Notes under the pieces: generated by a model
What the model was told of the DNA's origin: nothing
The model's input: the letters and a program-made list of their open reading frames with translations, nothing else
Databases searched by the model: none
Shown here: positions 1-64,000 of the stretch, in pieces
Layout of the letters: every line of letters starts with the position of its first letter
How positions within the stretch are numbered: position 1 is the stretch's first letter
Translations under genes and position numbers: made by a program
Source of the DNA: Zobellia amurskyensis
GTDB lineage: Bacteria > Bacteroidota > Bacteroidia > Flavobacteriales > Flavobacteriaceae
DNA: 64,000 nt
Assembly (NCBI RefSeq): GCF_009725985.1
Contig: NZ_RCNR01000011.1
Location: 62,001 to 126,000 of the forward strand
Direction: 5' to 3'

Positions 1-290
1 TTCAAAAATATAGCTTGCGCCGGTAAGGCTTTTACCTCATCTATACGACCTGCACCCAAATATTGCGAAATAATTGCGGATATAGCGCTGCGGGTCTGAC
101 CCAAAATCCATATTAGCATAGAAAGAAAGGAACCTACAATACCAGCTGCAGCAAGCGATTCTAAACCGTCTACAGGAATATTCCCCACTATGGCGGTATC
201 CGTAATGGACAATAAGGGTTCTGCAATGCCCGCAACCGTTGCAGGTATCGCTAATTTATTAATGGACTTAAAATTGATTTCGGCCTTCAA
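1..290 (-). CDS. MATE family multidrug/Na+ antiporter, N-terminal part (runs off the window)
   Basis: The first ~95 residues of a multi-drug and toxin extrusion (MATE, DinF-like) transporter are encoded on the minus strand and continue beyond base 1. The translation shows the typical N-terminal core of the family: a helix with LAIPATVAGI, the LLSITDTAIVGN segment and the motif around LGQTRSAISAIISQYLGAG. MATE proteins export cationic compounds across the inner membrane in exchange for Na+ or H+. An in-frame stop lies upstream at about 308-310, and the only plausible start in between is a TTG at 290-288, ten bases after the stop of the upstream acetyltransferase gene, with which it probably forms an operon. 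Family assignment is fairly sure; the start is inferred and the substrate unknown. Confidence 0.8.
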   Translation of the reverse strand, partial: MKAEINFKSINKLAIPATVAGIAEPLLSITDTAIVGNIPVDGLESLAAAGIVGSFLSMLIWILGQTRSAISAIISQYLGAGRIDEVKALPAQAIFL

Positions 291-300
291 GAGGGCGAAA

Positions 301-801
301 TTACAATACTAATTCATAACAATGAAAGGGATGCTCACTCTGTTTTGGAAAGAAAATATCGCCCAGACGTTCAAATCCTCTGGCCTCATAAAACCGCTGA
401 TTTCGTTTATTTTGACTGAAGGTATCTAGCCGTACCGAAACAAATGCATTTTCTTGTGCATAATTCTCTGCAAAAGCCATCATTTTTTGTGCCATGCCCT
501 TGCCCTGAAAATCTGGGTGTACAGAGACTCTATGGATGTAGATATTTTTATCCGATGGTGTCAACCACTCAATAGGCACATATTCCTCATCCATTAAAGT
601 AGAGAGCACAATTGTACCAATAATTTGGCCGTCCTCTTCTAAAACATATAGCTCCCCTCGTTCAATATCAGATTCAAAAGCCTGTTGAGAAGGGTAGTTT
701 TCGTTCCACTGGTAAATGCCATTTTTAATCATTGTAGCCGCACAAGCTCTAGTAATATTGAGAATTTGAGGTATTTCAGATAACTTTGCAGGCCTTACCA
801 T
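301..801 (-). CDS. GNAT family N-acetyltransferase
   Basis: A 166-residue single-domain GCN5-related N-acetyltransferase, the normal length for the family. The acetyl-CoA binding motif A is visible as VSVHPDFQGKGMAQKMM (about residues 92-108), followed by the C-terminal NQRFYEARGFERLG segment typical of GNAT motif B. It would transfer an acetyl group from acetyl-CoA to an amine on a small molecule or protein; the substrate cannot be read from the sequence. The ATG at 801 is well placed and the gene is followed directly by the MATE transporter gene on the same strand, so the two may be co-transcribed, which would fit a detoxification or stress role but does not prove one. Confidence 0.85.
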   Translation of the reverse strand: MVRPAKLSEIPQILNITRACAATMIKNGIYQWNENYPSQQAFESDIERGELYVLEEDGQIIGTIVLSTLMDEEYVPIEWLTPSDKNIYIHRVSVHPDFQGKGMAQKMMAFAENYAQENAFVSVRLDTFSQNKRNQRFYEARGFERLGDIFFPKQSEHPFHCYELVL

Positions 802-852
802 TCTTAAAATCTTATTTTAATTGTAAATTTAAACGATAAATTCGAAAAACAT

Positions 853-1653
853 ATGAAACATATACTAGTACCTATTGGTATTTCTCCCGACGCACACCAA
901 ACCTTGCAATATGCTGTTGACTTTGCTGAGCAATTTGCTTCTCAGGTTTATGTAATGGAAGTTTTCAATGTTTCTGTGGGAGCTGGTAAAAGTTTAGTCA
1001 ACGTCCCTCAAAAACTAGCCGAGAGTGGAATAGAACGGCTAAAAGAAGTAATTGATAAAATTGACTCCAAAGGTGTTGAAATTAAAATTGCCACTTACAA
1101 TGGAGATATAGTAGACGGTTTAAAGGATATTGACAAAGAGTTAGGCATAGACCTTATTATTTTGGCACCAAGAAGTAATGACGTTACAGAAGAGTTGTAC
1201 TTAGGCAATACTTCAGGAAAAATCATTAAGCAGACAGACATACCTACCTTAATAGTGCCTAAAGGCAGCGTTATGACTACTCCAAAAACAATTTTAACTG
1301 CCTTTAAATCCGGTATTCTAAAAAGAAACCGCATTCTTACTCCGTTAATTGAGATCAAGAAAAAATTTGGGTCTACCGTAAACCTTCTATTGGTAAAAAC
1401 ACCAGGTTATACAGATTCGGACCTGAGAATAAATACGGCTCTTATGGACATTAGTTCTCAAGTAACCATGACCGAAGCCCCTACCACCTATTTGGGTGTT
1501 TTAGAGCGTTTTGAGGCACAACACCCAGATTTATTATGTGTTTTTAGACATAAAAGAGGGTTTTTCAAAAAGCTTTGGGAAAAGAACACCATACTTAAAT
1601 CCGAGTTCTCGTCACGTATTCCGGTACTTGTACTGAGTGTGAAAAAGGATTAA
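853..1653 (+). CDS. Universal stress protein, two tandem Usp domains
   Basis: A 266-residue cytoplasmic protein starting MKHILVPIGISPDAH, the classic beta-1/nucleotide-binding start of UspA domains. The first Usp domain covers about residues 1-140 and ends with the motif around LGNTSGKIIKQTDIPTLIVPKG, matching the ATP-binding G-x2-G-x9-(S/T) pattern loosely. The second domain (about 145-266) is more divergent and ends in RIPVLVLSVKKD. Double-domain Usp proteins are common in Flavobacteriia and bind ATP or AMP under stress. It is divergent from the acetyltransferase gene, with about 50 bp between them, and precedes tRNA-Ala. No substrate or partner is evident. Confidence 0.9.
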   Translation: MKHILVPIGISPDAHQTLQYAVDFAEQFASQVYVMEVFNVSVGAGKSLVNVPQKLAESGIERLKEVIDKIDSKGVEIKIATYNGDIVDGLKDIDKELGIDLIILAPRSNDVTEELYLGNTSGKIIKQTDIPTLIVPKGSVMTTPKTILTAFKSGILKRNRILTPLIEIKKKFGSTVNLLLVKTPGYTDSDLRINTALMDISSQVTMTEAPTTYLGVLERFEAQHPDLLCVFRHKRGFFKKLWEKNTILKSEFSSRIPVLVLSVKKD

Positions 1654-1727
1654 TCAGGTTGTAATAATTACTTGGCTAACTATTTTGATACTTAGCAGAA
1701 AAGTATTTCCTTTACGCCAGCCTAAAA

Positions 1728-1804
<77 letters not shown>

Positions 1805-1816
1805 AAGTTTTATAGG

Positions 1817-1849
1817 GCTTCAAGAGTTTTTGACTTTTGAAGCTTTTTT
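1817..1849 (+). terminator. Rho-independent terminator after tRNA-Ala
   Basis: The 10-bp stem 1817-1826 / 1834-1843 (one G-U pair, 7-nt loop) is followed by six T residues (1844-1849), directly after the tRNA gene. Confidence 0.8.
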
Positions 1850-1850
1850 C

Positions 1851-1872
1851 ATTTGCACGCAATTTGCACGCA
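1851..1872 (+). repeat. Perfect 11-bp tandem duplication (ATTTGCACGCA x2)
   Basis: ATTTGCACGCA occurs twice back to back, directly after the tRNA-Ala terminator. Short direct repeats next to a tRNA 3' end can be integrase arm-type sites or an integration scar; that reading is inference. No integrase gene is present in the window. Confidence 0.6.
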
Positions 1873-2147
1873 AAACTGGTTTTAGATTAATTCTGGTATT
1901 ATTTGATACAAATTGGTTCATTTTGGTACTTCTCCAACCTTTAAAGAAGGTTTTTTCGTAAAATTTCTCAAATTTGGTGTTTCAATCTTCAATTTTAGAT
2001 TAAGGAATCTAAGTCCCATAAAAGGTTCATTAACGAGAATACTTAAAGAGACCAAGAAAAGGACAACCTGTGAATAAGAATTGTGAATTTAAATGCTTGT
2101 CCTAAAAATCGGCCATTTATGGGACTTGATTTCTTTAGAGATATGCA

Positions 2148-2303
2148 ATGAAAAGTTGCATTTACCCCAAAATAATCAGGGAAAATGGGTATCAATCGGT
2201 GGATTTACTAAGTCATGCAGACTTTTATCTTCGTTTTGGATACCTACCAGCTTATCAATTAAGAATCCAGGTTCCTTTTGAAATTCCGCCAGAAAACTGT
2301 TGA
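2148..2303 (+). pseudogene. Remnant of a YhbS-like GNAT acetyltransferase (C-terminal fragment)
   Basis: A 51-codon open stretch reads like the C-terminal third of a YhbS-type GNAT protein: the HADFYLRFGYLPAY segment followed by VPFEIPPEN resembles the family's conserved Y-Y-x-R-F-G-F and P-F-E-V-P-x-E stretches. The motif A part that binds acetyl-CoA is missing and no start-proximal half is seen upstream, so this is a fragment. A 62-codon frame at 2093-2281 overlaps it in another frame and is not a gene. The rest of 1873-2535 shows no coding sequence that I can support. The fragment fits a decayed, recombination-prone stretch behind the tRNA gene. Confidence 0.5.
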
Positions 2304-2535
2304 ACGAAGTCCAAGTTTACTTGGATATTTATAATTGACCTACAATGACATTTTTGACATTAAACAGCAGTCAAATACTACAATTCATACAGCAATTTCT
2401 GCAATAGACACAATTTTGCTCATTATAATCGAATGATTGTTGTAATATAAGTATGGCGATAAAATCCATTATCCAAATTTCATTCATGAATACCTTGTTA
2501 CCAAATTGTAGTTAATTATTTTAATAACAAAGCTA

Positions 2536-5500
2536 ATGAGACCATTCCAACCATTTCACCTTAATACTTGTTGTCTCAAATATCTTATTTCGAATATTCT
2601 ATTAATCAGTATATTGATTGTTAGTCTTTTATTACCTCAAAAAAGTCATGGTCAGGCATGTGTTGAACGTAAACCAATTTCAGTAGCTATAGCCATTGAT
2701 GTCTCGGGTAGCATGGTAGGTATAATGGATAATGCCCGTGATTTTGCCGTCGGACTTATTAATGGCCTTAATTCAACAGGGAATCTTAATGAAGTTGAAG
2801 TATTCCTATTCAATGGAACTGTACCTGCTTATCCACTACCGGGAGGAGAGTTTGTATGGGGAAATCCATCAAGTGCAGTGACTTGGCTTGGTGGACTCGA
2901 CGATTCTGATGCTTTTGGAGGAACAGCATTATTCGATGCTACCTATCTTGGTGCTAGCCTTGTGGTTTCAAGAAGTACATCAAATTTTAAACTTTTTGTT
3001 CTAGTAACGGACGGTGATGATAGCGGCTCGACACTAACCATAGGAGACGCAACTGCTGCCCTGAGCAGCTCAGGTCTTGTATCGCGATTGATCTTTATTG
3101 GTAACTCTTCATCGGGCGCCAATACCTTGAATTCCATGGCCAATGGGGCTGGGTCTGGAAGTATAGCTGTTAATTCAACCCCTGGGGACCTAAATAGTTT
3201 AATATCGAGCATTGTGGACGCCACTTGTATTAACCATTCACCTGTGGCAAATTTTACTATATCTGATAGTGACCTTAATCTGTGCACGGATGGGAGCAGT
3301 ATAACCTTTAATGGAAGTGGTTCGAATGATGAAGAAACATCTTCAAATTCTTTAGATTATGAATGGACGATATCACGCCCAGATGGTTCCAATCTTAATC
3401 GTACGGGGAGAATACTTACGGAGAACTTCGATGACAGTCAACTTAATTCAGGTACGGGGTGGGGAGTATCCCTAACCGTTAGAGATGCAAAAAATGTACC
3501 TAGTAGTCCTTCCTTCAGCAGTTTCTCAGTGGTTGGAGGACCTCCAGACATTACTCTTTCTGCCAACCCATCTAATCCGTTTGATGCAAACATTACCGGT
3601 AGTCTGGAAGCCACACCAACTAACGATTGTGATGGTGGAGGTGCCATGAATTTCCAATGGACAGTGCTCAATGGGCCATCAGGAGGTGTTGAACCCAATC
3701 CATTGAATACTCCTGTAATTTCAATATCTGGTCTGGAAGAGAATATTACAACTTATACAGATGGTACAGACTTCCGTACACCATGGCATTTTCAATGTAC
3801 TGCTACTGATAATGAAAATGATTCAGATACAGAGGAAATCACTCTTCGTATCTATAATATTCCACCAGATATCAATTTTATTGGCGATACTGAGCTTGAT
3901 ATTTTTTTTCCAATTCAGGTCGGAACAGATATTTTAAATGATGATGATGGCGGTGCACTAACCTTTTCTTGGGATATAGTTCAAGCGCCGAATTCATCTT
4001 CCACGAATATTGTCGATGGTTTTTCTACAGGTCCGGATTTTATTTTTTCCACTGATGATACCGATCCAGGTACTTGGCGATTAAGACTTACGGCCACGGA
4101 TAATGAAGGAGAGGAGTACGAAGACTATATTTCAGTCCTTGTTGATGGACCACCAAATGCCGAAATAACGGGCCCATTTACCCCAATAGGCACGATTTTT
4201 GGATTCCCGTTAACACTTGATGGAAATCAATCATATGATCCAGATACTCGCAATGATTTACCCAATAATGGTCATAGTACCTCCGATCCTCCTATACAGG
4301 ATATTTCCCAAGGCATTGTATCGTATTCTTGGTCTCTTATTGACGCACCCTATGATAATCCAAATCTTTTCGCTCTAGGGAGGGTTGATGAAGTTCTGGG
4401 AATCAACAGTTCAGGTCCTACTTTAACAATCCCTTTTGCAAAGCGATTGACAGCGGGATTTTATACATTTCTTTTAGAGGTTGAGGATGGTGAAGGGAAT
4501 CTTGATTCTGAAGAATTCCAAATTGAGGTAATTGAAGAAGAAAGTAGGCCACTAGGCTTTATAATTCCACCGCAACAGACACATTTCGTAGATGAATTAA
4601 CCAACGTTACGGCAAACGACATAAAAGTCTATGGTGGATTGAGTTTTGATCCAGATAATCTTCTTAGTTCACCCATTTCGGAAGGCATTGATAATTTCAC
4701 CTGGTCGTATCAATATTTACCTTCGGGGTGCCTCACACCACCTGTATTACCAAGTGGCCCCGGGGCATTTGAGGCAGTCTTATATGCTGCCGGTAGCATA
4801 GTGCCACTTGAGTGCCAAGGACTATATCAGATTACGCTTGAAGTCATTGATGATGATCCCATCCCTAAGAGCAATCAACCTTTAGCAACAGCTGTAATTT
4901 CTATTGGCAATTGTCCTACTAATTTATGTATTGATTACCCCACCACTATTGCACCTGTTCCAATTCAATTCACCGAAGATACCGATGTGAGCATTTACTT
5001 TCATTTAAACTCAGTTCTATATGAAGATCCTCTAGCCATTTTAGGAACAGTTGCTAAACTTGAGATTTTTTATGAGAGTGAAATGGCACCCTTTTATACT
5101 GCCGAAGATCCCAATTTATTGGCTACTAACTTCGGTGGACTCCTTTCATTTCAATGGAATGGTTATGGCGATTTAAATCAACGACCAGATTCGGGTAAAT
5201 ATCATGTCAAAATTACTTTGCTCGATCAATCAGTAATGTCTATGATTGGAGGTGATGATGAATTGAATGCTATATTAATTGCAGTTGCTGATCCTGCTAT
5301 AGACCCAACTACAGACGAACTTATTGCAAGAGAAAAGTTAATCGCCAGTACCGATCAACTTGATGTCAATTACTCCATTACCGGTGGAGGAATTCCTGAT
5401 GAACTGCGCTGGCGGATATTTGATGCAGGCAATGCTGAAGTGGCTTCAGGCGCTATTCCCTCTCCACCAAATTCAGGAAACTTCAGCTGGAATGGTCAAA

Positions 5501-7656
5501 ACACTGTACCAGAGGTGGTGCCAGCAGGTGATTATGAATTGGAAATCGAAACTTTTCAATTAGGATCATCTATGGGTAAAAGTGCCCGTCATCCAGTTAC
5601 TATATTCAAATGTGATCTCGACAGTGATACTAATCGAAATGGAACTATTGACGATGTGGCAGATGAAATAAACGAGGAGAACTATACCGTTGTTTCTGGT
5701 TCAATTTTCAATGTAAACTACGATCGTGATGGAAGCCGAACTCAGGGAGGAATGCCAATAAATGATGTCCTATTCATTGATAATAGTGGTACACCTACTA
5801 ATGAAGATAAAGATATTGACAATGCTGCGGACGAAGCCGATATTACACCTTTGGTGATACGAAAAATTATGAATGACATACCTCCGACAATCAATGTATA
5901 TTTAAAAGTTGCAGAGCTTGAAGACATTCAATCGATTCATATGTTTAAATCAATAGCGGCTGGTGAGACTGCTATCTGGGGGGGGTTAGGATCTAGAGTT
6001 ATAGGAGATCCGGATGAGCCTCTTGAAATTGACATTACCTCATGGGTTAATCCTACTGACCCTGCTTATGCTTGTGACCCTGTTTCAGGGGATTGTACAT
6101 TTGGCATAGAAGGCATGTTTTTTCGTAACACAGGTCTTGTAAATCTCTTTGATGGCATTATCGATTTAACCCTTGAAGTTCGTGAGGGAGCAACAGTATT
6201 GTCGAGTGATGAAATTCAACTAAAAGTGGCACCATATCTAATGCTTTCACACCTGCAAGGTTCGACTGCGGTTTGGGTAAAAGATGGAGGAGCCTTAAAT
6301 GTGGAAATGCGGGAAACAGCCAGTGCTGATCCAGGATACTTTGCACTCGAAAATAGTGGCCAATTGCAGGAAGTTACTGATGCAGTATTGGCCGGGAACC
6401 AATGGTTCCAAGACCATATGGAAGTAGGATATTATCAACGTCCTGGTGGCCCACCAAATCACATAATGTTACGTTTACCCTACGGTGCACAACCGAAATG
6501 GCCTAACTATAGTATATTAGGTCCAGGAACAGGTGACTTTCAATTGGGCGATGGGCTACCCGGGGGTGGTGCCGGAGATTTTGGTGGCAATTTAGAAATA
6601 TTACCGCCAAATGCGATAAATCCCAACGGTCGTGTGGTAATTGGAAGTACGCGAAGTGTGGAACTCTTTGATTTTCTTACTTCACAGGAATCACAAGACC
6701 CATTTACGGTAAATACTGCATGGCTGAGGGTTAGTCACGTGGATGAGATCTTCGGATTTACGAATAATCCTAATGAAATGATTGTAGCAAACCCTATAGA
6801 TTCTTACGCAATTCTGACATCCATACCTATAGCAGACCAAGGTAAATCAGTGTTCTTTGCAACGGGGAGCTCAATACCAGAATCTGGCGTAGTGACATCC
6901 GCTGCTATTGCCACTAATCGAATTAATACAGGTGTAGACCATACGGTTGGGTCAGCATGGGGATTTATCCGAATTTTTGAAGACGCTGGTAGTGGAGCTG
7001 CTGGGCAAGTAGCTCGCATTAGTATTTTGGATAATGGTCATATCCTAGTGGATAAAGTTTGGTTGGTTGGTTCACAAGTGCTTCCAATTGCAGATCCCTT
7101 AAACTATGGATTTTGGTTACACTCAACGTCGGAAGCACCTAACCAAGGTGATTGGTTTGTACCCCCAGATACCGGGGACAAATATGTATTGGTAGAAGGA
7201 ACTCGCGTCTGGAAAAATAACACACCGGCTATAATTACGGTACATGAGATATTGGCAGACAGTGAATTAGAAGATCTTAATCTTCTTGACATAGAACCTG
7301 AAATTGCTACTATCAGATCCAATATTGAAGCGGCCAATGGTGCTCCTATGAATTTTATTCAAGTACCTACCATTTATGTTGGTGATAGGATTGGATTCAG
7401 TTCGAACCGGTCTTGCGTGGCTCTTACGCCAGGTTTAGCAAACTTCCAACTTGTTAACGGAGTACCCTATTTCCCTAGACAATTTGGCCCGAAGGACGTG
7501 GCTAGTAATGATATTTTTGAAGATGCCGTAAGCGCGGTAGTGCCTGCTGCCTTGTTCACTGATGATTGGAATCTTTATCACCGTTTAGATGGTGAAGTGC
7601 ATTGCGGTACAAATGTTATTAGACTCTTTCCAGTATTTAACTGGTGGAATCCTTAA
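2536..7656 (+). CDS. Secreted vWA-PKD protein with C-terminal protein-arginine deiminase (PAD) domain
   Basis: A 1706-residue exported protein. A signal peptide covers about 1-40. A von Willebrand A domain (about 46-230) has a MIDAS motif DVSGS (D55, S57, S59). Several PKD/Ig-like repeats follow (about 234-790), then a FlgD-like beta stretch (to about 1025). The C-terminal ~680 residues resemble vertebrate PADIs. A PAD_M-like region starts near C1026 and includes the calcium-site-like NYDRD (1061-1065). The catalytic domain holds WFQDHMEVGY (D1293), HVDE (H1401, D1403) and GEVHCGTN (C1690), ending FNWWNP. These match D350, H471, D473 and C645 of human PAD4. Ca1 ligands Q349, E353 and E411 correspond to Q1292, E1296 and E1354. 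Predicted reaction: Ca2+-dependent conversion of protein arginine to citrulline. No T9SS C-terminal domain is evident, so its final location is open. It heads a cassette with the next two genes (26 and 12 bp gaps). Confidence 0.85.
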   Translation: MRPFQPFHLNTCCLKYLISNILLISILIVSLLLPQKSHGQACVERKPISVAIAIDVSGSMVGIMDNARDFAVGLINGLNSTGNLNEVEVFLFNGTVPAYPLPGGEFVWGNPSSAVTWLGGLDDSDAFGGTALFDATYLGASLVVSRSTSNFKLFVLVTDGDDSGSTLTIGDATAALSSSGLVSRLIFIGNSSSGANTLNSMANGAGSGSIAVNSTPGDLNSLISSIVDATCINHSPVANFTISDSDLNLCTDGSSITFNGSGSNDEETSSNSLDYEWTISRPDGSNLNRTGRILTENFDDSQLNSGTGWGVSLTVRDAKNVPSSPSFSSFSVVGGPPDITLSANPSNPFDANITGSLEATPTNDCDGGGAMNFQWTVLNGPSGGVEPNPLNTPVISISGLEENITTYTDGTDFRTPWHFQCTATDNENDSDTEEITLRIYNIPPDINFIGDTELDIFFPIQVGTDILNDDDGGALTFSWDIVQAPNSSSTNIVDGFSTGPDFIFSTDDTDPGTWRLRLTATDNEGEEYEDYISVLVDGPPNAEITGPFTPIGTIFGFPLTLDGNQSYDPDTRNDLPNNGHSTSDPPIQDISQGIVSYSWSLIDAPYDNPNLFALGRVDEVLGINSSGPTLTIPFAKRLTAGFYTFLLEVEDGEGNLDSEEFQIEVIEEESRPLGFIIPPQQTHFVDELTNVTANDIKVYGGLSFDPDNLLSSPISEGIDNFTWSYQYLPSGCLTPPVLPSGPGAFEAVLYAAGSIVPLECQGLYQITLEVIDDDPIPKSNQPLATAVISIGNCPTNLCIDYPTTIAPVPIQFTEDTDVSIYFHLNSVLYEDPLAILGTVAKLEIFYESEMAPFYTAEDPNLLATNFGGLLSFQWNGYGDLNQRPDSGKYHVKITLLDQSVMSMIGGDDELNAILIAVADPAIDPTTDELIAREKLIASTDQLDVNYSITGGGIPDELRWRIFDAGNAEVASGAIPSPPNSGNFSWNGQNTVPEVVPAGDYELEIETFQLGSSMGKSARHPVTIFKCDLDSDTNRNGTIDDVADEINEENYTVVSGSIFNVNYDRDGSRTQGGMPINDVLFIDNSGTPTNEDKDIDNAADEADITPLVIRKIMNDIPPTINVYLKVAELEDIQSIHMFKSIAAGETAIWGGLGSRVIGDPDEPLEIDITSWVNPTDPAYACDPVSGDCTFGIEGMFFRNTGLVNLFDGIIDLTLEVREGATVLSSDEIQLKVAPYLMLSHLQGSTAVWVKDGGALNVEMRETASADPGYFALENSGQLQEVTDAVLAGNQWFQDHMEVGYYQRPGGPPNHIMLRLPYGAQPKWPNYSILGPGTGDFQLGDGLPGGGAGDFGGNLEILPPNAINPNGRVVIGSTRSVELFDFLTSQESQDPFTVNTAWLRVSHVDEIFGFTNNPNEMIVANPIDSYAILTSIPIADQGKSVFFATGSSIPESGVVTSAAIATNRINTGVDHTVGSAWGFIRIFEDAGSGAAGQVARISILDNGHILVDKVWLVGSQVLPIADPLNYGFWLHSTSEAPNQGDWFVPPDTGDKYVLVEGTRVWKNNTPAIITVHEILADSELEDLNLLDIEPEIATIRSNIEAANGAPMNFIQVPTIYVGDRIGFSSNRSCVALTPGLANFQLVNGVPYFPRQFGPKDVASNDIFEDAVSAVVPAALFTDDWNLYHRLDGEVHCGTNVIRLFPVFNWWNP

Positions 7657-7682
7657 TTAGTTAAAATGGAATACTCTTTGTA

Positions 7683-8534
7683 ATGAAATCAATAAATAAG
7701 AATAAGATGAATTTTTTTAGTTGCTCGCTTGTAGTATTTTTTCTGATTATTGGTGCTCAAACATTTGCGCAACCGACCGAACAAGTGTTGCCAGAGCTTA
7801 AAAATAACCTTGACCAGTCCTATAGCAATTTTGATAATGTAGCTCTTCAAAATCAAACCAGTAAGAGCTACGATAGTTTAGTTCGTGCCCTCGCTATAGA
7901 GGTACCTTCAGGAGCAACCTTTCAGGAAAACACTCTTGATAATAAACTTCTGGCAATTGCTCAATACCTAAAGCGTTTCCCTGAACGCTTTCAGGAGATT
8001 AAAAATACTTACATTTTGGGTGTGGATGACTATAGATTCCGGGTTCCTTCTTCCCCTCAAGTATCTGCCGCTCATGCCTCGGAGGATTACCGTCTGGTAT
8101 GGGAGTACTATCTATTAAAGCCATATACTAACCAGGGTTCTAATTTATATAAACAGCGAATCAATGAGGCCCTCGCACGAATCAACAATCCTAAATCTCT
8201 TTTTGCTTTGCAACATGCATATGCTAAAACTAGCGGGGCACCTTCAAGATACATAGGAACACTTGTTGCACAAAAAACATTAATGATTAACACCTTGGCC
8301 AGGATGCCTTCTGAAGCGAGCTTGAGCACCATGCTAGAGGTGGTAAGCTCTGATCTTACTACTAGTAAGGATAGCATAGCGTATTGGGATGCCAATAAAT
8401 ACCTAAAAGAGGTGTTGTCTGACACACCCATTTTAAAAAAATACAACTGGAACTCCATAATCAATAGTTTTAATACCACTAGATTGAATCCTTCTGCTCG
8501 CCAACTCTATGATCAAATTAAGTCTCAAAACTAA
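7683..8534 (+). CDS. Secreted protein of unknown function in the PAD cassette
   Basis: A 283-residue protein with a clear N-terminal signal peptide (hydrophobic SCSLVVFFLIIGAQ, probable cleavage after TFAQ near residue 30) and no recognisable domain. The mature part looks largely helical, rich in Asn, Gln, Ser and Leu, with no cysteines in obvious pairs and no transmembrane segment. It starts 26 bp after the deiminase gene and ends 12 bp before the outer-membrane barrel gene, so it is almost certainly translated from the same mRNA. A role as an adaptor, inhibitor or substrate of its giant neighbours is conceivable but not supported by any motif. ATG at 7683 is chosen because the signal peptide follows at once; the ATG at 7707 (MNFFSCS) is an alternative start. 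Confidence 0.75.
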   Translation: MKSINKNKMNFFSCSLVVFFLIIGAQTFAQPTEQVLPELKNNLDQSYSNFDNVALQNQTSKSYDSLVRALAIEVPSGATFQENTLDNKLLAIAQYLKRFPERFQEIKNTYILGVDDYRFRVPSSPQVSAAHASEDYRLVWEYYLLKPYTNQGSNLYKQRINEALARINNPKSLFALQHAYAKTSGAPSRYIGTLVAQKTLMINTLARMPSEASLSTMLEVVSSDLTTSKDSIAYWDANKYLKEVLSDTPILKKYNWNSIINSFNTTRLNPSARQLYDQIKSQN

Positions 8535-8546
8535 GGCCGACCCATT

Positions 8547-11500
8547 ATGAAAACCTCTCCATATTCTTATTTTATTTTCTTGGGCATTGTTTTGGCAAGC
8601 ATGCTACTTCATACAAATTCTGTTTTTGCTCAGTCCTTGGAATATGGCCCCCCCTATATCATACGGAATGGCAGTTTTCAACTAGTACAGGGTCTTTCCA
8701 TTGATGAGACCAATAATAAGGTGCTAATCGCCGATGCGTTGGAGCATAGTTATCATAAGACAGATTTCTCAGAACTTTTGCTTCCCATCCCAATTTTCAC
8801 CTCCCATGCTATCGTTTCAGACACGACGCTACCCGAAGCTTTATTAGAGCCTCAGGGCCTTACAGTAACTTCAAATCAACATGTTCTGATTGCTGACACC
8901 TTTCATAATCAGGTTAAACTATTTAGATGGAATGGAACTTCTTATTCATTTGATCCTATGTTTGCTTCTACCAATGCAACAATTGTGAATGGTACACCCA
9001 TTAGTCTACCACGTGATATAGCGATTGGTCCGGATGGTAAGATCTATTTATTAGATTCAGGTAACGACCGAATACTTGTAGCGGATAATGTAAATGATAC
9101 TTCATGGGCAGTTTGGTATGAAAACACCGATCTTGGTAATCCTTATGGTTTGGATATAGCCTCTGATAATTCTATCTATTTGGCAGATACTGATAACCAT
9201 CAAATTCTTCAAATCGATAGTGGTGGAACCATTACACGCACTATTGGTCATTATGGAACTGGTTATGTCCAGTTTCGAAGTCCTCGTGATGTGGCAGTTG
9301 ATTTAGATGGTAAAATATATATAGCTGACACGTACAATTATCGCGTGCAAATTCTAAAACCTGATGGGACCTATTATAAAACATTGGGTAAAGCTCCGCT
9401 ATATTCCTTTATACAAAAAATTGAAGTGGATGCTAATAAGAAAGTCTATGTGCTTGATTCGGGTAATGGTTCTTTAATCCATTTTCCCGGTCCAGGAGTC
9501 CCAAAACCATACGATGCTTATGTACGCGACTTTTCTGGTGACTATGGAGCAGAGCCCTCGAATCTAGCTTATTTACTTGATTCTCCTGATATACTGGTTC
9601 GTCATAATCCAGATGTAGACTTGGAACTCGCCTCAAATTTAGGGTTAGAAGCCTATGCCTTTCAACAGCCTAGATTTGATAGAAATAACTACGTGTATGT
9701 GGCCGTTAGGAATCGTGGTATACATCCGATAAACAATGTTGGGATGAAATTGTATTCCACAGACCCTGGTCTTCCGCTAGACTTTCCAGAGTTCTGGGAG
9801 ACCGAAGAATTTTATCTTAATTATACAAACTCTATCACTAATACACCTGGAAATAGCTGGAATATTGCTACAATAAATCCACCTGATTTATTACCTCCAT
9901 CAGAAATTGATAGTGTAATTATTGCGGGTCCGATAACTTGGAGACCTCCTGCACCGGAGACAACTTCGGATGCAGAGGGTAACTTATTCTTGCTCACTCG
10001 ACTATTACAACTTCAAGATCCTAGTGAAACGGCTAGTGGATTAGATCAGGTTACACTTAATAATAATGTGGCCTTACGACCTGTACAAGTAAGTCGTGGT
10101 CCATTTCCAATCGGAGATCAAAACACTTTAGTCATTGGTGCCAATTTTCCGGATATCAGTGGAAGCGTAGACGAGACCGAAGTAATGAACAAAGTTTTTG
10201 CTGCTGGAGACTGGATACAGGAAGTCAGTTATGGTCAGACAATCGTTAAACCGCAATTCGCTGGGGTTATTACCTTGGATAACAATCGCTCATTTTACGA
10301 ATTGGCAACAAATACAATGCTAGTAGAGATGGCAACAGAGGCCATTGGTAAAATCCTCACGACTCAACCAAATATACTCGACGGCCCTACTATGGACCCT
10401 GGAGACGACATTGACCGTATACTTATTGCTGTTAACGATTTAAGTTTGAACCGAGACTGGGCCACAACAGGCAAATGGAAATACGATGTTCCAGGACCGG
10501 AAGACAAGTATTTCACTGTATCGATACAAAGCCCTTCAAATACAGTTAATCAGTATTCCCATGGGCTTAGTCATCAGTTAGGGCTCATTGATCTTTATGC
10601 GTATCCAAATGTTTCTTTTCCAATTGACCATCCTGCAGATGAGTGGGATAATATGGCAAAGCCAATAGAAGGTGCACATCCCGTTGTGTGGAATAAAGAG
10701 AGAGCTACCTGGGTAACATCTCTAGGAGCAAAGATCCGATTTATACCACGTCCACCCGGTGGAACTTCATATGTAGGTAATACCACAGTCGATTTATATT
10801 ATCAATCTCAAGTGGATAGTGCCCAAGTGGGTGCCTTGGCCTTTGGCCTTACGGAAGGTATTACTTCCATGGCCCAAGAAACCCATTTTTATTTTGTAGA
10901 AGCTCGTAGCCCAGATCTGGGTAATGCTGATGCTACGGTTCCACAAGATGGAGTCATTATGTATTACGCCAATAATGAAATACCTCAAGGTCAGGTACCT
11001 GTAATTATTCGAGATCACACACCGGGTACTAATGTAATTTCGGATGCCGCCTTAGGAGTCAGTGATACAGAAAGTCCTGCTGGCACGGGAATTTCAGTTA
11101 CCGTACAATCTGAAATTACAGATCAGGGATATGTTATCAGTTTTGATTATACACCCCCTGCTACAGACTATGATCTAAATATCCAGAAGGGTGAACCTTT
11201 GTGGACCAGTGATGATATTTGGGTCGATAACCAGATTACAGGTGGAGGATATCATGCTTATGATCAAATCGCACAACAGTCTTCAGGTCCCGTAGATGAA
11301 GATCCGGTCGGGGGAGTGGAAAATAGAATTTATGCAAGAGTATATAACACGGGTCCGGCAACAGCATATGATTTTGAAGTTCAGTTCCATTTGTCAGATC
11401 CCTATCATACTGTAGACGGTGTAGGTAGTTTTGATTTATATAAATCAGTTTTGGTTGGTGAGCTCGCCCCAGACTCCTATAAAGATGTATATGTCGTTTG

Positions 11501-13127
11501 GGAACCATTAGAGGAAAATGACCCACATAGCTGTGTTAAAGTATATCTCAAAAGATTAACTAACGACACCAATTCAGGAAATAATAATGCTCAACAAAAC
11601 CTTCGGGTCATCAGTAGCGATCAGGCCAGTCCCTATCCAGAGGTAACCTTTAACTTTCAGGCAAGTAATGAACAATCACAACCCTTATTAGTATACTTCC
11701 AACTCGAGGGAATTCCAACAGATTGGACCTATCAGTTAACCCCTCGAAAAAAACTGCTGATTCCCGGTGAGCAAGTAATAGGCAGTCTTAAAGTAACACC
11801 TAAAGAAGGATATCCTGTTTGTACCAACCACGAGATAAACGTGACAGCTTGGATTCCTGAAGACCATACTTTAAAGCGTTTAGGCGGTACTACGGTAGAT
11901 TTACAGTTGAGAAACCGAACAGACATTAAAATGTCCGCTCGTTACTTAGATTGTAATCGTCGAAAGAAGATTACGGGTGAGGTAAGACGTTTAGACCAAC
12001 CTGAAACTACGGTAGGTAATGACCAGAACATGGTCCTAACTAATTACCAAACCGTATACCAAACTCCAGAGCGATACAAGTTATATCTGGAAAATTTATT
12101 TCAATTATTACAGGTAAAACCTTCTGAAGGAGAAGAACCAGTAGAAAAACCTATCCAACGCGGTTGTGCGGAGATTGTCGTAAATGGTTGTACTAATCCG
12201 GCAAGACCTAATGAAAAAATAACGATTAGTTATCAGGATCCTTCAGGTAATCCGGTATATAAAGAGGTGGTCACAGATCAAAATGGTTGTTTCCAAGATT
12301 TCCATGTTGTCATAGAAGGGGGAGATTGGGAAGTAGCGGCCTATTATCCAGGTGATGATTGCTCTGGCGCCACTACTATTGGGATACCTTTGGATATTCC
12401 TATCCCTAGAACTAGTGATCAAGACAATGATGGACTAGAGGATGACAATGAAATACATGGCGATGAGGATGGTGATGGAATTCCTAATCAACTTGATCGG
12501 GATAGTGATAACGACGGCATTATTGATGGTGAGGAACCTAACGGGGACCTTGACCAAGATGGCATTGACAATGTAGTTGACATTGATAGTGACGGCGACG
12601 GCATTATTGATGGAGAGGATAATCGTCCATACGAAGTGGACAAAATTGATGAGCACAAAGGGAATAATTACTATCACCTGTTTGCTGGTTTAATGTTATT
12701 TAATGATGACTTACCAATAAAGAATAATTTTGAATTAGGGCTTCGTTTTGGTCGTATAATCAGCCCTAAACTTTGGCTTGAGGCTGAATTAGGGCTAACC
12801 TTTACAGAAGATATAACCGGAAGTTCAGGTGAGGTTATTCAAGCTAATTTGAACTTATTACGGCGGTTCAATACACAAACCACACCTATTTTTGATCCAT
12901 ATTTGACAGGTGGTGCCGGTATTCTCTCATATAATGGATTCTCTGTTGGTAGCGATATAAGTCCTTCCTTAAATCTTGGTGGTGGCTTCTACACACGTGT
13001 AAGCAATGGCCTTACTCTACGTTTTGATAATCGTCTGTTCCTTACTAATGGAGATTTGAATCAGACTGGAACATTTTTCCACTACCAAGCAACTTTAGGA
13101 CTAGTATTCCATCGTTGGAGATTTTAG
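8547..13127 (+). CDS. Outer-membrane protein with NHL propeller, degenerate M6-like domain, Ca-type repeats and C-terminal barrel
   Basis: A 1526-residue exported protein. A signal peptide ends near residue 29 (VFAQ). NHL-type propeller repeats (about 45-315) show recurring DVAVDLDGKIYIADTYNYRV-like units. A CARDB-like stretch follows (about 350-470). Residues about 528-865 resemble M6/immune-inhibitor-A peptidases (SYGQTIVKPQF, then LGLIDLY), but the zinc site HExxH reads HGLSH (672-676), so the catalytic Glu is replaced by Gly and proteolysis is unlikely. More CARDB/Ig-like segments lead to Asp-rich thrombospondin-type-3 repeats (about 1290-1365) and a ~150-residue C-terminal outer-membrane beta-barrel ending in Phe (about 1372-1526). 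The barrel probably anchors the chain in the outer membrane; I infer that the propeller and the other domains face outward or interact with the deiminase. It is the last gene of the cassette. Confidence 0.8.
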   Translation: MKTSPYSYFIFLGIVLASMLLHTNSVFAQSLEYGPPYIIRNGSFQLVQGLSIDETNNKVLIADALEHSYHKTDFSELLLPIPIFTSHAIVSDTTLPEALLEPQGLTVTSNQHVLIADTFHNQVKLFRWNGTSYSFDPMFASTNATIVNGTPISLPRDIAIGPDGKIYLLDSGNDRILVADNVNDTSWAVWYENTDLGNPYGLDIASDNSIYLADTDNHQILQIDSGGTITRTIGHYGTGYVQFRSPRDVAVDLDGKIYIADTYNYRVQILKPDGTYYKTLGKAPLYSFIQKIEVDANKKVYVLDSGNGSLIHFPGPGVPKPYDAYVRDFSGDYGAEPSNLAYLLDSPDILVRHNPDVDLELASNLGLEAYAFQQPRFDRNNYVYVAVRNRGIHPINNVGMKLYSTDPGLPLDFPEFWETEEFYLNYTNSITNTPGNSWNIATINPPDLLPPSEIDSVIIAGPITWRPPAPETTSDAEGNLFLLTRLLQLQDPSETASGLDQVTLNNNVALRPVQVSRGPFPIGDQNTLVIGANFPDISGSVDETEVMNKVFAAGDWIQEVSYGQTIVKPQFAGVITLDNNRSFYELATNTMLVEMATEAIGKILTTQPNILDGPTMDPGDDIDRILIAVNDLSLNRDWATTGKWKYDVPGPEDKYFTVSIQSPSNTVNQYSHGLSHQLGLIDLYAYPNVSFPIDHPADEWDNMAKPIEGAHPVVWNKERATWVTSLGAKIRFIPRPPGGTSYVGNTTVDLYYQSQVDSAQVGALAFGLTEGITSMAQETHFYFVEARSPDLGNADATVPQDGVIMYYANNEIPQGQVPVIIRDHTPGTNVISDAALGVSDTESPAGTGISVTVQSEITDQGYVISFDYTPPATDYDLNIQKGEPLWTSDDIWVDNQITGGGYHAYDQIAQQSSGPVDEDPVGGVENRIYARVYNTGPATAYDFEVQFHLSDPYHTVDGVGSFDLYKSVLVGELAPDSYKDVYVVWEPLEENDPHSCVKVYLKRLTNDTNSGNNNAQQNLRVISSDQASPYPEVTFNFQASNEQSQPLLVYFQLEGIPTDWTYQLTPRKKLLIPGEQVIGSLKVTPKEGYPVCTNHEINVTAWIPEDHTLKRLGGTTVDLQLRNRTDIKMSARYLDCNRRKKITGEVRRLDQPETTVGNDQNMVLTNYQTVYQTPERYKLYLENLFQLLQVKPSEGEEPVEKPIQRGCAEIVVNGCTNPARPNEKITISYQDPSGNPVYKEVVTDQNGCFQDFHVVIEGGDWEVAAYYPGDDCSGATTIGIPLDIPIPRTSDQDNDGLEDDNEIHGDEDGDGIPNQLDRDSDNDGIIDGEEPNGDLDQDGIDNVVDIDSDGDGIIDGEDNRPYEVDKIDEHKGNNYYHLFAGLMLFNDDLPIKNNFELGLRFGRIISPKLWLEAELGLTFTEDITGSSGEVIQANLNLLRRFNTQTTPIFDPYLTGGAGILSYNGFSVGSDISPSLNLGGGFYTRVSNGLTLRFDNRLFLTNGDLNQTGTFFHYQATLGLVFHRWRF

Positions 13128-13844
13128 GTGGTTCATTCTCCCTTAAAAGTATAAAATATGGATTCTTTGTTCTCCGTGGAAATGAAACATTTTCTCAACA
13201 GAATTAATAACCGAAGTATCTTTTATTAATTGGAAATTCAATTGTAAGATTCAGTTTTTTTATTCTTTAACAGCACTATGAGTCATGGCATAAGATCTAC
13301 GACAAAAAAGTGCACATTAAACAATAAAACATCCGTTATAGTATGGTGCGGACAATGGCATCTGGAGAAACGCTATGTGAAATATATTCTTTCAAATCTT
13401 CATTTGTGTATTTGTTCCGAAAAACGAACGTTTTTTAAGACAACATTTTTACATGGAATGCCGATCTTTCCTCATTCACTAATAAAATATTGATCCATAA
13501 ATAGGATGACATAATTGTTAAAATCCGTCTTTTTAAAGTCCTTATTTTCCAATTCCTTTAGTTTTAATTGTTGATAACCCACAATTTTCTGCTAAATCAC
13601 GGATTAGACCCTTGTTTAGAATGGTGTCATTTGGTATCAAACGGAACCAAATAAAATTACTGGTCCTTTAGCACTATCTAGTTTGGTTCTATTTGGTTTA
13701 ATTTATTGTTTATCAGGTATTTGTGAATAACTATTTGTTACGGTCTATTTCTTTATTCGCCTATTTTCATACATTTATTCAACAATAATATTGAAGGAAA
13801 ACAAAAGCGCTTTTGTTCATTTCACATCCCTAAAAAGAAACAAA
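13128..13844. other. Long intergenic stretch with degenerate TTTGGTT repeats
   Basis: No convincing gene lies in these 717 bases; a 71-codon frame at 13278-13493 has no recognisable features. Short related words recur near the right end: ATTTGGTATCAAACGGAACCAAAT (13630-13653 in two halves) and TTTGGTTCTATTTGGTT (13682-13698). Similar words (TTTGATAC, TTGGTTCATTTTGGTAC) lie behind tRNA-Ala at 1901-1929. They may be remnants of integrase or plasmid-type binding sites, or AT-rich coincidence. Confidence 0.4.
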
Positions 13845-14114
13845 ATGGACAATTTTTTAATACTCGAACGGCTAGACCGTTTGGAAAGACTGTTGATTGC
13901 CAATAAAGAGGTACTGACCTTTGAGGAAACCTGCGACTATACCGGAATTTCCAGAAGCTATCTCTACAAACTTACCGCTGCGGGAACCGTTCCGCACTCC
14001 AAACCCAACGGAAAACTGATTTTTTTCGAAAGAAAGAAAATCGTCCGTTGGTTGCACCAGAACGAACGAAAACCTATACGGGAAATCGAAGTAATAGCGG
14101 AGCCTGTTCGTTAG
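13845..14114 (+). CDS. Excisionase-like helix-turn-helix protein (mobile-element type)
   Basis: From the ATG at 13845 the product is 89 residues: MDNFLILERLDRLERLL, then a winged-helix/HTH_17 (MerR/excisionase-like) domain with LTFEETCDYTGISRSYLYKLTAAGTVPHSKPNGKLIFF and a basic tail. This is the type of small DNA-binding protein found next to replication genes in Bacteroidota integrative and mobilisable elements, where it acts as excisionase or local regulator. A TTG at 13791 would extend the frame by 18 residues, but ATG 13845 gives the usual N-terminus. No integrase gene is present; together with the truncated primase gene just downstream this is best read as the leftover of an element. Confidence 0.75.
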   Translation: MDNFLILERLDRLERLLIANKEVLTFEETCDYTGISRSYLYKLTAAGTVPHSKPNGKLIFFERKKIVRWLHQNERKPIREIEVIAEPVR

Positions 14115-14200
14115 CTGATAGCAGGCGATACCATTTCCGGATTTTTTATCTACTCACTGTTACATCTTGGGAATCCCCTTGGTGTTCAAAATGTCATTAT

Positions 14201-14455
14201 ATGAAAACAGTACCGTACTTACGGGTGGGCACTTCGTACTATAAACTGGTGCAGGCACCGACCATCGCAGGCCATTTCAATGAAATCCTGGTTCATTGGA
14301 ATATCGAAACTATACGCCAAGACCATGGAAAGGATTACCTGGGCAAGGTTCCAAAACTTGTTAAATTATCCTGTTGGACAATCCTTTCATTTGTTTTTGT
14401 ATCCAGACTTTCTATATTTGCTGCTAGCAGAAAATTCCCAAAACAACAGAAGTGA
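14201..14455 (+). pseudogene. Truncated primase-helicase gene of an integrative element
   Basis: From ATG 14201 the translation begins MKTVPYLRVGTSYYKLVQ and continues through APTIAGHFNEILVHW and DHGKDYLGKVPK, which I recognise as the N-terminus of primase-helicase proteins of Bacteroidota integrative conjugative elements (normally several hundred residues). Similarity stops near base 14361, after which the frame runs 30 codons through unrelated sequence to a stop at 14455. The catalytic helicase part is gone. The remnant directly abuts the next locus, whose promoter (14390-14420) and GTG start (14452) lie inside the residual frame, so the junction of element and chromosome is probably near 14360-14390. 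Confidence 0.65.
14390..14420 (+). promoter_or_regulatory. Bacteroidota-type promoter for the zinc locus
   Basis: TTTG at 14390-14393, a 19-bp spacer and TATATTTG at 14413-14420 match the Bacteroidota sigma-factor consensus TTTG-N19-21-TAnnTTTG exactly. It lies about 30 bp upstream of the GTG at 14452. Confidence 0.6.
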
Positions 14456-14778
14456 ACCACAGCAAACAAATAGTAAAATCAATTACGGCATTCGTGCTGT
14501 TTTGTGCTTTACTGTTTCCTTCTGCCGTTCAAGTCTTTCACTTTTTTGAAGGTCATGAACATGAAGTTTGTAACGATAGTAGTGAGCATTACCACGAGGC
14601 TCCTACAGATTGTAGTGTTTACCATATACAGCTAACTTCTTTCAGTTACGACTTTTCTATATTCCCGGATATTATTCCTTTTGAGTATGCTCAACATAAT
14701 GAGCAACTTTTTTCTTCCGTAGTCATTGACTCTTATTCAAAGACTAATTTCCAATTAAGGGCACCTCCAATAGTTTAG
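14452..14778 (+). CDS. Small His/Cys-containing exported protein upstream of the metal receptor
   Basis: A 108-residue protein starting with GTG. A hydrophobic N-terminal segment (about 9-25, AFVLFCALLFPSAVQVF) is followed by a metal-ligand-rich stretch, HFFEGHEHEVCNDSSEHYHE and a DCSVYH motif, and the chain ends QLRAPPIV. Small proteins of this kind, with an early His/Cys patch and a Pro-Pro C-terminus, are often encoded just before metal-related TonB receptors in Flavobacteriia; I know no assigned function. The pattern suggests a membrane-anchored periplasmic metal-binding or sensing peptide. A near-consensus promoter lies just upstream. It resembles the next small gene, so the two are probably paralogues. 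Confidence 0.65.
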   Translation: MNHSKQIVKSITAFVLFCALLFPSAVQVFHFFEGHEHEVCNDSSEHYHEAPTDCSVYHIQLTSFSYDFSIFPDIIPFEYAQHNEQLFSSVVIDSYSKTNFQLRAPPIV

Positions 14779-14949
14779 TAAAATACCTCTTATTATTATG
14801 TGAACAAGCCAGTTCGTATCGTTTAAAAACGATGCTGACAATGTACTTTATTATTCATGTTGAATGATATTGTTACAGATACTTGCTTTAACTATAGTAG
14901 TATATTACTCTATTTATTTACGAGACATTACATCCGCTAAACTTCTATT

Positions 14950-15267
14950 TTGGGAACAAATTTGAAACGTAATATTTCCTATTTTCTCTTAACTGCCTTT
15001 ATTTTATTACGGGTAGTTAACCTACACATGGCTTCTCATGCCCTAACCGATTCGGAACTTGAGCACTGTGAACTGTGTACTCTTATTTCTACCTCTAACC
15101 AAGATACTCCTATATATCATGATGTTTTAATATCAAAAATTTCTCAAGCTGATTTTTCTGGCATATTTGAGTCGAAATCAGAAAGTACATACCTAGCACC
15201 ATATCATAAAAATATACTCTGGGTATACTTCTACAACAAACCTCCACCTTTCTTTTTCTTGGGATAA
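14950..15267 (+). CDS. Second small His/Cys protein, paralogue of the preceding one
   Basis: A 105-residue product, with TTG at 14950 as the first possible start and TTG at 14962 as an alternative. It has a single hydrophobic N-terminal segment (FLLTAFILLRVVNL), then a His/Cys patch (HMASHAL, EHCELCTLI) and ends in PPPFFFLG. The layout mirrors that of the 108-residue neighbour: membrane segment, C-x-x-C/H patch, Pro-Pro tail. The absence of an ATG start and the 171-bp gap before it lower confidence, but the shared architecture argues for a real gene. An imperfect palindrome (ATCGTTTAAAAACGAT, 14818-14833) lies in the gap and could be an operator or hairpin. The 255 bp after it hold no gene. 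Confidence 0.55.
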   Translation: MGTNLKRNISYFLLTAFILLRVVNLHMASHALTDSELEHCELCTLISTSNQDTPIYHDVLISKISQADFSGIFESKSESTYLAPYHKNILWVYFYNKPPPFFFLG

Positions 15268-15522
15268 ATATGCCTTTTTGCAAATTGTTTTATACAACTA
15301 ACTACCTATTTATATGATTTTTAGGTAGAAACGGCGTATAAAAATATTATTGCAAACTTCTTTTTGTCCTGCCACTCCCAGATTCTATTTACTCCTCCTT
15401 TATTCTTTTTATAACTGCACTTACTCAATTGAACTCTACCATTCCTGGAGAAATTGATTGACTGCTAGTTACAAAAAGTCTATAGGGGAATATTATCTAT
15501 CTCAATTGATTTACATCTATAC

Positions 15523-17904
15523 ATGCATAAAACTAAAATTAGTTTTAAACGGCTACTATTGCCCTTATTCGCCACGCTAAGCTCGTGCTATATTGGGTCA
15601 TCACAAGAAATAAATGGCCATGTTTTGAACGTCAAAGGTTTGCCTATCATAGGGGCAACAGTTAAAACATCACCTAACACAAAGTATACGACAACAGATT
15701 CGGAAGGCTATTTTGAAATACAAATACAGCCTAACGATTCCATTCTATTTCTAAATGTTAAACACTTATCCCATACCCCAGTACAAATTGCGTTAAGTGA
15801 TTTGAGCAACCCATCTTCCTTGACTATTACTATGCCCGATTCCGTTACGAATTTGGACGAGGTAACCGTGGTACAATCTAAAATATTACAACGGGCCATT
15901 AATCAATCACAGTCCATCGTAACCATTGACCAAGACTTTATTTCCAAAAACAATACGGGAACTTTTGCAGGTGCATTAGCGTCCGTACCGGGTATAAATA
16001 CTATGAATGTTGGGGTTGCTATTGCAAAACCCATCATAAGAGGAATGGGTTTCAACCGCATCTTGGTGAATAATCACGGTATTAAACAAGAAGGGCAACA
16101 ATGGGGTGCGGACCACGGCCTGGAAATAGACCCATTCGACATCAAAAATGTAGAAATTATAAAAGGCCCCGCTTCCCTTCTCTACGGCTCAGATGGTATG
16201 GGTGGGGTCATCAATATTACAGAAGGCACACGTTTAGCAAAAAATGGCAATCAGATTGAATTGAATTCATCCTATCAGACCAATAATGGTGCTATTTCAA
16301 ATTCTCTTGAATGGAAAGGGAAATATAACAATTGGTTCTATAGTGCTAGGTCTACCTACCAAGACTATGGTGATTATACGGTTCCTTCGGACGAGTTTAC
16401 TTATGCAGGGTTCAACTTGCCTATTTTTAATAACAGGCTCAAAAATACAGCAGGTAAAGAACATCACTTTAGCGGTACTATTGGTTACGGTTCCAAAAAT
16501 TTAGTTTCCAGTTTGCGCCTATCCAGCTTTAATCAAAAAGCAGGGATTTTCACAGGGGCAATAGGGTTGCCAAGGGCTTATAACCTTCAACATAATGGTA
16601 AATTCAGAGATATAGATATACCCAGACAGGAAAATAGCCATCATGCCATTACAAGTAATACAACCCTGGATTTTGGACCTCATAGTTTGGAATTGGACTT
16701 GGGTTATCAGAGAAATATTAGAGAAGAATTATCGTTTCCCGGTGCTCATGGTATATCGCCTGAGCAAGTAGACTCCAATCTCGCACTTGGTCTTTATTTA
16801 GACACCTACACCGCCAATCTACGATTTGGTCTAAACCCGAACCCCAATCATCAACTCATGTTCGGTACGCAATGGCAATATATGCGGAATAACAAAGACG
16901 GTTTTGAATACTTACTCCCAGTTTTTAAAAGTTTTCAGCTGGGCTTGTACCATTACCAATCAATAGATATTTCTAATAGTTGGATGACGAATTTTGGTGT
17001 TCGGTACGATATAGGTTCGCACGATATTGAACAGCATTTACAACCTGTATATGACCTTGGAACATTATTACCAACGGGAGAATTCACAGAAAGAACGCCT
17101 GAATTTGAACGCAGTTTTGACAACCTTAGCGCATCGGCTGGTCTATCTTTTAAAGCGAACAACCAAAACCATATAAAACTAAACCTGGGAAATAGTTTTA
17201 GGTTTCCTACGGCTATAGAACTATCTAGCAACGGAGTGCATCATGGTAATTTTAGACATGAATTGGGCGACCCTGATTTAGGAATTGAAAGGGGCTATCA
17301 AGCAGATGTAACTTATTTACACCAATCTCAATCACTATTTTTAGAAATAGCCGCTTTCTATGGGTATTACACCAATTATATCTACCTATCTCCAACCGGA
17401 AATTTTTCACCTCTGGCCTCTGGAGGAACCCTTTGGGAGTACAAACAGGATAATGCAATATTCAACGGTTTTGAAATTACCGCACGCTATGAATTTCCTT
17501 TTAGGTTACATGCCAATTTAGGCTTGGATTATGTTCAGAACCTCAACCTGAACACCAATTTAGGTCTACCCTTAACCCCACAACCCGCAGTCATAGGAAA
17601 GTTGGAATACAATTTTACGGAATTCAAACGCATTAAAAACGCATCTTTTTTTCTTTCCGGTCGCTACAATTTCCAACAGAACAGAACGGACAGAAACGAA
17701 AGGGAAACCCCAGACAGTTTTATTCTAGATATGGGAATTGCCTTTGATGTAAAAATTGTCAATCAAAAAGTTAAGTGCAACCTAGGTGCCAACAACTTAC
17801 TTAATACGGCCTATTTCAACCATATAAGCCGCTACCGATTACTCAATTTACCGGAACAAGGGCGCAATTTTATCTTTTCAATACATGTACCCATAAGCCT
17901 ATGA
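15523..17904 (+). CDS. TonB-dependent receptor, ZnuD-like (probable zinc uptake)
   Basis: A 793-residue outer-membrane receptor. A signal peptide (about 1-28) precedes a carboxypeptidase-regulatory-like beta-sandwich (about 29-115), the TonB plug (about 125-235, with IRGMGFNRILVNNHGIKQEGQQWGADHG and GPASLLYGSDGMGGVINI) and a 22-strand barrel to the C-terminus. The C-terminal YFNHISRYRLLNLPEQGRNF resembles the tail of ZnuD-type zinc receptors, whose tails have an N/R-H-x-S-x-x-K pattern before P-x-x-GRN. The receptor would import a metal or metal complex with energy from TonB. The downstream His-bearing lipoprotein and AztD-like chaperone point to zinc; copper or haem cannot be excluded. Confidence 0.85.
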   Translation: MHKTKISFKRLLLPLFATLSSCYIGSSQEINGHVLNVKGLPIIGATVKTSPNTKYTTTDSEGYFEIQIQPNDSILFLNVKHLSHTPVQIALSDLSNPSSLTITMPDSVTNLDEVTVVQSKILQRAINQSQSIVTIDQDFISKNNTGTFAGALASVPGINTMNVGVAIAKPIIRGMGFNRILVNNHGIKQEGQQWGADHGLEIDPFDIKNVEIIKGPASLLYGSDGMGGVINITEGTRLAKNGNQIELNSSYQTNNGAISNSLEWKGKYNNWFYSARSTYQDYGDYTVPSDEFTYAGFNLPIFNNRLKNTAGKEHHFSGTIGYGSKNLVSSLRLSSFNQKAGIFTGAIGLPRAYNLQHNGKFRDIDIPRQENSHHAITSNTTLDFGPHSLELDLGYQRNIREELSFPGAHGISPEQVDSNLALGLYLDTYTANLRFGLNPNPNHQLMFGTQWQYMRNNKDGFEYLLPVFKSFQLGLYHYQSIDISNSWMTNFGVRYDIGSHDIEQHLQPVYDLGTLLPTGEFTERTPEFERSFDNLSASAGLSFKANNQNHIKLNLGNSFRFPTAIELSSNGVHHGNFRHELGDPDLGIERGYQADVTYLHQSQSLFLEIAAFYGYYTNYIYLSPTGNFSPLASGGTLWEYKQDNAIFNGFEITARYEFPFRLHANLGLDYVQNLNLNTNLGLPLTPQPAVIGKLEYNFTEFKRIKNASFFLSGRYNFQQNRTDRNERETPDSFILDMGIAFDVKIVNQKVKCNLGANNLLNTAYFNHISRYRLLNLPEQGRNFIFSIHVPISL

Positions 17905-17963
17905 ATACAAACATTATTACATAGAACAATAAATCCCAGTATTAATATAAAAATGAGCAGCAA

Positions 17964-18854
17964 ATGAAAAGAATTACACTAATGTCCCTTTTATATCTAC
18001 TTCTATTTTCCTCTTGTTTAAAGGAAGATAAAGAAAGTGATATTGACCTAGAAGCACCCTCTATTTTGCCCTATGCGGGTAATGTAAGTGTTCAACCGCA
18101 ATACTTTCTAAAAACCGACACCAATGTAAATGAAATCCCTCTGGCCTTTTCTATTACGGATGCTACGGGCATTCAACAAATAAAAATAGAATCGCACAGC
18201 GGATTTGATGGTCATACCCATGGAAAATCTGTCTCTAGTATAAACAAGAAATTTAAATTATTCAGCCATAGCGAGGTCATTGAGACGGAGCAAATAACAG
18301 ACCCTAATCTTTTTAATTATACCGCCAGTATTTTCGTGGATGACCGTAACCCGGACATAGATGAAGACGAGCTTATTTTGGGAGGTCCTTATCACTTTTC
18401 AATTCAAGCAACCGATGTAGAAGGAAACGAAACCTCCTATCTAGACGATTCTACCTATCACACTACGCTTTACCTCAATACCACGTACGCACCACAGGTA
18501 GAACTAACAGATTTAAATATCCCAAATGAAATTATCGCGGGTAGAATTTATCGAAATACGGACCATAATGCTTCATCCGATATTTCTTTTCTATGGATTT
18601 ATATAGAAGAGCCTAATACAGAAAACCCTGGTCAAGAAGGTACCATTCTAGAGGAGTGGGTTTGGGGCAAATCAAATTGGCCCCATCAGTACCGGTCAAA
18701 TGAAGGAAACACTCTGCCTGACACGCAAGAGATTGACCTTCAAAACCTATTCACTAACAATTCTGACTTTTTTACAACACTACAGGGCAATACACTGGTA
18801 GTGTGGGCAGAAGATTTAAACGGAAATATATCAGTAAATCAATTTAATAATTAA
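17964..18854 (+). CDS. DUF4625 lipoprotein with His motif, zinc locus
   Basis: A 296-residue lipoprotein: signal peptide with lipobox LFSSC (C18 lipidated). The part from about residue 28 to 160 looks like DUF4625 (beta-sandwich beginning APSILPYAG and containing the metal-ligand cluster HSGFDGHTHGKS at about 78-90); a second, similar beta-rich region follows. It begins 59 bp after the TonB receptor stop and ends 6 bp before the next gene, so the three are one operon. A role as periplasm- or surface-exposed metal-binding partner of the receptor is inferred from the histidines and the context; nothing enzymatic is visible. Confidence 0.75.
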   Translation: MKRITLMSLLYLLLFSSCLKEDKESDIDLEAPSILPYAGNVSVQPQYFLKTDTNVNEIPLAFSITDATGIQQIKIESHSGFDGHTHGKSVSSINKKFKLFSHSEVIETEQITDPNLFNYTASIFVDDRNPDIDEDELILGGPYHFSIQATDVEGNETSYLDDSTYHTTLYLNTTYAPQVELTDLNIPNEIIAGRIYRNTDHNASSDISFLWIYIEEPNTENPGQEGTILEEWVWGKSNWPHQYRSNEGNTLPDTQEIDLQNLFTNNSDFFTTLQGNTLVVWAEDLNGNISVNQFNN

Positions 18855-18860
18855 GTAAAA

Positions 18861-20198
18861 ATGAGAAACATGAAACAATCAATTTTGAAAATTTCTGCCT
18901 TTGCAGTAGCATTCGGTTTATTTACCGCTTGTAGTAATGATGACAACACCATTGTTGACGAAGAGTCGATTATTGAAGAACCTTCCGATACCGATTCGGA
19001 AGAACTGGAATTCAAGGATATGGAAAGTGACTGGGTTCGATTGTCCTTGTTAACGGATGATTCCATAGACGTAATGAAAGCCGATTCCGGTGAAATCACC
19101 TATAGTGTTGATGCTGTACTAGCAGAAGGCGAAAGCTTTTATAGTACTAATTCAGGGCGTTATCTAGCAGCTATTAATCGCGAAGGTGGACAAGTACGCT
19201 TTTTTGATTCAGGAATCTCAAACCATGAAGATCATGGCCATGAATATGAAGCTAAATGGGCCAGTACGGAATTCAGCAGTCTGCTGCCAACTCATTATAC
19301 CGGTTCGGATGGAGACATTGTAATCTTTAATGATGGCGATGGGTCAATTGTATATGTTGACGAAGAATCACTAGAAATCCCATCCTATCAACCCGAAATT
19401 TTTATGCTTGAAAATACGGTAGCACACCACGGGGCGGCCATTAAATTGGATAATGGCATGTTTGCTTCCACTTTCAAAAACACAGATGAAGTAGGTGGTA
19501 TTCCACAAATGGTGAAATTTATTGATGAGCAAGGAAACGTCATTGATGATAATGGCGGTGTTGAAGTTGATGGAATCCATGGGGTTGCTGTAAATGGTGA
19601 TTATGGCGTTTTTGGTTCTACCGATGGAATAATACTAGTGGATACTGAGAGCAATATTGATTTAATTGAAAACATAGAAGGTCTTAATGCTGATTCTGGC
19701 AACTGGTTGGCTTCTATAAAAGGCCATGACGAATCCGATCATTTCTTTGCTAGAGCAGGTAATTTAGGTGTTTATATGATTGACCCTGAGACAAAAGAAT
19801 TAGCAAATATTTATTCAGGTGATGATGTATCCGGAGACATGTTCAACTTTGATGGCCATTATTATATTTTATATACAGCCGATAATACCATACATGTTTT
19901 TGATGCAGAAACAGGAACTGAACTTATAAACCGTACGGTTGAAATAGCCAATATTCCAGAACTTGCCACTACTACCGAAGCTTCAAACGCAAACGCTTTA
20001 GATGAAGACCTTAGCCCGGTATTGGTGAGTTCCGATGATTTTATTTACGTACTGGCCCCTAACAGGGTTCAAATAAAAGTACTGCAGATAGAAAGCTTAG
20101 AACATGTACATACCATTGAATTGGAAACCCCCGTAAACAGTATTCGGATTAATGGGTTTTCTATAGAAGGTGACCAAGACGCAGAGCACGACCATTAG
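18861..20198 (+). CDS. AztD-like zinc metallochaperone lipoprotein (beta-propeller)
   Basis: A 445-residue lipoprotein (lipobox FTAC, C24), starting at ATG 18861 or at the Met four codons in. An acidic linker is followed by a beta-propeller related to AztD, the periplasmic zinc chaperone of AztABCD-type ABC systems: SGRYLAAINREGGQVRFFDSG, the His cluster NHEDHGHEYE (H122, H125, H127), GDGSIVYVD and the AHHGAAIKLDNG stretch (H189, H190). AztD hands Zn2+ to a solute-binding protein. The C-terminus ends AEHDH, adding ligands. No ABC transporter genes are adjacent, so the zinc acceptor must be elsewhere or the protein works with the TonB receptor upstream. Family link by motif recall, fairly confident; metal identity inferred. 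Confidence 0.75.
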   Translation: MRNMKQSILKISAFAVAFGLFTACSNDDNTIVDEESIIEEPSDTDSEELEFKDMESDWVRLSLLTDDSIDVMKADSGEITYSVDAVLAEGESFYSTNSGRYLAAINREGGQVRFFDSGISNHEDHGHEYEAKWASTEFSSLLPTHYTGSDGDIVIFNDGDGSIVYVDEESLEIPSYQPEIFMLENTVAHHGAAIKLDNGMFASTFKNTDEVGGIPQMVKFIDEQGNVIDDNGGVEVDGIHGVAVNGDYGVFGSTDGIILVDTESNIDLIENIEGLNADSGNWLASIKGHDESDHFFARAGNLGVYMIDPETKELANIYSGDDVSGDMFNFDGHYYILYTADNTIHVFDAETGTELINRTVEIANIPELATTTEASNANALDEDLSPVLVSSDDFIYVLAPNRVQIKVLQIESLEHVHTIELETPVNSIRINGFSIEGDQDAEHDH

Positions 20199-20213
20199 TA
20201 TAACTATTGAATT

Positions 20214-20255
20214 AACCCTGACTAGGCTTATTAAAACCCCTAGTCAGGGTTTTTA
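20214..20255 (+). terminator. Terminator after the zinc locus
   Basis: A perfect 13-bp stem (AACCCTGACTAGG, 20214-20226, with its complement at 20239-20251) and a 12-nt loop end in a T-run (20250-20255). Confidence 0.85.
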
Positions 20256-20350
20256 TATATGGCCAAATCACTTTATAATATTGAAGTCGCAATCCCTTTT
20301 AACCTTATAAATGGTGATAACACCTCAATCGGCCTTAAATTCAACTGTAT

Positions 20351-21553
20351 TTACTTCAAAAGAGTAAATTGAAAATAAGTTCCCGAACAATTTTCAGGTC
20401 TATTGCTTAATAGTATAGTACCTCCCAATTTCTCAATAATAGCTTTAATAGTAGCCAAACCTATTCCCGTATCCGTAGGGTTTTCTTTCCGCAAGGTTTC
20501 AAACATGACAAAGACTTTTTCCCAATATTTCTCTGGAATACCGGGGCCGTTATCCTCATAAGTAAATGAATAACTGTTTTCATCCTCCGCAAAAGATATT
20601 TTGATTTCTGTTAACTCTTGGCGGGAAAATTTTATGGAGTTTAAAATCAATTCGGAAAAAATTTGAACGAAGCTTTTTAAGGAGTGAACAATGGTACAGT
20701 CACAACCTATAGGAGTCAGACTAATATGAGATGTCTTGCCCAACTCCTGTGAAATATGGTTAAGCTCAGTTGCAATATGAAACTCATTATATTCAACCTC
20801 ACTGTTCATTATATTGGTATAGTTCATAATACCATTAATTAACGCTTCCATATAACTAACCCTATCCTCAATGGTATCTAGCCATTCCGGAACTTCCGTA
20901 TCCTTTAACAGATGTAGATAATCCATTTTAATAAAACTTACCAAAGACCCAATACCTTGCAACGGGGTTTTCATATCATGTGCCAAGCGATATGTAAAGT
21001 GCTTAAGCTGATTGTTTTTAACCGAAAGCTCTTCATTTATAATTTGCTGAAGGCTGTTTTGACGCCTAAGCTCCAACTGGGCCATTACTTGATTGGCCAA
21101 TGACCTTAGACAGGCCTGTTGTTTAAGCGTAAAGTTATTTCTGGGCGTAGTGTCTATTACACATAAAGTTCCTATTGAAAACCCGTCTTTTGTGTTCAAC
21201 GGTGCACCTGCATAAAATTGCACTTGTGGCCCTCCTGTTACCAGCGGATTATCAGCAAAACGTTCATCCTTGCTGGAGTCTTTTACAATGAACAATTCCT
21301 CAGGAGTATTTATGGCGTGCGCGCAGAAAGCTAGGTCACGAGGGGTTTCCGTAGCGTCTATACCATAGAGGGATTTAAACCACTGCCTATCTGAATCTAC
21401 CAAAGACACAAGTGCCATTGGAGTATTGCATATTTCTGCCGCTATACGAGTAATGGCATCATATTCTTCTTCCTCCAAGGTATTTAGAATCTCGAAACTT
21501 TCAAGTGCTTTAATTCGGTCCTCTTCGTTTAGAGGTCTCTTTGGTTTTAACAT
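20351..21553 (-). CDS. GAF-domain sensor histidine kinase
   Basis: A 400-residue cytoplasmic histidine kinase without membrane segments. A GAF domain occupies about residues 25-165 (FCAHAI and FYAGAPLNTKDGFSIGTLCVID are typical). A coiled-coil linker leads to the dimerisation domain with phospho-acceptor H192 in RLAHDMKTPLQG, and the ATPase domain shows the N box (ELILNSIKFS), the G1 box (DNGPGIPEKYW) and the G2 box (DTGIGLATIKAIIEKLGG). No receiver domain is attached and no response regulator gene is adjacent, so this is an orphan kinase whose signal and partner cannot be read here. It is transcribed alone on the minus strand. Confidence 0.9.
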   Translation of the reverse strand: MLKPKRPLNEEDRIKALESFEILNTLEEEEYDAITRIAAEICNTPMALVSLVDSDRQWFKSLYGIDATETPRDLAFCAHAINTPEELFIVKDSSKDERFADNPLVTGGPQVQFYAGAPLNTKDGFSIGTLCVIDTTPRNNFTLKQQACLRSLANQVMAQLELRRQNSLQQIINEELSVKNNQLKHFTYRLAHDMKTPLQGIGSLVSFIKMDYLHLLKDTEVPEWLDTIEDRVSYMEALINGIMNYTNIMNSEVEYNEFHIATELNHISQELGKTSHISLTPIGCDCTIVHSLKSFVQIFSELILNSIKFSRQELTEIKISFAEDENSYSFTYEDNGPGIPEKYWEKVFVMFETLRKENPTDTGIGLATIKAIIEKLGGTILLSNRPENCSGTYFQFTLLK

Positions 21554-21730
21554 AAAGTCCTACGTATTACAAAATGTAAGGTAAAGAATTCTATTTGTAG
21601 GGGATAACTTACCTTGTAGTTAAACTGAACGTAATTATGGACCGTGTTATTGTTGTAACCAATAGAATTATAACTGCATTACTAAGGGTTGATGATGTTG
21701 GCAAGGGTATAATGTTATATGAAGGCATAA

Positions 21731-21765
21731 AAAAACAAGCATCTTTTAAAAATGACGCTTGTTTC
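21731..21765 (-). terminator. Terminator after the sugar-phosphate transferase gene
   Basis: On the minus strand the stem 21764-21754 pairs with 21743-21733 (11 bp, one G-U) and is followed by a T-run reading into 21725. Confidence 0.75.
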
Positions 21766-21806
21766 TAGAACGGTATATTTTTCACTTTTTACAGACTGAA
21801 AATTGG

Positions 21807-23153
21807 CTAGTACGCCTTGTCTTCACCCCTTACGGCATTTACTACAGTTGAATAAATGATACTTAGGTCTAATCCCAAAGACCAGCTTTCTGTATAAAAA
21901 ATATCAAATCGAATTCGGTTAATGATATCCGCCTTTTTTATAATTTCTCCACGGCACCCTTTAATTTGTGCCAAACCGGTAATCCCAGGTTTTACGAAGT
22001 GCCTTACCAGATATTTGTCAATTGAGGTTTCGTACATTTCCGTATGGGACTCCATATGTGGTCTGGGCCCTACTACACTCATATCCCCTAGAAAAACATT
22101 TATGAACTGTGGTAACTCATCTATACTGGTCTTACGCAATATTTTACCTATACGGGTAACCCTCATATCATTTTTAGTGGCCATTAAGGTATCGGATTCC
22201 GCATTCTGGGTCATTGACCTGAATTTATAACACCAGAATGCTTTTCTATTTACCCCATGTCTTTTTTGTTTAAAAAACAATGGCCCTTTTGACTCTAACT
22301 TCATAAGAATAAATAGGATAGGCGTAAGCCATGACAATACTGTAAGAATCACAAAGGAAGAAAACAACAGATCAAAAGTTCTTTTGATTATCGGAGCATA
22401 TTCCAATTCCAACGGAGATTTACGCATAGCCAGAACGGGTATATTATCATATAGTTCAATGGACATGGAACGCGTAAAAATTTCCTTGTTGTCCGGTATG
22501 ATCTTCAGCTTTTTCAAGTTGTTATCGGCAAAGGTAATAAGGTATTCCAGCTCCTTTTTAGAAAGGTTTGAGGTAACACAATAGATGTAGTCCACGTCAT
22601 TTTCCAAAACATATTTAAAACAGTCGTTCATTTTTCCCAAATACGTGGGACTCACAGAAGGACGGTCGTCAAAAAAACCTTTGTACCTATAACCCAATTC
22701 CGGTTGATCAAAAACCTTCCTGATTTTCTTAAGGTTTTTATCACGGCCTACCACAACTACGTTTCTAAAGTTTCCGCCGTACAACCTGTACTTAGTCCTA
22801 ACCCAATAGAAGAAAGACCTATAAACGGTTATGAACAAACAAATGACCAAATAAACCGTAGCACGGTATTCAAAAGCATAAATTCCATTAGATTTAAAGC
22901 CGTAAAGCGCAAAATAGGCGAGCCCGAAAATACCGAGCAATCTAAAATATTTACCCAAATTGGTTTCAAACCTCTCACGCCTTTCCGTAGGGTAGTAATT
23001 AAGACTGAAGGCCGCTATGAGCCAAGCCAAATTATAATATAATACATTGGTTCCTTCCAAATATGTAAGGGGGGTCATGAAGTAAAGTACCCCATTAACA
23101 ATACACAAATGTATAAGAACTGAAAACGGAATGATCAACAACGATTTTTTCAT
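21807..23153 (-). CDS. Undecaprenyl-phosphate sugar phosphotransferase (WcaJ/CapD-type initiating enzyme)
   Basis: A 448-residue membrane protein of the polyprenyl glycosylphosphotransferase family. Four hydrophobic segments and a CoA-binding-like Rossmann region (VVVVGRDKNLKKI, about 130-145) precede a further hydrophobic hairpin and the bacterial sugar transferase domain (about 248-448) with KRTFDLLFS, the catalytic KFRSMT, TRIGKILRKTSIDELPQ, VGPRPH and KPGITGLAQIKG motifs. Such enzymes transfer a hexose-1-phosphate to undecaprenyl phosphate and start exopolysaccharide or capsule synthesis. No other polysaccharide gene is adjacent, which is unusual but not rare for the initiating enzyme. 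The sugar is unknown. Confidence 0.9.
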   Translation of the reverse strand: MKKSLLIIPFSVLIHLCIVNGVLYFMTPLTYLEGTNVLYYNLAWLIAAFSLNYYPTERRERFETNLGKYFRLLGIFGLAYFALYGFKSNGIYAFEYRATVYLVICLFITVYRSFFYWVRTKYRLYGGNFRNVVVVGRDKNLKKIRKVFDQPELGYRYKGFFDDRPSVSPTYLGKMNDCFKYVLENDVDYIYCVTSNLSKKELEYLITFADNNLKKLKIIPDNKEIFTRSMSIELYDNIPVLAMRKSPLELEYAPIIKRTFDLLFSSFVILTVLSWLTPILFILMKLESKGPLFFKQKRHGVNRKAFWCYKFRSMTQNAESDTLMATKNDMRVTRIGKILRKTSIDELPQFINVFLGDMSVVGPRPHMESHTEMYETSIDKYLVRHFVKPGITGLAQIKGCRGEIIKKADIINRIRFDIFYTESWSLGLDLSIIYSTVVNAVRGEDKAY

Positions 23154-23537
23154 AGGCCTAATTTTTCAAGTTGAAAAAATGGGGGTAGAAATAAAACCAA
23201 AGAACAGGCGCAAGGCCGCTTTAGATTTACCACGTAATTTAATCCGTAACAGAAGTAGGTATATTTATCTTCAATAAAGTAAATGCATTTTTTCTTGAGC
23301 TAAAGGAAAATACCGGAGTTATTTTTACCAATAGAGCGCCTATGGTAAGAATAATTCAAAATAAACAACCAATAGCGGAGAATAAATAAATAATGTAAAC
23401 CGTAATTCAAAATGAAATATTAAAAGGGTGTTGAAATCATGAATATCAAAATTAACATTTCATTAAGAAATTTAACGGAATCCCCTAATTCATTGAAAAC
23501 CGAATCCCATTCATTAGTTTTTCATGCTTTTAGCCGC
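23154..23537. other. Intergenic region without visible gene
   Basis: These 384 AT-rich bases separate the sugar transferase gene from the end of the permease operon, both on the minus strand. They must contain the promoter of the sugar transferase gene, but no good match to the TTTG/TAnnTTTG consensus or hairpin stood out. Confidence 0.5.
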
Positions 23538-24803
23538 TTAAATTTCACCCTTCCTTAATTCCTTCCACTGCAAAAGGGTATAAATCAACCCTCCCAGTAG
23601 AAACGAATCAATAAAATAAGCATGGGTCAGTTGAAAAATTTCTAAATAGGTAAATACGGTTACTCCCGAGCTAATAACCCAACTGATCAAGGCCTTTGGC
23701 TCCCATTCTGCAATTTCGCTCAACATATAATGTTGTTTTTTAACCCAATAAAAATGGATGATATAGATTGAGGAAATAGAAGGCGCCAGAACACCCAGAA
23801 AACTTAAAAAATCGAATAGATAATTTGAAAAACCGAGCAGCGCAAAGAGAATACCAAAAACACTTGATATCAAGGTCATTTTTTGAAAGGACCAACCAGT
23901 CTTTACCGTAGAAAAAGTGAGCGCCGTAGAATAGAGGTTACAGGCGTTGCCTACCCATGTAGAAACCAATAACAAAGCGAATGCCGGCAATACAAGTCCA
24001 AATTCCTGCATAACTTTTATAATATCCACTTCACCTGTTTGTATAGATGGGATAGCACTTAAAATCAAGGCTATGGGGAAACCGATCGTTATGCCCAGCA
24101 CCGCGATCATACTCTGTTTGTCATTATATATAAAACGGGAGAAATCCGCCATCAAAACGGGGAAAAGAATAGAGGAACCTACCAGTATGGAAGTAGCTTC
24201 AAATAAGGTCATACTCGGGTTTTCCGGCACAAAATCCAACACCTCTTGAAAAGACATGCCCTGGTCAAAAGAAATATAAATAACATAGATTAAAAATAAC
24301 ATCAATACCGGCACGGCCATATTTGCCAATCGCTCCAAGCTTCGTATCCCACGAAAAGTTGTTGCGGTAATCAACGCTCCCATTACCAAGATTATAATCC
24401 ACTGTGGCAACACTACAGAAAACGTAGCGAAGGCAGTGTCCGCAACGGCTACGGCCAATAACTCCAAGGCTACAGAAAACCAACCCAAAAGGGTGATACC
24501 AAAAATAGTATTCATGATTTTGGCCCCTTGCTTACCAAAACTAAAATGGAGTATCATATAGGTAGAAAGACGAGAACGGTTACCTATTCTGGTGGTTGCC
24601 AAGCACATTACCGTTAATACCGTAGTACTTATACCAAAGGCCCATAATGCATCCTTAAGTCCTATACCCAACGCAACTTCAGAGCCTAGATAAAGTATTG
24701 GGAGCGTAAGACCTGTACCTGCTATAAGCAAGGCTATGAGCCACCCAGAGGTAAAATCTTTGGGCTCTACTTTTGTACTGGTATATTGATTGCTCTCTGC
24801 CAT
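23538..24803 (-). CDS. NCS1 family permease (cytosine/purine/hydantoin type)
   Basis: A 421-residue inner-membrane transporter with about 12 hydrophobic helices, the normal size for CodB-like NCS1 proteins. The N-terminal YLGSEVALGIGLKDALWAFG, RIGNRSRLSTYMILHFSFGKQG and LLGWFSVALELLAVAV segments are typical of the family. NCS1 carriers import nucleobases, allantoin, hydantoins or vitamins with Na+ or H+; the substrate cannot be fixed here. It is the last gene of a five-gene minus-strand operon and is a paralogue of the permease two genes upstream (both share RLSTYM-LHFSFGK and ILLGW motifs), suggesting that two related compounds are taken up. Confidence 0.85.
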   Translation of the reverse strand: MAESNQYTSTKVEPKDFTSGWLIALLIAGTGLTLPILYLGSEVALGIGLKDALWAFGISTTVLTVMCLATTRIGNRSRLSTYMILHFSFGKQGAKIMNTIFGITLLGWFSVALELLAVAVADTAFATFSVVLPQWIIILVMGALITATTFRGIRSLERLANMAVPVLMLFLIYVIYISFDQGMSFQEVLDFVPENPSMTLFEATSILVGSSILFPVLMADFSRFIYNDKQSMIAVLGITIGFPIALILSAIPSIQTGEVDIIKVMQEFGLVLPAFALLLVSTWVGNACNLYSTALTFSTVKTGWSFQKMTLISSVFGILFALLGFSNYLFDFLSFLGVLAPSISSIYIIHFYWVKKQHYMLSEIAEWEPKALISWVISSGVTVFTYLEIFQLTHAYFIDSFLLGGLIYTLLQWKELRKGEI

Positions 24804-24813
24804 CTTCCGTATT

Positions 24814-26259
24814 TTACTTCAATTCTTTAAGTAATTTGGTCAGCAACTTCCAAAATTTTTGGGTAGAGCTAATCTGTAACCGTTCTTCTGGAGAATGTGC
24901 TCCTAAGATATTCGGGCCAAAAGAAATCATTTGCATATTGGGGAAGGTTCCCGATAATATTCCACACTCTAAACCGGCATGTATCGATTTTATAGCGGGC
25001 AACTCTCCATTCAGCTCCTTGTAACAACGTGTGGCCAATGCCAACAACTCGCTGTCCGGTCTTGGTTCCCACCCAGGATAAGGACCGTTTTCAGAGACTT
25101 TGGCAAAAGGGAAACAGTCTCTTATCTTACTTACAAGTTCATCACGTTCCGCATTTTTAGCACTTCTGGTATGGCAACCTATATGGTAGCTGCCTTGACC
25201 CACATTAAATATAGCTATATTGTTAGACGTCTGCACTAAACCTTCTATACCTTCCGTCATAGCGTATACCCCGTTGGGCATAGTCAATACGGCCTCTATC
25301 ATTTTTTTTTGAGTTTTGACATCCAGAACACCCATGGTGTTTTCTGATGAAAAAACTTCAATGCTCAAGTCGGGGTCGGTATTCAAATATTTTTGTTTAA
25401 GCACCTGTTCAATATCCTTCAATGCTTGGGCAAATAGTTCATATTTGTCTTCTCTAATTGCAATAATGGCAGAACCGTTCCTTGGTATTACATTGGTCAA
25501 AGTACCAACGTCTACACTGTGCAACCTACAGTCGGTTTGTGAAATCAAATACTCCAAACATTCGGTCAGTACCAATATGGCATTGGCTCTGTTCAGATGA
25601 ATATCCATTCCTGAATGACCTCCGGTTAAACCGCTTACCTTAATTTCTTTAAGACTATATTCCTTGGCATCAAGCAGTTTTATATCAAACGGGCCATCAA
25701 TAGCAACATCTACCCCACCTGCGCAGCCAATGGTAATTTCATCGTCCTCTTCGGAATCTAAATTCAACAAAATAGAACCTTGTAACTGTTCTTTTGTTAG
25801 TGCCATTGCACCGGTCATCCCCATTTCTTCATCAATGGTAAACAAGGCTTCTATAGGCGGATGTTCTATATCGTTGGATGTTAGTACAGCCATAATTGCC
25901 GCTACACCAATACCATTATCAGCGCCTAATGTGGTTTCTTTAGCCTTTACCCAATCTCCATCAACGAACATTTCTATGCCTTGGGTCTCAAAGTCAAAAT
26001 TTGAAGTGGCCTCTTTTTGATGTACCATATCCAAATGTCCTTGCAACACAATAGTTCTACAATCTTCTTTGCCTTTGGTTCCCGGTTTTTTTATAATAAC
26101 GTTCCCGATTGCATCCACTGACGTTTCTAGGTTTAGCGACTTCCCGAATGCCATCATAAAATTAATGATTACCTCTTCTTTAGTCGATGCCCTAGGTATG
26201 GCGTTTATGGCCTCAAAGTGCTGCCAAATGGTTTTGGGTTCTAAATCTGTAATCAACAT
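24814..26259 (-). CDS. pepD: Aminoacyl-histidine dipeptidase (M20 family, PepD)
   Basis: A 481-residue cytoplasmic Zn-peptidase of the M20C family. Metal-binding and catalytic segments are all visible: LQGHLDMVHQ, TTLGADNGIGVAAIMAVL, the catalytic FTIDEEMGMTGA and LNLDSEEDDEITIGCAGG; the C-terminal IKSIHAGLECGIL completes the site. PepD hydrolyses Xaa-His and related dipeptides such as carnosine. Here it lies between two NCS1 permease genes (10 bp after it to the downstream permease start; its ATG abuts the stop of the upstream one), so in this operon it may cut a dipeptide or amide linked to the transported compound; that is inference. Confidence 0.92.
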   Translation of the reverse strand: MLITDLEPKTIWQHFEAINAIPRASTKEEVIINFMMAFGKSLNLETSVDAIGNVIIKKPGTKGKEDCRTIVLQGHLDMVHQKEATSNFDFETQGIEMFVDGDWVKAKETTLGADNGIGVAAIMAVLTSNDIEHPPIEALFTIDEEMGMTGAMALTKEQLQGSILLNLDSEEDDEITIGCAGGVDVAIDGPFDIKLLDAKEYSLKEIKVSGLTGGHSGMDIHLNRANAILVLTECLEYLISQTDCRLHSVDVGTLTNVIPRNGSAIIAIREDKYELFAQALKDIEQVLKQKYLNTDPDLSIEVFSSENTMGVLDVKTQKKMIEAVLTMPNGVYAMTEGIEGLVQTSNNIAIFNVGQGSYHIGCHTRSAKNAERDELVSKIRDCFPFAKVSENGPYPGWEPRPDSELLALATRCYKELNGELPAIKSIHAGLECGILSGTFPNMQMISFGPNILGAHSPEERLQISSTQKFWKLLTKLLKELK

Positions 26260-27528
26260 TTAGTTAAGTGTTTTTTTAAATATTAGGTATGATGCAAATG
26301 CAACAATAAATGAATCGAAAAACGAAATTGATGTAAACGTTATATAATCAAAAGCCCCTAAATACGCCACAATGCAAGCAGCAACCCAGCTAATTAATGC
26401 AGAGGCACCAAATACAGGTAGTTCACTAAAACGCTCTACCTCATAGTGCTGTTTTTTCACAAAGAAAAAATCGGCAATAAAAATTGCAGATACGGGCGGA
26501 ATGAATATGCTTGAAACATTTAGAAAATCGATAAAATGAACAGCCACCCCAAAAAGGGCCAAAAGAGTTCCCACAATACTGGCCAAAAGACCCAATTTAG
26601 CCTCTTTTGTTTTTGTAAAGACAGTTGACAAAGTTAGCTGTGTTGAATATAGATTAGCCGTATTCGTAGTCCATGTTGAAAATATGAGAATAAACAATGC
26701 GGGAATAGTCAGGCTTAAACCAATCATAATTTTCATAATGTCTATTTCGCCCGTAATAAGGCTCGGTATTCCACCGGCCAACAATACTAGAGGAAAACCA
26801 ATGGTCAATCCTAAAATTGAAATCAAGCTGTCTTTATCCGTTTTAGCAAAACGGGAGTAATCAGGCATTAATACGGGCGTTAAAATTACCATACCAACAA
26901 CTGCTGAAATGGCTTGCGTAGTTGTCATAGAACCGTTCCCTGCAATTTTAAAAAGGGTAAACATACTATTTTGGGTAGTAGTTGCATACAGTACATACAC
27001 AACAAATAAGAGCATTAAAGGCACTGCAATAGACGAAAATCGCTCAATTATACGGAAACCATAAATAGAGGTGAGTGTCATTAACACACTTCCTAATAGT
27101 ATTCCAACAGGCACCGGAAAGGAGATGTTCAAAAGTTGCGAAAAAGCATCTGTCAATGCTTGTCCAAAAATTTCAACCGTGACCGCATACCATCCCAAAA
27201 GGGTGATGGCCACCAATAAATTTATGAGCAATGCCCCTTTTTTTCCAAAAGAAAAATGAAGAAGCATATAGGTAGATAACCTAGTCCTACTGCCAATAAT
27301 TGCCGTTACAGAACACAAGAGGCTAAGCACAATGCAAACACCCATAAAGACCCAAATTGCCTTTTCCAAACCTAAGGCCTGAGTAACTTCCGAACCAACA
27401 AAGAAAACGGGCAGAGTTACCCCAATACCTATGATAATAGAAGCAATGCGAATGCCGTTGACTGTTTTATCTTCAGGAACTTTCGTTCTTGAATAATCAT
27501 CGGCAATCTGTGCTTCCTCTTTCAACAT
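26260..27528 (-). CDS. NCS1 family permease, paralogue of the neighbour
   Basis: A 422-residue, 12-helix transporter of the nucleobase:cation symporter-1 family, with VGSEVTQALGLEKAIWVF, GSRTRLSTYMLLHFSFGKKG and LLGWYAVTVEIFGQAL as family signatures. Its start overlaps the stop of the M29-like peptidase gene by one base and its stop directly precedes the pepD start, so the genes are translationally coupled. The substrate is unknown; the association with two peptidases and a TonB receptor suggests an amide- or peptide-linked heterocycle. Confidence 0.85.
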   Translation of the reverse strand: MLKEEAQIADDYSRTKVPEDKTVNGIRIASIIIGIGVTLPVFFVGSEVTQALGLEKAIWVFMGVCIVLSLLCSVTAIIGSRTRLSTYMLLHFSFGKKGALLINLLVAITLLGWYAVTVEIFGQALTDAFSQLLNISFPVPVGILLGSVLMTLTSIYGFRIIERFSSIAVPLMLLFVVYVLYATTTQNSMFTLFKIAGNGSMTTTQAISAVVGMVILTPVLMPDYSRFAKTDKDSLISILGLTIGFPLVLLAGGIPSLITGEIDIMKIMIGLSLTIPALFILIFSTWTTNTANLYSTQLTLSTVFTKTKEAKLGLLASIVGTLLALFGVAVHFIDFLNVSSIFIPPVSAIFIADFFFVKKQHYEVERFSELPVFGASALISWVAACIVAYLGAFDYITFTSISFFDSFIVAFASYLIFKKTLN

Positions 27529-28583
27529 TAATAATCCCCTATTAATTTTACGGCCAGTGGTTTGAGCGCTGGGTGTGTGTAAATACCATTTTCTACAATC
27601 TGTATATCATCTAGATAAATACTTACTTTACCAACGATACCATCAAAATGAGATTTGGCAACTTGGCCTAACGGTGGCATATCCATAGGGCTGGTATGTC
27701 CAAAACCAAAATCTACTCCGCCCCACACACGTTCATCCTCAACAATCTCTCCCCTCATTTTTCTAATACTTGGGTTAAGCCCTATCATATTGTGTGATAT
27801 TTTGTACATATTCGGATCATTGAACGAAGCTAAATATTCCTTGAAATTCTCAGCCTCTTTTGCCGTGCCCTTTACATCTGAAATTGCACCGTCTTTCATA
27901 ATAAACTCCAGCTTATTGTCGGTTCCATAAACATTGGCATTCATCAAGAGGTCAAAAACAATGGTGCCGTTCATGCTTCCTACTTTAGGAACAATGTTCA
28001 CATAACCAGGGGCCGTACCAAATTTAGGCATGGAAAAATCGCCATCGTCAATATCAAAAGAATAATCTAGGTTAATATCGTAAGATACATCCGTACCATT
28101 ATCACTTGTAATGCGAATGGTTTTACAATCAAGAACCATATCTCGCACTTTGTTCAGCATCTTGCTCAAGTCTGGTACATTGTATCCAGTAAAAGTTCTT
28201 AAAAGCGATTGCACACTAGAGTCGGCAATAATCAAATAACGTAATTTTTTGTTATTCTTAAAGGCATTCTCCCATATATCCGAATACAAAAGAATGGTAG
28301 AATTGCACTCTAACCAAACATCTACATTGCTCAAAGCAGCCGTTAAAGCCTCTTCTGGCCAATCTTTTATACCGGCCTGCCCATCTTTCCCCGCTTTGGG
28401 TGTCCATATTAACAAAGGCTTTCCCCCCACCGCATAAACAGCGGCAGCAAAGGCATTCATAAGTTCTGGATCATTACCTGAATCGGCCGTTATGGCAACC
28501 GATTCGCCAGCTTTTACTTTAAACATGTCTTGCATGATGACCTTGGCCACCAAGCTGCGTTCTAGATTGTAATTGGTACTCAT
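27528..28583 (-). CDS. M29-like metallopeptidase / NicX-like family protein
   Basis: The likely start is the ATG at 28583 (MSTNYNLERSLVAKV), giving 351 residues; an ATG at 28631 lies inside a terminator hairpin and would add a tail unlike the family. The fold resembles aminopeptidase T (M29): an N-terminal Rossmann-like part (VKAGESVAITADSGN) and a C-terminal metal site with GEIVEDERVWGGVDFGFGH and SHFDGIVGKVSIYLDD supplying Glu, His and the H-x-D pair. The same family includes NicX, 2,5-dihydroxypyridine 5,6-dioxygenase, so either peptide hydrolysis or oxygen-dependent ring cleavage is possible. It is the second gene of the operon behind the TonB receptor, separated from it by the terminator. 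Confidence 0.7.
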   Translation of the reverse strand: MSTNYNLERSLVAKVIMQDMFKVKAGESVAITADSGNDPELMNAFAAAVYAVGGKPLLIWTPKAGKDGQAGIKDWPEEALTAALSNVDVWLECNSTILLYSDIWENAFKNNKKLRYLIIADSSVQSLLRTFTGYNVPDLSKMLNKVRDMVLDCKTIRITSDNGTDVSYDINLDYSFDIDDGDFSMPKFGTAPGYVNIVPKVGSMNGTIVFDLLMNANVYGTDNKLEFIMKDGAISDVKGTAKEAENFKEYLASFNDPNMYKISHNMIGLNPSIRKMRGEIVEDERVWGGVDFGFGHTSPMDMPPLGQVAKSHFDGIVGKVSIYLDDIQIVENGIYTHPALKPLAVKLIGDY

Positions 28584-28600
28584 AGGTATTCTTATTTTTA

Positions 28601-28642
28601 AAAAAGGGAGTGGTGGGGAAACCAAAATCACACTCCCTTTTT
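28601..28642 (-). terminator. Terminator/attenuator between TonB receptor and metabolic genes
   Basis: A perfect 12-bp inverted repeat (28601-28612 / 28631-28642, core GGGAGTG/CACTCCC) with an 18-nt loop ends in a T-run on the minus strand. It follows the TonB receptor stop by 15 bp and probably ends most transcripts, leaving lower expression of the four genes downstream. Confidence 0.8.
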
Positions 28643-28656
28643 ATTGAAAAAAATTA

Positions 28657-31014
28657 TTAGAAATTGATAGAAACCGAAGCTCCGTAAGTAGCTGGCCTTC
28701 CTCTCCATCCGAAGTCATCGAAACCTCCGAACAAAGAACCTGGCACATATTCGGTATAGTATTGTTTGTCCAGAATATTATTCCCCCAGATAGTGAATTT
28801 TACATTATCAAAAGAAACGGACGCCCGGGCATCCAAAAGCTGATAAGCGCTAGTAGTAAAGGCATCGGAATTACTTTCGTCCCAATAGGTTTTACCCGTA
28901 CTGTTCAGGTTGATGTTACCGTCAAAGTTTACCTTCTCGGTAAGCGCAAAACTAGACTCCAAGCCTATATTAAAGTTGTTTTGAGGAACAAATGGCGTTT
29001 TCTTTCCGTTGAAGGCGCTTAAATCCGTGGCCGTTCCATTAACGCCACCAGTAGTCCCACCTTCAGTAATCTCAGAATCTACAAATCCATAATTGGCCAA
29101 TAGATCCAAATATTTAGTTAATCTTAGCTTAGCATCCAATTCAAAACCTATGATCTTACTTTTATCATAGTTGTAGTTACCCGGATAAAATGTATCTAGA
29201 TCGAATATGTATTGCTGCTGATTCGAAAAATTAGTGTAAAAGGCCGACCCGTTTAAAATAAAGCGGTTGTTCCACATTGATGTTTTAAAACCAAGCTCAT
29301 AGTTATCGGTAAGTTCATCCTCAAAATCCCTGTTAAAACGGTCGGTCACTGCAGGGTTAAAACCACCTGTTCTATAGCCTCTACCATAATTAGCATAGAT
29401 CAGGGCATTTTCGGTAGCTTGGTAAGACAAAGAGGCTTTGGGTTGTACAATATCATTTGAACGTTCAAAAGTGTCACCCGACAAATGGTCTTCTTGTTTG
29501 AAGGTATCGTTATCGTAACGGAAACCTGCGGAAGCCGTAAGCTTATCCGTTATCTTATAATCGATAAAGCCGAATAAAGCATAGGTTGTGGTTGTATTGA
29601 TAACATCTGCGGCAATACCATAAAAAAGCTGGTTTAAATCAAAATCCCTATTATATCCATCTTGAAAAAAGGGCTTTTCAATATCTTGATAAAATCCGCC
29701 TGCACTCCAATTTATTTTTCCTTCGGAAGCTACATTATTCAACCGTAGTTCTTGGTTGAACGTTTTTGTTTCGGCCGTTTCGCCTTGGGTAAAATCATCA
29801 AAAGGTATAAAATCAAGATCACCGCTCAAAGATCGATCTACATAATTGTATGAAGTAATACTTTGAATTTTAACCTTACCAGGAGTATACTCCAAGCTTA
29901 CATTTCCAAAAGCATTCCTAATATCCGATTTACCTGGTTCATCATGGTTTATAACATTATTGCCGTCTTCAGGGTCAGGCGAAAGAGCACCTCCGGGAAA
30001 TCCATCAACAAATAAGTTTCCCGTTGGGTTAACGGAATAGTAGGCCGCACCACCGCTTACGTCTATAAATTGAAGGGTAGCACTGGCCTTGAAATTATCG
30101 GTTATTCTAGCGATGATTTGCCCTCGGGCATTGAATTCCCTAGAGAAGTCAACCTTTTCATCATTGAATTCATTAGTCAATAAACCGTCAAAATTCTTAA
30201 ACTGGGTCGAAAGACGATAGAAGACTTTATCTTTCTTAATGGCGCCGGAAGAAACGAATTGGGTCAATAAGGCATTAGCGTTACCATACCCTAGGGTCAA
30301 ATTGTTTTTCGTCGTGTTTACCGGCTCTTTAGAGTAAATATTGATGGCCCCGCCAATCGCATTCTTTCCATAAAGAGCCCCTTGTGGCCCTTTGACTACT
30401 TCAATCAGGGCCAAGTCGAACAATTCTTGATTGAGCAAACTCGGATCAGGAATGGTAACCCCGTCAATAACAAAGGCAACGGGTGCATCTGCATTTCGTA
30501 TTTGGGGAATCCCCCTAATCGTTAAAAAGTTAATTCCGGCCGCTTGAGAGCTGTTCAGTTTAAGGTTGGGCACCAATTTTGCGAAATTCGTCACATTGTT
30601 GATCCCATTTTTTTCTATGCCTTCACTGTTCAAGGCGGTAACGGACTCAGGTATGGACTGCACGGATTCGGTTCGCTTTCTGGCCCTACCGACCACTCCA
30701 GCAAACCCTTGCACCTCAACCCCTTCAAGTTGTTGGGCATCCTCTTCAAGTACAATATTCATTGTACCACTTTCCCCTACCTGAAGTTCTTGGGTCTTGA
30801 ACCCTAAATAAGAATACACCAAGGTAGCTTGTGAATTAACGGCTATTTCATAATTCCCGTTGAAATCCGTAGTTACCCCGTTTGAGGTTCCTTTCTCAAT
30901 GATATTTACTCCGGGCAAAGGTTCTCCGTTAAAACTTATAAGACCTCTTACCGTCTTTTCTTGAGCCAAAATTACGATTGGCATCATCATTAAAATAAAT
31001 AGTAGTTTTTTCAT
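28657..31014 (-). CDS. TonB-dependent receptor
   Basis: A 785-residue outer-membrane receptor with signal peptide (about 1-17, ending ILAQ), a carboxypeptidase-regulatory-like domain (about 18-100, GEPLPGVNIIEKGTSNGVTTDFNGNYEI), a TonB plug (about 110-225, with FLTIRGIPQIRNADAPVAFVIDGV and GPQGALYGKNAIGGAINI) and a 22-strand barrel ending ATYGASVSINF. It is a FecA/CirA-type single receptor without a SusD partner, so it probably imports a small chelated or amphipathic compound. It heads the minus-strand operon with two peptidases and two NCS1 permeases. A promoter-like TTG-N18-TACTTTTA lies upstream in the gap shared with the divergent gene. Confidence 0.85.
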   Translation of the reverse strand: MKKLLFILMMMPIVILAQEKTVRGLISFNGEPLPGVNIIEKGTSNGVTTDFNGNYEIAVNSQATLVYSYLGFKTQELQVGESGTMNIVLEEDAQQLEGVEVQGFAGVVGRARKRTESVQSIPESVTALNSEGIEKNGINNVTNFAKLVPNLKLNSSQAAGINFLTIRGIPQIRNADAPVAFVIDGVTIPDPSLLNQELFDLALIEVVKGPQGALYGKNAIGGAINIYSKEPVNTTKNNLTLGYGNANALLTQFVSSGAIKKDKVFYRLSTQFKNFDGLLTNEFNDEKVDFSREFNARGQIIARITDNFKASATLQFIDVSGGAAYYSVNPTGNLFVDGFPGGALSPDPEDGNNVINHDEPGKSDIRNAFGNVSLEYTPGKVKIQSITSYNYVDRSLSGDLDFIPFDDFTQGETAETKTFNQELRLNNVASEGKINWSAGGFYQDIEKPFFQDGYNRDFDLNQLFYGIAADVINTTTTYALFGFIDYKITDKLTASAGFRYDNDTFKQEDHLSGDTFERSNDIVQPKASLSYQATENALIYANYGRGYRTGGFNPAVTDRFNRDFEDELTDNYELGFKTSMWNNRFILNGSAFYTNFSNQQQYIFDLDTFYPGNYNYDKSKIIGFELDAKLRLTKYLDLLANYGFVDSEITEGGTTGGVNGTATDLSAFNGKKTPFVPQNNFNIGLESSFALTEKVNFDGNINLNSTGKTYWDESNSDAFTTSAYQLLDARASVSFDNVKFTIWGNNILDKQYYTEYVPGSLFGGFDDFGWRGRPATYGASVSINF

Positions 31015-31050
31015 AAGTGACTGGCTTATATATGCTTTGAATTAGTTTGA

Positions 31051-31079
31051 TAAAAGTAGCGCACAGATATTCTCACCAA
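31051..31079 (-). promoter_or_regulatory. Putative promoter of the TonB receptor operon
   Basis: Reading on the minus strand, TTG (31079-31077) and TACTTTTA (31058-31051) are 18 bp apart, one base off the TAnnTTTG consensus. The site is about 36 bp from the receptor start. Confidence 0.35.
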
Positions 31080-31134
31080 TTATTTACGATTACTAAAAGA
31101 TTATTTAATAATTTTAAAGAATAATTAGTAATTT

Positions 31135-32370
31135 ATGAAAAAACAGGAAGTTTTTGGCTTACCCCTCACAACTGCGTATTTTGAAATTTTGTTGGAAGAA
31201 TTAATGGAAACCTTCAAAAAAAAGCATGGTATAAAAGAGATACCGAAATCTATGCAGTTTTATGGGTATGGAAATTATGATCCTGAGAAGCCAAACCTAA
31301 AAGAAGACCTAGAGCATATTGGCAGTGATTTTATCAACGGAAAGTATCTTTATGACAAAGTTAGGGACTTTAGAAAGGGAAAACCGATCATAAAACTTAA
31401 CCAATATTACAAATCCGTTCTACTTTTATACTTAGGTTACGAATCAGTTGATGTTTTTCTAGATGAAAATAGACTAGAAGGTCTAAAAGAAAAAAAACAG
31501 CTTGCCCTACTGTATGATGAAAGCGCCAACAAGACCTTTTATTATTTAAACTACTACTTTGGAGAAGATGATGTTATTCTAAGAGGAGAAACCATCATAT
31601 CCAATAACTGGAAAAAAATTAAGCACACCTATGTATATCCCCAAGAAGATGGCACCCACAAAGAACACTACAATTTTGGTAACATCGTTCGTAGAGAAGA
31701 TACTGTACATATAAATTCTAAAACACTGCTAGACGGCAAGCTGGTAGAAGGAGCCAGCGAAATCTATTATATAGGACACAGTGACCCCTCTAATGTAAGA
31801 TACCTGATAGGTACCTACTGCACTTTTGATATTTACACAAATACGGTGGCAGGACAATCCATTCTTGAACGATGTGATTCTAAGGAAGACATGGAAGAGC
31901 GGTCTAAAAACCCGACCATCCCCCCTTACATTGCCATGGAAGTCAGAAACAAGCGTATTGTAAACAAAAGCATTGTCCCCAAACACTTTCTAGAAATCTC
32001 GGAAGCCAGCCCGTATGCTTCTATCTATGAGAGTTTGGCCGGCTCCTATACCTTAACTTTCAAATTTCCCGATGGATTTAAAGAAAAATTAGATTTCAAA
32101 ATCTTACCGACCAATTATAAAATGATGGTCCAGACAGAGAACGTTTATTTTGAAAAAGACAATTTGGACTTAATGAACAAGGGATCTGTGGTTCGTTTTA
32201 GTTTCGATTTTGCCGGAATTATCGCTTTTGACCATGTAGATGTGTATTTTAAAACCTACTTCTTAAAAGAGGATAGTGAAAACCATGATGGGGTTTTTAG
32301 CGGTATCGATAATGAAAATAGATTGGTTAATGGTTCTGTATCTATCAATTTCAACAGAGCGGAACATTAA
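31135..32370 (+). CDS. Conserved-looking cytoplasmic protein, function unknown
   Basis: A 411-residue protein that I do not recognise. There is no signal peptide or membrane segment. The first ~60 residues contain an amphipathic helix (LLEELMETFKKKHGI), a basic/aromatic middle follows, and the last ~120 residues look like a beta-rich domain (SYTLTFKFPDGFKEKLDFKI onwards). It diverges from the TonB receptor gene with 120 bp between the two starts, and the phosphonate genes follow 155 bp later on the same strand. It could be a regulator or a lipid/nucleotide-binding protein linked to either locus; nothing in the sequence decides this. The ATG at 31135 is the natural start. Confidence 0.6.
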   Translation: MKKQEVFGLPLTTAYFEILLEELMETFKKKHGIKEIPKSMQFYGYGNYDPEKPNLKEDLEHIGSDFINGKYLYDKVRDFRKGKPIIKLNQYYKSVLLLYLGYESVDVFLDENRLEGLKEKKQLALLYDESANKTFYYLNYYFGEDDVILRGETIISNNWKKIKHTYVYPQEDGTHKEHYNFGNIVRREDTVHINSKTLLDGKLVEGASEIYYIGHSDPSNVRYLIGTYCTFDIYTNTVAGQSILERCDSKEDMEERSKNPTIPPYIAMEVRNKRIVNKSIVPKHFLEISEASPYASIYESLAGSYTLTFKFPDGFKEKLDFKILPTNYKMMVQTENVYFEKDNLDLMNKGSVVRFSFDFAGIIAFDHVDVYFKTYFLKEDSENHDGVFSGIDNENRLVNGSVSINFNRAEH

Positions 32371-32463
32371 ACACTCTTACTTAAGGTCCAAAAACAAACC
32401 TATTACCTACTCTCTCTTCACAATTAAATAATTACTGCATAAGCTTTTCTTAACGCTCAAAAA

Positions 32464-32520
32464 GTTACAAATAGTGAATTAATATTGATTTTTGTGTTTC
32501 AGTATTTACTATTTGTAAAC
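32464..32520 (+). promoter_or_regulatory. Inverted repeat before the phosphonate genes (candidate operator)
   Basis: GTTACAAATAGT (32464-32475) and ACTATTTGTAAAC (32508-32520) form an inverted repeat (one extra A) with 32 bp between the arms, ending five bases before the ATG at 32526. The same word flanks the SusC promoter region at 36433 and 36561. It is a candidate site for the XRE-cupin regulator encoded between the two units. Confidence 0.5.
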
Positions 32521-32525
32521 TTTTG

Positions 32526-33815
32526 ATGACATTCAAAATTCAACACAAAGATATTAGATTTCTGGCCTACGGGGCATTTGCATCATTTGGCACCTACTTC
32601 TGCATGTATGCTTTTCGCAAACCGTTTACAGTTGCCACCTATGAGCAACTGTCCTTTATGGGAATAGATTATAAAATTATCCTCATAATCACCCAAGTCT
32701 TAGGGTATATGCTTTCTAAATTCATTGGTATTAAGCTTATTTCCGAACTCAAGGCCAAGAATAGACTGCCGTATCTTCTGGTCATGATTTCCCTAGCGGA
32801 GTTAAGTTTGATTCTTTTTGGACTTATTCCTCCTCCATACAATGTTATCTTCATGTTCTTCAACGGCCTCTCGCTGGGAATGATTTGGGGAATAGTATTT
32901 TCATATTTAGAAGGGAGAAAATTTACTGAAATATTGGGTGTTACCCTCTGTTCTAGTTTTATAGTTTCAAGTGGTGCCGTAAAATCGGTGGGTTTACTTT
33001 TGATTAAAGCCACAGGTGTTTCCGAAATTTGGATGCCTGCCTTGACCGGTGCCGTATTTCTAGTTCCCTTTTTGGGGTTCTCTATTTTACTTGACCGGAT
33101 TCCAAGACCCACCGAAGAAGACAAAGTACTACGAAAAGAACGCAGGCCTATGAGCCGTGAAGACCGTAAAACGGTGTTGTCCAATTTCTCCTTCCCTATC
33201 ATTATTCTTGTCTTTTTTTATATCAGCCTTACGGCAATACGTGATTTTAGGGACAATTTTTCCCGTGAGATTTGGGATGCTGTAGGTTTTGAAGATAATG
33301 CTTCTATCTACACCCTTTCGGAACTTCCGGTAGCGATTATAGTTCTGTTTTCAATTGGTCTTTTTGCGTTCGTTAAGAATAACTATCGCGCCTTTATGAC
33401 CTATCACTATCTACTTATTTTTGGCGCCCTATTAATTGGCATAAGCACCTTTCTATTTCAAAACCAGCTTATAGGCCCTGTACTCTGGATGATTTTAATT
33501 GGCTTAGGATTATATATCTGCTACGTACCCTTTAATTGCATCTTTTTTGATAGGATGATAGCCACCTTTAAAATTGAGGGAAATGCAGGCTACCTCATCT
33601 ATATAGCCGATGCCTTCGGGTATCTAGGAAGCATGGCCATTCTACTCTACAAGAATTTTGGGCAACGCTCCGTCTCATGGCTACAGTTCTTTAGCTACGG
33701 AACCTATGCCATAGCTCTTATAGGCTTTGTCGTAGCCTCGAGTTCATTAGTCTATTTCAAAAAAAAATATAGAAGGGAACAACAGACTTTAAAATGTGAA
33801 TTACAGATTGTATGA
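32526..33815 (+). CDS. DUF5690 family membrane transporter (MFS-like)
   Basis: A membrane protein of about 429 residues with about 12 hydrophobic helices. The start ATG at 32526 is preferred over a TTG one codon earlier. The N-terminal AYGAFASFGTYFCMYAFRKPFT segment, SYLEGRKFTEILG and the YCYVPFNCIFFDRMIA-like C-terminal region (ICYVPFNCIFFDRMI here) are what I know from DUF5690, an MFS-related family that in Bacteroidota often lies beside the TIGR03364 oxidoreductase and the PhnX-like hydrolase. That neighbourhood is present here: the next start overlaps this stop by 4 bp. It is the likely inner-membrane importer of the aminophosphonate; the substrate is inferred. Confidence 0.8.
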   Translation: MTFKIQHKDIRFLAYGAFASFGTYFCMYAFRKPFTVATYEQLSFMGIDYKIILIITQVLGYMLSKFIGIKLISELKAKNRLPYLLVMISLAELSLILFGLIPPPYNVIFMFFNGLSLGMIWGIVFSYLEGRKFTEILGVTLCSSFIVSSGAVKSVGLLLIKATGVSEIWMPALTGAVFLVPFLGFSILLDRIPRPTEEDKVLRKERRPMSREDRKTVLSNFSFPIIILVFFYISLTAIRDFRDNFSREIWDAVGFEDNASIYTLSELPVAIIVLFSIGLFAFVKNNYRAFMTYHYLLIFGALLIGISTFLFQNQLIGPVLWMILIGLGLYICYVPFNCIFFDRMIATFKIEGNAGYLIYIADAFGYLGSMAILLYKNFGQRSVSWLQFFSYGTYAIALIGFVVASSSLVYFKKKYRREQQTLKCELQIV

Positions 33816-34972
33816 CCATGGAAAATAAATATGACCTTATCGTAGTTGGTGGTGGTGCACTGGGCACATTTCATGCCTACCACGCCATTAAAAAGGGCCT
33901 AAGGGTAGCCTTGCTCGAAAAAGATGGAAAACCTCAAGGAGCAACGGTTCGGAATTTTGGACAGGTAGTACCTTCAGGAATGGATTCCAAATGGCAAATT
34001 TACGGACGAGAAAGTTTACGCATCTATAAAAAAATCCAATCTAAATTTGATATATCGGTTCGTCAAGAGGGAAGCATTTATATAGCATCTAATGATGAAG
34101 AGGTTCAGCTTTTGGTAGAACTTAATGCTATAAACTTAACTAATTCCTATAAATCCAAATTATTGACCAAGGAAGAATGCCTGGAAAAGTACCCCGGTCT
34201 TCGTAAGGATTATGTGAAAATGGGACTATTCTTTCCGGATGAAGTAATGGTTGAGCCACGGTTGATGGTGAATAAACTTCATGACTATTTAAAAACTCAA
34301 GGACTAGACCTTTTTTACAACAAAACGGTTGTGGAGTGCAACAGTCTAACCAATTGGATGCAAGTTCATACAACGGACAACCTAAGCTTATCCGCGGCTA
34401 AAGTCATTATCTGCAACGGTAGCGACTTTAAAACACTTTACCCACGACTGTTTGCCGAAAGTGACCTTATCGTATCAAAACTACAGATGATGCAAACCAA
34501 GCACCAGCCCAATTATAAATTACAAAGCTCAGTGCTGACCGGACTTTCCATACGCCGTTATGAGGCTTTTTCGGAATGCCCTTCATACAATGCCATAAAG
34601 GCTAAAGAAAATAAAGAGTCTTTCCAAAAGAAATGGGGCATTCATATTCTTTTTAAACAAGCTGCAGATGGCTCTGTAATCATTGGTGATTCGCACGAGT
34701 ATGCCCCTGCGTCACGTATAGAAGAATTGGGAATGGATTTGAACATGGATATTGACAACTTCATCCTTCAAGAAGCAAAGAAAATAATAGACCTACCCAC
34801 CTATCAAATACAAAACAGATGGTATGGGCTTTACTCACAATGTAAAAATTCAGATATCTATCAACATACCATAGACCAAAATATTCACATAGTAACGGGT
34901 ATAGGCGGTAAAGGCATGACGGGTAGCGCTGGTTTTGCCAAAGAAAATATCAACACAATATTTAACATATAA
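33812..34972 (+). CDS. FAD-dependent oxidoreductase of aminophosphonate catabolism (TIGR03364-like)
   Basis: A 386-residue D-amino-acid-oxidase-fold flavoprotein. The dinucleotide-binding motif VVGGGALGTFHAYHAIKKGL (residues ~10-30) and GATVRNFGQVVPSGM just after it are characteristic of the TIGR03364 group, which occurs next to phosphonatase-type enzymes and oxidises the amine of aminoethylphosphonate-like compounds, in characterised relatives releasing phosphonoacetaldehyde. The C-terminal GIGGKGMTGSAGFAKEN is the second FAD-contact region. Translation is coupled on both sides: it overlaps the transporter gene by 4 bp and the hydrolase gene begins one base after its stop. The exact amine substrate is not readable. 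Confidence 0.85.
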   Translation: MTMENKYDLIVVGGGALGTFHAYHAIKKGLRVALLEKDGKPQGATVRNFGQVVPSGMDSKWQIYGRESLRIYKKIQSKFDISVRQEGSIYIASNDEEVQLLVELNAINLTNSYKSKLLTKEECLEKYPGLRKDYVKMGLFFPDEVMVEPRLMVNKLHDYLKTQGLDLFYNKTVVECNSLTNWMQVHTTDNLSLSAAKVIICNGSDFKTLYPRLFAESDLIVSKLQMMQTKHQPNYKLQSSVLTGLSIRRYEAFSECPSYNAIKAKENKESFQKKWGIHILFKQAADGSVIIGDSHEYAPASRIEELGMDLNMDIDNFILQEAKKIIDLPTYQIQNRWYGLYSQCKNSDIYQHTIDQNIHIVTGIGGKGMTGSAGFAKENINTIFNI

Positions 34973-34973
34973 G

Positions 34974-35651
34974 ATGCATAACATAGAATTAGCAGTATTT
35001 GATATGGCCGGTACGGTCGTAAATGAAAACAACGTAGTTTATAAAACCGTTCAAAAAGCTATAAATAAAAAGGGATACGATTTCACTTTAGAATTTGTTC
35101 TTGAACATGGTGCCGGAAAAGAAAAACACCAAGCCATAAAAGATATATTAAAAGCCGATAGCAATTCAATCTCGGAACCATCCGAACCTATTTTCGAAGA
35201 TTTTAAACAACTGCTAGATGAGGCCTATCATGATTTGAAGGTAATATCATTCGATGGTGTGGAGGAAGCTTTAACAAAACTAAAATCACAACACATTAAA
35301 ATAGCTCTGAACACGGGTTACAATAGGGCCATTGCAGAACTTTTACTTCAAAAAATGAACTGGACCAAAGGCAACCAATATGATACCTTGGTAACTGCAG
35401 ACGATGTATTGGAAGGACGCCCCCATCCGGCTATGATTATAAAAGCCATGCAGGTTTTAGAAGTAAGTGACGCCAATAAAGTATTAAAAGCCGGCGATTC
35501 AATAATTGACATTGAAGAAGGAAAGAATGCCTTGTGTGGTGTTACCATTGGAGTAACCACCGGAGCCCACACAGAAGAACAACTGAAATCCGCTGAGCCT
35601 ACTTATGTATTGAATTCTCTTATAGAACTCACCAATTATATTAAAGGCTGA
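34974..35651 (+). CDS. Phosphonatase-like HAD hydrolase (TIGR03351, PhnX-like)
   Basis: From ATG 34974 the product is 225 residues: a HAD-superfamily hydrolase with nucleophile D10 in LAVFDMAGTVV, a helical cap containing GAGKEKHQAI, motif II ALNTGYNR, and the acidic motif AGDSIIDIEEGKNA. PhnX cleaves the C-P bond of phosphonoacetaldehyde, using a cap lysine as Schiff base; K49 here sits at the equivalent place, which supports but does not prove the same chemistry. It follows the FAD oxidoreductase gene by one base, so the two would form a linear path from aminophosphonate to acetaldehyde and phosphate. A start 39 bp upstream is possible but would overlap the preceding gene and add residues unlike the family. 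Confidence 0.8.
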   Translation: MHNIELAVFDMAGTVVNENNVVYKTVQKAINKKGYDFTLEFVLEHGAGKEKHQAIKDILKADSNSISEPSEPIFEDFKQLLDEAYHDLKVISFDGVEEALTKLKSQHIKIALNTGYNRAIAELLLQKMNWTKGNQYDTLVTADDVLEGRPHPAMIIKAMQVLEVSDANKVLKAGDSIIDIEEGKNALCGVTIGVTTGAHTEEQLKSAEPTYVLNSLIELTNYIKG

Positions 35652-35681
35652 GTTGCTACTGTAGCGGTATAGGGCTACAAT

Positions 35682-35722
35682 AAACGATCCGTTCCCAACC
35701 TGGTAACGGATCGTTTTGTTTT
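35682..35722. terminator. Bidirectional terminator between hydrolase and regulator genes
   Basis: A 12-bp perfect stem (35682-35693 AAACGATCCGTT, complement 35705-35716) with an 11-nt loop and a T-rich tail on the plus strand (TTTTGTTTTT). It lies between two convergent genes. Confidence 0.8.
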
Positions 35723-35739
35723 TAAGCTATGCTAGCGTT

Positions 35740-36306
35740 TTATATAAAGAAATACATAACCAACATCTTGGTTGGTCTATCACTCCTGTTAACGGGCACA
35801 TGCGGAATGCGACCGTCAAAGAAAATAGAATCGCCTTCTTTTAACAGCACTTCTTCATCATCAATTATATAATAACACTCCCCACTTAGCATATATTTAA
35901 ACTCGTAAGCATCGGTCGTTACTTTCTCACGTTCAGAATTTGGGAGTACTTCCAGCAATATGGTTTCAAAACCTAACGAAGAAATTTGCTTTCCAAAAAT
36001 ATAGGTGTAATTAAAACCAACGGCATTATCTTCTTTTTCAATGCTGGCATTATCCTCCTTTCTTGATACGATAAATTTGGCCCCATTTATTTTGGCCATA
36101 CCATTAAAAAAGTCGGTTACCTCAACTTCCAATGCATTAATAATTTTTAAGAGTACAGGTAGCGAAGGTATGGTCCGGCCATTCTCTATTCGGGAAATCA
36201 GGCCTCCAGTAACTTCTGCCCGTTGTGCAATATCGCTAATGGTCTTGTTTCCTTCTTTTCTTATTTCCTTAATTCGTTTTCCTATACCAATAAGGTAGTC
36301 TTCCAT
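35740..36306 (-). CDS. XRE-family transcription regulator with cupin domain
   Basis: A 188-residue regulator: an N-terminal HTH_3 domain (about 8-65: IGKRIKEIRKEGNKTISDIAQRAEVTGGLISRIENGRTIPSLPVLLKIINAL) and a C-terminal cupin (about 110-188: LEVLPNSEREKV, YKYMLSGE-like FKYMLSGECYYIIDDEEVLLKEGDSIFFDGRIPHVPVNRS) that senses a small ligand. XRE-cupin proteins usually control neighbouring catabolic genes. It is transcribed opposite to both flanking units and sits between the phosphonate genes and the SusC/SusD operon, so it probably controls both; repeated TATTTGTAAAC-type words before each unit are candidate sites. Confidence 0.9.
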   Translation of the reverse strand: MEDYLIGIGKRIKEIRKEGNKTISDIAQRAEVTGGLISRIENGRTIPSLPVLLKIINALEVEVTDFFNGMAKINGAKFIVSRKEDNASIEKEDNAVGFNYTYIFGKQISSLGFETILLEVLPNSEREKVTTDAYEFKYMLSGECYYIIDDEEVLLKEGDSIFFDGRIPHVPVNRSDRPTKMLVMYFFI

Positions 36307-36423
36307 ATCTATAACTTAATGTATACACTTAGTACCAATTACATTTTATAACATTTAAACCTACAAAATACATGGGACATTTAATCAACAAAAATCTAAT
36401 TAAACGGTCATAATTACAAAATC

Positions 36424-36431
36424 TATATTTG
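36424..36431 (+). promoter_or_regulatory. -7 element TATATTTG upstream of SusC
   Basis: TATATTTG matches the Bacteroidota TAnnTTTG -7 element, but no TTTG is found about 19 bp upstream. Activation by a regulator rather than constitutive transcription would fit. A leader of about 140 bp would precede the SusC start. Confidence 0.45.
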
Positions 36432-36432
36432 A

Positions 36433-36573
36433 GTATTTGTAAATAACGTTAAGGTAACATTTTTATAACAAACCCCCTTTAAACCTTGCAATAACTTAAT
36501 ATTTAATAACATTTCACTTAACCTGTTCAACGGATATTTGTTGCGTAATAATTAACCAAAGTTTACAAATACG
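36433..36573 (+). promoter_or_regulatory. Pair of GTATTTGTAAA motifs in the SusC leader (candidate operators)
   Basis: GTATTTGTAAAT (36433-36444) follows the -7 element, and GTTTACAAATACG (36561-36573) ends five bases before the SusC ATG. They are inverted copies of one word, and the same word forms the inverted repeat before the transporter gene at 32464-32520. Confidence 0.5.
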
Positions 36574-36578
36574 AAAAA

Positions 36579-39500
36579 ATGAAAAGAACAGTTCTTTTAG
36601 CCTTATTCACTTTAATGGTCAGTATGGCCGCCCGTGCGCAGACCACTTTTACGGGAACGGTACTAGATGAAAACCAAGTGCCATTACCCGGTGCTTCTTT
36701 AGTTATTAAAGGAAGTGCAACCGGGGTAGCCACAGATTTTGACGGTAATTTTAGCATAGAATTACCACAAGGAAATGAAATTCTGGTAGTATCCTATTTG
36801 GGGTATATACCCTCCGAATTCAACACAACGGGAAAAACAACAGCAACCATCGTTTTACAACCCAACTCAGAACAACTAGGTGAGGTTGTAGTAACTGCTT
36901 TGGGTATTAAAAGGGAAGCTAAAAAATTAGCGTATGCTGTTCAAAAAGTCTCGGGAGAAGACATTTCCAAAGCAAAAGAAACCAACGTTGTTAACTCCTT
37001 AGCAGGCAAACTAGCTGGTGTACAGGTAACCGGTGGTAATTCTGGAGTAGGTTCATCCTCACAAATCATTATTCGTGGGGAAAGTTCATTAAACCCAAGT
37101 CCAAACGCGAATTCACCGCTTTTCGTAGTTGATGGTATTCCCATCAACAACAGTGTAAGTAGCCGGTCTAGCGAAGGTAACATGGAAGTAGACTACGGAA
37201 ACGGTGCCCAAGACATTAACCCGGACGATATAGAGACCATGAGCGTTCTAAAAGGACCAAGTGCCACCGCCCTTTATGGCTCAAGAGGTGCTAATGGGGT
37301 TATATTGATAACTACAAAATCAGGAAAGAACAACAAGGGCATAGGTGTTTCCTACACCAACAACACCACATTTGAGTCTATTCTAACATTTCCAGAATAT
37401 CAATACGAATACGGTCAAGGATCAAACGGTCAGTTCGCTTTTGCCGATGGTGGTCAAAATCGTTCCATTACGGGAGGCGTAAACGATCATGTTGACGAAA
37501 GTTGGGGTCCTGCTTTAAACGGTCAATTGATTGCACAGCATGACAGCCCAACAACCAGCGGTTTGCGTGCGGGTGATGTTCATGTACGACCAAGAAATGC
37601 AGACGGTACTTTTGCCGATGAAATTATTGCCACTCCGTTTTTATCGAGACCCGGAAACATTAAAAGTTTTTTTGAAACCGGACATACCATTAGTAACAAC
37701 ATTGCGCTAACCGGTGGAAACGATAAAGGAAACTTTAGACTCTCTTTTACCGATTTACAAAGCGAGGGCATCGTACCCAATACGGATTACAATAGACGTT
37801 CATATGCACTTAACGGATCGTACCAACTTGCAGATTGGCTTAAAGTCTCCGGTTCTATGAACTATGTAAACAGTAACTCAGGCAACCGTCCCGTAAACTC
37901 GTATGGTACGGAAAACATTATGTACTTATGGATTTGGTTTGGACAACATGTTGATATGGACTCGCTACGCGATTACTGGCAACCAGGTTTAGAGGGCGTA
38001 CAACAGTACAATTATAATTACAATTACCACGACAACCCTTTCTTTAATGTTTATGAAAACACGAATAGTCTTGATAAGGACCGTGTTATTACCAATATGC
38101 GTGCAGACATTAAACTGGCCAAAGGTCTAGATTTTATGTTCAGAACCGGATTTGATTATGCCAACGAACTAAATATGCGTAAAAGAGCATATTCTACTCA
38201 GCGGTTCCCAAGGGGTCAATATAGAGAAGATAATATCTATGCTTTCGAGCAGAACACAGATTTTCTTCTTGGCTACAACACTACGTTTAATGATGACTTT
38301 GATTTTGGCCTTTCTTTTGGTGGCAATAGCCGTATTGTAAAAAATAGATATCAAAGAGTAAGTGCCAACTCGCTTTCAATTCCCGGCATATACAATTTCG
38401 GAAATACGGCAGAACCTCTAACGTCTAGCGATTACGATGACAAAAAGGAAATTAACAGTCTGTACGCCTTTGCGAATTTTGGCTTCAAAGACTATTTGTT
38501 CTTAGATGTAACCGGAAGAAATGATTGGTCTTCTACCCTTCCTTTAGAGAACAGCAGTTATTTTTATCCTTCTGCGGGACTTAGTTTAATTCTATCGGAC
38601 ATGTTCACGCTTCCCAAAACCATAACTTTCGCAAAATTAAGAGCAGGTTGGGCAAGTGTAGGTAACGATACTGACCCGTACAACTTATTATCGACCTACG
38701 GCTTTGGAACAACATTCAACGGTTTTTCAAGAGTTAATTCGCCTTCCGAATTAAAACTACCGGACTTAAAACCAGAAAGAACCAATTCTTTTGAAGTTGG
38801 AGCGGACTTAAGGTTGTTTAGTAATCGTTTGGGGCTAGACGTGGCATTATATAGGTCGGAAACCAAGAACCAGATTATTTCACTACCTGTTTCCAATACT
38901 TCAGGTTACAACAGGACGGTAATCAATGCCGGCCAGGTTAGAAACGAAGGTCTAGAAATTACTTTGAACGCCACACCTGTAAAGTCCGAGAATTTCACTT
39001 GGAACACTAACATCAACTTTACTACCAATAGAGGTAAAATTATAGCACTAGCAGACGAGCTCCCTTTTTATCAGATAAAAGAAAACTACCTTATTGTAGG
39101 TGCCGAGGTAGGTGAGAGAATGGGAGATCTATATGGTACAGGTTTCGTAAAAGTAACGGACACCAACAGCCCTCATTATGGAAAGTGGATTATCAACCAA
39201 GATACTGGTCTCCCCTCAAGAGACAATGATCTTAGAAATTTGGGTAACTATAATCCTGATTTTATGGTAGGCCTTCAAAATAGTTTCCGTTACAAGAACC
39301 TAAATCTGGGCGTTCTTTTTGATTGGAGACAAGGTGGTGTTTACCATTCAAGAACGGTCTCCATTGGTGGCACCACAGGCCTTTTGGATTTTACTACGGA
39401 AGGTCGTGAAACAGGTATTGTGGCCGAAGGAGTAATAAATACCGGAACTGCGGAAAATCCAGTATATGTAGAAAATACTATAAATGTACCTGCATCCGGG

Positions 39501-39797
39501 TACTACTCTACCGTGTACAACCGAAGCAATGAGGAAACCACAATGTACGATGCCAGCTATGTGAAGCTTAGAGAAGTAAAATTCGGTTACAACTTCCCTA
39601 AAAAGATGTTCGCCCAAACCCCAATTGCTTCCGCCAGTATTTCTCTTGTTGGACGTAACCTAGCACTATGGACGGAAAACCCCCATGTTGACCCTGAAAC
39701 CTTATCATTTTCGGGCGGAAGTGTAGTTCCTGGCGTAGAGGATATGGCCTTGCCAAGCACAAGAAGCTATGGATTTAATATAAACATTGAATTCTAA
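36579..39797 (+). CDS. SusC/RagA family TonB-linked outer-membrane protein
   Basis: A 1072-residue SusC-type receptor: signal peptide (1-21, ending ARAQ), carboxypeptidase-regulatory-like domain (about 22-100, ending near the conserved ALGIKREAKKLAYAVQ), plug (about 110-230, IIIRGESSLNPSPN, PLFVVDGIPIN, GPSATALYGSRGANGVILITTKSGK) and a large barrel. SusC forms the transport channel under a SusD lid and is normally specific for oligomers cut at the surface. Directly downstream is a SusD gene, 31 bp later. The surrounding genes act on phosphate esters and phosphonates, so a phosphorus-bearing ligand, such as a phosphonolipid headgroup or phosphorylated glycan, is my inference for its cargo. Confidence 0.93.
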   Translation: MKRTVLLALFTLMVSMAARAQTTFTGTVLDENQVPLPGASLVIKGSATGVATDFDGNFSIELPQGNEILVVSYLGYIPSEFNTTGKTTATIVLQPNSEQLGEVVVTALGIKREAKKLAYAVQKVSGEDISKAKETNVVNSLAGKLAGVQVTGGNSGVGSSSQIIIRGESSLNPSPNANSPLFVVDGIPINNSVSSRSSEGNMEVDYGNGAQDINPDDIETMSVLKGPSATALYGSRGANGVILITTKSGKNNKGIGVSYTNNTTFESILTFPEYQYEYGQGSNGQFAFADGGQNRSITGGVNDHVDESWGPALNGQLIAQHDSPTTSGLRAGDVHVRPRNADGTFADEIIATPFLSRPGNIKSFFETGHTISNNIALTGGNDKGNFRLSFTDLQSEGIVPNTDYNRRSYALNGSYQLADWLKVSGSMNYVNSNSGNRPVNSYGTENIMYLWIWFGQHVDMDSLRDYWQPGLEGVQQYNYNYNYHDNPFFNVYENTNSLDKDRVITNMRADIKLAKGLDFMFRTGFDYANELNMRKRAYSTQRFPRGQYREDNIYAFEQNTDFLLGYNTTFNDDFDFGLSFGGNSRIVKNRYQRVSANSLSIPGIYNFGNTAEPLTSSDYDDKKEINSLYAFANFGFKDYLFLDVTGRNDWSSTLPLENSSYFYPSAGLSLILSDMFTLPKTITFAKLRAGWASVGNDTDPYNLLSTYGFGTTFNGFSRVNSPSELKLPDLKPERTNSFEVGADLRLFSNRLGLDVALYRSETKNQIISLPVSNTSGYNRTVINAGQVRNEGLEITLNATPVKSENFTWNTNINFTTNRGKIIALADELPFYQIKENYLIVGAEVGERMGDLYGTGFVKVTDTNSPHYGKWIINQDTGLPSRDNDLRNLGNYNPDFMVGLQNSFRYKNLNLGVLFDWRQGGVYHSRTVSIGGTTGLLDFTTEGRETGIVAEGVINTGTAENPVYVENTINVPASGYYSTVYNRSNEETTMYDASYVKLREVKFGYNFPKKMFAQTPIASASISLVGRNLALWTENPHVDPETLSFSGGSVVPGVEDMALPSTRSYGFNINIEF

Positions 39798-39828
39798 ATA
39801 GAATTAATCACTACAATACATATTCAAG

Positions 39829-41274
39829 ATGAAAACATCAAAAATATTTACCATAATCCTTCTATCCGGCTTAAGCTTAACGGGCTGTACCGCAGATTTT
39901 GAAGAAACTAATACGAACCCTAATGCTCCGGAAATGGTAAGTGCCAATCTACTTACCGCTACGGCAACTTCAGAAATTGCCCGCACTTTAACATCTGAAG
40001 GATATTCGGACGGAAATACTCTTATCCAGCTAATGGCAAAGAACAATTTCCCTGGCTTTGGTCAATTTGAATGGGGAGATCAAGGACTTTGGAATTTTTT
40101 CTATGAAATTTTACCAGAAGTAACAGATATTCTAGAAATCTCTAGAGCAGAGGAAACAAAGAATAGCACTTATGAAGGCATAGCCCTAACCTTAAGAGCC
40201 CTTTGTTATGCCAACTTAACGGATCTTTATGCCAACGTTCCTTACACGGAAGCCATTACCGGAAAAACAGATGCGGTTTTTACCCCAAAATATGATGATC
40301 AAGAAACGGTTTACAATGGCGTTCTTCAAGATTTAGTTGATGCCGATGCAGCGCTGGCCTTGAATCAAACCATTACAGGTTCATCGGGAGATGTAATGTT
40401 TGATGGTGATGCTTCAAAATGGAGAAAACTAGCAAATTCCCTTCGCTTACGTTACTTGTTGCGAATCTCAAAACAAAGAGACGTATCGGCCCAAATGCAA
40501 GCTATTGTGAGTGCCGGAAACTATATCATGACCAATGATGACAATGCTACCTTAACTTTCAGCGGAACTTCAAATACTGATTCTTGGCCAGAAAGTACAG
40601 GACGTATTGGTGGTTTTGACGAGAAAAGCTTGTGTACTACCGGACTCGAATACCTTACCCGTTTTAACGACCCTAGATTGGATATTTGGTTTGACCGTAA
40701 CAGTAATGGTGAATATGTGGGCATACCAATTGGCTTAAATCAAGATAATGCTAGAGCGTATGACGATGCCAATAGCCCTAGCCGTTTAGATGTTGAATTG
40801 TTCTACTTTTCCAGAACTGAAGCTGAGGCCTATATTATAAAAAGCTCTGAGGTGAACTTTATTTTGGCCGAAGCCGCAGAAAGAGGCTTTATTTCCGGTG
40901 ATGCCGAAACTTTTTACAATGAAGGAATTCGCCAGAGCATGAAGTATTGGGGCATAACGGACGATGCGGTTATTGATGCTTATTTAGCACAGACTTCCGT
41001 AGCTTACGATGGAAGCATTGAATTACTAATGACCCAAAAAACACTAGCACTTTGGAATGTAGATTACCAAGGTTGGTTTGATTATAGGAGAACAGGCCTT
41101 CCTGCTCTTGAAGCCGGACCGGACAATGAAAACCAAGGTCTTTACCCGGTTAGATTTCTATACCCTTCTTCTGAGCAAACGTTGAACGAAATAAACTATA
41201 AAGCTGCAGTAGAAGCAATTGGTGGGGATAATATAAACTCTAAGGGATGGTGGGAGACCGGAACACGGTACTAA
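39829..41274 (+). CDS. SusD/RagB-like nutrient-binding lipoprotein
   Basis: A 481-residue surface lipoprotein with lipobox LTGC (C20). The N-terminal FEETNTNPNAPEMV and the helical TPR-like repeats, followed by SKWRKLANSLRLRYLLRISK and the C-terminal NEINYKAAVEAIGGDNINSKGWWE, are typical of the SusD-like group 2 (PF12771-type). It caps the SusC channel and binds the ligand before import. The SusC-SusD order and the short gap make a transport pair; the ligand is unknown. Confidence 0.9.
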   Translation: MKTSKIFTIILLSGLSLTGCTADFEETNTNPNAPEMVSANLLTATATSEIARTLTSEGYSDGNTLIQLMAKNNFPGFGQFEWGDQGLWNFFYEILPEVTDILEISRAEETKNSTYEGIALTLRALCYANLTDLYANVPYTEAITGKTDAVFTPKYDDQETVYNGVLQDLVDADAALALNQTITGSSGDVMFDGDASKWRKLANSLRLRYLLRISKQRDVSAQMQAIVSAGNYIMTNDDNATLTFSGTSNTDSWPESTGRIGGFDEKSLCTTGLEYLTRFNDPRLDIWFDRNSNGEYVGIPIGLNQDNARAYDDANSPSRLDVELFYFSRTEAEAYIIKSSEVNFILAEAAERGFISGDAETFYNEGIRQSMKYWGITDDAVIDAYLAQTSVAYDGSIELLMTQKTLALWNVDYQGWFDYRRTGLPALEAGPDNENQGLYPVRFLYPSSEQTLNEINYKAAVEAIGGDNINSKGWWETGTRY

Positions 41275-41289
41275 CCTTCTTACATACAG

Positions 41290-41330
41290 CAATGCTTTTG
41301 CCCAACGTAACAACCAAGGCAAAAGCATTG
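41290..41330 (+). terminator. Strong intercistronic hairpin after SusD
   Basis: A perfect 13-bp stem (CAATGCTTTTGCC, 41290-41302, complement 41318-41330) with a 15-nt loop lies in the SusD-phosphodiesterase gap. The T-run is weak, so partial termination or mRNA 3'-end protection is more likely than a full stop. Confidence 0.65.
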
Positions 41331-41352
41331 TTATAAATTAATCTTTCAAATT

Positions 41353-42999
41353 ATGAAGCCAATTAAGTTACTTATACCAATACTAGCGCTCTGCGGAATA
41401 TGGTCCAAAAGTGTTAATGGTCAAGAAGTACCTACTTTAGATATTGAACACGTAGTGGTCATAGGTTTTGACGGACTAAGCCCGGATGGACTGCAAAATG
41501 CAGTTACACCTACTTTTGACAAATTAATGCAAGAAGGTGCCTATTCCTTGCATGCCAGGGCAGTGCTTCCTACAAGTTCAAGCACCAATTGGGCTTCAAT
41601 GATTATGGGAGCCGGACCCGAGCAACACGGGATTACATCAAATGCTTGGGAAAAGGATAATTTTACCCTACCTGCGGTAACCCAAAGCGAAGAATTCATA
41701 TTTCCTACCATCTTTCAATTGACCAATGACCAGATTGCTTCTGCAGAAATAGGTGCCATTTACCACTGGGGCGGTTTTGGAAGATTGTTCGAGAAAAGTG
41801 CAGTTGATTATGATGTAAATCCGGAAACGGAAGATGAAACCGCAGTTCTGGCCAGTTCTTACATTAAAACCAAAAGACCTAAACTTACCTTCGTTCATTT
41901 TGACCATGTAGACCATGCCGGCCACGAGTACGGCCATGGAACGCCAAAGTACTACAAATCCGTAGAAAAAGCCGATCAGCTTTTAAAGCAAGTTTTACAT
42001 GCAATTGCAGCATCTGGTCTAAAGGACAAAACCCTAATCATTGTTAGTGCCGACCATGGCGGCTTAGGAAAAGGCCACGGCGGAGAATCACTCAAGGAAA
42101 TTGAAATTCCATTTATCGTTTGGGGCAAGGGGGTCAAGAAAAACTACAAGATCACCCATCCGGTATACCAATATGACAATGCGGCTACCGTTGCTTTTGC
42201 TCTGGGTCTAAAAACCCCATATGCCTGGATCGGAAAACCCGTACTCTCGGCTTTTGAAGGTTATGAAATTGAAGATGACTATATGCTTCTTGAGCAGTTG
42301 AAGGAGCCTCTAATCTCCCCAAAAGCGGATGGTTATAAAAAGGCAGGTGGACTCTTCGCGGAAACAACTTCCTTGAAAATTGAAAACCCAAATGCAAAAG
42401 GAGTAATCCGGTATACGTTAGATGGTTCATTACCAACAAAAACTTCCAACGCATACAAAAAGGTCATCTCACTAACCCAAAATACGGTAGTTAAAAGTGC
42501 GATGTTCACTAATGAAAAAATTAGCAGTCCGGTTGCAGAAGCCTATTTTAGAATTCGCTCAAAAGATCTTAAAAAACCAGTAAAATACGAGATTTTCTAC
42601 GAAGACCAACTTTCTTTTCTTCCGGCCCTAGGTTCAAAAAAACCAAATCTATCCGGAAGTATTTTTGAAATTACTTCCGATGAAATAAAGGATAAGATAA
42701 AACCTAATACGGTAGTACGGTTCACTTCCCAAATAAGGGTAGATGAAGAAAAAAACTTCAGGTTCTATCTTCGATCAGACGACGGCAGTCAACTCTTTAT
42801 TGACAACGAATTGGTAGTGGATAACGACGGCGACCATGGGGTAAGGACCAAAGACGGTTCGATCAATTTAAAACGCGGCCTACACACCCTCAAGGTCCTT
42901 TGGTTCAATGGTGGAGGCGATGGCTGGCTTGATGTTTTCGTAGAGGAAGAAGACAAGATCAAACAAATTTTAACCAACCCTTTATTGATCGCCAATTAA
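41353..42999 (+). CDS. Exported type I phosphodiesterase (alkaline phosphatase superfamily) with CHB_HEX_C and PA14 domains
   Basis: A 548-residue exported enzyme: signal peptide ending VNGQ (about 23), then a nucleotide pyrophosphatase/phosphodiesterase domain (about 30-310). Metal and nucleophile regions are visible: VVIGFDGLSPDG (Asp), PTSSSTNWASMIMGAGPEQHGI (candidate Ser/Thr nucleophile), HFDHVDHAGHEYGH and SADHGGLGKGHGG. A chitobiase C-terminal-like domain (about 325-400, IRYTLDGSLPT) and a PA14 domain (about 415-535, FYLRSDDGSQLFIDNELVVD) follow and may bind glycans. It would cut phosphodiesters or phosphonate esters outside the cytoplasm; a phosphonoacetate-hydrolase-like activity cannot be excluded. 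Its stop is directly followed by the next start. Confidence 0.88.
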   Translation: MKPIKLLIPILALCGIWSKSVNGQEVPTLDIEHVVVIGFDGLSPDGLQNAVTPTFDKLMQEGAYSLHARAVLPTSSSTNWASMIMGAGPEQHGITSNAWEKDNFTLPAVTQSEEFIFPTIFQLTNDQIASAEIGAIYHWGGFGRLFEKSAVDYDVNPETEDETAVLASSYIKTKRPKLTFVHFDHVDHAGHEYGHGTPKYYKSVEKADQLLKQVLHAIAASGLKDKTLIIVSADHGGLGKGHGGESLKEIEIPFIVWGKGVKKNYKITHPVYQYDNAATVAFALGLKTPYAWIGKPVLSAFEGYEIEDDYMLLEQLKEPLISPKADGYKKAGGLFAETTSLKIENPNAKGVIRYTLDGSLPTKTSNAYKKVISLTQNTVVKSAMFTNEKISSPVAEAYFRIRSKDLKKPVKYEIFYEDQLSFLPALGSKKPNLSGSIFEITSDEIKDKIKPNTVVRFTSQIRVDEEKNFRFYLRSDDGSQLFIDNELVVDNDGDHGVRTKDGSINLKRGLHTLKVLWFNGGGDGWLDVFVEEEDKIKQILTNPLLIAN

Positions 43000-44271
43000 A
43001 TGAAGTTTCTCAATTTTTGTTTTATAACGCTGTTTTCGCTGGGCACTACAGTTTGTGCCCAGCAAAATAGTACCGAACTGGCCCCTTGGGAATATGGCAT
43101 GCTAGACATACACCATATCAACACTGGCCGGGGCGATGCCGCTTTTTTGATTCTTCCGGACGGCACTACGCTTTTGATCGATGCGGGCGATATGTCAGAG
43201 ACCCATGCCCGGACCCTTTCCGCAAGAAATGCCAAATTGGTGCCGAACGGTTCCAAATCGGCTCCGGAATGGATTGTTGACTATATCCGGCAATTCGCTC
43301 CAAAAGACAAAACCCTACAACTCGATTACGCCCTCATCACCCATTACCATGATGATCATTTCGGGGAAATGGACCCCAATCGAAAACTAATAAAAGAAGG
43401 GGATTACGCCCTTACGGGAATAACCGAAGTAGGCTACCACATCCCCATTAAAACCCTTCTAGACCGCGGAAGCCACTTTCCTGTCGACCTCAAGGATGCT
43501 GAAATCCAAAAGAAAATTGATAAAAACGATGCCTATGGAATGATTCCCACGCTTCAGAACTACTGGAAGTTTATTTCCCATCAAACAAAGGCTACCGGAC
43601 TCCAACATAAAACATTTGAAGCGGGACTAGTGAACCAGATCGCACTTAAAACACAAGCCAACGATTTTCCAGGTTTCAATATCCGGAACATTGCGGTTAA
43701 CGGTCATATATGGACGGGCCGTTCAAACGAAACCTTTTCACTATTCAAAAAGGGCGAATATTCAGGTGAGAACCCCTTGAGCACTTGCCTTAAAATCAGT
43801 TATGGCGATTTCGACTATTTTACCGGAGGGGATATCAGCGGTATCGACGCTTTTGGCGGCACCGATATTGCTTCATTGGAATCTAACATTGCCCCTATCA
43901 TCGGCCCTGTTGATGTAGCCACCTTAAACCACCATGGCAATCGCGATTCCCAAAACAGCTTTTACGTACGCAGCTTAAGGCCCCGCGTCTGGATACAACA
44001 AAATTGGTCTAGCGACCATCCGGGAGAAGAAGTCTTGCGCCGGATTACCTCCCAAAAACTCTATCCGGGAGAACGTGACATTTTCAGCACGGTACTTTTA
44101 CAAGCCAACAAAGAGGTTATTGGCAACCGATTAGAACAGTACAAAAGTCAAAACGGACATGTGGTCGTACGGGTTGAAAGAGGTGGAAAAGCCTACAAAA
44201 TATTTATCTTGAACGATACCTCCGAACAGCGCGAGCTTGTATCAGAACACGGCCCCTATGCATCCGAATAA
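43000..44271 (+). CDS. Exported MBL-fold metallohydrolase
   Basis: A 423-residue metallo-beta-lactamase-fold protein with a signal peptide (about 1-20, TVCAQ). The metal site is visible in ALITHYHDDHFGEM (H-x-H-x-D-H) and in DVATLNHHGNRDSQNSF further on; LDIHHINTGRGDAAFLILPDG is the typical first beta hairpin of ComEC/Rec2-like MBL enzymes. It probably hydrolyses a phosphodiester or phosphonate-type bond in the periplasm or at the surface, consistent with its two phosphoesterase neighbours, though MBL chemistry is broad. It is coupled to the upstream gene without a gap and overlaps the next gene by 14 bp. Confidence 0.82.
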   Translation: MKFLNFCFITLFSLGTTVCAQQNSTELAPWEYGMLDIHHINTGRGDAAFLILPDGTTLLIDAGDMSETHARTLSARNAKLVPNGSKSAPEWIVDYIRQFAPKDKTLQLDYALITHYHDDHFGEMDPNRKLIKEGDYALTGITEVGYHIPIKTLLDRGSHFPVDLKDAEIQKKIDKNDAYGMIPTLQNYWKFISHQTKATGLQHKTFEAGLVNQIALKTQANDFPGFNIRNIAVNGHIWTGRSNETFSLFKKGEYSGENPLSTCLKISYGDFDYFTGGDISGIDAFGGTDIASLESNIAPIIGPVDVATLNHHGNRDSQNSFYVRSLRPRVWIQQNWSSDHPGEEVLRRITSQKLYPGERDIFSTVLLQANKEVIGNRLEQYKSQNGHVVVRVERGGKAYKIFILNDTSEQRELVSEHGPYASE

Positions 44272-45625
44272 AAAAATAAAACCCAACAAAAGAACCGAGG
44301 GCGATATTAATTATACCCCTGCTAGACAAGCTTGGCTAGACCATGAGGTAGATGAAAGCACAAAAGCCCTCCTTGAAAAAGATGCCCGTTATTTTTTTCA
44401 TCAGGCCCTATCATCTCCCTGTTTAGACGTACTTAAAAACTGCGAGGGATCCTATATAGAAAACCTGTCCGGTAAAAAATATCTTGATTTTCATGGCAAC
44501 AACGTACATCAGTTGGGGTTTTCACACCCCAAACTCATACAGCGCCTTACCGAACAACTGCAATCGCTTACCTTTTCTACGCGACGGTACACCAACGAGG
44601 CGGCTATTCATTTTGCAGAGAAATTGGCTTCGCTCTTGCCATCAGATCTAAACCGAACACTTATGACACCCAATGGCAGTGCCGCTATTGGCATCGCCCT
44701 TAAACTGGCACGGGCCATAACCGGCAAATTTAAGGTAGTTTCATTTTGGGACTCCTTTCACGGCGCCTCATTAGATGCCATAAGCGTAGGCGGGGAATCT
44801 GTTTTCAGAGAACACATGGGACCCATGATGCCAGGAGTAGAACGTATTCCACCACCTGTTACCTACCGCGGCATTTACGAAGGCAACGAATCTAAATGTC
44901 TGGAGTATTTAGAATATGTATTCGCAAAAGAAGGAGATATTGGCGCCTTCTTGGCAGAGACCGTACGGAATACAGATGTACAACTTCCCTCCAAATCTTT
45001 TTGGAAAGAAGCACGGAAACTTTGTGATACCTATAGCGTACTATTGATTTTAGACGAAATTCCTATAGCCATGGGACGTACCGGAAAAATGTTCGCTTTT
45101 GAACATTACGATATAGAACCGGATATCCTTTGTCTGGGAAAAGGTTTGGGAGGTGGAATTTTTCCACAGGCAGCTATCGTTACACGTGATTCCTATAATA
45201 ATTTCAGTGATATTTCCTTGGGTCACTACACCCATGAAAAGAGTCCGCTTGGTGCTGTATCGGCCTTGACTACCCTAGAAATTATTGAAGAGGAACTTCG
45301 CCTGAATAAAATTAAAAAACTTGAGGATTTCATGCGCCAAGAAATGAATCGCCTAAAAGAAAAATATTCTATTATAGGCGATGTTAGAGGTTTAGGACTT
45401 TTATGGGGACTTGAACTCGTAAAAAACCCGAAAACAAAAGAAAAAGCAATTGACGAAGCCGAAAAAGTAATGTATGAATGTCTAAAGAACGGACTTAGCT
45501 TTAAAGTCTCCGCTGGCAACGTACTACAACTTGCCCCAGCACTTACTATTTCTGAATATGAACTTAAAAAAGCTGTTAAGATTCTTGATAATTCCCTTTC
45601 TTCGTTAAACCATCAAACCAACTGA
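44258..45625 (+). CDS. pbfA: PbfA-like class III aminotransferase-fold lyase ((R)-1-hydroxy-2-aminoethylphosphonate ammonia-lyase)
   Basis: A 455-residue PLP enzyme of the class III aminotransferase fold; the ATG at 44258 is preferred over one 21 bp upstream. The N-terminus (EGDINYTPARQAWL, KDARYFFHQALSSPCLDVLKN) and YLDFHGNNVHQLGF resemble, from memory, PbfA, which eliminates ammonia from (R)-1-hydroxy-2-aminoethylphosphonate to give phosphonoacetaldehyde. PLP-binding features are DEIPIAMGRTG and K295 in CLGKGLGGG. The PhnX-like hydrolase in the same locus would take the product further. No signal peptide is present, so it works in the cytoplasm on imported substrate. A plain omega-aminotransferase remains the alternative. 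Confidence 0.75.
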   Translation: MHPNKKIKPNKRTEGDINYTPARQAWLDHEVDESTKALLEKDARYFFHQALSSPCLDVLKNCEGSYIENLSGKKYLDFHGNNVHQLGFSHPKLIQRLTEQLQSLTFSTRRYTNEAAIHFAEKLASLLPSDLNRTLMTPNGSAAIGIALKLARAITGKFKVVSFWDSFHGASLDAISVGGESVFREHMGPMMPGVERIPPPVTYRGIYEGNESKCLEYLEYVFAKEGDIGAFLAETVRNTDVQLPSKSFWKEARKLCDTYSVLLILDEIPIAMGRTGKMFAFEHYDIEPDILCLGKGLGGGIFPQAAIVTRDSYNNFSDISLGHYTHEKSPLGAVSALTTLEIIEEELRLNKIKKLEDFMRQEMNRLKEKYSIIGDVRGLGLLWGLELVKNPKTKEKAIDEAEKVMYECLKNGLSFKVSAGNVLQLAPALTISEYELKKAVKILDNSLSSLNHQTN

Positions 45626-45627
45626 AA

Positions 45628-47223
45628 ATGAAAAATAAATACCTCCTACTAATTCTCAACCTTATGCTCTTTTCATTCGTGAATGGGCAACAAGACCAAC
45701 CCACGCTATTGGTAAACCCATATCTACAGGATGCCACCCCTAATTCTATAAAAATAATGTGGCAAACCAGTAGTGGTGAAGAAAGTATTGTTGAATGGGG
45801 AACCACCCAAAAACTAGGTAAAAAAACAGAAGGCTTAGCTTCAGACATCAACTTTACTAATTCTAGAATACACGAAGTCCAAATTAAAAACCTTAAAAGG
45901 TTTACCACCTATTTTTACCGCGTACGTACTGAAAAAGTTGTTTCTGACATTTTTCAATTTAAAACACCTCCTTTTGCGAATGACAATCAATCCTTCAATA
46001 TGCTCGCCTTGAGCGACATACAAAAGGACCATCAAAATCCCGATAAATTTTCGGAAATCGTGAATGAAGGTATTCTGCCGTATCTTAAAACTGAGTATGG
46101 CAAAGCGCTTCCTGATAATTTAGCATTGGTATTAGTTCCCGGTGATCTTGTGGAAAATGGCACAAAATATGAGCAATGGCAGAACGATTTTTTCGGACCG
46201 GCAAAGAAACTGTTCTCGGAAGTACCCGTTTATCCGGTATTGGGCAACCATGAAAAAAATTCGGCCTATTACTTTAAATACTTCAGCCTACCCAAAAACG
46301 GAACACCCGCCTACGCGGAGCATTGGTGGTTTAAAGATTATGGCAATACGCGCATCATAGGTCTTAACTCAAATGATGGCTACCGAGATATTGAACAACA
46401 ATATACCTGGTTAAAAGAAGTGTTGTCAAAAACGGCCAAAAACCCGGATATCGACTTTGTATTCGCTCAATTGCACCATCCGCACAAATCGGAACTATGG
46501 ATACCCGGAGAAGAAGAATCCACTGGAAAAGTAATTAAACTTCTTGAAGATTTCTCTACAAAAACCGGTAAACCCAGTCTTCATTTTTTTGGTCATACCC
46601 ATGGTTATTCCAGAGGGCAATCCAAAGACCATAAACACCTTTGGGTAAATGTTGCTTCGGCCGGTGGTGCTATAGACAACTGGGGCGAGTTTGAAGGCCG
46701 TGATTATGATGAGTTTACCGTAACCCAAGACGAGTACGGTTTTGTTATGGTAGAAGTAGACGCAACGGAAGGCAACCCTAAATTCACTTTAAAAAGAATA
46801 AGCAGAGGCAATGAAAACATCCTAAGGTCCAACGAAAAGACCGATGAAATAACCATTTACGCCAAGAGCCACAAGCCCGATGCACCACAAGCTATTTCAC
46901 CAAATGGAGAAAACATCGCATTCACCGGAACCACACTACAAGCCGGAAAATTCAATAGTACTTTTAACGGGGCATATCACGCAGCTGCACATTGGCAAAT
47001 AGCTACGAAATCTGATTTTTCAAACTTATCTTTAGACAGTTGGAAACAGTCTGAAAACTGGTATTATCTTGAAAACAGGCAAAAAGGTGATGATCTTACT
47101 GACGAACCCTCCAAACGATTAAAACCTAACACCACCTATTATTGGCGTGTTCGCTACCGTGACCAACACCTGAATTGGAGTAACTGGTCCAACACTTTAA
47201 CTTTTAAAACCAACAACCCATGA
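45628..47223 (+). CDS. Exported metallophosphoesterase with fibronectin-type domains
   Basis: A 531-residue exported protein, signal peptide ending VNGQ (about 20). A purple-acid-phosphatase-type N-terminal fibronectin domain (about 25-115; NPYLQDATPNSIKIMWQTSSGEESIVEWG) is followed by a calcineurin-like metallophosphoesterase domain (about 120-400) with the motifs LALSDIQKDH, VPGDLVENG, PVLGNHEKN, AQLHHPHKS and FFGHTHGYSRG. A C-terminal FN3-like region (NTTYYWRVRYRDQHLNWSNWS) ends the chain. It would release phosphate from phosphomonoesters or diesters outside the cytoplasm. It starts 2 bp after the PbfA-like gene and overlaps the next gene by 4 bp. Confidence 0.87.
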   Translation: MKNKYLLLILNLMLFSFVNGQQDQPTLLVNPYLQDATPNSIKIMWQTSSGEESIVEWGTTQKLGKKTEGLASDINFTNSRIHEVQIKNLKRFTTYFYRVRTEKVVSDIFQFKTPPFANDNQSFNMLALSDIQKDHQNPDKFSEIVNEGILPYLKTEYGKALPDNLALVLVPGDLVENGTKYEQWQNDFFGPAKKLFSEVPVYPVLGNHEKNSAYYFKYFSLPKNGTPAYAEHWWFKDYGNTRIIGLNSNDGYRDIEQQYTWLKEVLSKTAKNPDIDFVFAQLHHPHKSELWIPGEEESTGKVIKLLEDFSTKTGKPSLHFFGHTHGYSRGQSKDHKHLWVNVASAGGAIDNWGEFEGRDYDEFTVTQDEYGFVMVEVDATEGNPKFTLKRISRGNENILRSNEKTDEITIYAKSHKPDAPQAISPNGENIAFTGTTLQAGKFNSTFNGAYHAAAHWQIATKSDFSNLSLDSWKQSENWYYLENRQKGDDLTDEPSKRLKPNTTYYWRVRYRDQHLNWSNWSNTLTFKTNNP

Positions 47224-48305
47224 AACAAATTATTTACTGCCTCTTTGCCTTGATTCTATCTGTTAATATCAACGCCCAAGATAAAGACACAAAAGTAGTA
47301 CTCATTACTTTAGATGGGTTACGATGGCAAGAACTTTTCTCTGGTGCGGACCCGCTTTTAGTCTCAAATAAAGAGTACGTTCACGATACAACGGGATTAA
47401 AAAATAAATTTTGGAAACCAACACCAAAAGCAAGAAGAGAAGTCTTAATGCCCTTTGTGTGGAATACCATTTCAGAAATGGGCCAAATACATGGCAACCG
47501 AGAATTGGGAAGCAAGGTTGACCTTACCAATAAAATGTGGTTCTCATACCCAGGCTACAATGAAATATTAACGGGTAAGGCCGATGATGCCCGCATAGAC
47601 AGTAATGACAAGATACCTAACCCCAATACCACTATTCTAGAACTTGCAAATACAAATAAGCGCTACAAGAACAAAGTAGCGGCTTTTGGTAGCTGGGATG
47701 TTTTCCCGTTTATCGTAAATGAAGAGCGTTCCGGGGTACCGGTAAATGGCGGATTTGAAATTGCCAAAGGAGACAACCTTAGCGAACGCGAAAAATTCCT
47801 TAACGAACTACAACCAAAAATACCTAGCCCATGGAGTACGGTTCGTCTAGATGCCTTCACGCATTATTATGCTATTGAGCATATGAAGAAAAACCACTCG
47901 GCACTAACCTATATCGCTTATGGTGAAACCGATGATTTTGCACACGATGGTGACTACGAAGCCTACTTGAAATCTGCCCATAACACAGATGCATTGCTCA
48001 AGAACTTATATGATTTTACCCAGGAAGACCCATTTTATAAAGACAACACTTTATTCATCATAACTACGGACCATGGCCGAGGAACTGAACCTTTGGAAAC
48101 ATGGAAAAGTCATGGCGAAGACATAAAAGGTGCCGGACAGGTTTGGATGATTCTATTTGGAAAAGGAATTTCTATTAAAGGCGAGATTTCAAGCCCTGAA
48201 CAATTGTACAGTAACCAGATTGCCCCCACTGTTATAAAGGCTTTGAACTTAACGAAGCAACCTAAAAGCATGACAGGAAAACCACTATCCCTAGAAGAAA
48301 AATAA
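47220..48305 (+). CDS. Exported alkaline-phosphatase-superfamily hydrolase
   Basis: A 361-residue protein with signal peptide (about 1-19, NINAQ) and an alkaline phosphatase-superfamily core: LITLDGLRWQELFSGADPL (first metal Asp), WFSYPGYNEILTGKADD (nucleophile region; Ser or Thr), GETDDFAHDGDYEAY and IITTDHGRGTEPLETWKSHG for the second metal set. Close relatives are often labelled phosphoglyceromutase or sulfatase by automatic annotation, but the exported location and neighbours suggest a phosphoester or phosphonate-releasing enzyme. It is the last gene of the SusC/SusD operon. Confidence 0.82.
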   Translation: MKQIIYCLFALILSVNINAQDKDTKVVLITLDGLRWQELFSGADPLLVSNKEYVHDTTGLKNKFWKPTPKARREVLMPFVWNTISEMGQIHGNRELGSKVDLTNKMWFSYPGYNEILTGKADDARIDSNDKIPNPNTTILELANTNKRYKNKVAAFGSWDVFPFIVNEERSGVPVNGGFEIAKGDNLSEREKFLNELQPKIPSPWSTVRLDAFTHYYAIEHMKKNHSALTYIAYGETDDFAHDGDYEAYLKSAHNTDALLKNLYDFTQEDPFYKDNTLFIITTDHGRGTEPLETWKSHGEDIKGAGQVWMILFGKGISIKGEISSPEQLYSNQIAPTVIKALNLTKQPKSMTGKPLSLEEK

Positions 48306-48416
48306 ATCTATCGTTTTTATAATGATAGCTTGATATTAAGTTAACTTTTCAACGGCGGCTTTAAACGAATTTTGCGCTGTGATTATTTGAGTTAATCTAG
48401 TTTGAGTTAGTTTAGT

Positions 48417-48450
48417 AAACCGATGCACGTCTCATGCATCGGTTTTTTTA
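48417..48450 (+). terminator. Terminator of the SusC/SusD phosphorus operon
   Basis: An 11-bp perfect stem (AAACCGATGCA, 48417-48427, complement 48435-48445) with a 7-nt loop is followed by a T-run. The rest of 48306-48683 shows only AT-rich sequence and no gene. Confidence 0.85.
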
Positions 48451-48683
48451 TGCGCAATAGCCTGCTTTTTAAATGTAAAGATTAACTAACAAATTGTTAA
48501 TCTATAGTTTACGGTCGAGTAAACTAAAAGGCCAACCTTTATCCAAACTTGTTTTCTCCATATGAAAATAGTTCTAGTGTACTTATCGACCGAAGTAGCA
48601 AACCTTCTAATCTTACAACTTAGAAGCTACTTTTCGCCCCTAAAATTCAAGAAAATAAGAAAGCATAGCTGCCCCTCTATATC

Positions 48684-49568
48684 ATGAAAAAAAGACCAGT
48701 AGATATTGTTGTCATTTCAGACATACACCTTGGCACATATGGTTGTCACGCAAAAGAACTTATTCAGTATTTAAAATCTATCAACCCTAAGCAAGTAGTG
48801 CTTAATGGTGATATTGTAGATATATGGCAGTTTAATAAACGGTACTGGCCAAAATCGCATATGAAAGTGGTAAAACTGATTATGGAGTGGATTACCAAGG
48901 GCGTAAGAGTGCACTACATTACTGGTAATCATGATGAAATGATGCGTAAGTTTTCTGGGTTTAACCTGGGCTCTTTTAGTATTGTCAATAAACTGGTATT
49001 ACCCATTCATGGCAAAAAAGCCTGGATTTTTCATGGGGATGTTTTTGATGTTACCATGCAGCACTCTAAATGGCTAGCAAAACTTGGAGCTATTGGATAC
49101 GATACGCTCATACTCATAAACAGTGCGGTAAACTTCTGTTATAAGAAGCTGGGAAAAGGTCCAGTTTCCATGTCCAAAAAAATAAAGAACAGCGTAAAAT
49201 CTGCCGTGAAGTTCATAAATAATTTTGAAAAGACCGCTGCAGATATTGCCATAGAAAACGAATTTGATTATGTCATCTGTGGACACATACATCAACCTGA
49301 AATCAAATCCATTGAAACTGACAATGGTTTGGTAATGTATTTGAACTCCGGTGATTGGATAGAAAACCTCACAGCTTTGGAATATGCAAAAGGCGAATGG
49401 TCATTATACAGGTATGAAGATGACATGTACATTCAGGCCTATAACTCGGACAGCAATGATCATGTTGAAATGTTGGAGAAAAAAGAGCTGTTTCAAAGCC
49501 TAATGGCTGAATTTAATGACATGGTTGCATCAAAAGTAAGCAAAGACCAACCTCAAAACACTCAGTAG
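48684..49568 (+). CDS. LpxH-like metallophosphoesterase (UDP-2,3-diacylglucosamine diphosphatase family)
   Basis: A 294-residue cytoplasmic calcineurin-like phosphoesterase of the LpxH group (COG2908-like). Metal ligands appear as VVISDIHLGTYGC, LNGDIVDIWQF, YITGNHDEMM, IFHGDVFD and ICGHIHQPE. LpxH hydrolyses UDP-2,3-diacylglucosamine to lipid X in lipid A synthesis, but this enzyme is longer than typical LpxH (about 240) and is followed, one base after its stop, by a glycosyltransferase gene and then a GH1 glycosidase gene. It may therefore act on a different UDP-linked or phospho-lipid substrate. A dedicated lipid A role is not proven. Confidence 0.8.
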   Translation: MKKRPVDIVVISDIHLGTYGCHAKELIQYLKSINPKQVVLNGDIVDIWQFNKRYWPKSHMKVVKLIMEWITKGVRVHYITGNHDEMMRKFSGFNLGSFSIVNKLVLPIHGKKAWIFHGDVFDVTMQHSKWLAKLGAIGYDTLILINSAVNFCYKKLGKGPVSMSKKIKNSVKSAVKFINNFEKTAADIAIENEFDYVICGHIHQPEIKSIETDNGLVMYLNSGDWIENLTALEYAKGEWSLYRYEDDMYIQAYNSDSNDHVEMLEKKELFQSLMAEFNDMVASKVSKDQPQNTQ

Positions 49569-50582
49569 ATGAAAGTACTCTACGCTATACAGGGCACAGG
49601 AAACGGACATTTAAGCAGGGCCCGAGATATTATTCCCGCTTTACAAAAAAGAAATATAGATTTAGACCTATTGGTGAGCGGTACACAAGCAGACATTAAA
49701 CTGCCCTACCCCATTAAATACCAACTGAGCGGGTGGAGTTTCATTTTCGGAAAAAAAGGTGGTGTAGATATGTGGCGCACTTACTTAAAAACGAATTCCG
49801 GCAGAATCAAAAAAGAAATCAAAAGTATCCCGGTAGCTGAATACGACCTGGTCATCAATGATTTTGAACCAATATCGGCTTGGGCCTGCAAAGCCAAAAA
49901 CCTGCCTTGCGTAGCTCTTAGCCACCAGGCGGCCGTTTTATCGCGTTATGCACCCAAACCCAAGCAAAAAGACCATCTGGGCAAGATTATATTAGAAAAG
50001 TATGCGCCGTCTACTACGCAATACGGGTTTCATTTTAAAAATTACGATGAAAATATATTCACCCCTATTATTAGGCAAGATGTAAGGTCTACAACAAGAA
50101 CCTTGGGCGAACACTATACCGTTTACCTTCCTTCGTACAGCGATGAAAAATTACTTAAAATGCTCTCGCAAGTTAAAGATGTAAAATGGCAAGTATTCTC
50201 AAAACATAACCAGAAAGAGATTTTCTCCAAAAACATAACCATTAGTCCCATCACTAATGAAGCTTTCGTGAATAGTATGGCAAATAGCAAAGGAGTCCTT
50301 TGCGGTGCCGGTTTTGAAACACCGGCCGAAGCATTGCACATGCAAAAGAAGCTTTTGGTCATACCAATGAAAGGCCAATATGAACAGCAATGTAATGCAG
50401 CAGCATTAAAAGAATTGGGAGTACCAGTGATCAAGTCATTAAAAATGAAACATCTGGACAAAATCAAAAATTGGATAGATACCGATATCAAATTAGACGT
50501 ACACTATCCTGATCTTACCGATGAAATTATTGAATCAGTTTTAGAAGAATCGTTAACGGTTCGCAAAGGCAAACACTTTTAA
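49569..50582 (+). CDS. GT-B fold glycosyltransferase family protein
   Basis: A 337-residue protein starting MKVLYAIQGTGNGHLSRARDIIPAL, the donor-substrate-binding G-T-G-x-G-H motif of GT28/MurG-like transferases, with the C-terminal GVLCGAGFETPAEALHMQKKLLVIPMKGQYEQQCNAAAL closing the nucleotide-sugar site. It belongs to the group often annotated as glycosyltransferase family protein beside LpxH-like phosphoesterases. A cytoplasmic transfer of a hexose to a lipid acceptor is the likely reaction. It is coupled to both neighbours: the upstream stop is directly followed by its ATG and the downstream ATG follows its stop without a gap. Confidence 0.83.
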   Translation: MKVLYAIQGTGNGHLSRARDIIPALQKRNIDLDLLVSGTQADIKLPYPIKYQLSGWSFIFGKKGGVDMWRTYLKTNSGRIKKEIKSIPVAEYDLVINDFEPISAWACKAKNLPCVALSHQAAVLSRYAPKPKQKDHLGKIILEKYAPSTTQYGFHFKNYDENIFTPIIRQDVRSTTRTLGEHYTVYLPSYSDEKLLKMLSQVKDVKWQVFSKHNQKEIFSKNITISPITNEAFVNSMANSKGVLCGAGFETPAEALHMQKKLLVIPMKGQYEQQCNAAALKELGVPVIKSLKMKHLDKIKNWIDTDIKLDVHYPDLTDEIIESVLEESLTVRKGKHF

Positions 50583-51998
50583 ATGACGGATACAAGTGAG
50601 CAATCAACTTTTGATTTGCAACCTAAGGATTTTGGAGAAGACTTTATTTGGGGGGTTTCTACCGCTGCCTATCAGATTGAAGGAGCGCACCAGAAACATG
50701 GAAAAGGAAAATCCATTTGGGATGAATTTGTAACCAAAAAAGGAACCATTTTTCAAGATCAGCACGGCCAGATAGCCTGTGACTTCTATAACAAATACAG
50801 AGATGATATTCTTTTAATGAAATCAATGAATATCGATCACTTCCGATTTTCATTATCATGGTCAAGAATACTGCCGGATGGAACTGGCAAAGTGAATCAA
50901 AATGGGGTAGCATTTTATAATGACGTTATTAATTTCTGTCTTAAATGCGGCATTACTCCATGGGTAACCCTTTACCATTGGGACCTCCCTCAAAAATTAG
51001 AAGAATTAGGAGGATGGACCAATAGACAAATATTAGATTGGTTCGAGGACTATGTAAAAATATGTGCCAATAACTTTGGTGACCGAGTTAAGCATTGGAT
51101 GGTACTGAACGAACCTATGGTGTTCACCGGAGCTGGTTACTTTTTAGGGGTACATGCACCAGGAAAAAAGGGGCTTAAAAACTTTATACCTGCCATTCAT
51201 CATGCGGTTTTGTGTCAGGCTTTAGGCGGAAAGTTACTCCGTAAAATGGTTCCCGACTCCACCATAGGGACCACTTTTTCCTGTTCTCAAATTACGGCCC
51301 GATCGGGTAGTAAAAAAGACCTTAAAGCTGCCGATAAAGCAGATGCTCTTTTAAACCGACTTTTTATTGAACCCAGTTTAGGTCTTGGCTACCCGGATGA
51401 AAGCATTCCTGTTCTCAGAAAAATAAAGAAGTACGAAAGGCCCGAAGATGCACAGAATAGTATTTTTGAGTTTGATTTTATCGGTATTCAAAATTATACC
51501 CGAGAGGTAGTTAGACATAGCTATACCGTACCTTATTTAAGAGCTAAAATTGTAAAAGCACCTGAGCGAAATGTTCAGACCACGTTAATGGATTGGGAGG
51601 TTTACCCGCCAAGTATTTATGAAATGTTGAAAAAATTCAACGGTTACAAAGGTGTAAAAAAAATACTGATTACCGAAAATGGCGCTGCTTTTGAGGACCT
51701 TTTGGAGGAAGGAAAAATAGATGATCTAGAAAGAACCTCCTATCTCCAGAATTATCTAAAACAAGTGTACAAAGCTAGTTCAGAAGGAGTGAAAGTATCT
51801 GGATATTTTGTTTGGACCTTTACCGATAATTTTGAATGGGCCGAAGGCTATTACCCTAGGTTCGGTTTAGTACATATAGATTTTGAAACTTTAAAACGCA
51901 CCATTAAGGCCTCTGGAAAATGGTACCGTAGTTTTTTAGGAAAGAAAGTAAGCTCGAAAAATATTGAAGCCAAAAAAACCGATGTCCCCATCGGCTAA
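50583..51998 (+). CDS. GH1 family beta-glucosidase
   Basis: A 471-residue cytoplasmic GH1 enzyme, the usual length for the family. The N-terminal signature FIWGVSTAAYQIEGAHQKHGKGKSIWDEF is intact, the acid/base Glu is E177 in MVLNEPMVF and the nucleophile E365 in ITENGAAF; the substrate-binding FTDNFEWAEGYYPRFGLVHIDF completes the site. It removes beta-linked glucose or a related sugar. Its gene is fused in an operon with a glycosyltransferase and an LpxH-like phosphoesterase, which is unusual for a catabolic glucosidase and hints at remodelling of a glycolipid made by the neighbours; that is inference. Confidence 0.93.
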   Translation: MTDTSEQSTFDLQPKDFGEDFIWGVSTAAYQIEGAHQKHGKGKSIWDEFVTKKGTIFQDQHGQIACDFYNKYRDDILLMKSMNIDHFRFSLSWSRILPDGTGKVNQNGVAFYNDVINFCLKCGITPWVTLYHWDLPQKLEELGGWTNRQILDWFEDYVKICANNFGDRVKHWMVLNEPMVFTGAGYFLGVHAPGKKGLKNFIPAIHHAVLCQALGGKLLRKMVPDSTIGTTFSCSQITARSGSKKDLKAADKADALLNRLFIEPSLGLGYPDESIPVLRKIKKYERPEDAQNSIFEFDFIGIQNYTREVVRHSYTVPYLRAKIVKAPERNVQTTLMDWEVYPPSIYEMLKKFNGYKGVKKILITENGAAFEDLLEEGKIDDLERTSYLQNYLKQVYKASSEGVKVSGYFVWTFTDNFEWAEGYYPRFGLVHIDFETLKRTIKASGKWYRSFLGKKVSSKNIEAKKTDVPIG

Positions 51999-52153
51999 AT
52001 TTTATTCAAGCTAATTCAAATAAGAACGTATGCCGGATACCGCGCGGCAAAGATGCCCTTTAATCACCTGCTTATGGTAATCAAAAGATTAGGGGTTTAT
52101 TACGGTTGTGTTAAGTTGTTACAATTCCGCTCTTCTTGACTTAAATCCAATAA

Positions 52154-52207
52154 AAAACTAGCAATTATGGAGTGTGTATCTAAACATCACTCATAATTGC
52201 TAGTTTT
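52154..52207. terminator. Bidirectional terminator between GH1 and TRAP genes
   Basis: A 20-bp stem with one bulged G (arm AAAACTAGCAATTATGGAGTG from 52154 and its complement ending 52207) lies between the two convergent units; T-runs follow on both strands. Confidence 0.85.
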
Positions 52208-52234
52208 CTGAAAGTTCAAGTATCGCTCTATATT

Positions 52235-53530
52235 CTATAAATCAAACAAACTTGGCAACCACAAACTAAGCTCTGGAATATACGTTACAAGTAAAAGCGC
52301 CAGCACCATAGCTAAAAACAGCGGTAACAGCGGTTTTATTACCTTTTCTATAGTGGTATTGGCAATACCAACCCCTACAAAGAGTACGGAGCCTACAGGC
52401 GGTGTACATAGCCCAATACAAAGATTCAGAACCATTATGATTCCAAAATGTACTGGGTCTAATCCTAATTTGGTTACAACAGGCAAAAATATTGGCGTAA
52501 AAATTAATACAGCAGGTGTCATATCCATAAAAATTCCCACAAATAATAACAGCAAGTTGATAATGAGAAGTATGACAATTTTATTATCACTGATACCAAG
52601 TAGCCCTGAACTTATTTCTTGCGGAATGTTCTCGTATGATAATGCCCAAGACATACTCATAGATGCCCCAATCAACAACATTACGATAGCGGTAGTAGAA
52701 GCAGAATCCAATAAGATTTTTGGAAGTCTTGGAAGTGATATTTCCTTGTAGAAAAACCCTAAAAGCATACTGTATAATACCGCAATGGCCGAAGCCTCAG
52801 TCGCAGTAAAAATACCAGCTACAATACCTCCGATAACGACCACCAACATAAAAAGACTTGGCAAAGCATCAACAAAAGTTTTAAAAACCTCTTTTAATGT
52901 GCTACGTTTTCCGACTTTATAGTCCTTTTTCTTAGCCCAAAACGAAGCAATTATCATCAAGAAAAGTCCAGTTAGAATTCCGGGAATATATCCTGCTAAG
53001 AACAGTGCCGCAATAGAAGCCCCACCACTTGCCAAGGAATAGACAATAAGTACGTTACTGGGAGGAATAATAAGACCTGTAGTAGCTGCAGTGATGTTCA
53101 CGGCCGCACCAAATTCCTTAGAATATCCTTCTTTTTCCATTTCAGGTCCCAAAATACTTCCCATGGCTGAAGCGGCTGCCATAGCGGAACCAGCAATGGC
53201 CCCCATAAGCATGGCGGAAACAATGTTAATCAATGCCAAACCACCTGGCAAGGAACCCACCAAGGTCTTTGCAAAGGCAATTAAACGATGTGCAATTCCC
53301 CCCTTGTTCATCAGTTCTCCAGAGAGAATAAATAAGGGTATAGCTAAAAGTGCAAAACTATCGAGACCTGTACCTATCCGCTGTGAAACGGTAGTAAATG
53401 CCGGTAGCACAGGAATGCTGACCAACATGGTAAGAACAGATGATATGGCAATACTCCATGCAACGGGAGTTCCTATAGCTAATAGAACTACAAAACTCAG
53501 GACCAAAACTATAATTGGTAAATACTCCAT
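52235..53530 (-). CDS. TRAP transporter large permease (DctM-like)
   Basis: A 431-residue membrane protein with about 12 helices of the TRAP DctM family: the FALLAIPLFILSGELMNKGGIAHRL segment and GSAMAAASAMGSILGPEMEKEGYSKEFGAAVNITAATTGLIIPPSNVLIVYS are diagnostic. DctM drives Na+-coupled import of an organic acid delivered by the DctP protein. The order on the minus strand is uxaC, dctP, dctQ, dctM with short gaps, so the transporter most likely imports a uronate. Confidence 0.93.
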   Translation of the reverse strand: MEYLPIIVLVLSFVVLLAIGTPVAWSIAISSVLTMLVSIPVLPAFTTVSQRIGTGLDSFALLAIPLFILSGELMNKGGIAHRLIAFAKTLVGSLPGGLALINIVSAMLMGAIAGSAMAAASAMGSILGPEMEKEGYSKEFGAAVNITAATTGLIIPPSNVLIVYSLASGGASIAALFLAGYIPGILTGLFLMIIASFWAKKKDYKVGKRSTLKEVFKTFVDALPSLFMLVVVIGGIVAGIFTATEASAIAVLYSMLLGFFYKEISLPRLPKILLDSASTTAIVMLLIGASMSMSWALSYENIPQEISSGLLGISDNKIVILLIINLLLLFVGIFMDMTPAVLIFTPIFLPVVTKLGLDPVHFGIIMVLNLCIGLCTPPVGSVLFVGVGIANTTIEKVIKPLLPLFLAMVLALLLVTYIPELSLWLPSLFDL

Positions 53531-53535
53531 AATAC

Positions 53536-53994
53536 TTAGTCTTTAAGAAGGTCAGAAATTTTATAATAGATGATAAGCACGCCACTAATGGGAATCACTA
53601 GGTAAACCAGCGATAACGGCACTTGTAAAGCAGGAGAATGTTGGTCCAGAACGTGCGTAATGTAAACTAATCTAGAACCGCCAATAACCAATGCTCCAAG
53701 GCTAAACAGAATGACCAACCAGTGCACTATTAATTGTAATTTCTTTTGTGTAGCCTCACTAAAACGCTTTGGCAATACATCAATTGCAACGTGAAGATTT
53801 TTACCTGATACGTATGCGGCACCTAAAATCCCAACCCAAATCATTAGATATCTGGCCAACTCATCTGTAAATGAACTTGGTGAACCCAATAAAAACCGAC
53901 TAAAAACCTGCCATAGCACGTTTAAGACCATTATTCCCATTATCGTAACGAGAAAATAGGCCAACACTTTATCAATGTTTTTCCGTAATTCCAT
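53536..53994 (-). CDS. TRAP transporter small permease (DctQ-like)
   Basis: A 152-residue membrane protein with four helices, the standard size for DctQ subunits; the segment WQVFSRFLLGSPSSFTDELARYLMIWVGILGAAY is the typical DctQ core. It forms the membrane complex with DctM, whose gene starts 5 bp after this stop, and follows the dctP gene by one base. Confidence 0.9.
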   Translation of the reverse strand: MELRKNIDKVLAYFLVTIMGIMVLNVLWQVFSRFLLGSPSSFTDELARYLMIWVGILGAAYVSGKNLHVAIDVLPKRFSEATQKKLQLIVHWLVILFSLGALVIGGSRLVYITHVLDQHSPALQVPLSLVYLVIPISGVLIIYYKISDLLKD

Positions 53995-53995
53995 A

Positions 53996-54976
53996 TTATT
54001 TGGTTGCTTGTATTTCTTGAATCAATTTGTAGATAACCTCGTCATCCTTGTATTTGTCAAACGAGTCTTTTATTTTTTCTGAAAAAAGTGTTTTATCCGG
54101 TCTGATGATTTCAACGCCAGCTTTCTGTACTTCGGCTAAAGCTTCGTCTTCGGATGCTGCCCACAATTTTCTTTGGTATCCCACTGAACCATCAACGGCT
54201 TTCTTTAACCACCCTTGCTCTTCTTCCGAAAGGCTATCCCACAAATGAGTACCTGCTAATAGTACATCTGGTAATACCGTGTGCTCGTCCAAAGTATAGA
54301 ACTTACAAACTTCATAATGTCTGGAAAGATAGAAACTAGGTGGATTGTTTTCTGCTCCATCTACAACTCCTTGTTGTAATGCCGTATACAATTCACCCCA
54401 AGAAATAGGTGTTGGTGAACCTCCTAGGTCCTTAACCATATCCATGGCCGTAACACTCTCCATTACCCTAATTTTCAACCCGACAAGATCATCTGGGTTG
54501 TTAATGGGTCTGTCTTTGGTGTAAAAACTACGGCTTCCCGCATCATAATACCCTAACCCTTTAAGCCAGTACTGTTCACCGTCGTTCAATAGTTCTTGAC
54601 CAATAGGACCATCAAGCACATCAAACGAATGTTGTCTGTCCCTAAATAAGAACGGCAAGCCCAGCACTTTCATTTTTGGCGCGAAATTCTCGAGGGTTCC
54701 AACAGACACCTTGGTCATATCCAAACTTCCTATTTGGAGCAATTCAAGACACTGACGTTCCGTGCCCAATTGTTGGTTTGGATAAATTTCCAATAACATT
54801 TTGCCTCCGGAAAGCTCTTTTAGGTCCTCTCCCATTTTAACCATGGCCTTGTGTACTGAATGGTTAACATCCAGCCCATGAGCCAAACGAATAGTTCGGT
54901 TTCCACCAAGTTCGCCACAGCCACTAATCATGAGCATGCCAAGACAGAAAAAAACAAATTTTAGATTCAATTTCAT
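53996..54976 (-). CDS. TRAP transporter solute-binding lipoprotein (DctP-like)
   Basis: A 326-residue periplasmic binding protein with a lipobox (ISGC, C20), so it is membrane-anchored. DctP hallmarks are present: RLAHGLDVNHSVHKAMVKM, ELLQIGSLDMTKVSVGTLENFAPKMKVLGLPFLF, KIRVMESVTAMDMVKDLGGSPTPISWGELYTALQQGVVDGAENNPPSF. The arginine in LKIRVMES normally salt-bridges the substrate carboxylate. A sugar-acid ligand is likely given the neighbouring uxaC. It starts 13 bp after the uxaC stop. Confidence 0.92.
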   Translation of the reverse strand: MKLNLKFVFFCLGMLMISGCGELGGNRTIRLAHGLDVNHSVHKAMVKMGEDLKELSGGKMLLEIYPNQQLGTERQCLELLQIGSLDMTKVSVGTLENFAPKMKVLGLPFLFRDRQHSFDVLDGPIGQELLNDGEQYWLKGLGYYDAGSRSFYTKDRPINNPDDLVGLKIRVMESVTAMDMVKDLGGSPTPISWGELYTALQQGVVDGAENNPPSFYLSRHYEVCKFYTLDEHTVLPDVLLAGTHLWDSLSEEEQGWLKKAVDGSVGYQRKLWAASEDEALAEVQKAGVEIIRPDKTLFSEKIKDSFDKYKDDEVIYKLIQEIQATK

Positions 54977-54988
54977 ATGATAATCAAA

Positions 54989-56386
54989 TTAGAGATCAAA
55001 GTACTCTTTAGCATTATTGTAGCAGATATTTTGTACCATTTTACCTATCCATTCCATATCATTCGGTAATTCTCCCTTAGCCATTTCGTTACCGAAAAGA
55101 TTACAAAGAATACGACGGAAATACTCATGTCTAGGGAAAGAAAGAAAACTTCTTGAATCGGTCAGCATTCCAACAAAACAGCTAATAAGCCCCATATTGG
55201 AAAGCGTATTGATTTGATCGATCATACCGTCTTTTTGGTCTAAAAACCACCAACCGGAACCCCATTGAACTTTTCCTTTTACACTACCATCATTAAAATT
55301 ACCCGCCATTGTTGCCATTAGGGCATTATCTCGCGGATTTAAATTATAAAGTATGGTTTTAGTTAGCTTATCCTTGCTATCTAGGGTATCAAGAAATTTA
55401 GATAAACTCTCGGCCTGCGTATAATCACCTATGGAATCCCAGCCTGTATCAGGACCAAGTTCAGATAACATTCTAGTATTGTTATTACGCAATGCGCCCA
55501 AGTGAAACTGTTGTACCCAACCAAATTCGTGATAGGTTTCTGAAAGGTATAACAAGAGAGCGCTCTGAAACTTAGCTGCTTCATTTGGACTTACCTTGTT
55601 GCCCTCTCTTCTTTTTTTGAAAATTGCCTTTACTTCTGACTCGGTAAAGTCTTCCGCATATAGGTGCGAAAGGCCGTGGTCGCACACGAAACAATCGTTA
55701 GCATTAAAAAATTCGATTCGATTCCGCAATGCATCACAAAGCTCATCGTAAGTAGTAATATCAGACTTTGAAGCCTTCTCTAAACTATCAATATATTCAT
55801 TGTAAGTTTCGCTTCCGATCAAAATGGCTTTATCAGGTCTAAATGCGGTACTTACTTTAGTAGCAAAGTCGCTTTTTGCCAATTGCTGATGATATTCCAA
55901 AGTATCCGTTGGGTCTTCCGTGGTACAAAGCACATCTACATTCATCTTACTGATCAATCCCCTAGAAGTAAATTCTTGGGATTGTAGCATTTCTGTAGTA
56001 GCATCATAAACTGCTGAAGCATTTTTTCCGCTCAACGTATCGGTAATTCCAAAATATCTCGAAAGCTCAAGATGAGTCCAATGATACAATGGATTTCGCA
56101 TGGTATGTGGAACGGCCTCGGCCCATTTTATGAACTTTTCCTTATCGGAAGCATTTCCTGTAAGGTATTTTTCATTGATACCAAGGGTTCTCATTGCCCT
56201 CCATTTGTAATGATCTCCATCAATCCAAGCATTGGTTATATTTCCAAAAACCCGATTCTCCGCTAAGTCCTTTGGCGGTAGATGATTATGGTAATCTATT
56301 ATAGGCATTTGAACGGCGTACTCATGATAGAGCGACTGTGCCTGCTTACTCTCTAGTAAGAAATTATCGTCTAAAAATTTGGTCAC
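54989..56386 (-). CDS. uxaC: Glucuronate isomerase
   Basis: A 465-residue amidohydrolase-fold enzyme of the UxaC family, full length: MPIIDYHNHLPPKDLAENRVFGNI (metal-binding H-x-H), NVDVLCTTEDPTDTLEYH, WVQQFHLGALRNNNTRM, GSGWWFLDQKDGM and MLTDSRSFLSFPRHEYFRRILC are conserved. It interconverts D-glucuronate and D-fructuronate (or D-galacturonate and D-tagaturonate) in the cytoplasm. It is the first gene of the minus-strand operon with a TRAP transporter. Reductase and dehydratase genes of the pathway are not in this window. The 309-bp region upstream should contain its promoter. Confidence 0.95.
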   Translation of the reverse strand: MTKFLDDNFLLESKQAQSLYHEYAVQMPIIDYHNHLPPKDLAENRVFGNITNAWIDGDHYKWRAMRTLGINEKYLTGNASDKEKFIKWAEAVPHTMRNPLYHWTHLELSRYFGITDTLSGKNASAVYDATTEMLQSQEFTSRGLISKMNVDVLCTTEDPTDTLEYHQQLAKSDFATKVSTAFRPDKAILIGSETYNEYIDSLEKASKSDITTYDELCDALRNRIEFFNANDCFVCDHGLSHLYAEDFTESEVKAIFKKRREGNKVSPNEAAKFQSALLLYLSETYHEFGWVQQFHLGALRNNNTRMLSELGPDTGWDSIGDYTQAESLSKFLDTLDSKDKLTKTILYNLNPRDNALMATMAGNFNDGSVKGKVQWGSGWWFLDQKDGMIDQINTLSNMGLISCFVGMLTDSRSFLSFPRHEYFRRILCNLFGNEMAKGELPNDMEWIGKMVQNICYNNAKEYFDL

Positions 56387-56695
56387 TTGTTATAGTTTTT
56401 GGTGGGTCATAGTTATTTTTTGGAATACTAGCTTTTTATATTATACCAAAAAACGACCTTAAGCCCCTAAAATAGGTTTCTATTCTGGCATAGACAAGAA
56501 AAAATACAGAATCAACACTCAGGCATCTAAGTGGATGCAAATATTAACAATTTTGGTTGTTAAAATTGCATAAATAGTATCAATTGAATGATTTTACCCC
56601 CATTTTAGAACGGACAACTTCTTATTTAAGAAAAGAATAACGTCCAGGACTTCTTCTTCAATCTTTATAGATTTAATTTTATAAAAAAGAACGAT
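56387..56695. other. Divergent intergenic region between uxaC and SDR genes
   Basis: 309 AT-rich bases between two divergent starts must hold both promoters. No clear TTTG-N19-TAnnTTTG pair or palindrome stood out on either strand. Confidence 0.5.
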
Positions 56696-57406
56696 ATGAA
56701 TTTAAATGATAAAGTAGTTTATATAACAGGAGGCTCAAAAGGCATAGGTTACGGTGTTGCTATAAAATTATTGGAAGCAGGAGCTAAAGTGGCCATAAGC
56801 GGAAGGACCCTTAAGACAGTTGAGGAAGCTGCAAAACAGCTTGATGCCCAAGACCGTGTTCTTCCTTTGGCCTCTGACGTTTCTAAACATGGCGACGAGA
56901 AAGCAGCTGTTCAAAAGATATTAGACAAATGGGGACAGTTAGATGTAGTTTTAGCCAACGCGGGAGTAGGGTATTTTGCACCTGTAGATGAACTTGAAGA
57001 CGATGCTTGGCACAAAATGATAGACACGAACCTGAGTGGCGTATTTCATACACTAAAAGCATCAGTAGAAGCACTAAAGAAATCAAAAGGATATTACATA
57101 ACCTTGGCCAGTTTAGCGGGTACCAATTTTTTTGCTTCAGGTGCGGGCTACAATGCTACTAAATTTGGGGTAGTTGGTTTTACTCAAGCGGCTATGTTAG
57201 ATTTACGTAAGTACGATATAAAAGTATCTACAATAATGCCGGGTTCTGTGGCCACACATTTTGCAGGTAACGAGCCCGACGAGAAAGATGCTTGGAAAAT
57301 ACAGCCCGAGGATATTGGTGAACTTGTTTTGGACTTATTAAAAATGAACCCACGTACTTTGCCTAGCAAAATTGAGGTAAGACCTACAAGACCAGATAAA
57401 AAATAG
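56696..57406 (+). CDS. SDR family NAD(P)-dependent oxidoreductase
   Basis: A 236-residue classical short-chain dehydrogenase. The coenzyme motif VVYITGGSKGIGYGVAIKL (T-G-x3-G-x-G), NAG at about residue 88-90, the catalytic Ser in LASLAG and the YNATKFGV active-site Y-x3-K are intact. Substrate specificity is not readable; FabG-like and sugar-dehydrogenase assignments are both possible. It is transcribed alone, opposite to uxaC, and converges with the addB-like gene 20 bp downstream. Confidence 0.9.
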   Translation: MNLNDKVVYITGGSKGIGYGVAIKLLEAGAKVAISGRTLKTVEEAAKQLDAQDRVLPLASDVSKHGDEKAAVQKILDKWGQLDVVLANAGVGYFAPVDELEDDAWHKMIDTNLSGVFHTLKASVEALKKSKGYYITLASLAGTNFFASGAGYNATKFGVVGFTQAAMLDLRKYDIKVSTIMPGSVATHFAGNEPDEKDAWKIQPEDIGELVLDLLKMNPRTLPSKIEVRPTRPDKK

Positions 57407-57426
57407 CATTTCTACTGGGGCGGGAG

Positions 57427-60183
57427 TTAAACTTCCTTCTCCTCAAACGGAACTTTTATATTACAAATTTCAGTGATTAGAGCAGTTAGCTCTGTATAAA
57501 ATAGGGAAAGGGTTTCTTTCCCTATTTTTGTTTCTTTTTTTGCACCATTGCCCGCCTTATCTTTTGTAGCGAATTTCATTACGCCAGAACTTAACTTTTT
57601 AAAGGATATAATTCCTGCCTCCATTAATGCTTCGGGGTAATCAGAAGCATACATTGTGGCATAACAAAGGAGCTGAAAAGCTTTGCTGAATTTATAATCA
57701 GACGTAATAGATACTCCATCAACAATTTCCAATTGATTTCGTTCAACGCTTCCTGTTTTATAATCAATGATCCTTAAAACTCCATCCACCTCATCTATTC
57801 TATCTAGCTTTCCTTTTAAGTTGACCGGAAAACCTACTTCAGGAATATCCAATGATATTTTCAGATTGGCTTCTAGTCCTATTATTTTAATCTGGTGTTT
57901 TTTAACATCGGCAATTTCCAGATTAATGAAGTTTTCAATGTAACGTAAGACCACGTTAAAGGCTATCAAATTTTTCCCTCTAGAGATGTCACCATCTAAA
58001 TAGGTTTTGGCAAAATGCTTTTTCACCAATTCAGCTACCTTGGTTTTCGCTTCAACAAGCATTTCCTCGGTTAAAATATCACCCAAGAAAGGAGTGTAAA
58101 GGTCTTCTAAGGTATCATGAACTATGGTTCCAAAAGTATTGGCTGCAATAGTTTCCTCAACCTCAAGCACATCATCTATTCCTAATAAATTTCTTTTATA
58201 AAAATCGATAGGGTTACGAACATAGTTACTCAATGACGTAGGCGAAAATCCTTTTACCGCATGGCCTTTAATAAGTTCTAAAAGGCTCTCGTCCTTTTCG
58301 ATAGACTCCAAAGTATGCCGCTTAGGCGATATGGATGGTGATGCTACACTTTCATTAATAATGGAGCTTCTTTTCTCATCCGTTAACAATTGATTTATAA
58401 GTCTACTGCGTTCACCACCTTCCAAAACATCTGGTTCCGTATTGTAAAGTATGTAGATATTTTTTGCACGTTGTAATAGCCTGTAAAAGTGGTAGGTATA
58501 AACGGCATCTTTCTCCTTAAAAGTTGGGAGGCCTAACTGCACTTTTAAATCGAAGGGAATAAAAGAATTATTTGATTTTCCCGATGGAAGAATACCCTCG
58601 TTAACAGAAGTAATTATAACTGTTTCAAAATCTAGGTTACGGCTTTCGAGCATTCCCATAACCTGTAAACCCTCTAATGGTTCCCCTTGAAAATCTAAAG
58701 TTTCTGAAGATAACAATTCACGATAAAGCCCTAATAAAGATTTTAGGTCTGTTATGAACTCATACTTTTCTACCAAATCCGACAACTGGTTGAACAAATT
58801 AAAATATCTATAAAGATATTCCAGAGACAGCGCATCTTTGGTGTCGTGCAATTTGTCCTTGAGCGCTGCAATTATTTGTAAGCAATGTTCTAGAATTTCT
58901 TTTGGTGTAGGAGTCTGCTCATGAAAAAGTAGCGTAGCGGCAACTGCACCACCCTTCTCTACTTGTTTAATATGATCCGTACTTATATATACCCAGTTCT
59001 TATTTTTTATAACCTCCTCAATAGATTCACCTTTCTCGTTGTTTTCCCCGTTTCCTAAAAGGACATGTACATAAGGATGTGCTAAAAAGGACAATATATT
59101 TTGATAAAACCACCCTTGCTCGTTCCTATTGATATATAAGTTTAAAAATTGATCGAATAAGCTTGCCAAAGGAATCTTATTTAAAGGATAACCCATGGTA
59201 ACATTAACACTTTCAATACACTCAGGTATAGAATTTAAAACTGGATTCAACAGGGATTCATCTCCCAACACAACCGCAGTTCGTTTTAAGTCAGATGCTT
59301 TCGCACCATGAATCTGTTCAAGTAAATGAGCTGTATATTTTGCTTGTGAAACATTCTTAGGCACTCCCACCACATTAATCTGCTTATCCCCCAAATAGTA
59401 TGAACTTACGCCTTTAAGTGCATTTTCTTTAAGATAAGGCCATGTTTTAAGGTGTTGTCTTAGAAAAAAACCAGCATCGTGAATAGGGTCTTCTAAAAAA
59501 TAGGAATCAATGTCCCAATATATATCCGAATTGGCATGGTCCAGAATATGTTGAATAATTTTTGTTTCTGCAGTATTTAAGGCATTAAAGCCGATAAAGA
59601 CAAAGAATTTCTTTGGGTTGTTCTCCAAATAATTTTCCAATTCTGAATGAGCTTTGCGATATACTAAACCTTGGTGGCCTAAACCGATATTTAATAAAGC
59701 CGAATTGAAATTCTCGTACAAAGATTCTAGATTGTTCCAAAAACGGAGATAGTCCTCCATCATTTTTGTCTTTTCCTTTTGAAGTGACCAATGGGTTACT
59801 TCTTGGATAGCCGCCAAATTAGAAAACAGTTTCTTAGCATCAACTAGATATCTGTCTATCTCATTAAAATCCTGTAGCAGGGTTTGTGCCCAATTGGAAA
59901 AACTATAAAAGCTATCCTTTTCTTGGGACGTTTCTTTAAGGTATGTATTGTAGAGGATAAAAAGCTGCTGAGTATTACTAGCATAGGATAAACCCGAAAT
60001 CTGTTCTATAAAGGTTTCAACGCTGTAAATCTCAGGAGCAAAAAAAGTGCTGTCCGCAGATTTTGCAATGGCATTTTTAAGGAAGGTACCGGCCCGCTTA
60101 CTGGGAAGCACAAAAACGATGTGCTCGTGCGAACTGTGTTTTTCCCAAACTTCTTTGACTACTTCTTCTAGAAAACTCTGCAT
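57427..60183 (-). CDS. AddB/RexB-like PD-(D/E)XK nuclease family protein
   Basis: From ATG 60183 (MQSFLEEVVKEVW) the product has 918 residues; an ATG at 60210 lies in the upstream terminator hairpin and is unlikely. The N-terminal half is a degenerate helicase-like region (VFVLPSKRAGTFLKNAI), and the C-terminus holds a RecB-type nuclease with SLSNYVRNPIDFYKRNLLGI, GTIVHDTLEDLY and the catalytic GKLDRIDEVDGVLRIIDYKTGS. It should form the AddAB-type helicase-nuclease that resects double-strand breaks together with the addA-like product encoded further upstream on the same strand; kbl and an ompA-like gene lie between them. Confidence 0.87.
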   Translation of the reverse strand: MQSFLEEVVKEVWEKHSSHEHIVFVLPSKRAGTFLKNAIAKSADSTFFAPEIYSVETFIEQISGLSYASNTQQLFILYNTYLKETSQEKDSFYSFSNWAQTLLQDFNEIDRYLVDAKKLFSNLAAIQEVTHWSLQKEKTKMMEDYLRFWNNLESLYENFNSALLNIGLGHQGLVYRKAHSELENYLENNPKKFFVFIGFNALNTAETKIIQHILDHANSDIYWDIDSYFLEDPIHDAGFFLRQHLKTWPYLKENALKGVSSYYLGDKQINVVGVPKNVSQAKYTAHLLEQIHGAKASDLKRTAVVLGDESLLNPVLNSIPECIESVNVTMGYPLNKIPLASLFDQFLNLYINRNEQGWFYQNILSFLAHPYVHVLLGNGENNEKGESIEEVIKNKNWVYISTDHIKQVEKGGAVAATLLFHEQTPTPKEILEHCLQIIAALKDKLHDTKDALSLEYLYRYFNLFNQLSDLVEKYEFITDLKSLLGLYRELLSSETLDFQGEPLEGLQVMGMLESRNLDFETVIITSVNEGILPSGKSNNSFIPFDLKVQLGLPTFKEKDAVYTYHFYRLLQRAKNIYILYNTEPDVLEGGERSRLINQLLTDEKRSSIINESVASPSISPKRHTLESIEKDESLLELIKGHAVKGFSPTSLSNYVRNPIDFYKRNLLGIDDVLEVEETIAANTFGTIVHDTLEDLYTPFLGDILTEEMLVEAKTKVAELVKKHFAKTYLDGDISRGKNLIAFNVVLRYIENFINLEIADVKKHQIKIIGLEANLKISLDIPEVGFPVNLKGKLDRIDEVDGVLRIIDYKTGSVERNQLEIVDGVSITSDYKFSKAFQLLCYATMYASDYPEALMEAGIISFKKLSSGVMKFATKDKAGNGAKKETKIGKETLSLFYTELTALITEICNIKVPFEEKEV

Positions 60184-60198
60184 AGCCAAAAATAAAAA

Positions 60199-60224
60199 AA
60201 GCCCTGACAAATGTCAGGGCTTTT
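60199..60224 (-). terminator. Terminator after the OmpA-like gene
   Basis: A 9-bp perfect stem (GCCCTGACA / TGTCAGGGC, 60201-60220) with a 2-nt apparent loop; on the minus strand a T-run follows (60200-60188). It separates the OmpA-like gene from the addB-like gene, whose real start at 60183 lies just downstream. Confidence 0.85.
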
Positions 60225-60245
60225 AAACTTATTTAGTGAAGAGAA

Positions 60246-61604
60246 TTACTTTACTAAGTTAATCTCAACTCTTCTGTTTTCTTTTCTACCAGTTCTAGTG
60301 TTGTTAGAAGCGATAGGCTTGTCTTCACCGTAACCGATAGCAGACAATCTGAACTCTTCAATACCTTTATCTACTAAGAACTCTTTTACAGAAAGTGCTC
60401 TTGACTCAGAAAGGCTTTGGTTCAATTTCTGGCTACCAACGCTATCAGTGTGACCTTCTACTGTAAATTTAGCAGTTGGGTACTCTTTTAAGATAGTGAT
60501 GATGTCAACCATTACAGAAGTAGACTCAGCTTTGATAGAAGACTTACCTGTATCGAACAAGATAGTTCTAGCGTAGTCATTCAATTGCTTTTGTACTTCT
60601 TCAGTAACTTCAGGACAACCAGCGTTAGCTACAGTACCTGCAACATCTGGACATTTATCATCTTTGTCCAATACACCGTCACCGTCAGTATCAGGCCATG
60701 GGCAACCTTTGTTCTCAGCAGGACCTGCTTCGTTAGGACACTCATCGTCACCATCGGCAACACCGTCACCGTCAGCATCAGGACAACCAGCTAAGTTAGC
60801 TAATCCAGCTTCGTTAGGACATTTATCATCTTTGTCGGCAACACCGTCACCGTCAGCATCAGGACAACCGTTCATTTCTTTAGAACCAGCTTCGTTAGGA
60901 CAAGCATCTTTGCTGTCTTCGATTCCGTCACCGTCAGCATCAGGACAACCATTGAAAGCTTCAAGACCAGCAACTTCTGGACAAGCATCATCTTTGTCAT
61001 ATACTCCGTCACCGTCAGTATCAGTACCACCAAACTTAACAGAGATACCTGCTAAATGTTGCCAGTGTTTACGACCGTAATCCTCAAAAGCGTGCTTGTA
61101 AGTAGTCTGTACAGTAAGACCGATGTTTTCAGTAAACCAGAAGTTTACACCAACACCACCATTAACAGTACCAGCACCAATTTCATCAACCCAAGTGTAA
61201 CCACCACCTACTTCTACGAATGGATCTACAACTTTTTGATCAAGGAAGTTATATTTAATTGTACCATCTAAAGCGTAGTGCGAAAGATCATCTACACCAA
61301 TATCACCTAATTTGCTGATTTTGTTCAAAGATCCTCTTACACCAACGGAAAGACCGTCACCTACAGATCTAGACACACCAACATAAGAAATAGAAGGAAG
61401 AATATTCCAGTGATCAGTAGCGTTGAAAAGCTCATTACCGAAAGAACTAGTCTGTGTCGGGAAATTGTCATCGCTAGTCGGATATACATCTATGGCATTA
61501 ACTCCGAACTGTACTTGCCATGGATTATTCTCGTCTTGCGCTTGCATGCTGTTGATGCCTGCAATAAGGACAGCAACAACCAATAATTTGCTAAGATGTT
61601 TCAT
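60246..61604 (-). CDS. OmpA family protein with thrombospondin type-3 repeats
   Basis: A 452-residue outer-membrane protein: signal peptide (about 1-22, SMQAQ), an eight-stranded OmpA-like barrel (about 23-205), five or so Asp-rich calcium-binding thrombospondin type-3 repeats of D-x-D-G-D-G-V-x-D-x-D-D-x-C-P type (about 207-345) and a C-terminal OmpA domain (about 350-452) with [31 protein letters not shown] that binds peptidoglycan. It tethers the outer membrane to the cell wall. Transcription should start from the consensus promoter at 61639-61669 and end at the hairpin downstream. High expression is expected for such an abundant porin-type protein. Confidence 0.93.
60610..61023 (-). repeat. 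Coding repeat: thrombospondin type-3 units
   Basis: Units of roughly 75 bp recur, each containing CACCGTCACCGTCAGCATCAGG-like sequence on the plus strand in two parts. They encode the calcium-binding repeats of the OmpA-like protein; frames on the plus strand across them are artefacts of the repeat. Confidence 0.85.
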
Positions 61605-61638
61605 GTATTAATTTTTAAGTTTAAGTGTTTATTAGCTG

Positions 61639-61669
61639 CAAATGTAAGTTGTTAAATATTATTAACAAA
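61639..61669 (-). promoter_or_regulatory. Consensus Bacteroidota promoter of the OmpA-like gene
   Basis: On the minus strand TTTG (61669-61666), a 19-bp spacer and TACATTTG (61646-61639) match the TTTG-N19-TAnnTTTG consensus exactly, 35 bp upstream of the ATG at 61604. Confidence 0.75.
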
Positions 61670-61717
61670 ATCAATTTCTTATTTTTTTTAACGCATTTAA
61701 TGCCGTAAATAATGCAT

Positions 61718-62911
61718 TTAAACGATTTTTAAGGCCTTTCCAACTTCGATAAAAGCCTCTATTGCGCGGTCTAAGTGCTTGATTTCATGGGCAGCAGATA
61801 ACTGTACACGTATCCTTGCCTTACCTTTTGGCACCACAGGGTAGAAAAATCCTATTACATAAATTCCTTTTTCCAACAAACGCGTTGCCATTTCCTGCGC
61901 TAATTTAGCGTCATAAAGCATTACCGGCACAATAGCCGATTCTCCATCAATAATATCAAAGCCAGCTTTCTTCATTCCTTCTTTAAAGTAGGCCGCATTT
62001 GCTTGTACTTTGTCACGTAGAGAGGTATCGTTTTCTAAAAGCTCAAATACCTTAATTGATGCCCCTACAATAGCAGGCGCTAAAGAATTAGAGAATAAAT
62101 ACGGTCTTGAGCGCTGGCGCAAAATCTCAATAATTTCTTTTTTACCTGTAGTATACCCACCCATGGCACCTCCAAGTGCTTTACCCAGGGTGCCCGTAAT
62201 GATGTCTATCCGACCCATAACGTTTTTTTCTTCCAATGTTCCTATACCGGTTGGCCCTATAAACCCCGTTGCATGACATTCATCTATCATAACCATGGCA
62301 TCATACTTTTCTGCCAATTCGCAAATCTTATCCAAAGGAGCAACAAGACCATCCATTGAAAATACACCATCCGTTACAATTATTTTAAAACGGGCTTGGT
62401 CTTCGTTGGCCTGCTTCAATTGCTTTTCAAGATCTTTCATATCGCTATTCGCATAGCGGTAACGCTTCGCCTTGCACAATCTAACACCATCAATAATAGA
62501 GGCATGGTTCAAAGAATCCGATATAATGGCATCCTCCGCAGTTAGCAAAGGCTCAAAAACCCCTCCATTAGCATCAAAGGCAGCGGCATATAATATGGTA
62601 TCCTCCGTACCGTAGAAATCGGCTATTTTCTTTTCTAGTTCTTTATGAATGTCTTGGGTACCGCAAATAAACCGCACCGATGACATGCCGAAACCATGAC
62701 TGTCCAAAGTATCTTTTGCCGCTTGAATAACTTCTGGGTGAGATGAAAGGCCCAAATAATTATTCGCACAAAAGTTAATTACTTCCTCCCCGGTTGAAAT
62801 TTTGATTTCAGCCCCTTGTGGCGATGTAATTATCCTTTCGGTTTTATAAAGGCCATCTTCCTTAATACTGGTAAGTTCTTTTTCTAGGTGTTCTTTTATT
62901 TTTCCGTACAT
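61718..62911 (-). CDS. kbl: Glycine C-acetyltransferase (2-amino-3-ketobutyrate CoA ligase)
   Basis: A 397-residue PLP enzyme of the alpha-oxoamine synthase family, exactly the length of Kbl. Conserved stretches include [99 protein letters not shown] (PLP lysine in TLGKALGG) and [22 protein letters not shown]. It splits 2-amino-3-oxobutyrate with CoA into glycine and acetyl-CoA in threonine breakdown. Threonine dehydrogenase is not adjacent. Its start lies 4 bp downstream of the addA-like stop, so they are co-transcribed. Confidence 0.93.
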
Positions 62912-62915
62912 ATTG

Positions 62916-64000
62916 TTATATGAATTCTGGTGTTACTTCTTCGTTAATGTAAACAATGATTTTATTCTCTACAACATAGCCCATATCCGTCAAAGCATCG
63001 GCATAGGAATATAGTTGTTCTTTATATTTAGGATTTGTTTTGCCCGTTTTATAATCTATAAGTGTTGCACTCTTTTCTTTAAGCACTATTCTATCTGGCC
63101 GTAACATCTTACCTGCAGCAGTAATGATATCTTTTTCATTCTTTATAATATTTCCTTCCTTATAATAGGCATTGAGTGCAGGGTGTTTCACCACGCGCTG
63201 CAGTTTACTCCTGACCTCATCTATTTCCTGACTTTCTATTTCTCCTTGTTGTACCGCCTTCACTAAAGCAGGCTCAAGATCGTCCTCGGTTTCTATAAAG
63301 CCTAATATATAATGTATAAGATTCCCTTTTGAAAGCGCAGCCTCCCTTTCTGTATCCCACAATATACCTGAACGGGTCAATATTTTAAAGCTAGACCTAT
63401 CTTTATGTGTAAAAGTGTAATCTATTTCCTGCTGCCCCTTTGTTTCATGAACTATTGGGGCCTCTTCTAAATCGCCAAAATTATACACTAACTCATCATC
63501 TGACCACAATCCCTTTCCTTTCAGGTATTCTATGAACAGACCGGAATAATAATCGGTTTTATGTTGCCCCCTTGCCAAATCCTTTTCTGTTACAACATAA
63601 AGTGCTTTCTCTGCCCTGGTTAAGGCCACATACAATAGGTTTAAGGCATCAAGCTCCATTTTATGCTCTTCTTCAGAGTAAATTTGAGCAGCTTCTTCAC
63701 CATAATTTTCAACTTCCTTTTTCTCCGTAATAAGAATTTCTTCAAACCCATCAAAAACATCGGCATTTAGCGGAAGCCAGATTTTTTTGTCCATCCGCTT
63801 ATAAATATGCTCATTGGCAAACGGAAATATAACAATAGGAAATTCCAATCCTTTAGATTTATGCACGGTCATAATACGCACGGCATCAATATTATCCGGG
63901 GCCGAAATACTAAGTTTCTCCTTCTTCTTTTCCCAAAGATTCAAAAAAGCTTGAATTCCAGTTCCTTCCTTTTGTTCGGTTTCAAGAACAAAATCCATAA
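62916..64000 (-). CDS. AddA/RecB-like UvrD helicase-nuclease, C-terminal part (runs off the window)
   Basis: About 361 residues of the C-terminus are present and the frame stays open to base 64000; the Met at 63998 is probably internal. UvrD-type helicase motifs V and VI are visible as [23 protein letters not shown] and [18 protein letters not shown], and a C-terminal RecB nuclease domain has [37 protein letters not shown] with the D-Y-K catalytic motif. It is the natural partner of the AddB-like protein encoded about 3 kb downstream; together they would resect DNA ends for recombination. Confidence 0.88.

What the first reader, a model, noticed from the sequence alone, without database searches (positions are those of the whole stretch)
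2536..7656. Vertebrate-type protein-arginine deiminase at the end of a giant vWA-PKD protein in a flavobacterium
The last ~680 residues align by eye with vertebrate PADIs, not with the agmatine-deiminase-like enzyme PPAD of Porphyromonas. D1293, H1401, D1403 and C1690 fall where human PAD4 has D350, H471, D473 and C645; Q1292, E1296 and E1354 match Ca1 ligands, and an NYDRD segment matches the PAD_M calcium site. The C-terminal GEVHCGTN and FNWWNP are very close to the PAD4 tail. Bacterial, mainly cyanobacterial, PADs are known, and vertebrate PADIs have been proposed to come from bacteria by transfer. Fusion to an N-terminal vWA domain and PKD repeats in a secreted Bacteroidota protein is an architecture I do not know as described. 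The usual PAD_N domain appears to be replaced by these adhesion modules.
Basis: partly seen in the sequence, partly recalled or inferred. Interest (0 to 1): 0.9.

Follow-up and report, generated by a model that had tools for sequence, protein, structure and literature searches.

The report
Giant arginine-modifying enzyme plus partner gene
A bacterium carries, on a stretch of DNA not found at that place in its sequenced sister species, a giant protein that looks exported and ends in the same kind of enzyme that turns arginine into citrulline in our own proteins; in other bacteria this enzyme often has a small helical protein encoded right behind it.

Summary
Confirmed: the 1706-aa ORF at 2536-7656 ends in a PF03068 protein-arginine deiminase (PAD) with all four catalytic residues and a PAD4-like predicted fold. 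"Vertebrate-type" is not supported beyond "not Porphyromonas PPAD": in trees it pairs with a Verrucomicrobiota PAD (Roseibacillus), apart from human PAD4. It keeps calcium site 1 and most site 3-5 ligands, lacks the site-2 ligands and both substrate arginines (R372/R374), and has a ~120-aa insert in the catalytic domain. It is the only PAD among 778 genomes searched in its phylum, and lies on 12.55 kb (1807-14356) behind tRNA-Ala not found there in 8 congeners; one has a clean empty site.

Unexpected: the next gene (7683-8534) fills a slot that in 18 of 36 bacterial PAD loci holds a small alpha-helical, often HEAT-like protein. A profile of nine such partners found the PAD-adjacent gene in 15 of 22 planctomycete PAD loci not used to build it (17 with an enlarged profile). 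The window's partner resembles Roseibacillus's (reciprocal best hit) but is not significantly linked to the wider family. No paper listed in my searches describes the pairing. Activity and the partner's role are untested; regulator, immunity protein and subunit remain open.

The parts
1729..1803 (+). tRNA-Ala (GGC); left flank of the insert
   Evidence: ARAGORN and Rfam; GNAT-Usp-tRNA flank present in the window's genome and in 8 of 8 congeners
1807..14356 (.). stretch (12.55 kb) holding the PAD gene, the partner gene, the third gene and an HTH_17 gene, not found at this place in congeners
   Evidence: congener G775 (L079) runs from window 1806 to window 14357 with 51 bases between; in none of 8 congeners does the roughly 11 kb behind the tRNA match 1863-14356 (junctions); no PAD in the other 8 species of the genus
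2536..7656 (+). 1706-aa modular protein, predicted exported, with C-terminal PAD
2536..2652 (+). N-terminal hydrophobic export signal (residues 1-39; boundary by eye)
   Evidence: hydropathy peak 3.2
2683..3198 (+). vWA domain (residues 50-221)
   Evidence: Pfam VWA 5.3e-7, 30.5 bits against cut-off 23.8
3232..3504 (+). PKD-like module (residues 233-323)
   Evidence: PF18911, E 5e-6, 26.9 bits against cut-off 27, just under
3937..4143 (+). PKD module, K319L-like (residues 468-536)
   Evidence: PF22352 2e-10
4210..4530 (+). REJ-like module (residues 559-665)
   Evidence: PF02010 1.3e-7
5398..5550 (+). FlgD Ig-like module (residues 955-1005)
   Evidence: PF13860 6.6e-6 in the whole protein, under the cut-off; 2.9e-7, over it, in a segment
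5602..6150 (+). PAD middle domain (residues 1023-1205) with the N1061-Y-D1063-R-D1065 calcium segment
   Evidence: no Pfam PAD_M hit
6175..7653 (+). PAD catalytic domain (residues 1214-1706)
   Evidence: PF03068, AlphaFold2 model pTM 0.75, PAD4 best match E 3e-34, TM 0.63/0.69
6412..6414 (+). catalytic D1293 (PAD4 D350)
6736..6744 (+). catalytic H1401 and D1403 (PAD4 H471, D473)
6841..7221 (+). about 120-aa extra stretch in the catalytic domain (residues ~1436-1562), shared with Roseibacillus L003; limits approximate
   Evidence: no Pfam match; low model confidence there
7603..7605 (+). catalytic C1690 (PAD4 C645)
7683..8534 (+). u283: 283-aa partner, predicted exported and helical; 26 bases lie between the PAD stop and its start
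   Evidence: helices only from a low-confidence model
8547..13127 (+). third gene of the run: NHL repeats, CARDB, weak M6-protease-like domain, TSP3-type repeats, C-terminal outer-membrane beta-barrel
   Evidence: TSP3 repeats read by eye
13791..14114 (+). HTH_17 (excisionase-type) gene near the right end of the insert, perhaps a mobile-element remnant
   Evidence: PF12728 1.6e-10

Best explanation
The gene encodes an exported, modular protein-arginine deiminase. vWA and PKD-like modules hold or position it outside the inner membrane, and the C-terminal PAD_M-PAD_C pair is expected to convert arginine in peptides or proteins to citrulline by the Cys/His/Asp/Asp mechanism of the family, with calcium at sites 1 and 3-5 building the active site. 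It belongs to a divergent Bacteroidota/Verrucomicrobiota branch with a rebuilt substrate loop (an LPYG motif in place of the site-2/R372-R374 loop) and an extra stretch in PAD_C, so its substrate range probably differs from that of PAD4. It is made with a small, predicted exported helical protein from the next gene, which I read as a dedicated partner that binds and controls the PAD. The cassette was probably gained horizontally behind tRNA-Ala. Shown here: family, predicted fold, residues, branch, empty site, gene order. Inferred: export, activity, calcium dependence, transfer, what the partner does.
For: PF03068 6e-42; PDB hits only to PADs; a profile of 25 bacterial PAD domains (window and 24 of the 36 loci) finds PAD4 at 5e-158; model pTM 0.75 and Foldseek best match PAD4 E 3e-34. 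Catalytic tetrad in 28 of 28 aligned rows and 46 of 46; rows were picked with the help of the HxDE and HC motifs, so for H, D and C this is partly by construction. Groups with Roseibacillus at 100/99 in both trees. One PAD among 778 genomes of its phylum, handles G000-G777. Empty site in G775. Partner slot: small co-directional adjacent gene in 18 of 36 PAD loci; leave-one-out profile of 9 core partners finds 8 of 9 at rank 1 (E 1e-12 to 7e-4) against 1121 other ORFs (best E 0.24); the 9-protein profile finds the adjacent gene in 15 of 22 planctomycete PAD loci (E 4e-7 to 0.004; next ORF 0.12), 17 of 22 with the enlarged profile. u283 and the Roseibacillus gene in the same slot are reciprocal best hits (E 0.016, 0.0053); none of 1000 shuffles reached their Smith-Waterman score.
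Against: No activity data. Both arginines that bind the substrate backbone in PAD4 are missing, whereas Cummings et al. report substrate-binding residues conserved in all PADs they compared, so peptidyl-arginine may not be the substrate. No type-9 sorting domain on the PAD although the genome has 21 matches to that domain, 19 over its cut-off: the final location is unknown. u283 is not detected by the wider partner profiles (E 0.41), has no HEAT hit, and its model is unusable (pLDDT 46). By a simple hydropathy rule 3 of 17 PAD/partner pairs disagree on an export signal (L004, L005; L019 borderline). 18 of 36 loci and 5 of 22 planctomycete loci show no such partner. The G+C of the insert (0.399) does not differ from the rest (0.391), so composition does not support transfer.
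Confidence: 0.62

Rival explanations
1. Polymorphic-toxin or effector reading: the PAD is the C-terminal warhead of a secreted multi-domain protein aimed at other cells and u283 is the immunity protein that keeps it silent in the producer.
For: Catalytic domain at the very C-terminus of a large modular protein with a predicted export signal, small gene directly behind it; PAD and partner agree on the presence or absence of an export signal in 14 of 17 pairs; two tandem partner-type genes in L014; variable tRNA-linked location.
Against: No toxin-delivery domain among the hits; many partnered PADs are stand-alone enzymes of about 460-780 aa with partners of the same kind; no ORF in the six Streptomyces loci (L011, L018, L020, L021, L022, L028) was found by the partner profile (all were among the 1121 other ORFs, best E 0.24); only one listed paper held both 'polymorphic toxin' and 'deiminase' (listing only).
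Confidence: 0.2
2. Deiminase of something other than protein arginine (free arginine, C-terminal arginine, agmatine-like or other guanidino groups), used for nitrogen or cell-envelope modification.
For: Loss of both PAD4 substrate arginines and of the site-2 loop, replaced by a motif shared with Roseibacillus; extra stretch in the catalytic domain.
Against: Catalytic residues, W1290 and V1399 are kept; fold matches are PADs; several other bacterial PADs also lack one or both arginines in the alignment.
Confidence: 0.13
3. Inactive passenger: a transferred PAD domain serving as a binding or structural module.
For: Rare, patchy, strongly diverged (end branch 0.95); site 2 and substrate arginines gone.
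Against: Tetrad and side-chain ligands of site 1 intact, long intact frame.
Confidence: 0.05

Closest known systems
Verrucomicrobiota PAD of Roseibacillus ishigakijimensis (L003, NZ_JAENIO010000004.1)
   Same: 33% identity over PAD_M and PAD_C, same extra stretch, LPYG loop, small gene with a signal-like N-terminus directly downstream
   Different: TSP3-type repeats (PF18884, under its cut-off) in the part of the N-terminus that is on the contig, whose end cuts the gene; F in place of W1290; no gene like the window's third one behind it
Human PADI4 / cyanobacterial cyanoPADI (clade Ai of Cummings et al. 2021, PMC8826395)
   Same: fold, catalytic tetrad, side-chain ligands of calcium site 1 and most of 3-5 (compared with PAD4, no cyanobacterial sequence was at hand)
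   Different: no PAD_N hit, no calcium site 2, glycine at the D388 place, R372/R374 missing, separate place in the trees
Two-domain bacterial and fungal PADs (Streptomyces and others)
   Same: PAD_M + PAD_C without PAD_N, site 2 absent
   Different: window protein has neither substrate arginine and has a large extra stretch; no ORF in the six Streptomyces loci was found by the partner profile; no fungal sequence was compared here
Porphyromonas PPAD (agmatine-deiminase-like)
   Same: citrullinating enzyme of a bacterium (Cummings et al., passages); same phylum (recalled)
   Different: different family; no PF04371 hit
HEAT-repeat proteins (PF13646)
   Same: 8 of 19 PAD-adjacent proteins match HEAT_2 at E up to 0.1
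   Different: u283 does not match

Membership tests
PF03068 protein-arginine deiminase | profile match over curated cut-off | tested here: met
   144.5 bits against 25
PF03068 protein-arginine deiminase | Asp/His/Asp/Cys catalytic tetrad | tested here: met
   D1293, H1401, D1403, C1690
PF03068 protein-arginine deiminase | PAD fold (predicted) | tested here: met
   PAD4 best Foldseek match, E 3e-34, TM 0.63/0.69
PF03068 protein-arginine deiminase | substrate-backbone arginines R372/R374 (recalled role) | tested here: not met
   no arginine aligned at either place; one or both also missing in some other bacterial PADs, so not a family-wide mark
PF03068 protein-arginine deiminase | calcium-dependent citrullination of peptidyl-arginine | not testable with these tools
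   needs an assay
Animal/cyanobacterial (clade Ai) PADI | calcium site 2 ligands and switch aspartate | tested here: not met
   H1294 and no D/S/N at the other three places; glycine at D388 in both alignments. At D388 several non-animal-type PADs, two Streptomyces among them, align an aspartate, so this column is a poor mark in my alignments
Animal/cyanobacterial (clade Ai) PADI | groups with PAD4 in a tree | tested here: not met
   no cyanobacterial sequence was in these trees
Animal/cyanobacterial (clade Ai) PADI | PAD_N domain | tested here: not met
   no Pfam hit; Pfam only
Porphyromonas-type PPAD | PF04371 match | tested here: not met
   absent (families up to E 0.1)
Type 9 secretion cargo | C-terminal sorting domain (TIGR04183) | tested here: not met
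   C-terminus is the PAD itself; no such NCBIfam hit; 21 matches in the genome
PAD-adjacent partner family (defined here) | adjacent co-directional small gene with profile similarity to other partners | tested here: inconclusive
   position met; similarity only to the Roseibacillus partner, not to the wider profile (E 0.41)
Polymorphic toxin system | delivery domain plus C-terminal toxin plus immunity gene | tested here: inconclusive
   order fits; no delivery domain among the hits; toxicity and immunity untested

The most novel reading that the evidence does not exclude
Most bacterial PADs outside Streptomyces and the animal-like type (18 of the 28 such loci and 17 of 22 planctomycete loci) are not lone enzymes but half of a two-gene module, PAD plus a dedicated helical partner, often of HEAT type, usually predicted for the same compartment, that holds the enzyme in check or gives it its target. 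The window carries a far-diverged form of this module that has moved into Bacteroidota on a tRNA-linked stretch, with a rebuilt substrate loop. That would be a built-in protein control of citrullination with no counterpart that I know of in the animal enzymes (recalled), and a possible source of natural PAD inhibitors.
Probability: 0.4. Interest if true: 0.78.

Novelty: new variant of a known kind. Interest (0 to 1): 0.62.

Why it matters
Human PADs are implicated in autoimmune disease and studied as drug targets, and most of their bacterial relatives seem unstudied (recalled, beyond cyanoPADI in PMC8826395). A gene kept beside bacterial PADs in several phyla gives a concrete hypothesis about how bacteria control citrullination, and perhaps protein inhibitors to test. 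The window adds a phylum (Bacteroidota, inferred) and a natural PAD without calcium site 2 and without the usual substrate arginines, useful for asking which of these features the reaction really needs. The 22 of 274 planctomycete genomes with a PAD widen the bacterial side of the debate on how animals got theirs.

Tried and rejected
Relatives on phages, plasmids or viral contigs: tblastn of the catalytic domain found nothing in 'phages' or 'plasmids'; two viral-contig scans found none. A PAD1 fragment found 3 Streptomyces plasmids. Cyanobacterial PADs were wanted for the trees; the one genome-contig scan (two short peptide patterns) returned none, so the animal-like type is represented only by PAD4 with L015 and L016.

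Target-site repeats at the insert: none convincing. G+C as sign of transfer: no difference. Folding u283 with its Roseibacillus relative: pLDDT 46, not used beyond 'helical'. Joining u283 to the wider partner family by profile-profile comparison: not significant; the core and myxobacterial groups likewise (E 0.049), although a myxobacterial profile finds the L019 partner at 2e-8; Thalassospira partners only weakly linked (E 0.0067). A HEAT label for u283: dropped. The third gene as part of a conserved module: its middle part gave only weak, short hits in 2 other genomes of 299, and the whole protein gave short hits in the repeat region (residues 1276-1392) in 7 of 8 congeners; dropped. u283 in 296 genomes of the phylum: only its own.

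Rows left out: the alignments and trees hold 24 of the 36 loci (L021, L022, L025, L026, L028, L030, L032-L036 and L038 not used) and 18 of 22 planctomycete loci (L113, L115, L129, L130 lacked the motif asked for; L129 and L130 have no HCG/HCA at the catalytic cysteine region). The 18 partner-type genes were picked by eye; L011 and L026 also have adjacent co-directional ORFs (173 and 317 aa) that looked unrelated, L015 a phosphatidylserine decarboxylase, L036 and L038 a clostripain. The L025 partner was left among the 1121 'other' ORFs by oversight; it scored no better than E 0.39 where shown.

Novelty searches (held papers only, capped listings): 10 of 34 shown; 15 of 437; 12 of 26. Read: PMC8826395 abstract, sections 6 and 9, and found passages; PMC11121387 found passages only.
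Full report
ORF 2536-7656 (+) is open from ATG to stop, 1706 aa. Pfam gives PAD PF03068 at 6e-42 (144.5 bits; cut-off 25) in two stretches, with K319L-like PKD, REJ, PKD_4 and FlgD_ig matches upstream (the last two just under their cut-offs there) and VWA at 5.3e-7 when residues 40-235 are scanned alone. Against the PDB only PADs are hit, best 4.9e-22. PAD_M is not reached by its Pfam model, but homology to the Roseibacillus protein runs over residues 1023-1705 at 33% identity, and the AlphaFold2 model of residues 1010-1706 (25-row alignment, mean pLDDT 70, pTM 0.75) has human PADs as the 50 best Foldseek matches shown, PAD4 first (E 3e-34, TM 0.63/0.69).

Residues. In an alignment with PAD4 (letters; site assignments recalled) the tetrad D1293/H1401/D1403/C1690 is kept, in 28 of 28 rows and 46 of 46. 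The rows were picked with the help of the HxDE and HC motifs, so for three of the four residues this is partly by construction; four planctomycete loci without the motif were left out, and two of them (L129, L130) seem to lack the histidine before the cysteine. Calcium site 1 keeps Q1292, E1296, L1353 and E1354, with G1350 in place of F407 (F407 and L410 bind by backbone, recalled). Most ligands of sites 3-5 are kept (N1061, D1063, D1065, D1091, D1099, D1102, E1192), with T1088 at D165, D1093 at E170 and G1331 at D388. Site 2 is gone (H1294 at E351; no D/S/N at the other three places). No arginine aligns with R372 or R374; W1290 and V1399 are kept. Roseibacillus shares the loss of both arginines and an LPYG motif in that loop. 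Cummings et al. 2021 (PMC8826395; abstract, sections 6 and 9, passages) state that sites 2 and 4 and the switch aspartate are exclusive to the cyanobacterial/animal clade, and that substrate-binding residues are conserved in all PADs they compared; the window protein departs from the second statement. In my alignments several other bacterial PADs, two Streptomyces among them, put an aspartate at D388, so that column does not separate the types here.

Place in the family. A genome-contig scan with an alignment of the domain and two human fragments gave 36 loci, the best being Roseibacillus (Verrucomicrobiota). In ML trees of 28 and 46 sequences (24 of those 36 loci; 18 of 22 planctomycete loci in the second) the window pairs with Roseibacillus (100/99 in both) and next with three more Verrucomicrobiota (97/95 and 93/95), while PAD4 pairs with L015 and L016 (100/99). 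The trees are unrooted, branches are long, and no cyanobacterial or fungal sequence is included. A census with PF03068 found the window's own PAD only: 1 of 397 (family), 1 of 395 (phylum sample), 1 of 9 (genus), together 778 genomes by handle, G000-G777. That the phylum is Bacteroidota is inferred from the genes and the type-9 sorting domains; no name is given. Verrucomicrobiota had 4 of 288, Planctomycetota 22 of 274. The window and Roseibacillus share an extra stretch of about 120 aa in PAD_C (residues ~1436-1562), without Pfam match and modelled with low confidence. Other PADs also have long stretches between the same landmarks (for example L012 242, L029 199, L014 185 residues against 222 in the window and about 110-120 in many), and L051 and L052 have extra sequence there by eye; kinship of these is not shown.

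Genomic setting. The GNAT-Usp-tRNA-Ala flank is present in 8 of 8 congeners, the PAD in none of them. In G775 the sequence passes from window 1806 to window 14357 with 51 bases between, so 1807-14356 is an insert here or a deletion there. In the other seven congeners different sequence follows the tRNA, and none of the roughly 11 kb taken from each matches 1863-14356: a variable spot. An HTH_17 gene lies near the right end. Composition does not differ and I found no target-site repeat. Gain by transfer is an inference from rarity and the empty site.

The partner gene. The next gene, 7683-8534, codes for a 283-aa protein with a signal-like N-terminus. Looking at other PAD loci I noticed a small co-directional gene of 193-350 aa directly behind the PAD in 18 of the 36 loci, starting within about 50 bases of its stop (picked by eye). 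HEAT_2 is found in 8 of 19 such proteins, u283 included in the 19 and not among the 8. I tested kinship. A profile of the conserved part of nine of them, leaving one out each time (both L014 copies together), found the left-out protein at rank 1 in 8 of 9 cases (E 1e-12 to 7e-4; L010 missed, rank 3, E 0.76) among 1121 other ORFs, whose best E was 0.24. A myxobacterial partner profile found the partner of L019 at 2e-8, but profile-profile comparison of the two groups was not significant (E 0.049). The nine-protein profile was then run on planctomycete PAD loci not used to build it. Of 22 loci (21 genomes), 18 were parsed at first (305 ORFs), and in 15 the adjacent gene was found at E 4e-7 to 0.0043, with the next ORF at 0.12. 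Of the four remaining loci an enlarged profile found the adjacent gene in two (9e-12, 2.8e-19; each searched alone); the ORF behind L130 gave 0.021 and was not counted, and L113 had no ORF there. So 17 of 22, the misses being L110, L112, L113, L116 and L130. By a simple hydropathy rule (cut at 2.0, set after seeing the values; best of several starts for the PAD) 14 of 17 pairs agree on the presence or absence of an export signal; L004 and L005 disagree and L019 is borderline. No ORF of the six Streptomyces loci or of L015 and L016 was found by the partner profile.

For the window itself the case is weaker. u283 and the Roseibacillus gene in the same slot are each other's best hit among about 1140 ORFs (E 0.016 and 0.0053); the pairwise BLASTP E is 3e-5, over 43 residues, and none of 1000 shuffles reached the score. 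The wider profile does not find u283 significantly (E 0.41), profile-profile comparison is negative and its model is unusable (pLDDT 46, helical). So same slot, similar size, one relative: a likely but unproven diverged member.

Mechanism. I read the system as an exported PAD whose vWA/PKD-like modules place it outside the inner membrane and whose helical partner controls it. The PAD lacks a type-9 sorting domain although the genome has 21 matches to that domain, 19 over the cut-off, so surface, periplasm and vesicles remain open. The toxin/immunity reading is the main rival; a different guanidino substrate is the second.

Novelty. PADs in bacteria are known, so the enzyme is a new variant of a known kind. 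Searches for PADs with Verrucomicrobi-, Planctomycet-, Flavobacteri-, HEAT repeat, immunity protein or polymorphic toxin showed no paper on such a PAD or pairing in what was listed (one search showed 10 of 34; one search found none). In PMC8826395 the main text has no occurrence of operon, HEAT, neighbo-, bacteroid-, planctomycet- or verrucomicrob-. Supplements and most subscription papers were not seen.

Noticed in passing
L037:8684-12235 (Enhygromyxa salina): PAD followed in the same frame by a ubiquitin carboxyl-terminal hydrolase domain (PF00443, 3e-19), a eukaryote-type pairing in a myxobacterium.
   Followed up: no
L036:11063-12448 and L038:7823-9310 (Ozemobacter relatives): Gene directly behind the PAD is a clostripain-family peptidase (PF03415), a family known for arginine specificity (recalled).
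   Followed up: no
L090-L108, L109-L130: 22 of 274 planctomycete genomes carry a PAD, not far from the 11% given for cyanobacteria in PMC8826395; that paper's main text does not name the phylum.
   Followed up: partly
L014:2182-4167: Two similar partner-type genes in tandem behind one PAD.
   Followed up: no
window 8547-13127, about 10197-10727: Weak M6-protease-like domain in which a stretch reads HGLSH, without the glutamate of HExxH, so perhaps inactive; read by eye.
   Followed up: no
window 1729-1806 and L078-L085: Downstream side of tRNA-Ala(GGC) differs between congeners: a variable insertion spot.
   Followed up: partly
L051, L052, L014: Verrucomicrobiota PADs with a stretch inside PAD_C that resembles domains of phage tail proteins by eye (recalled pattern), at about the place of the window's extra stretch.
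   Followed up: no
L129, L130: Two planctomycete PAD-family proteins whose catalytic end reads DCG and RCG in place of HCG, perhaps altered enzymes.
   Followed up: no
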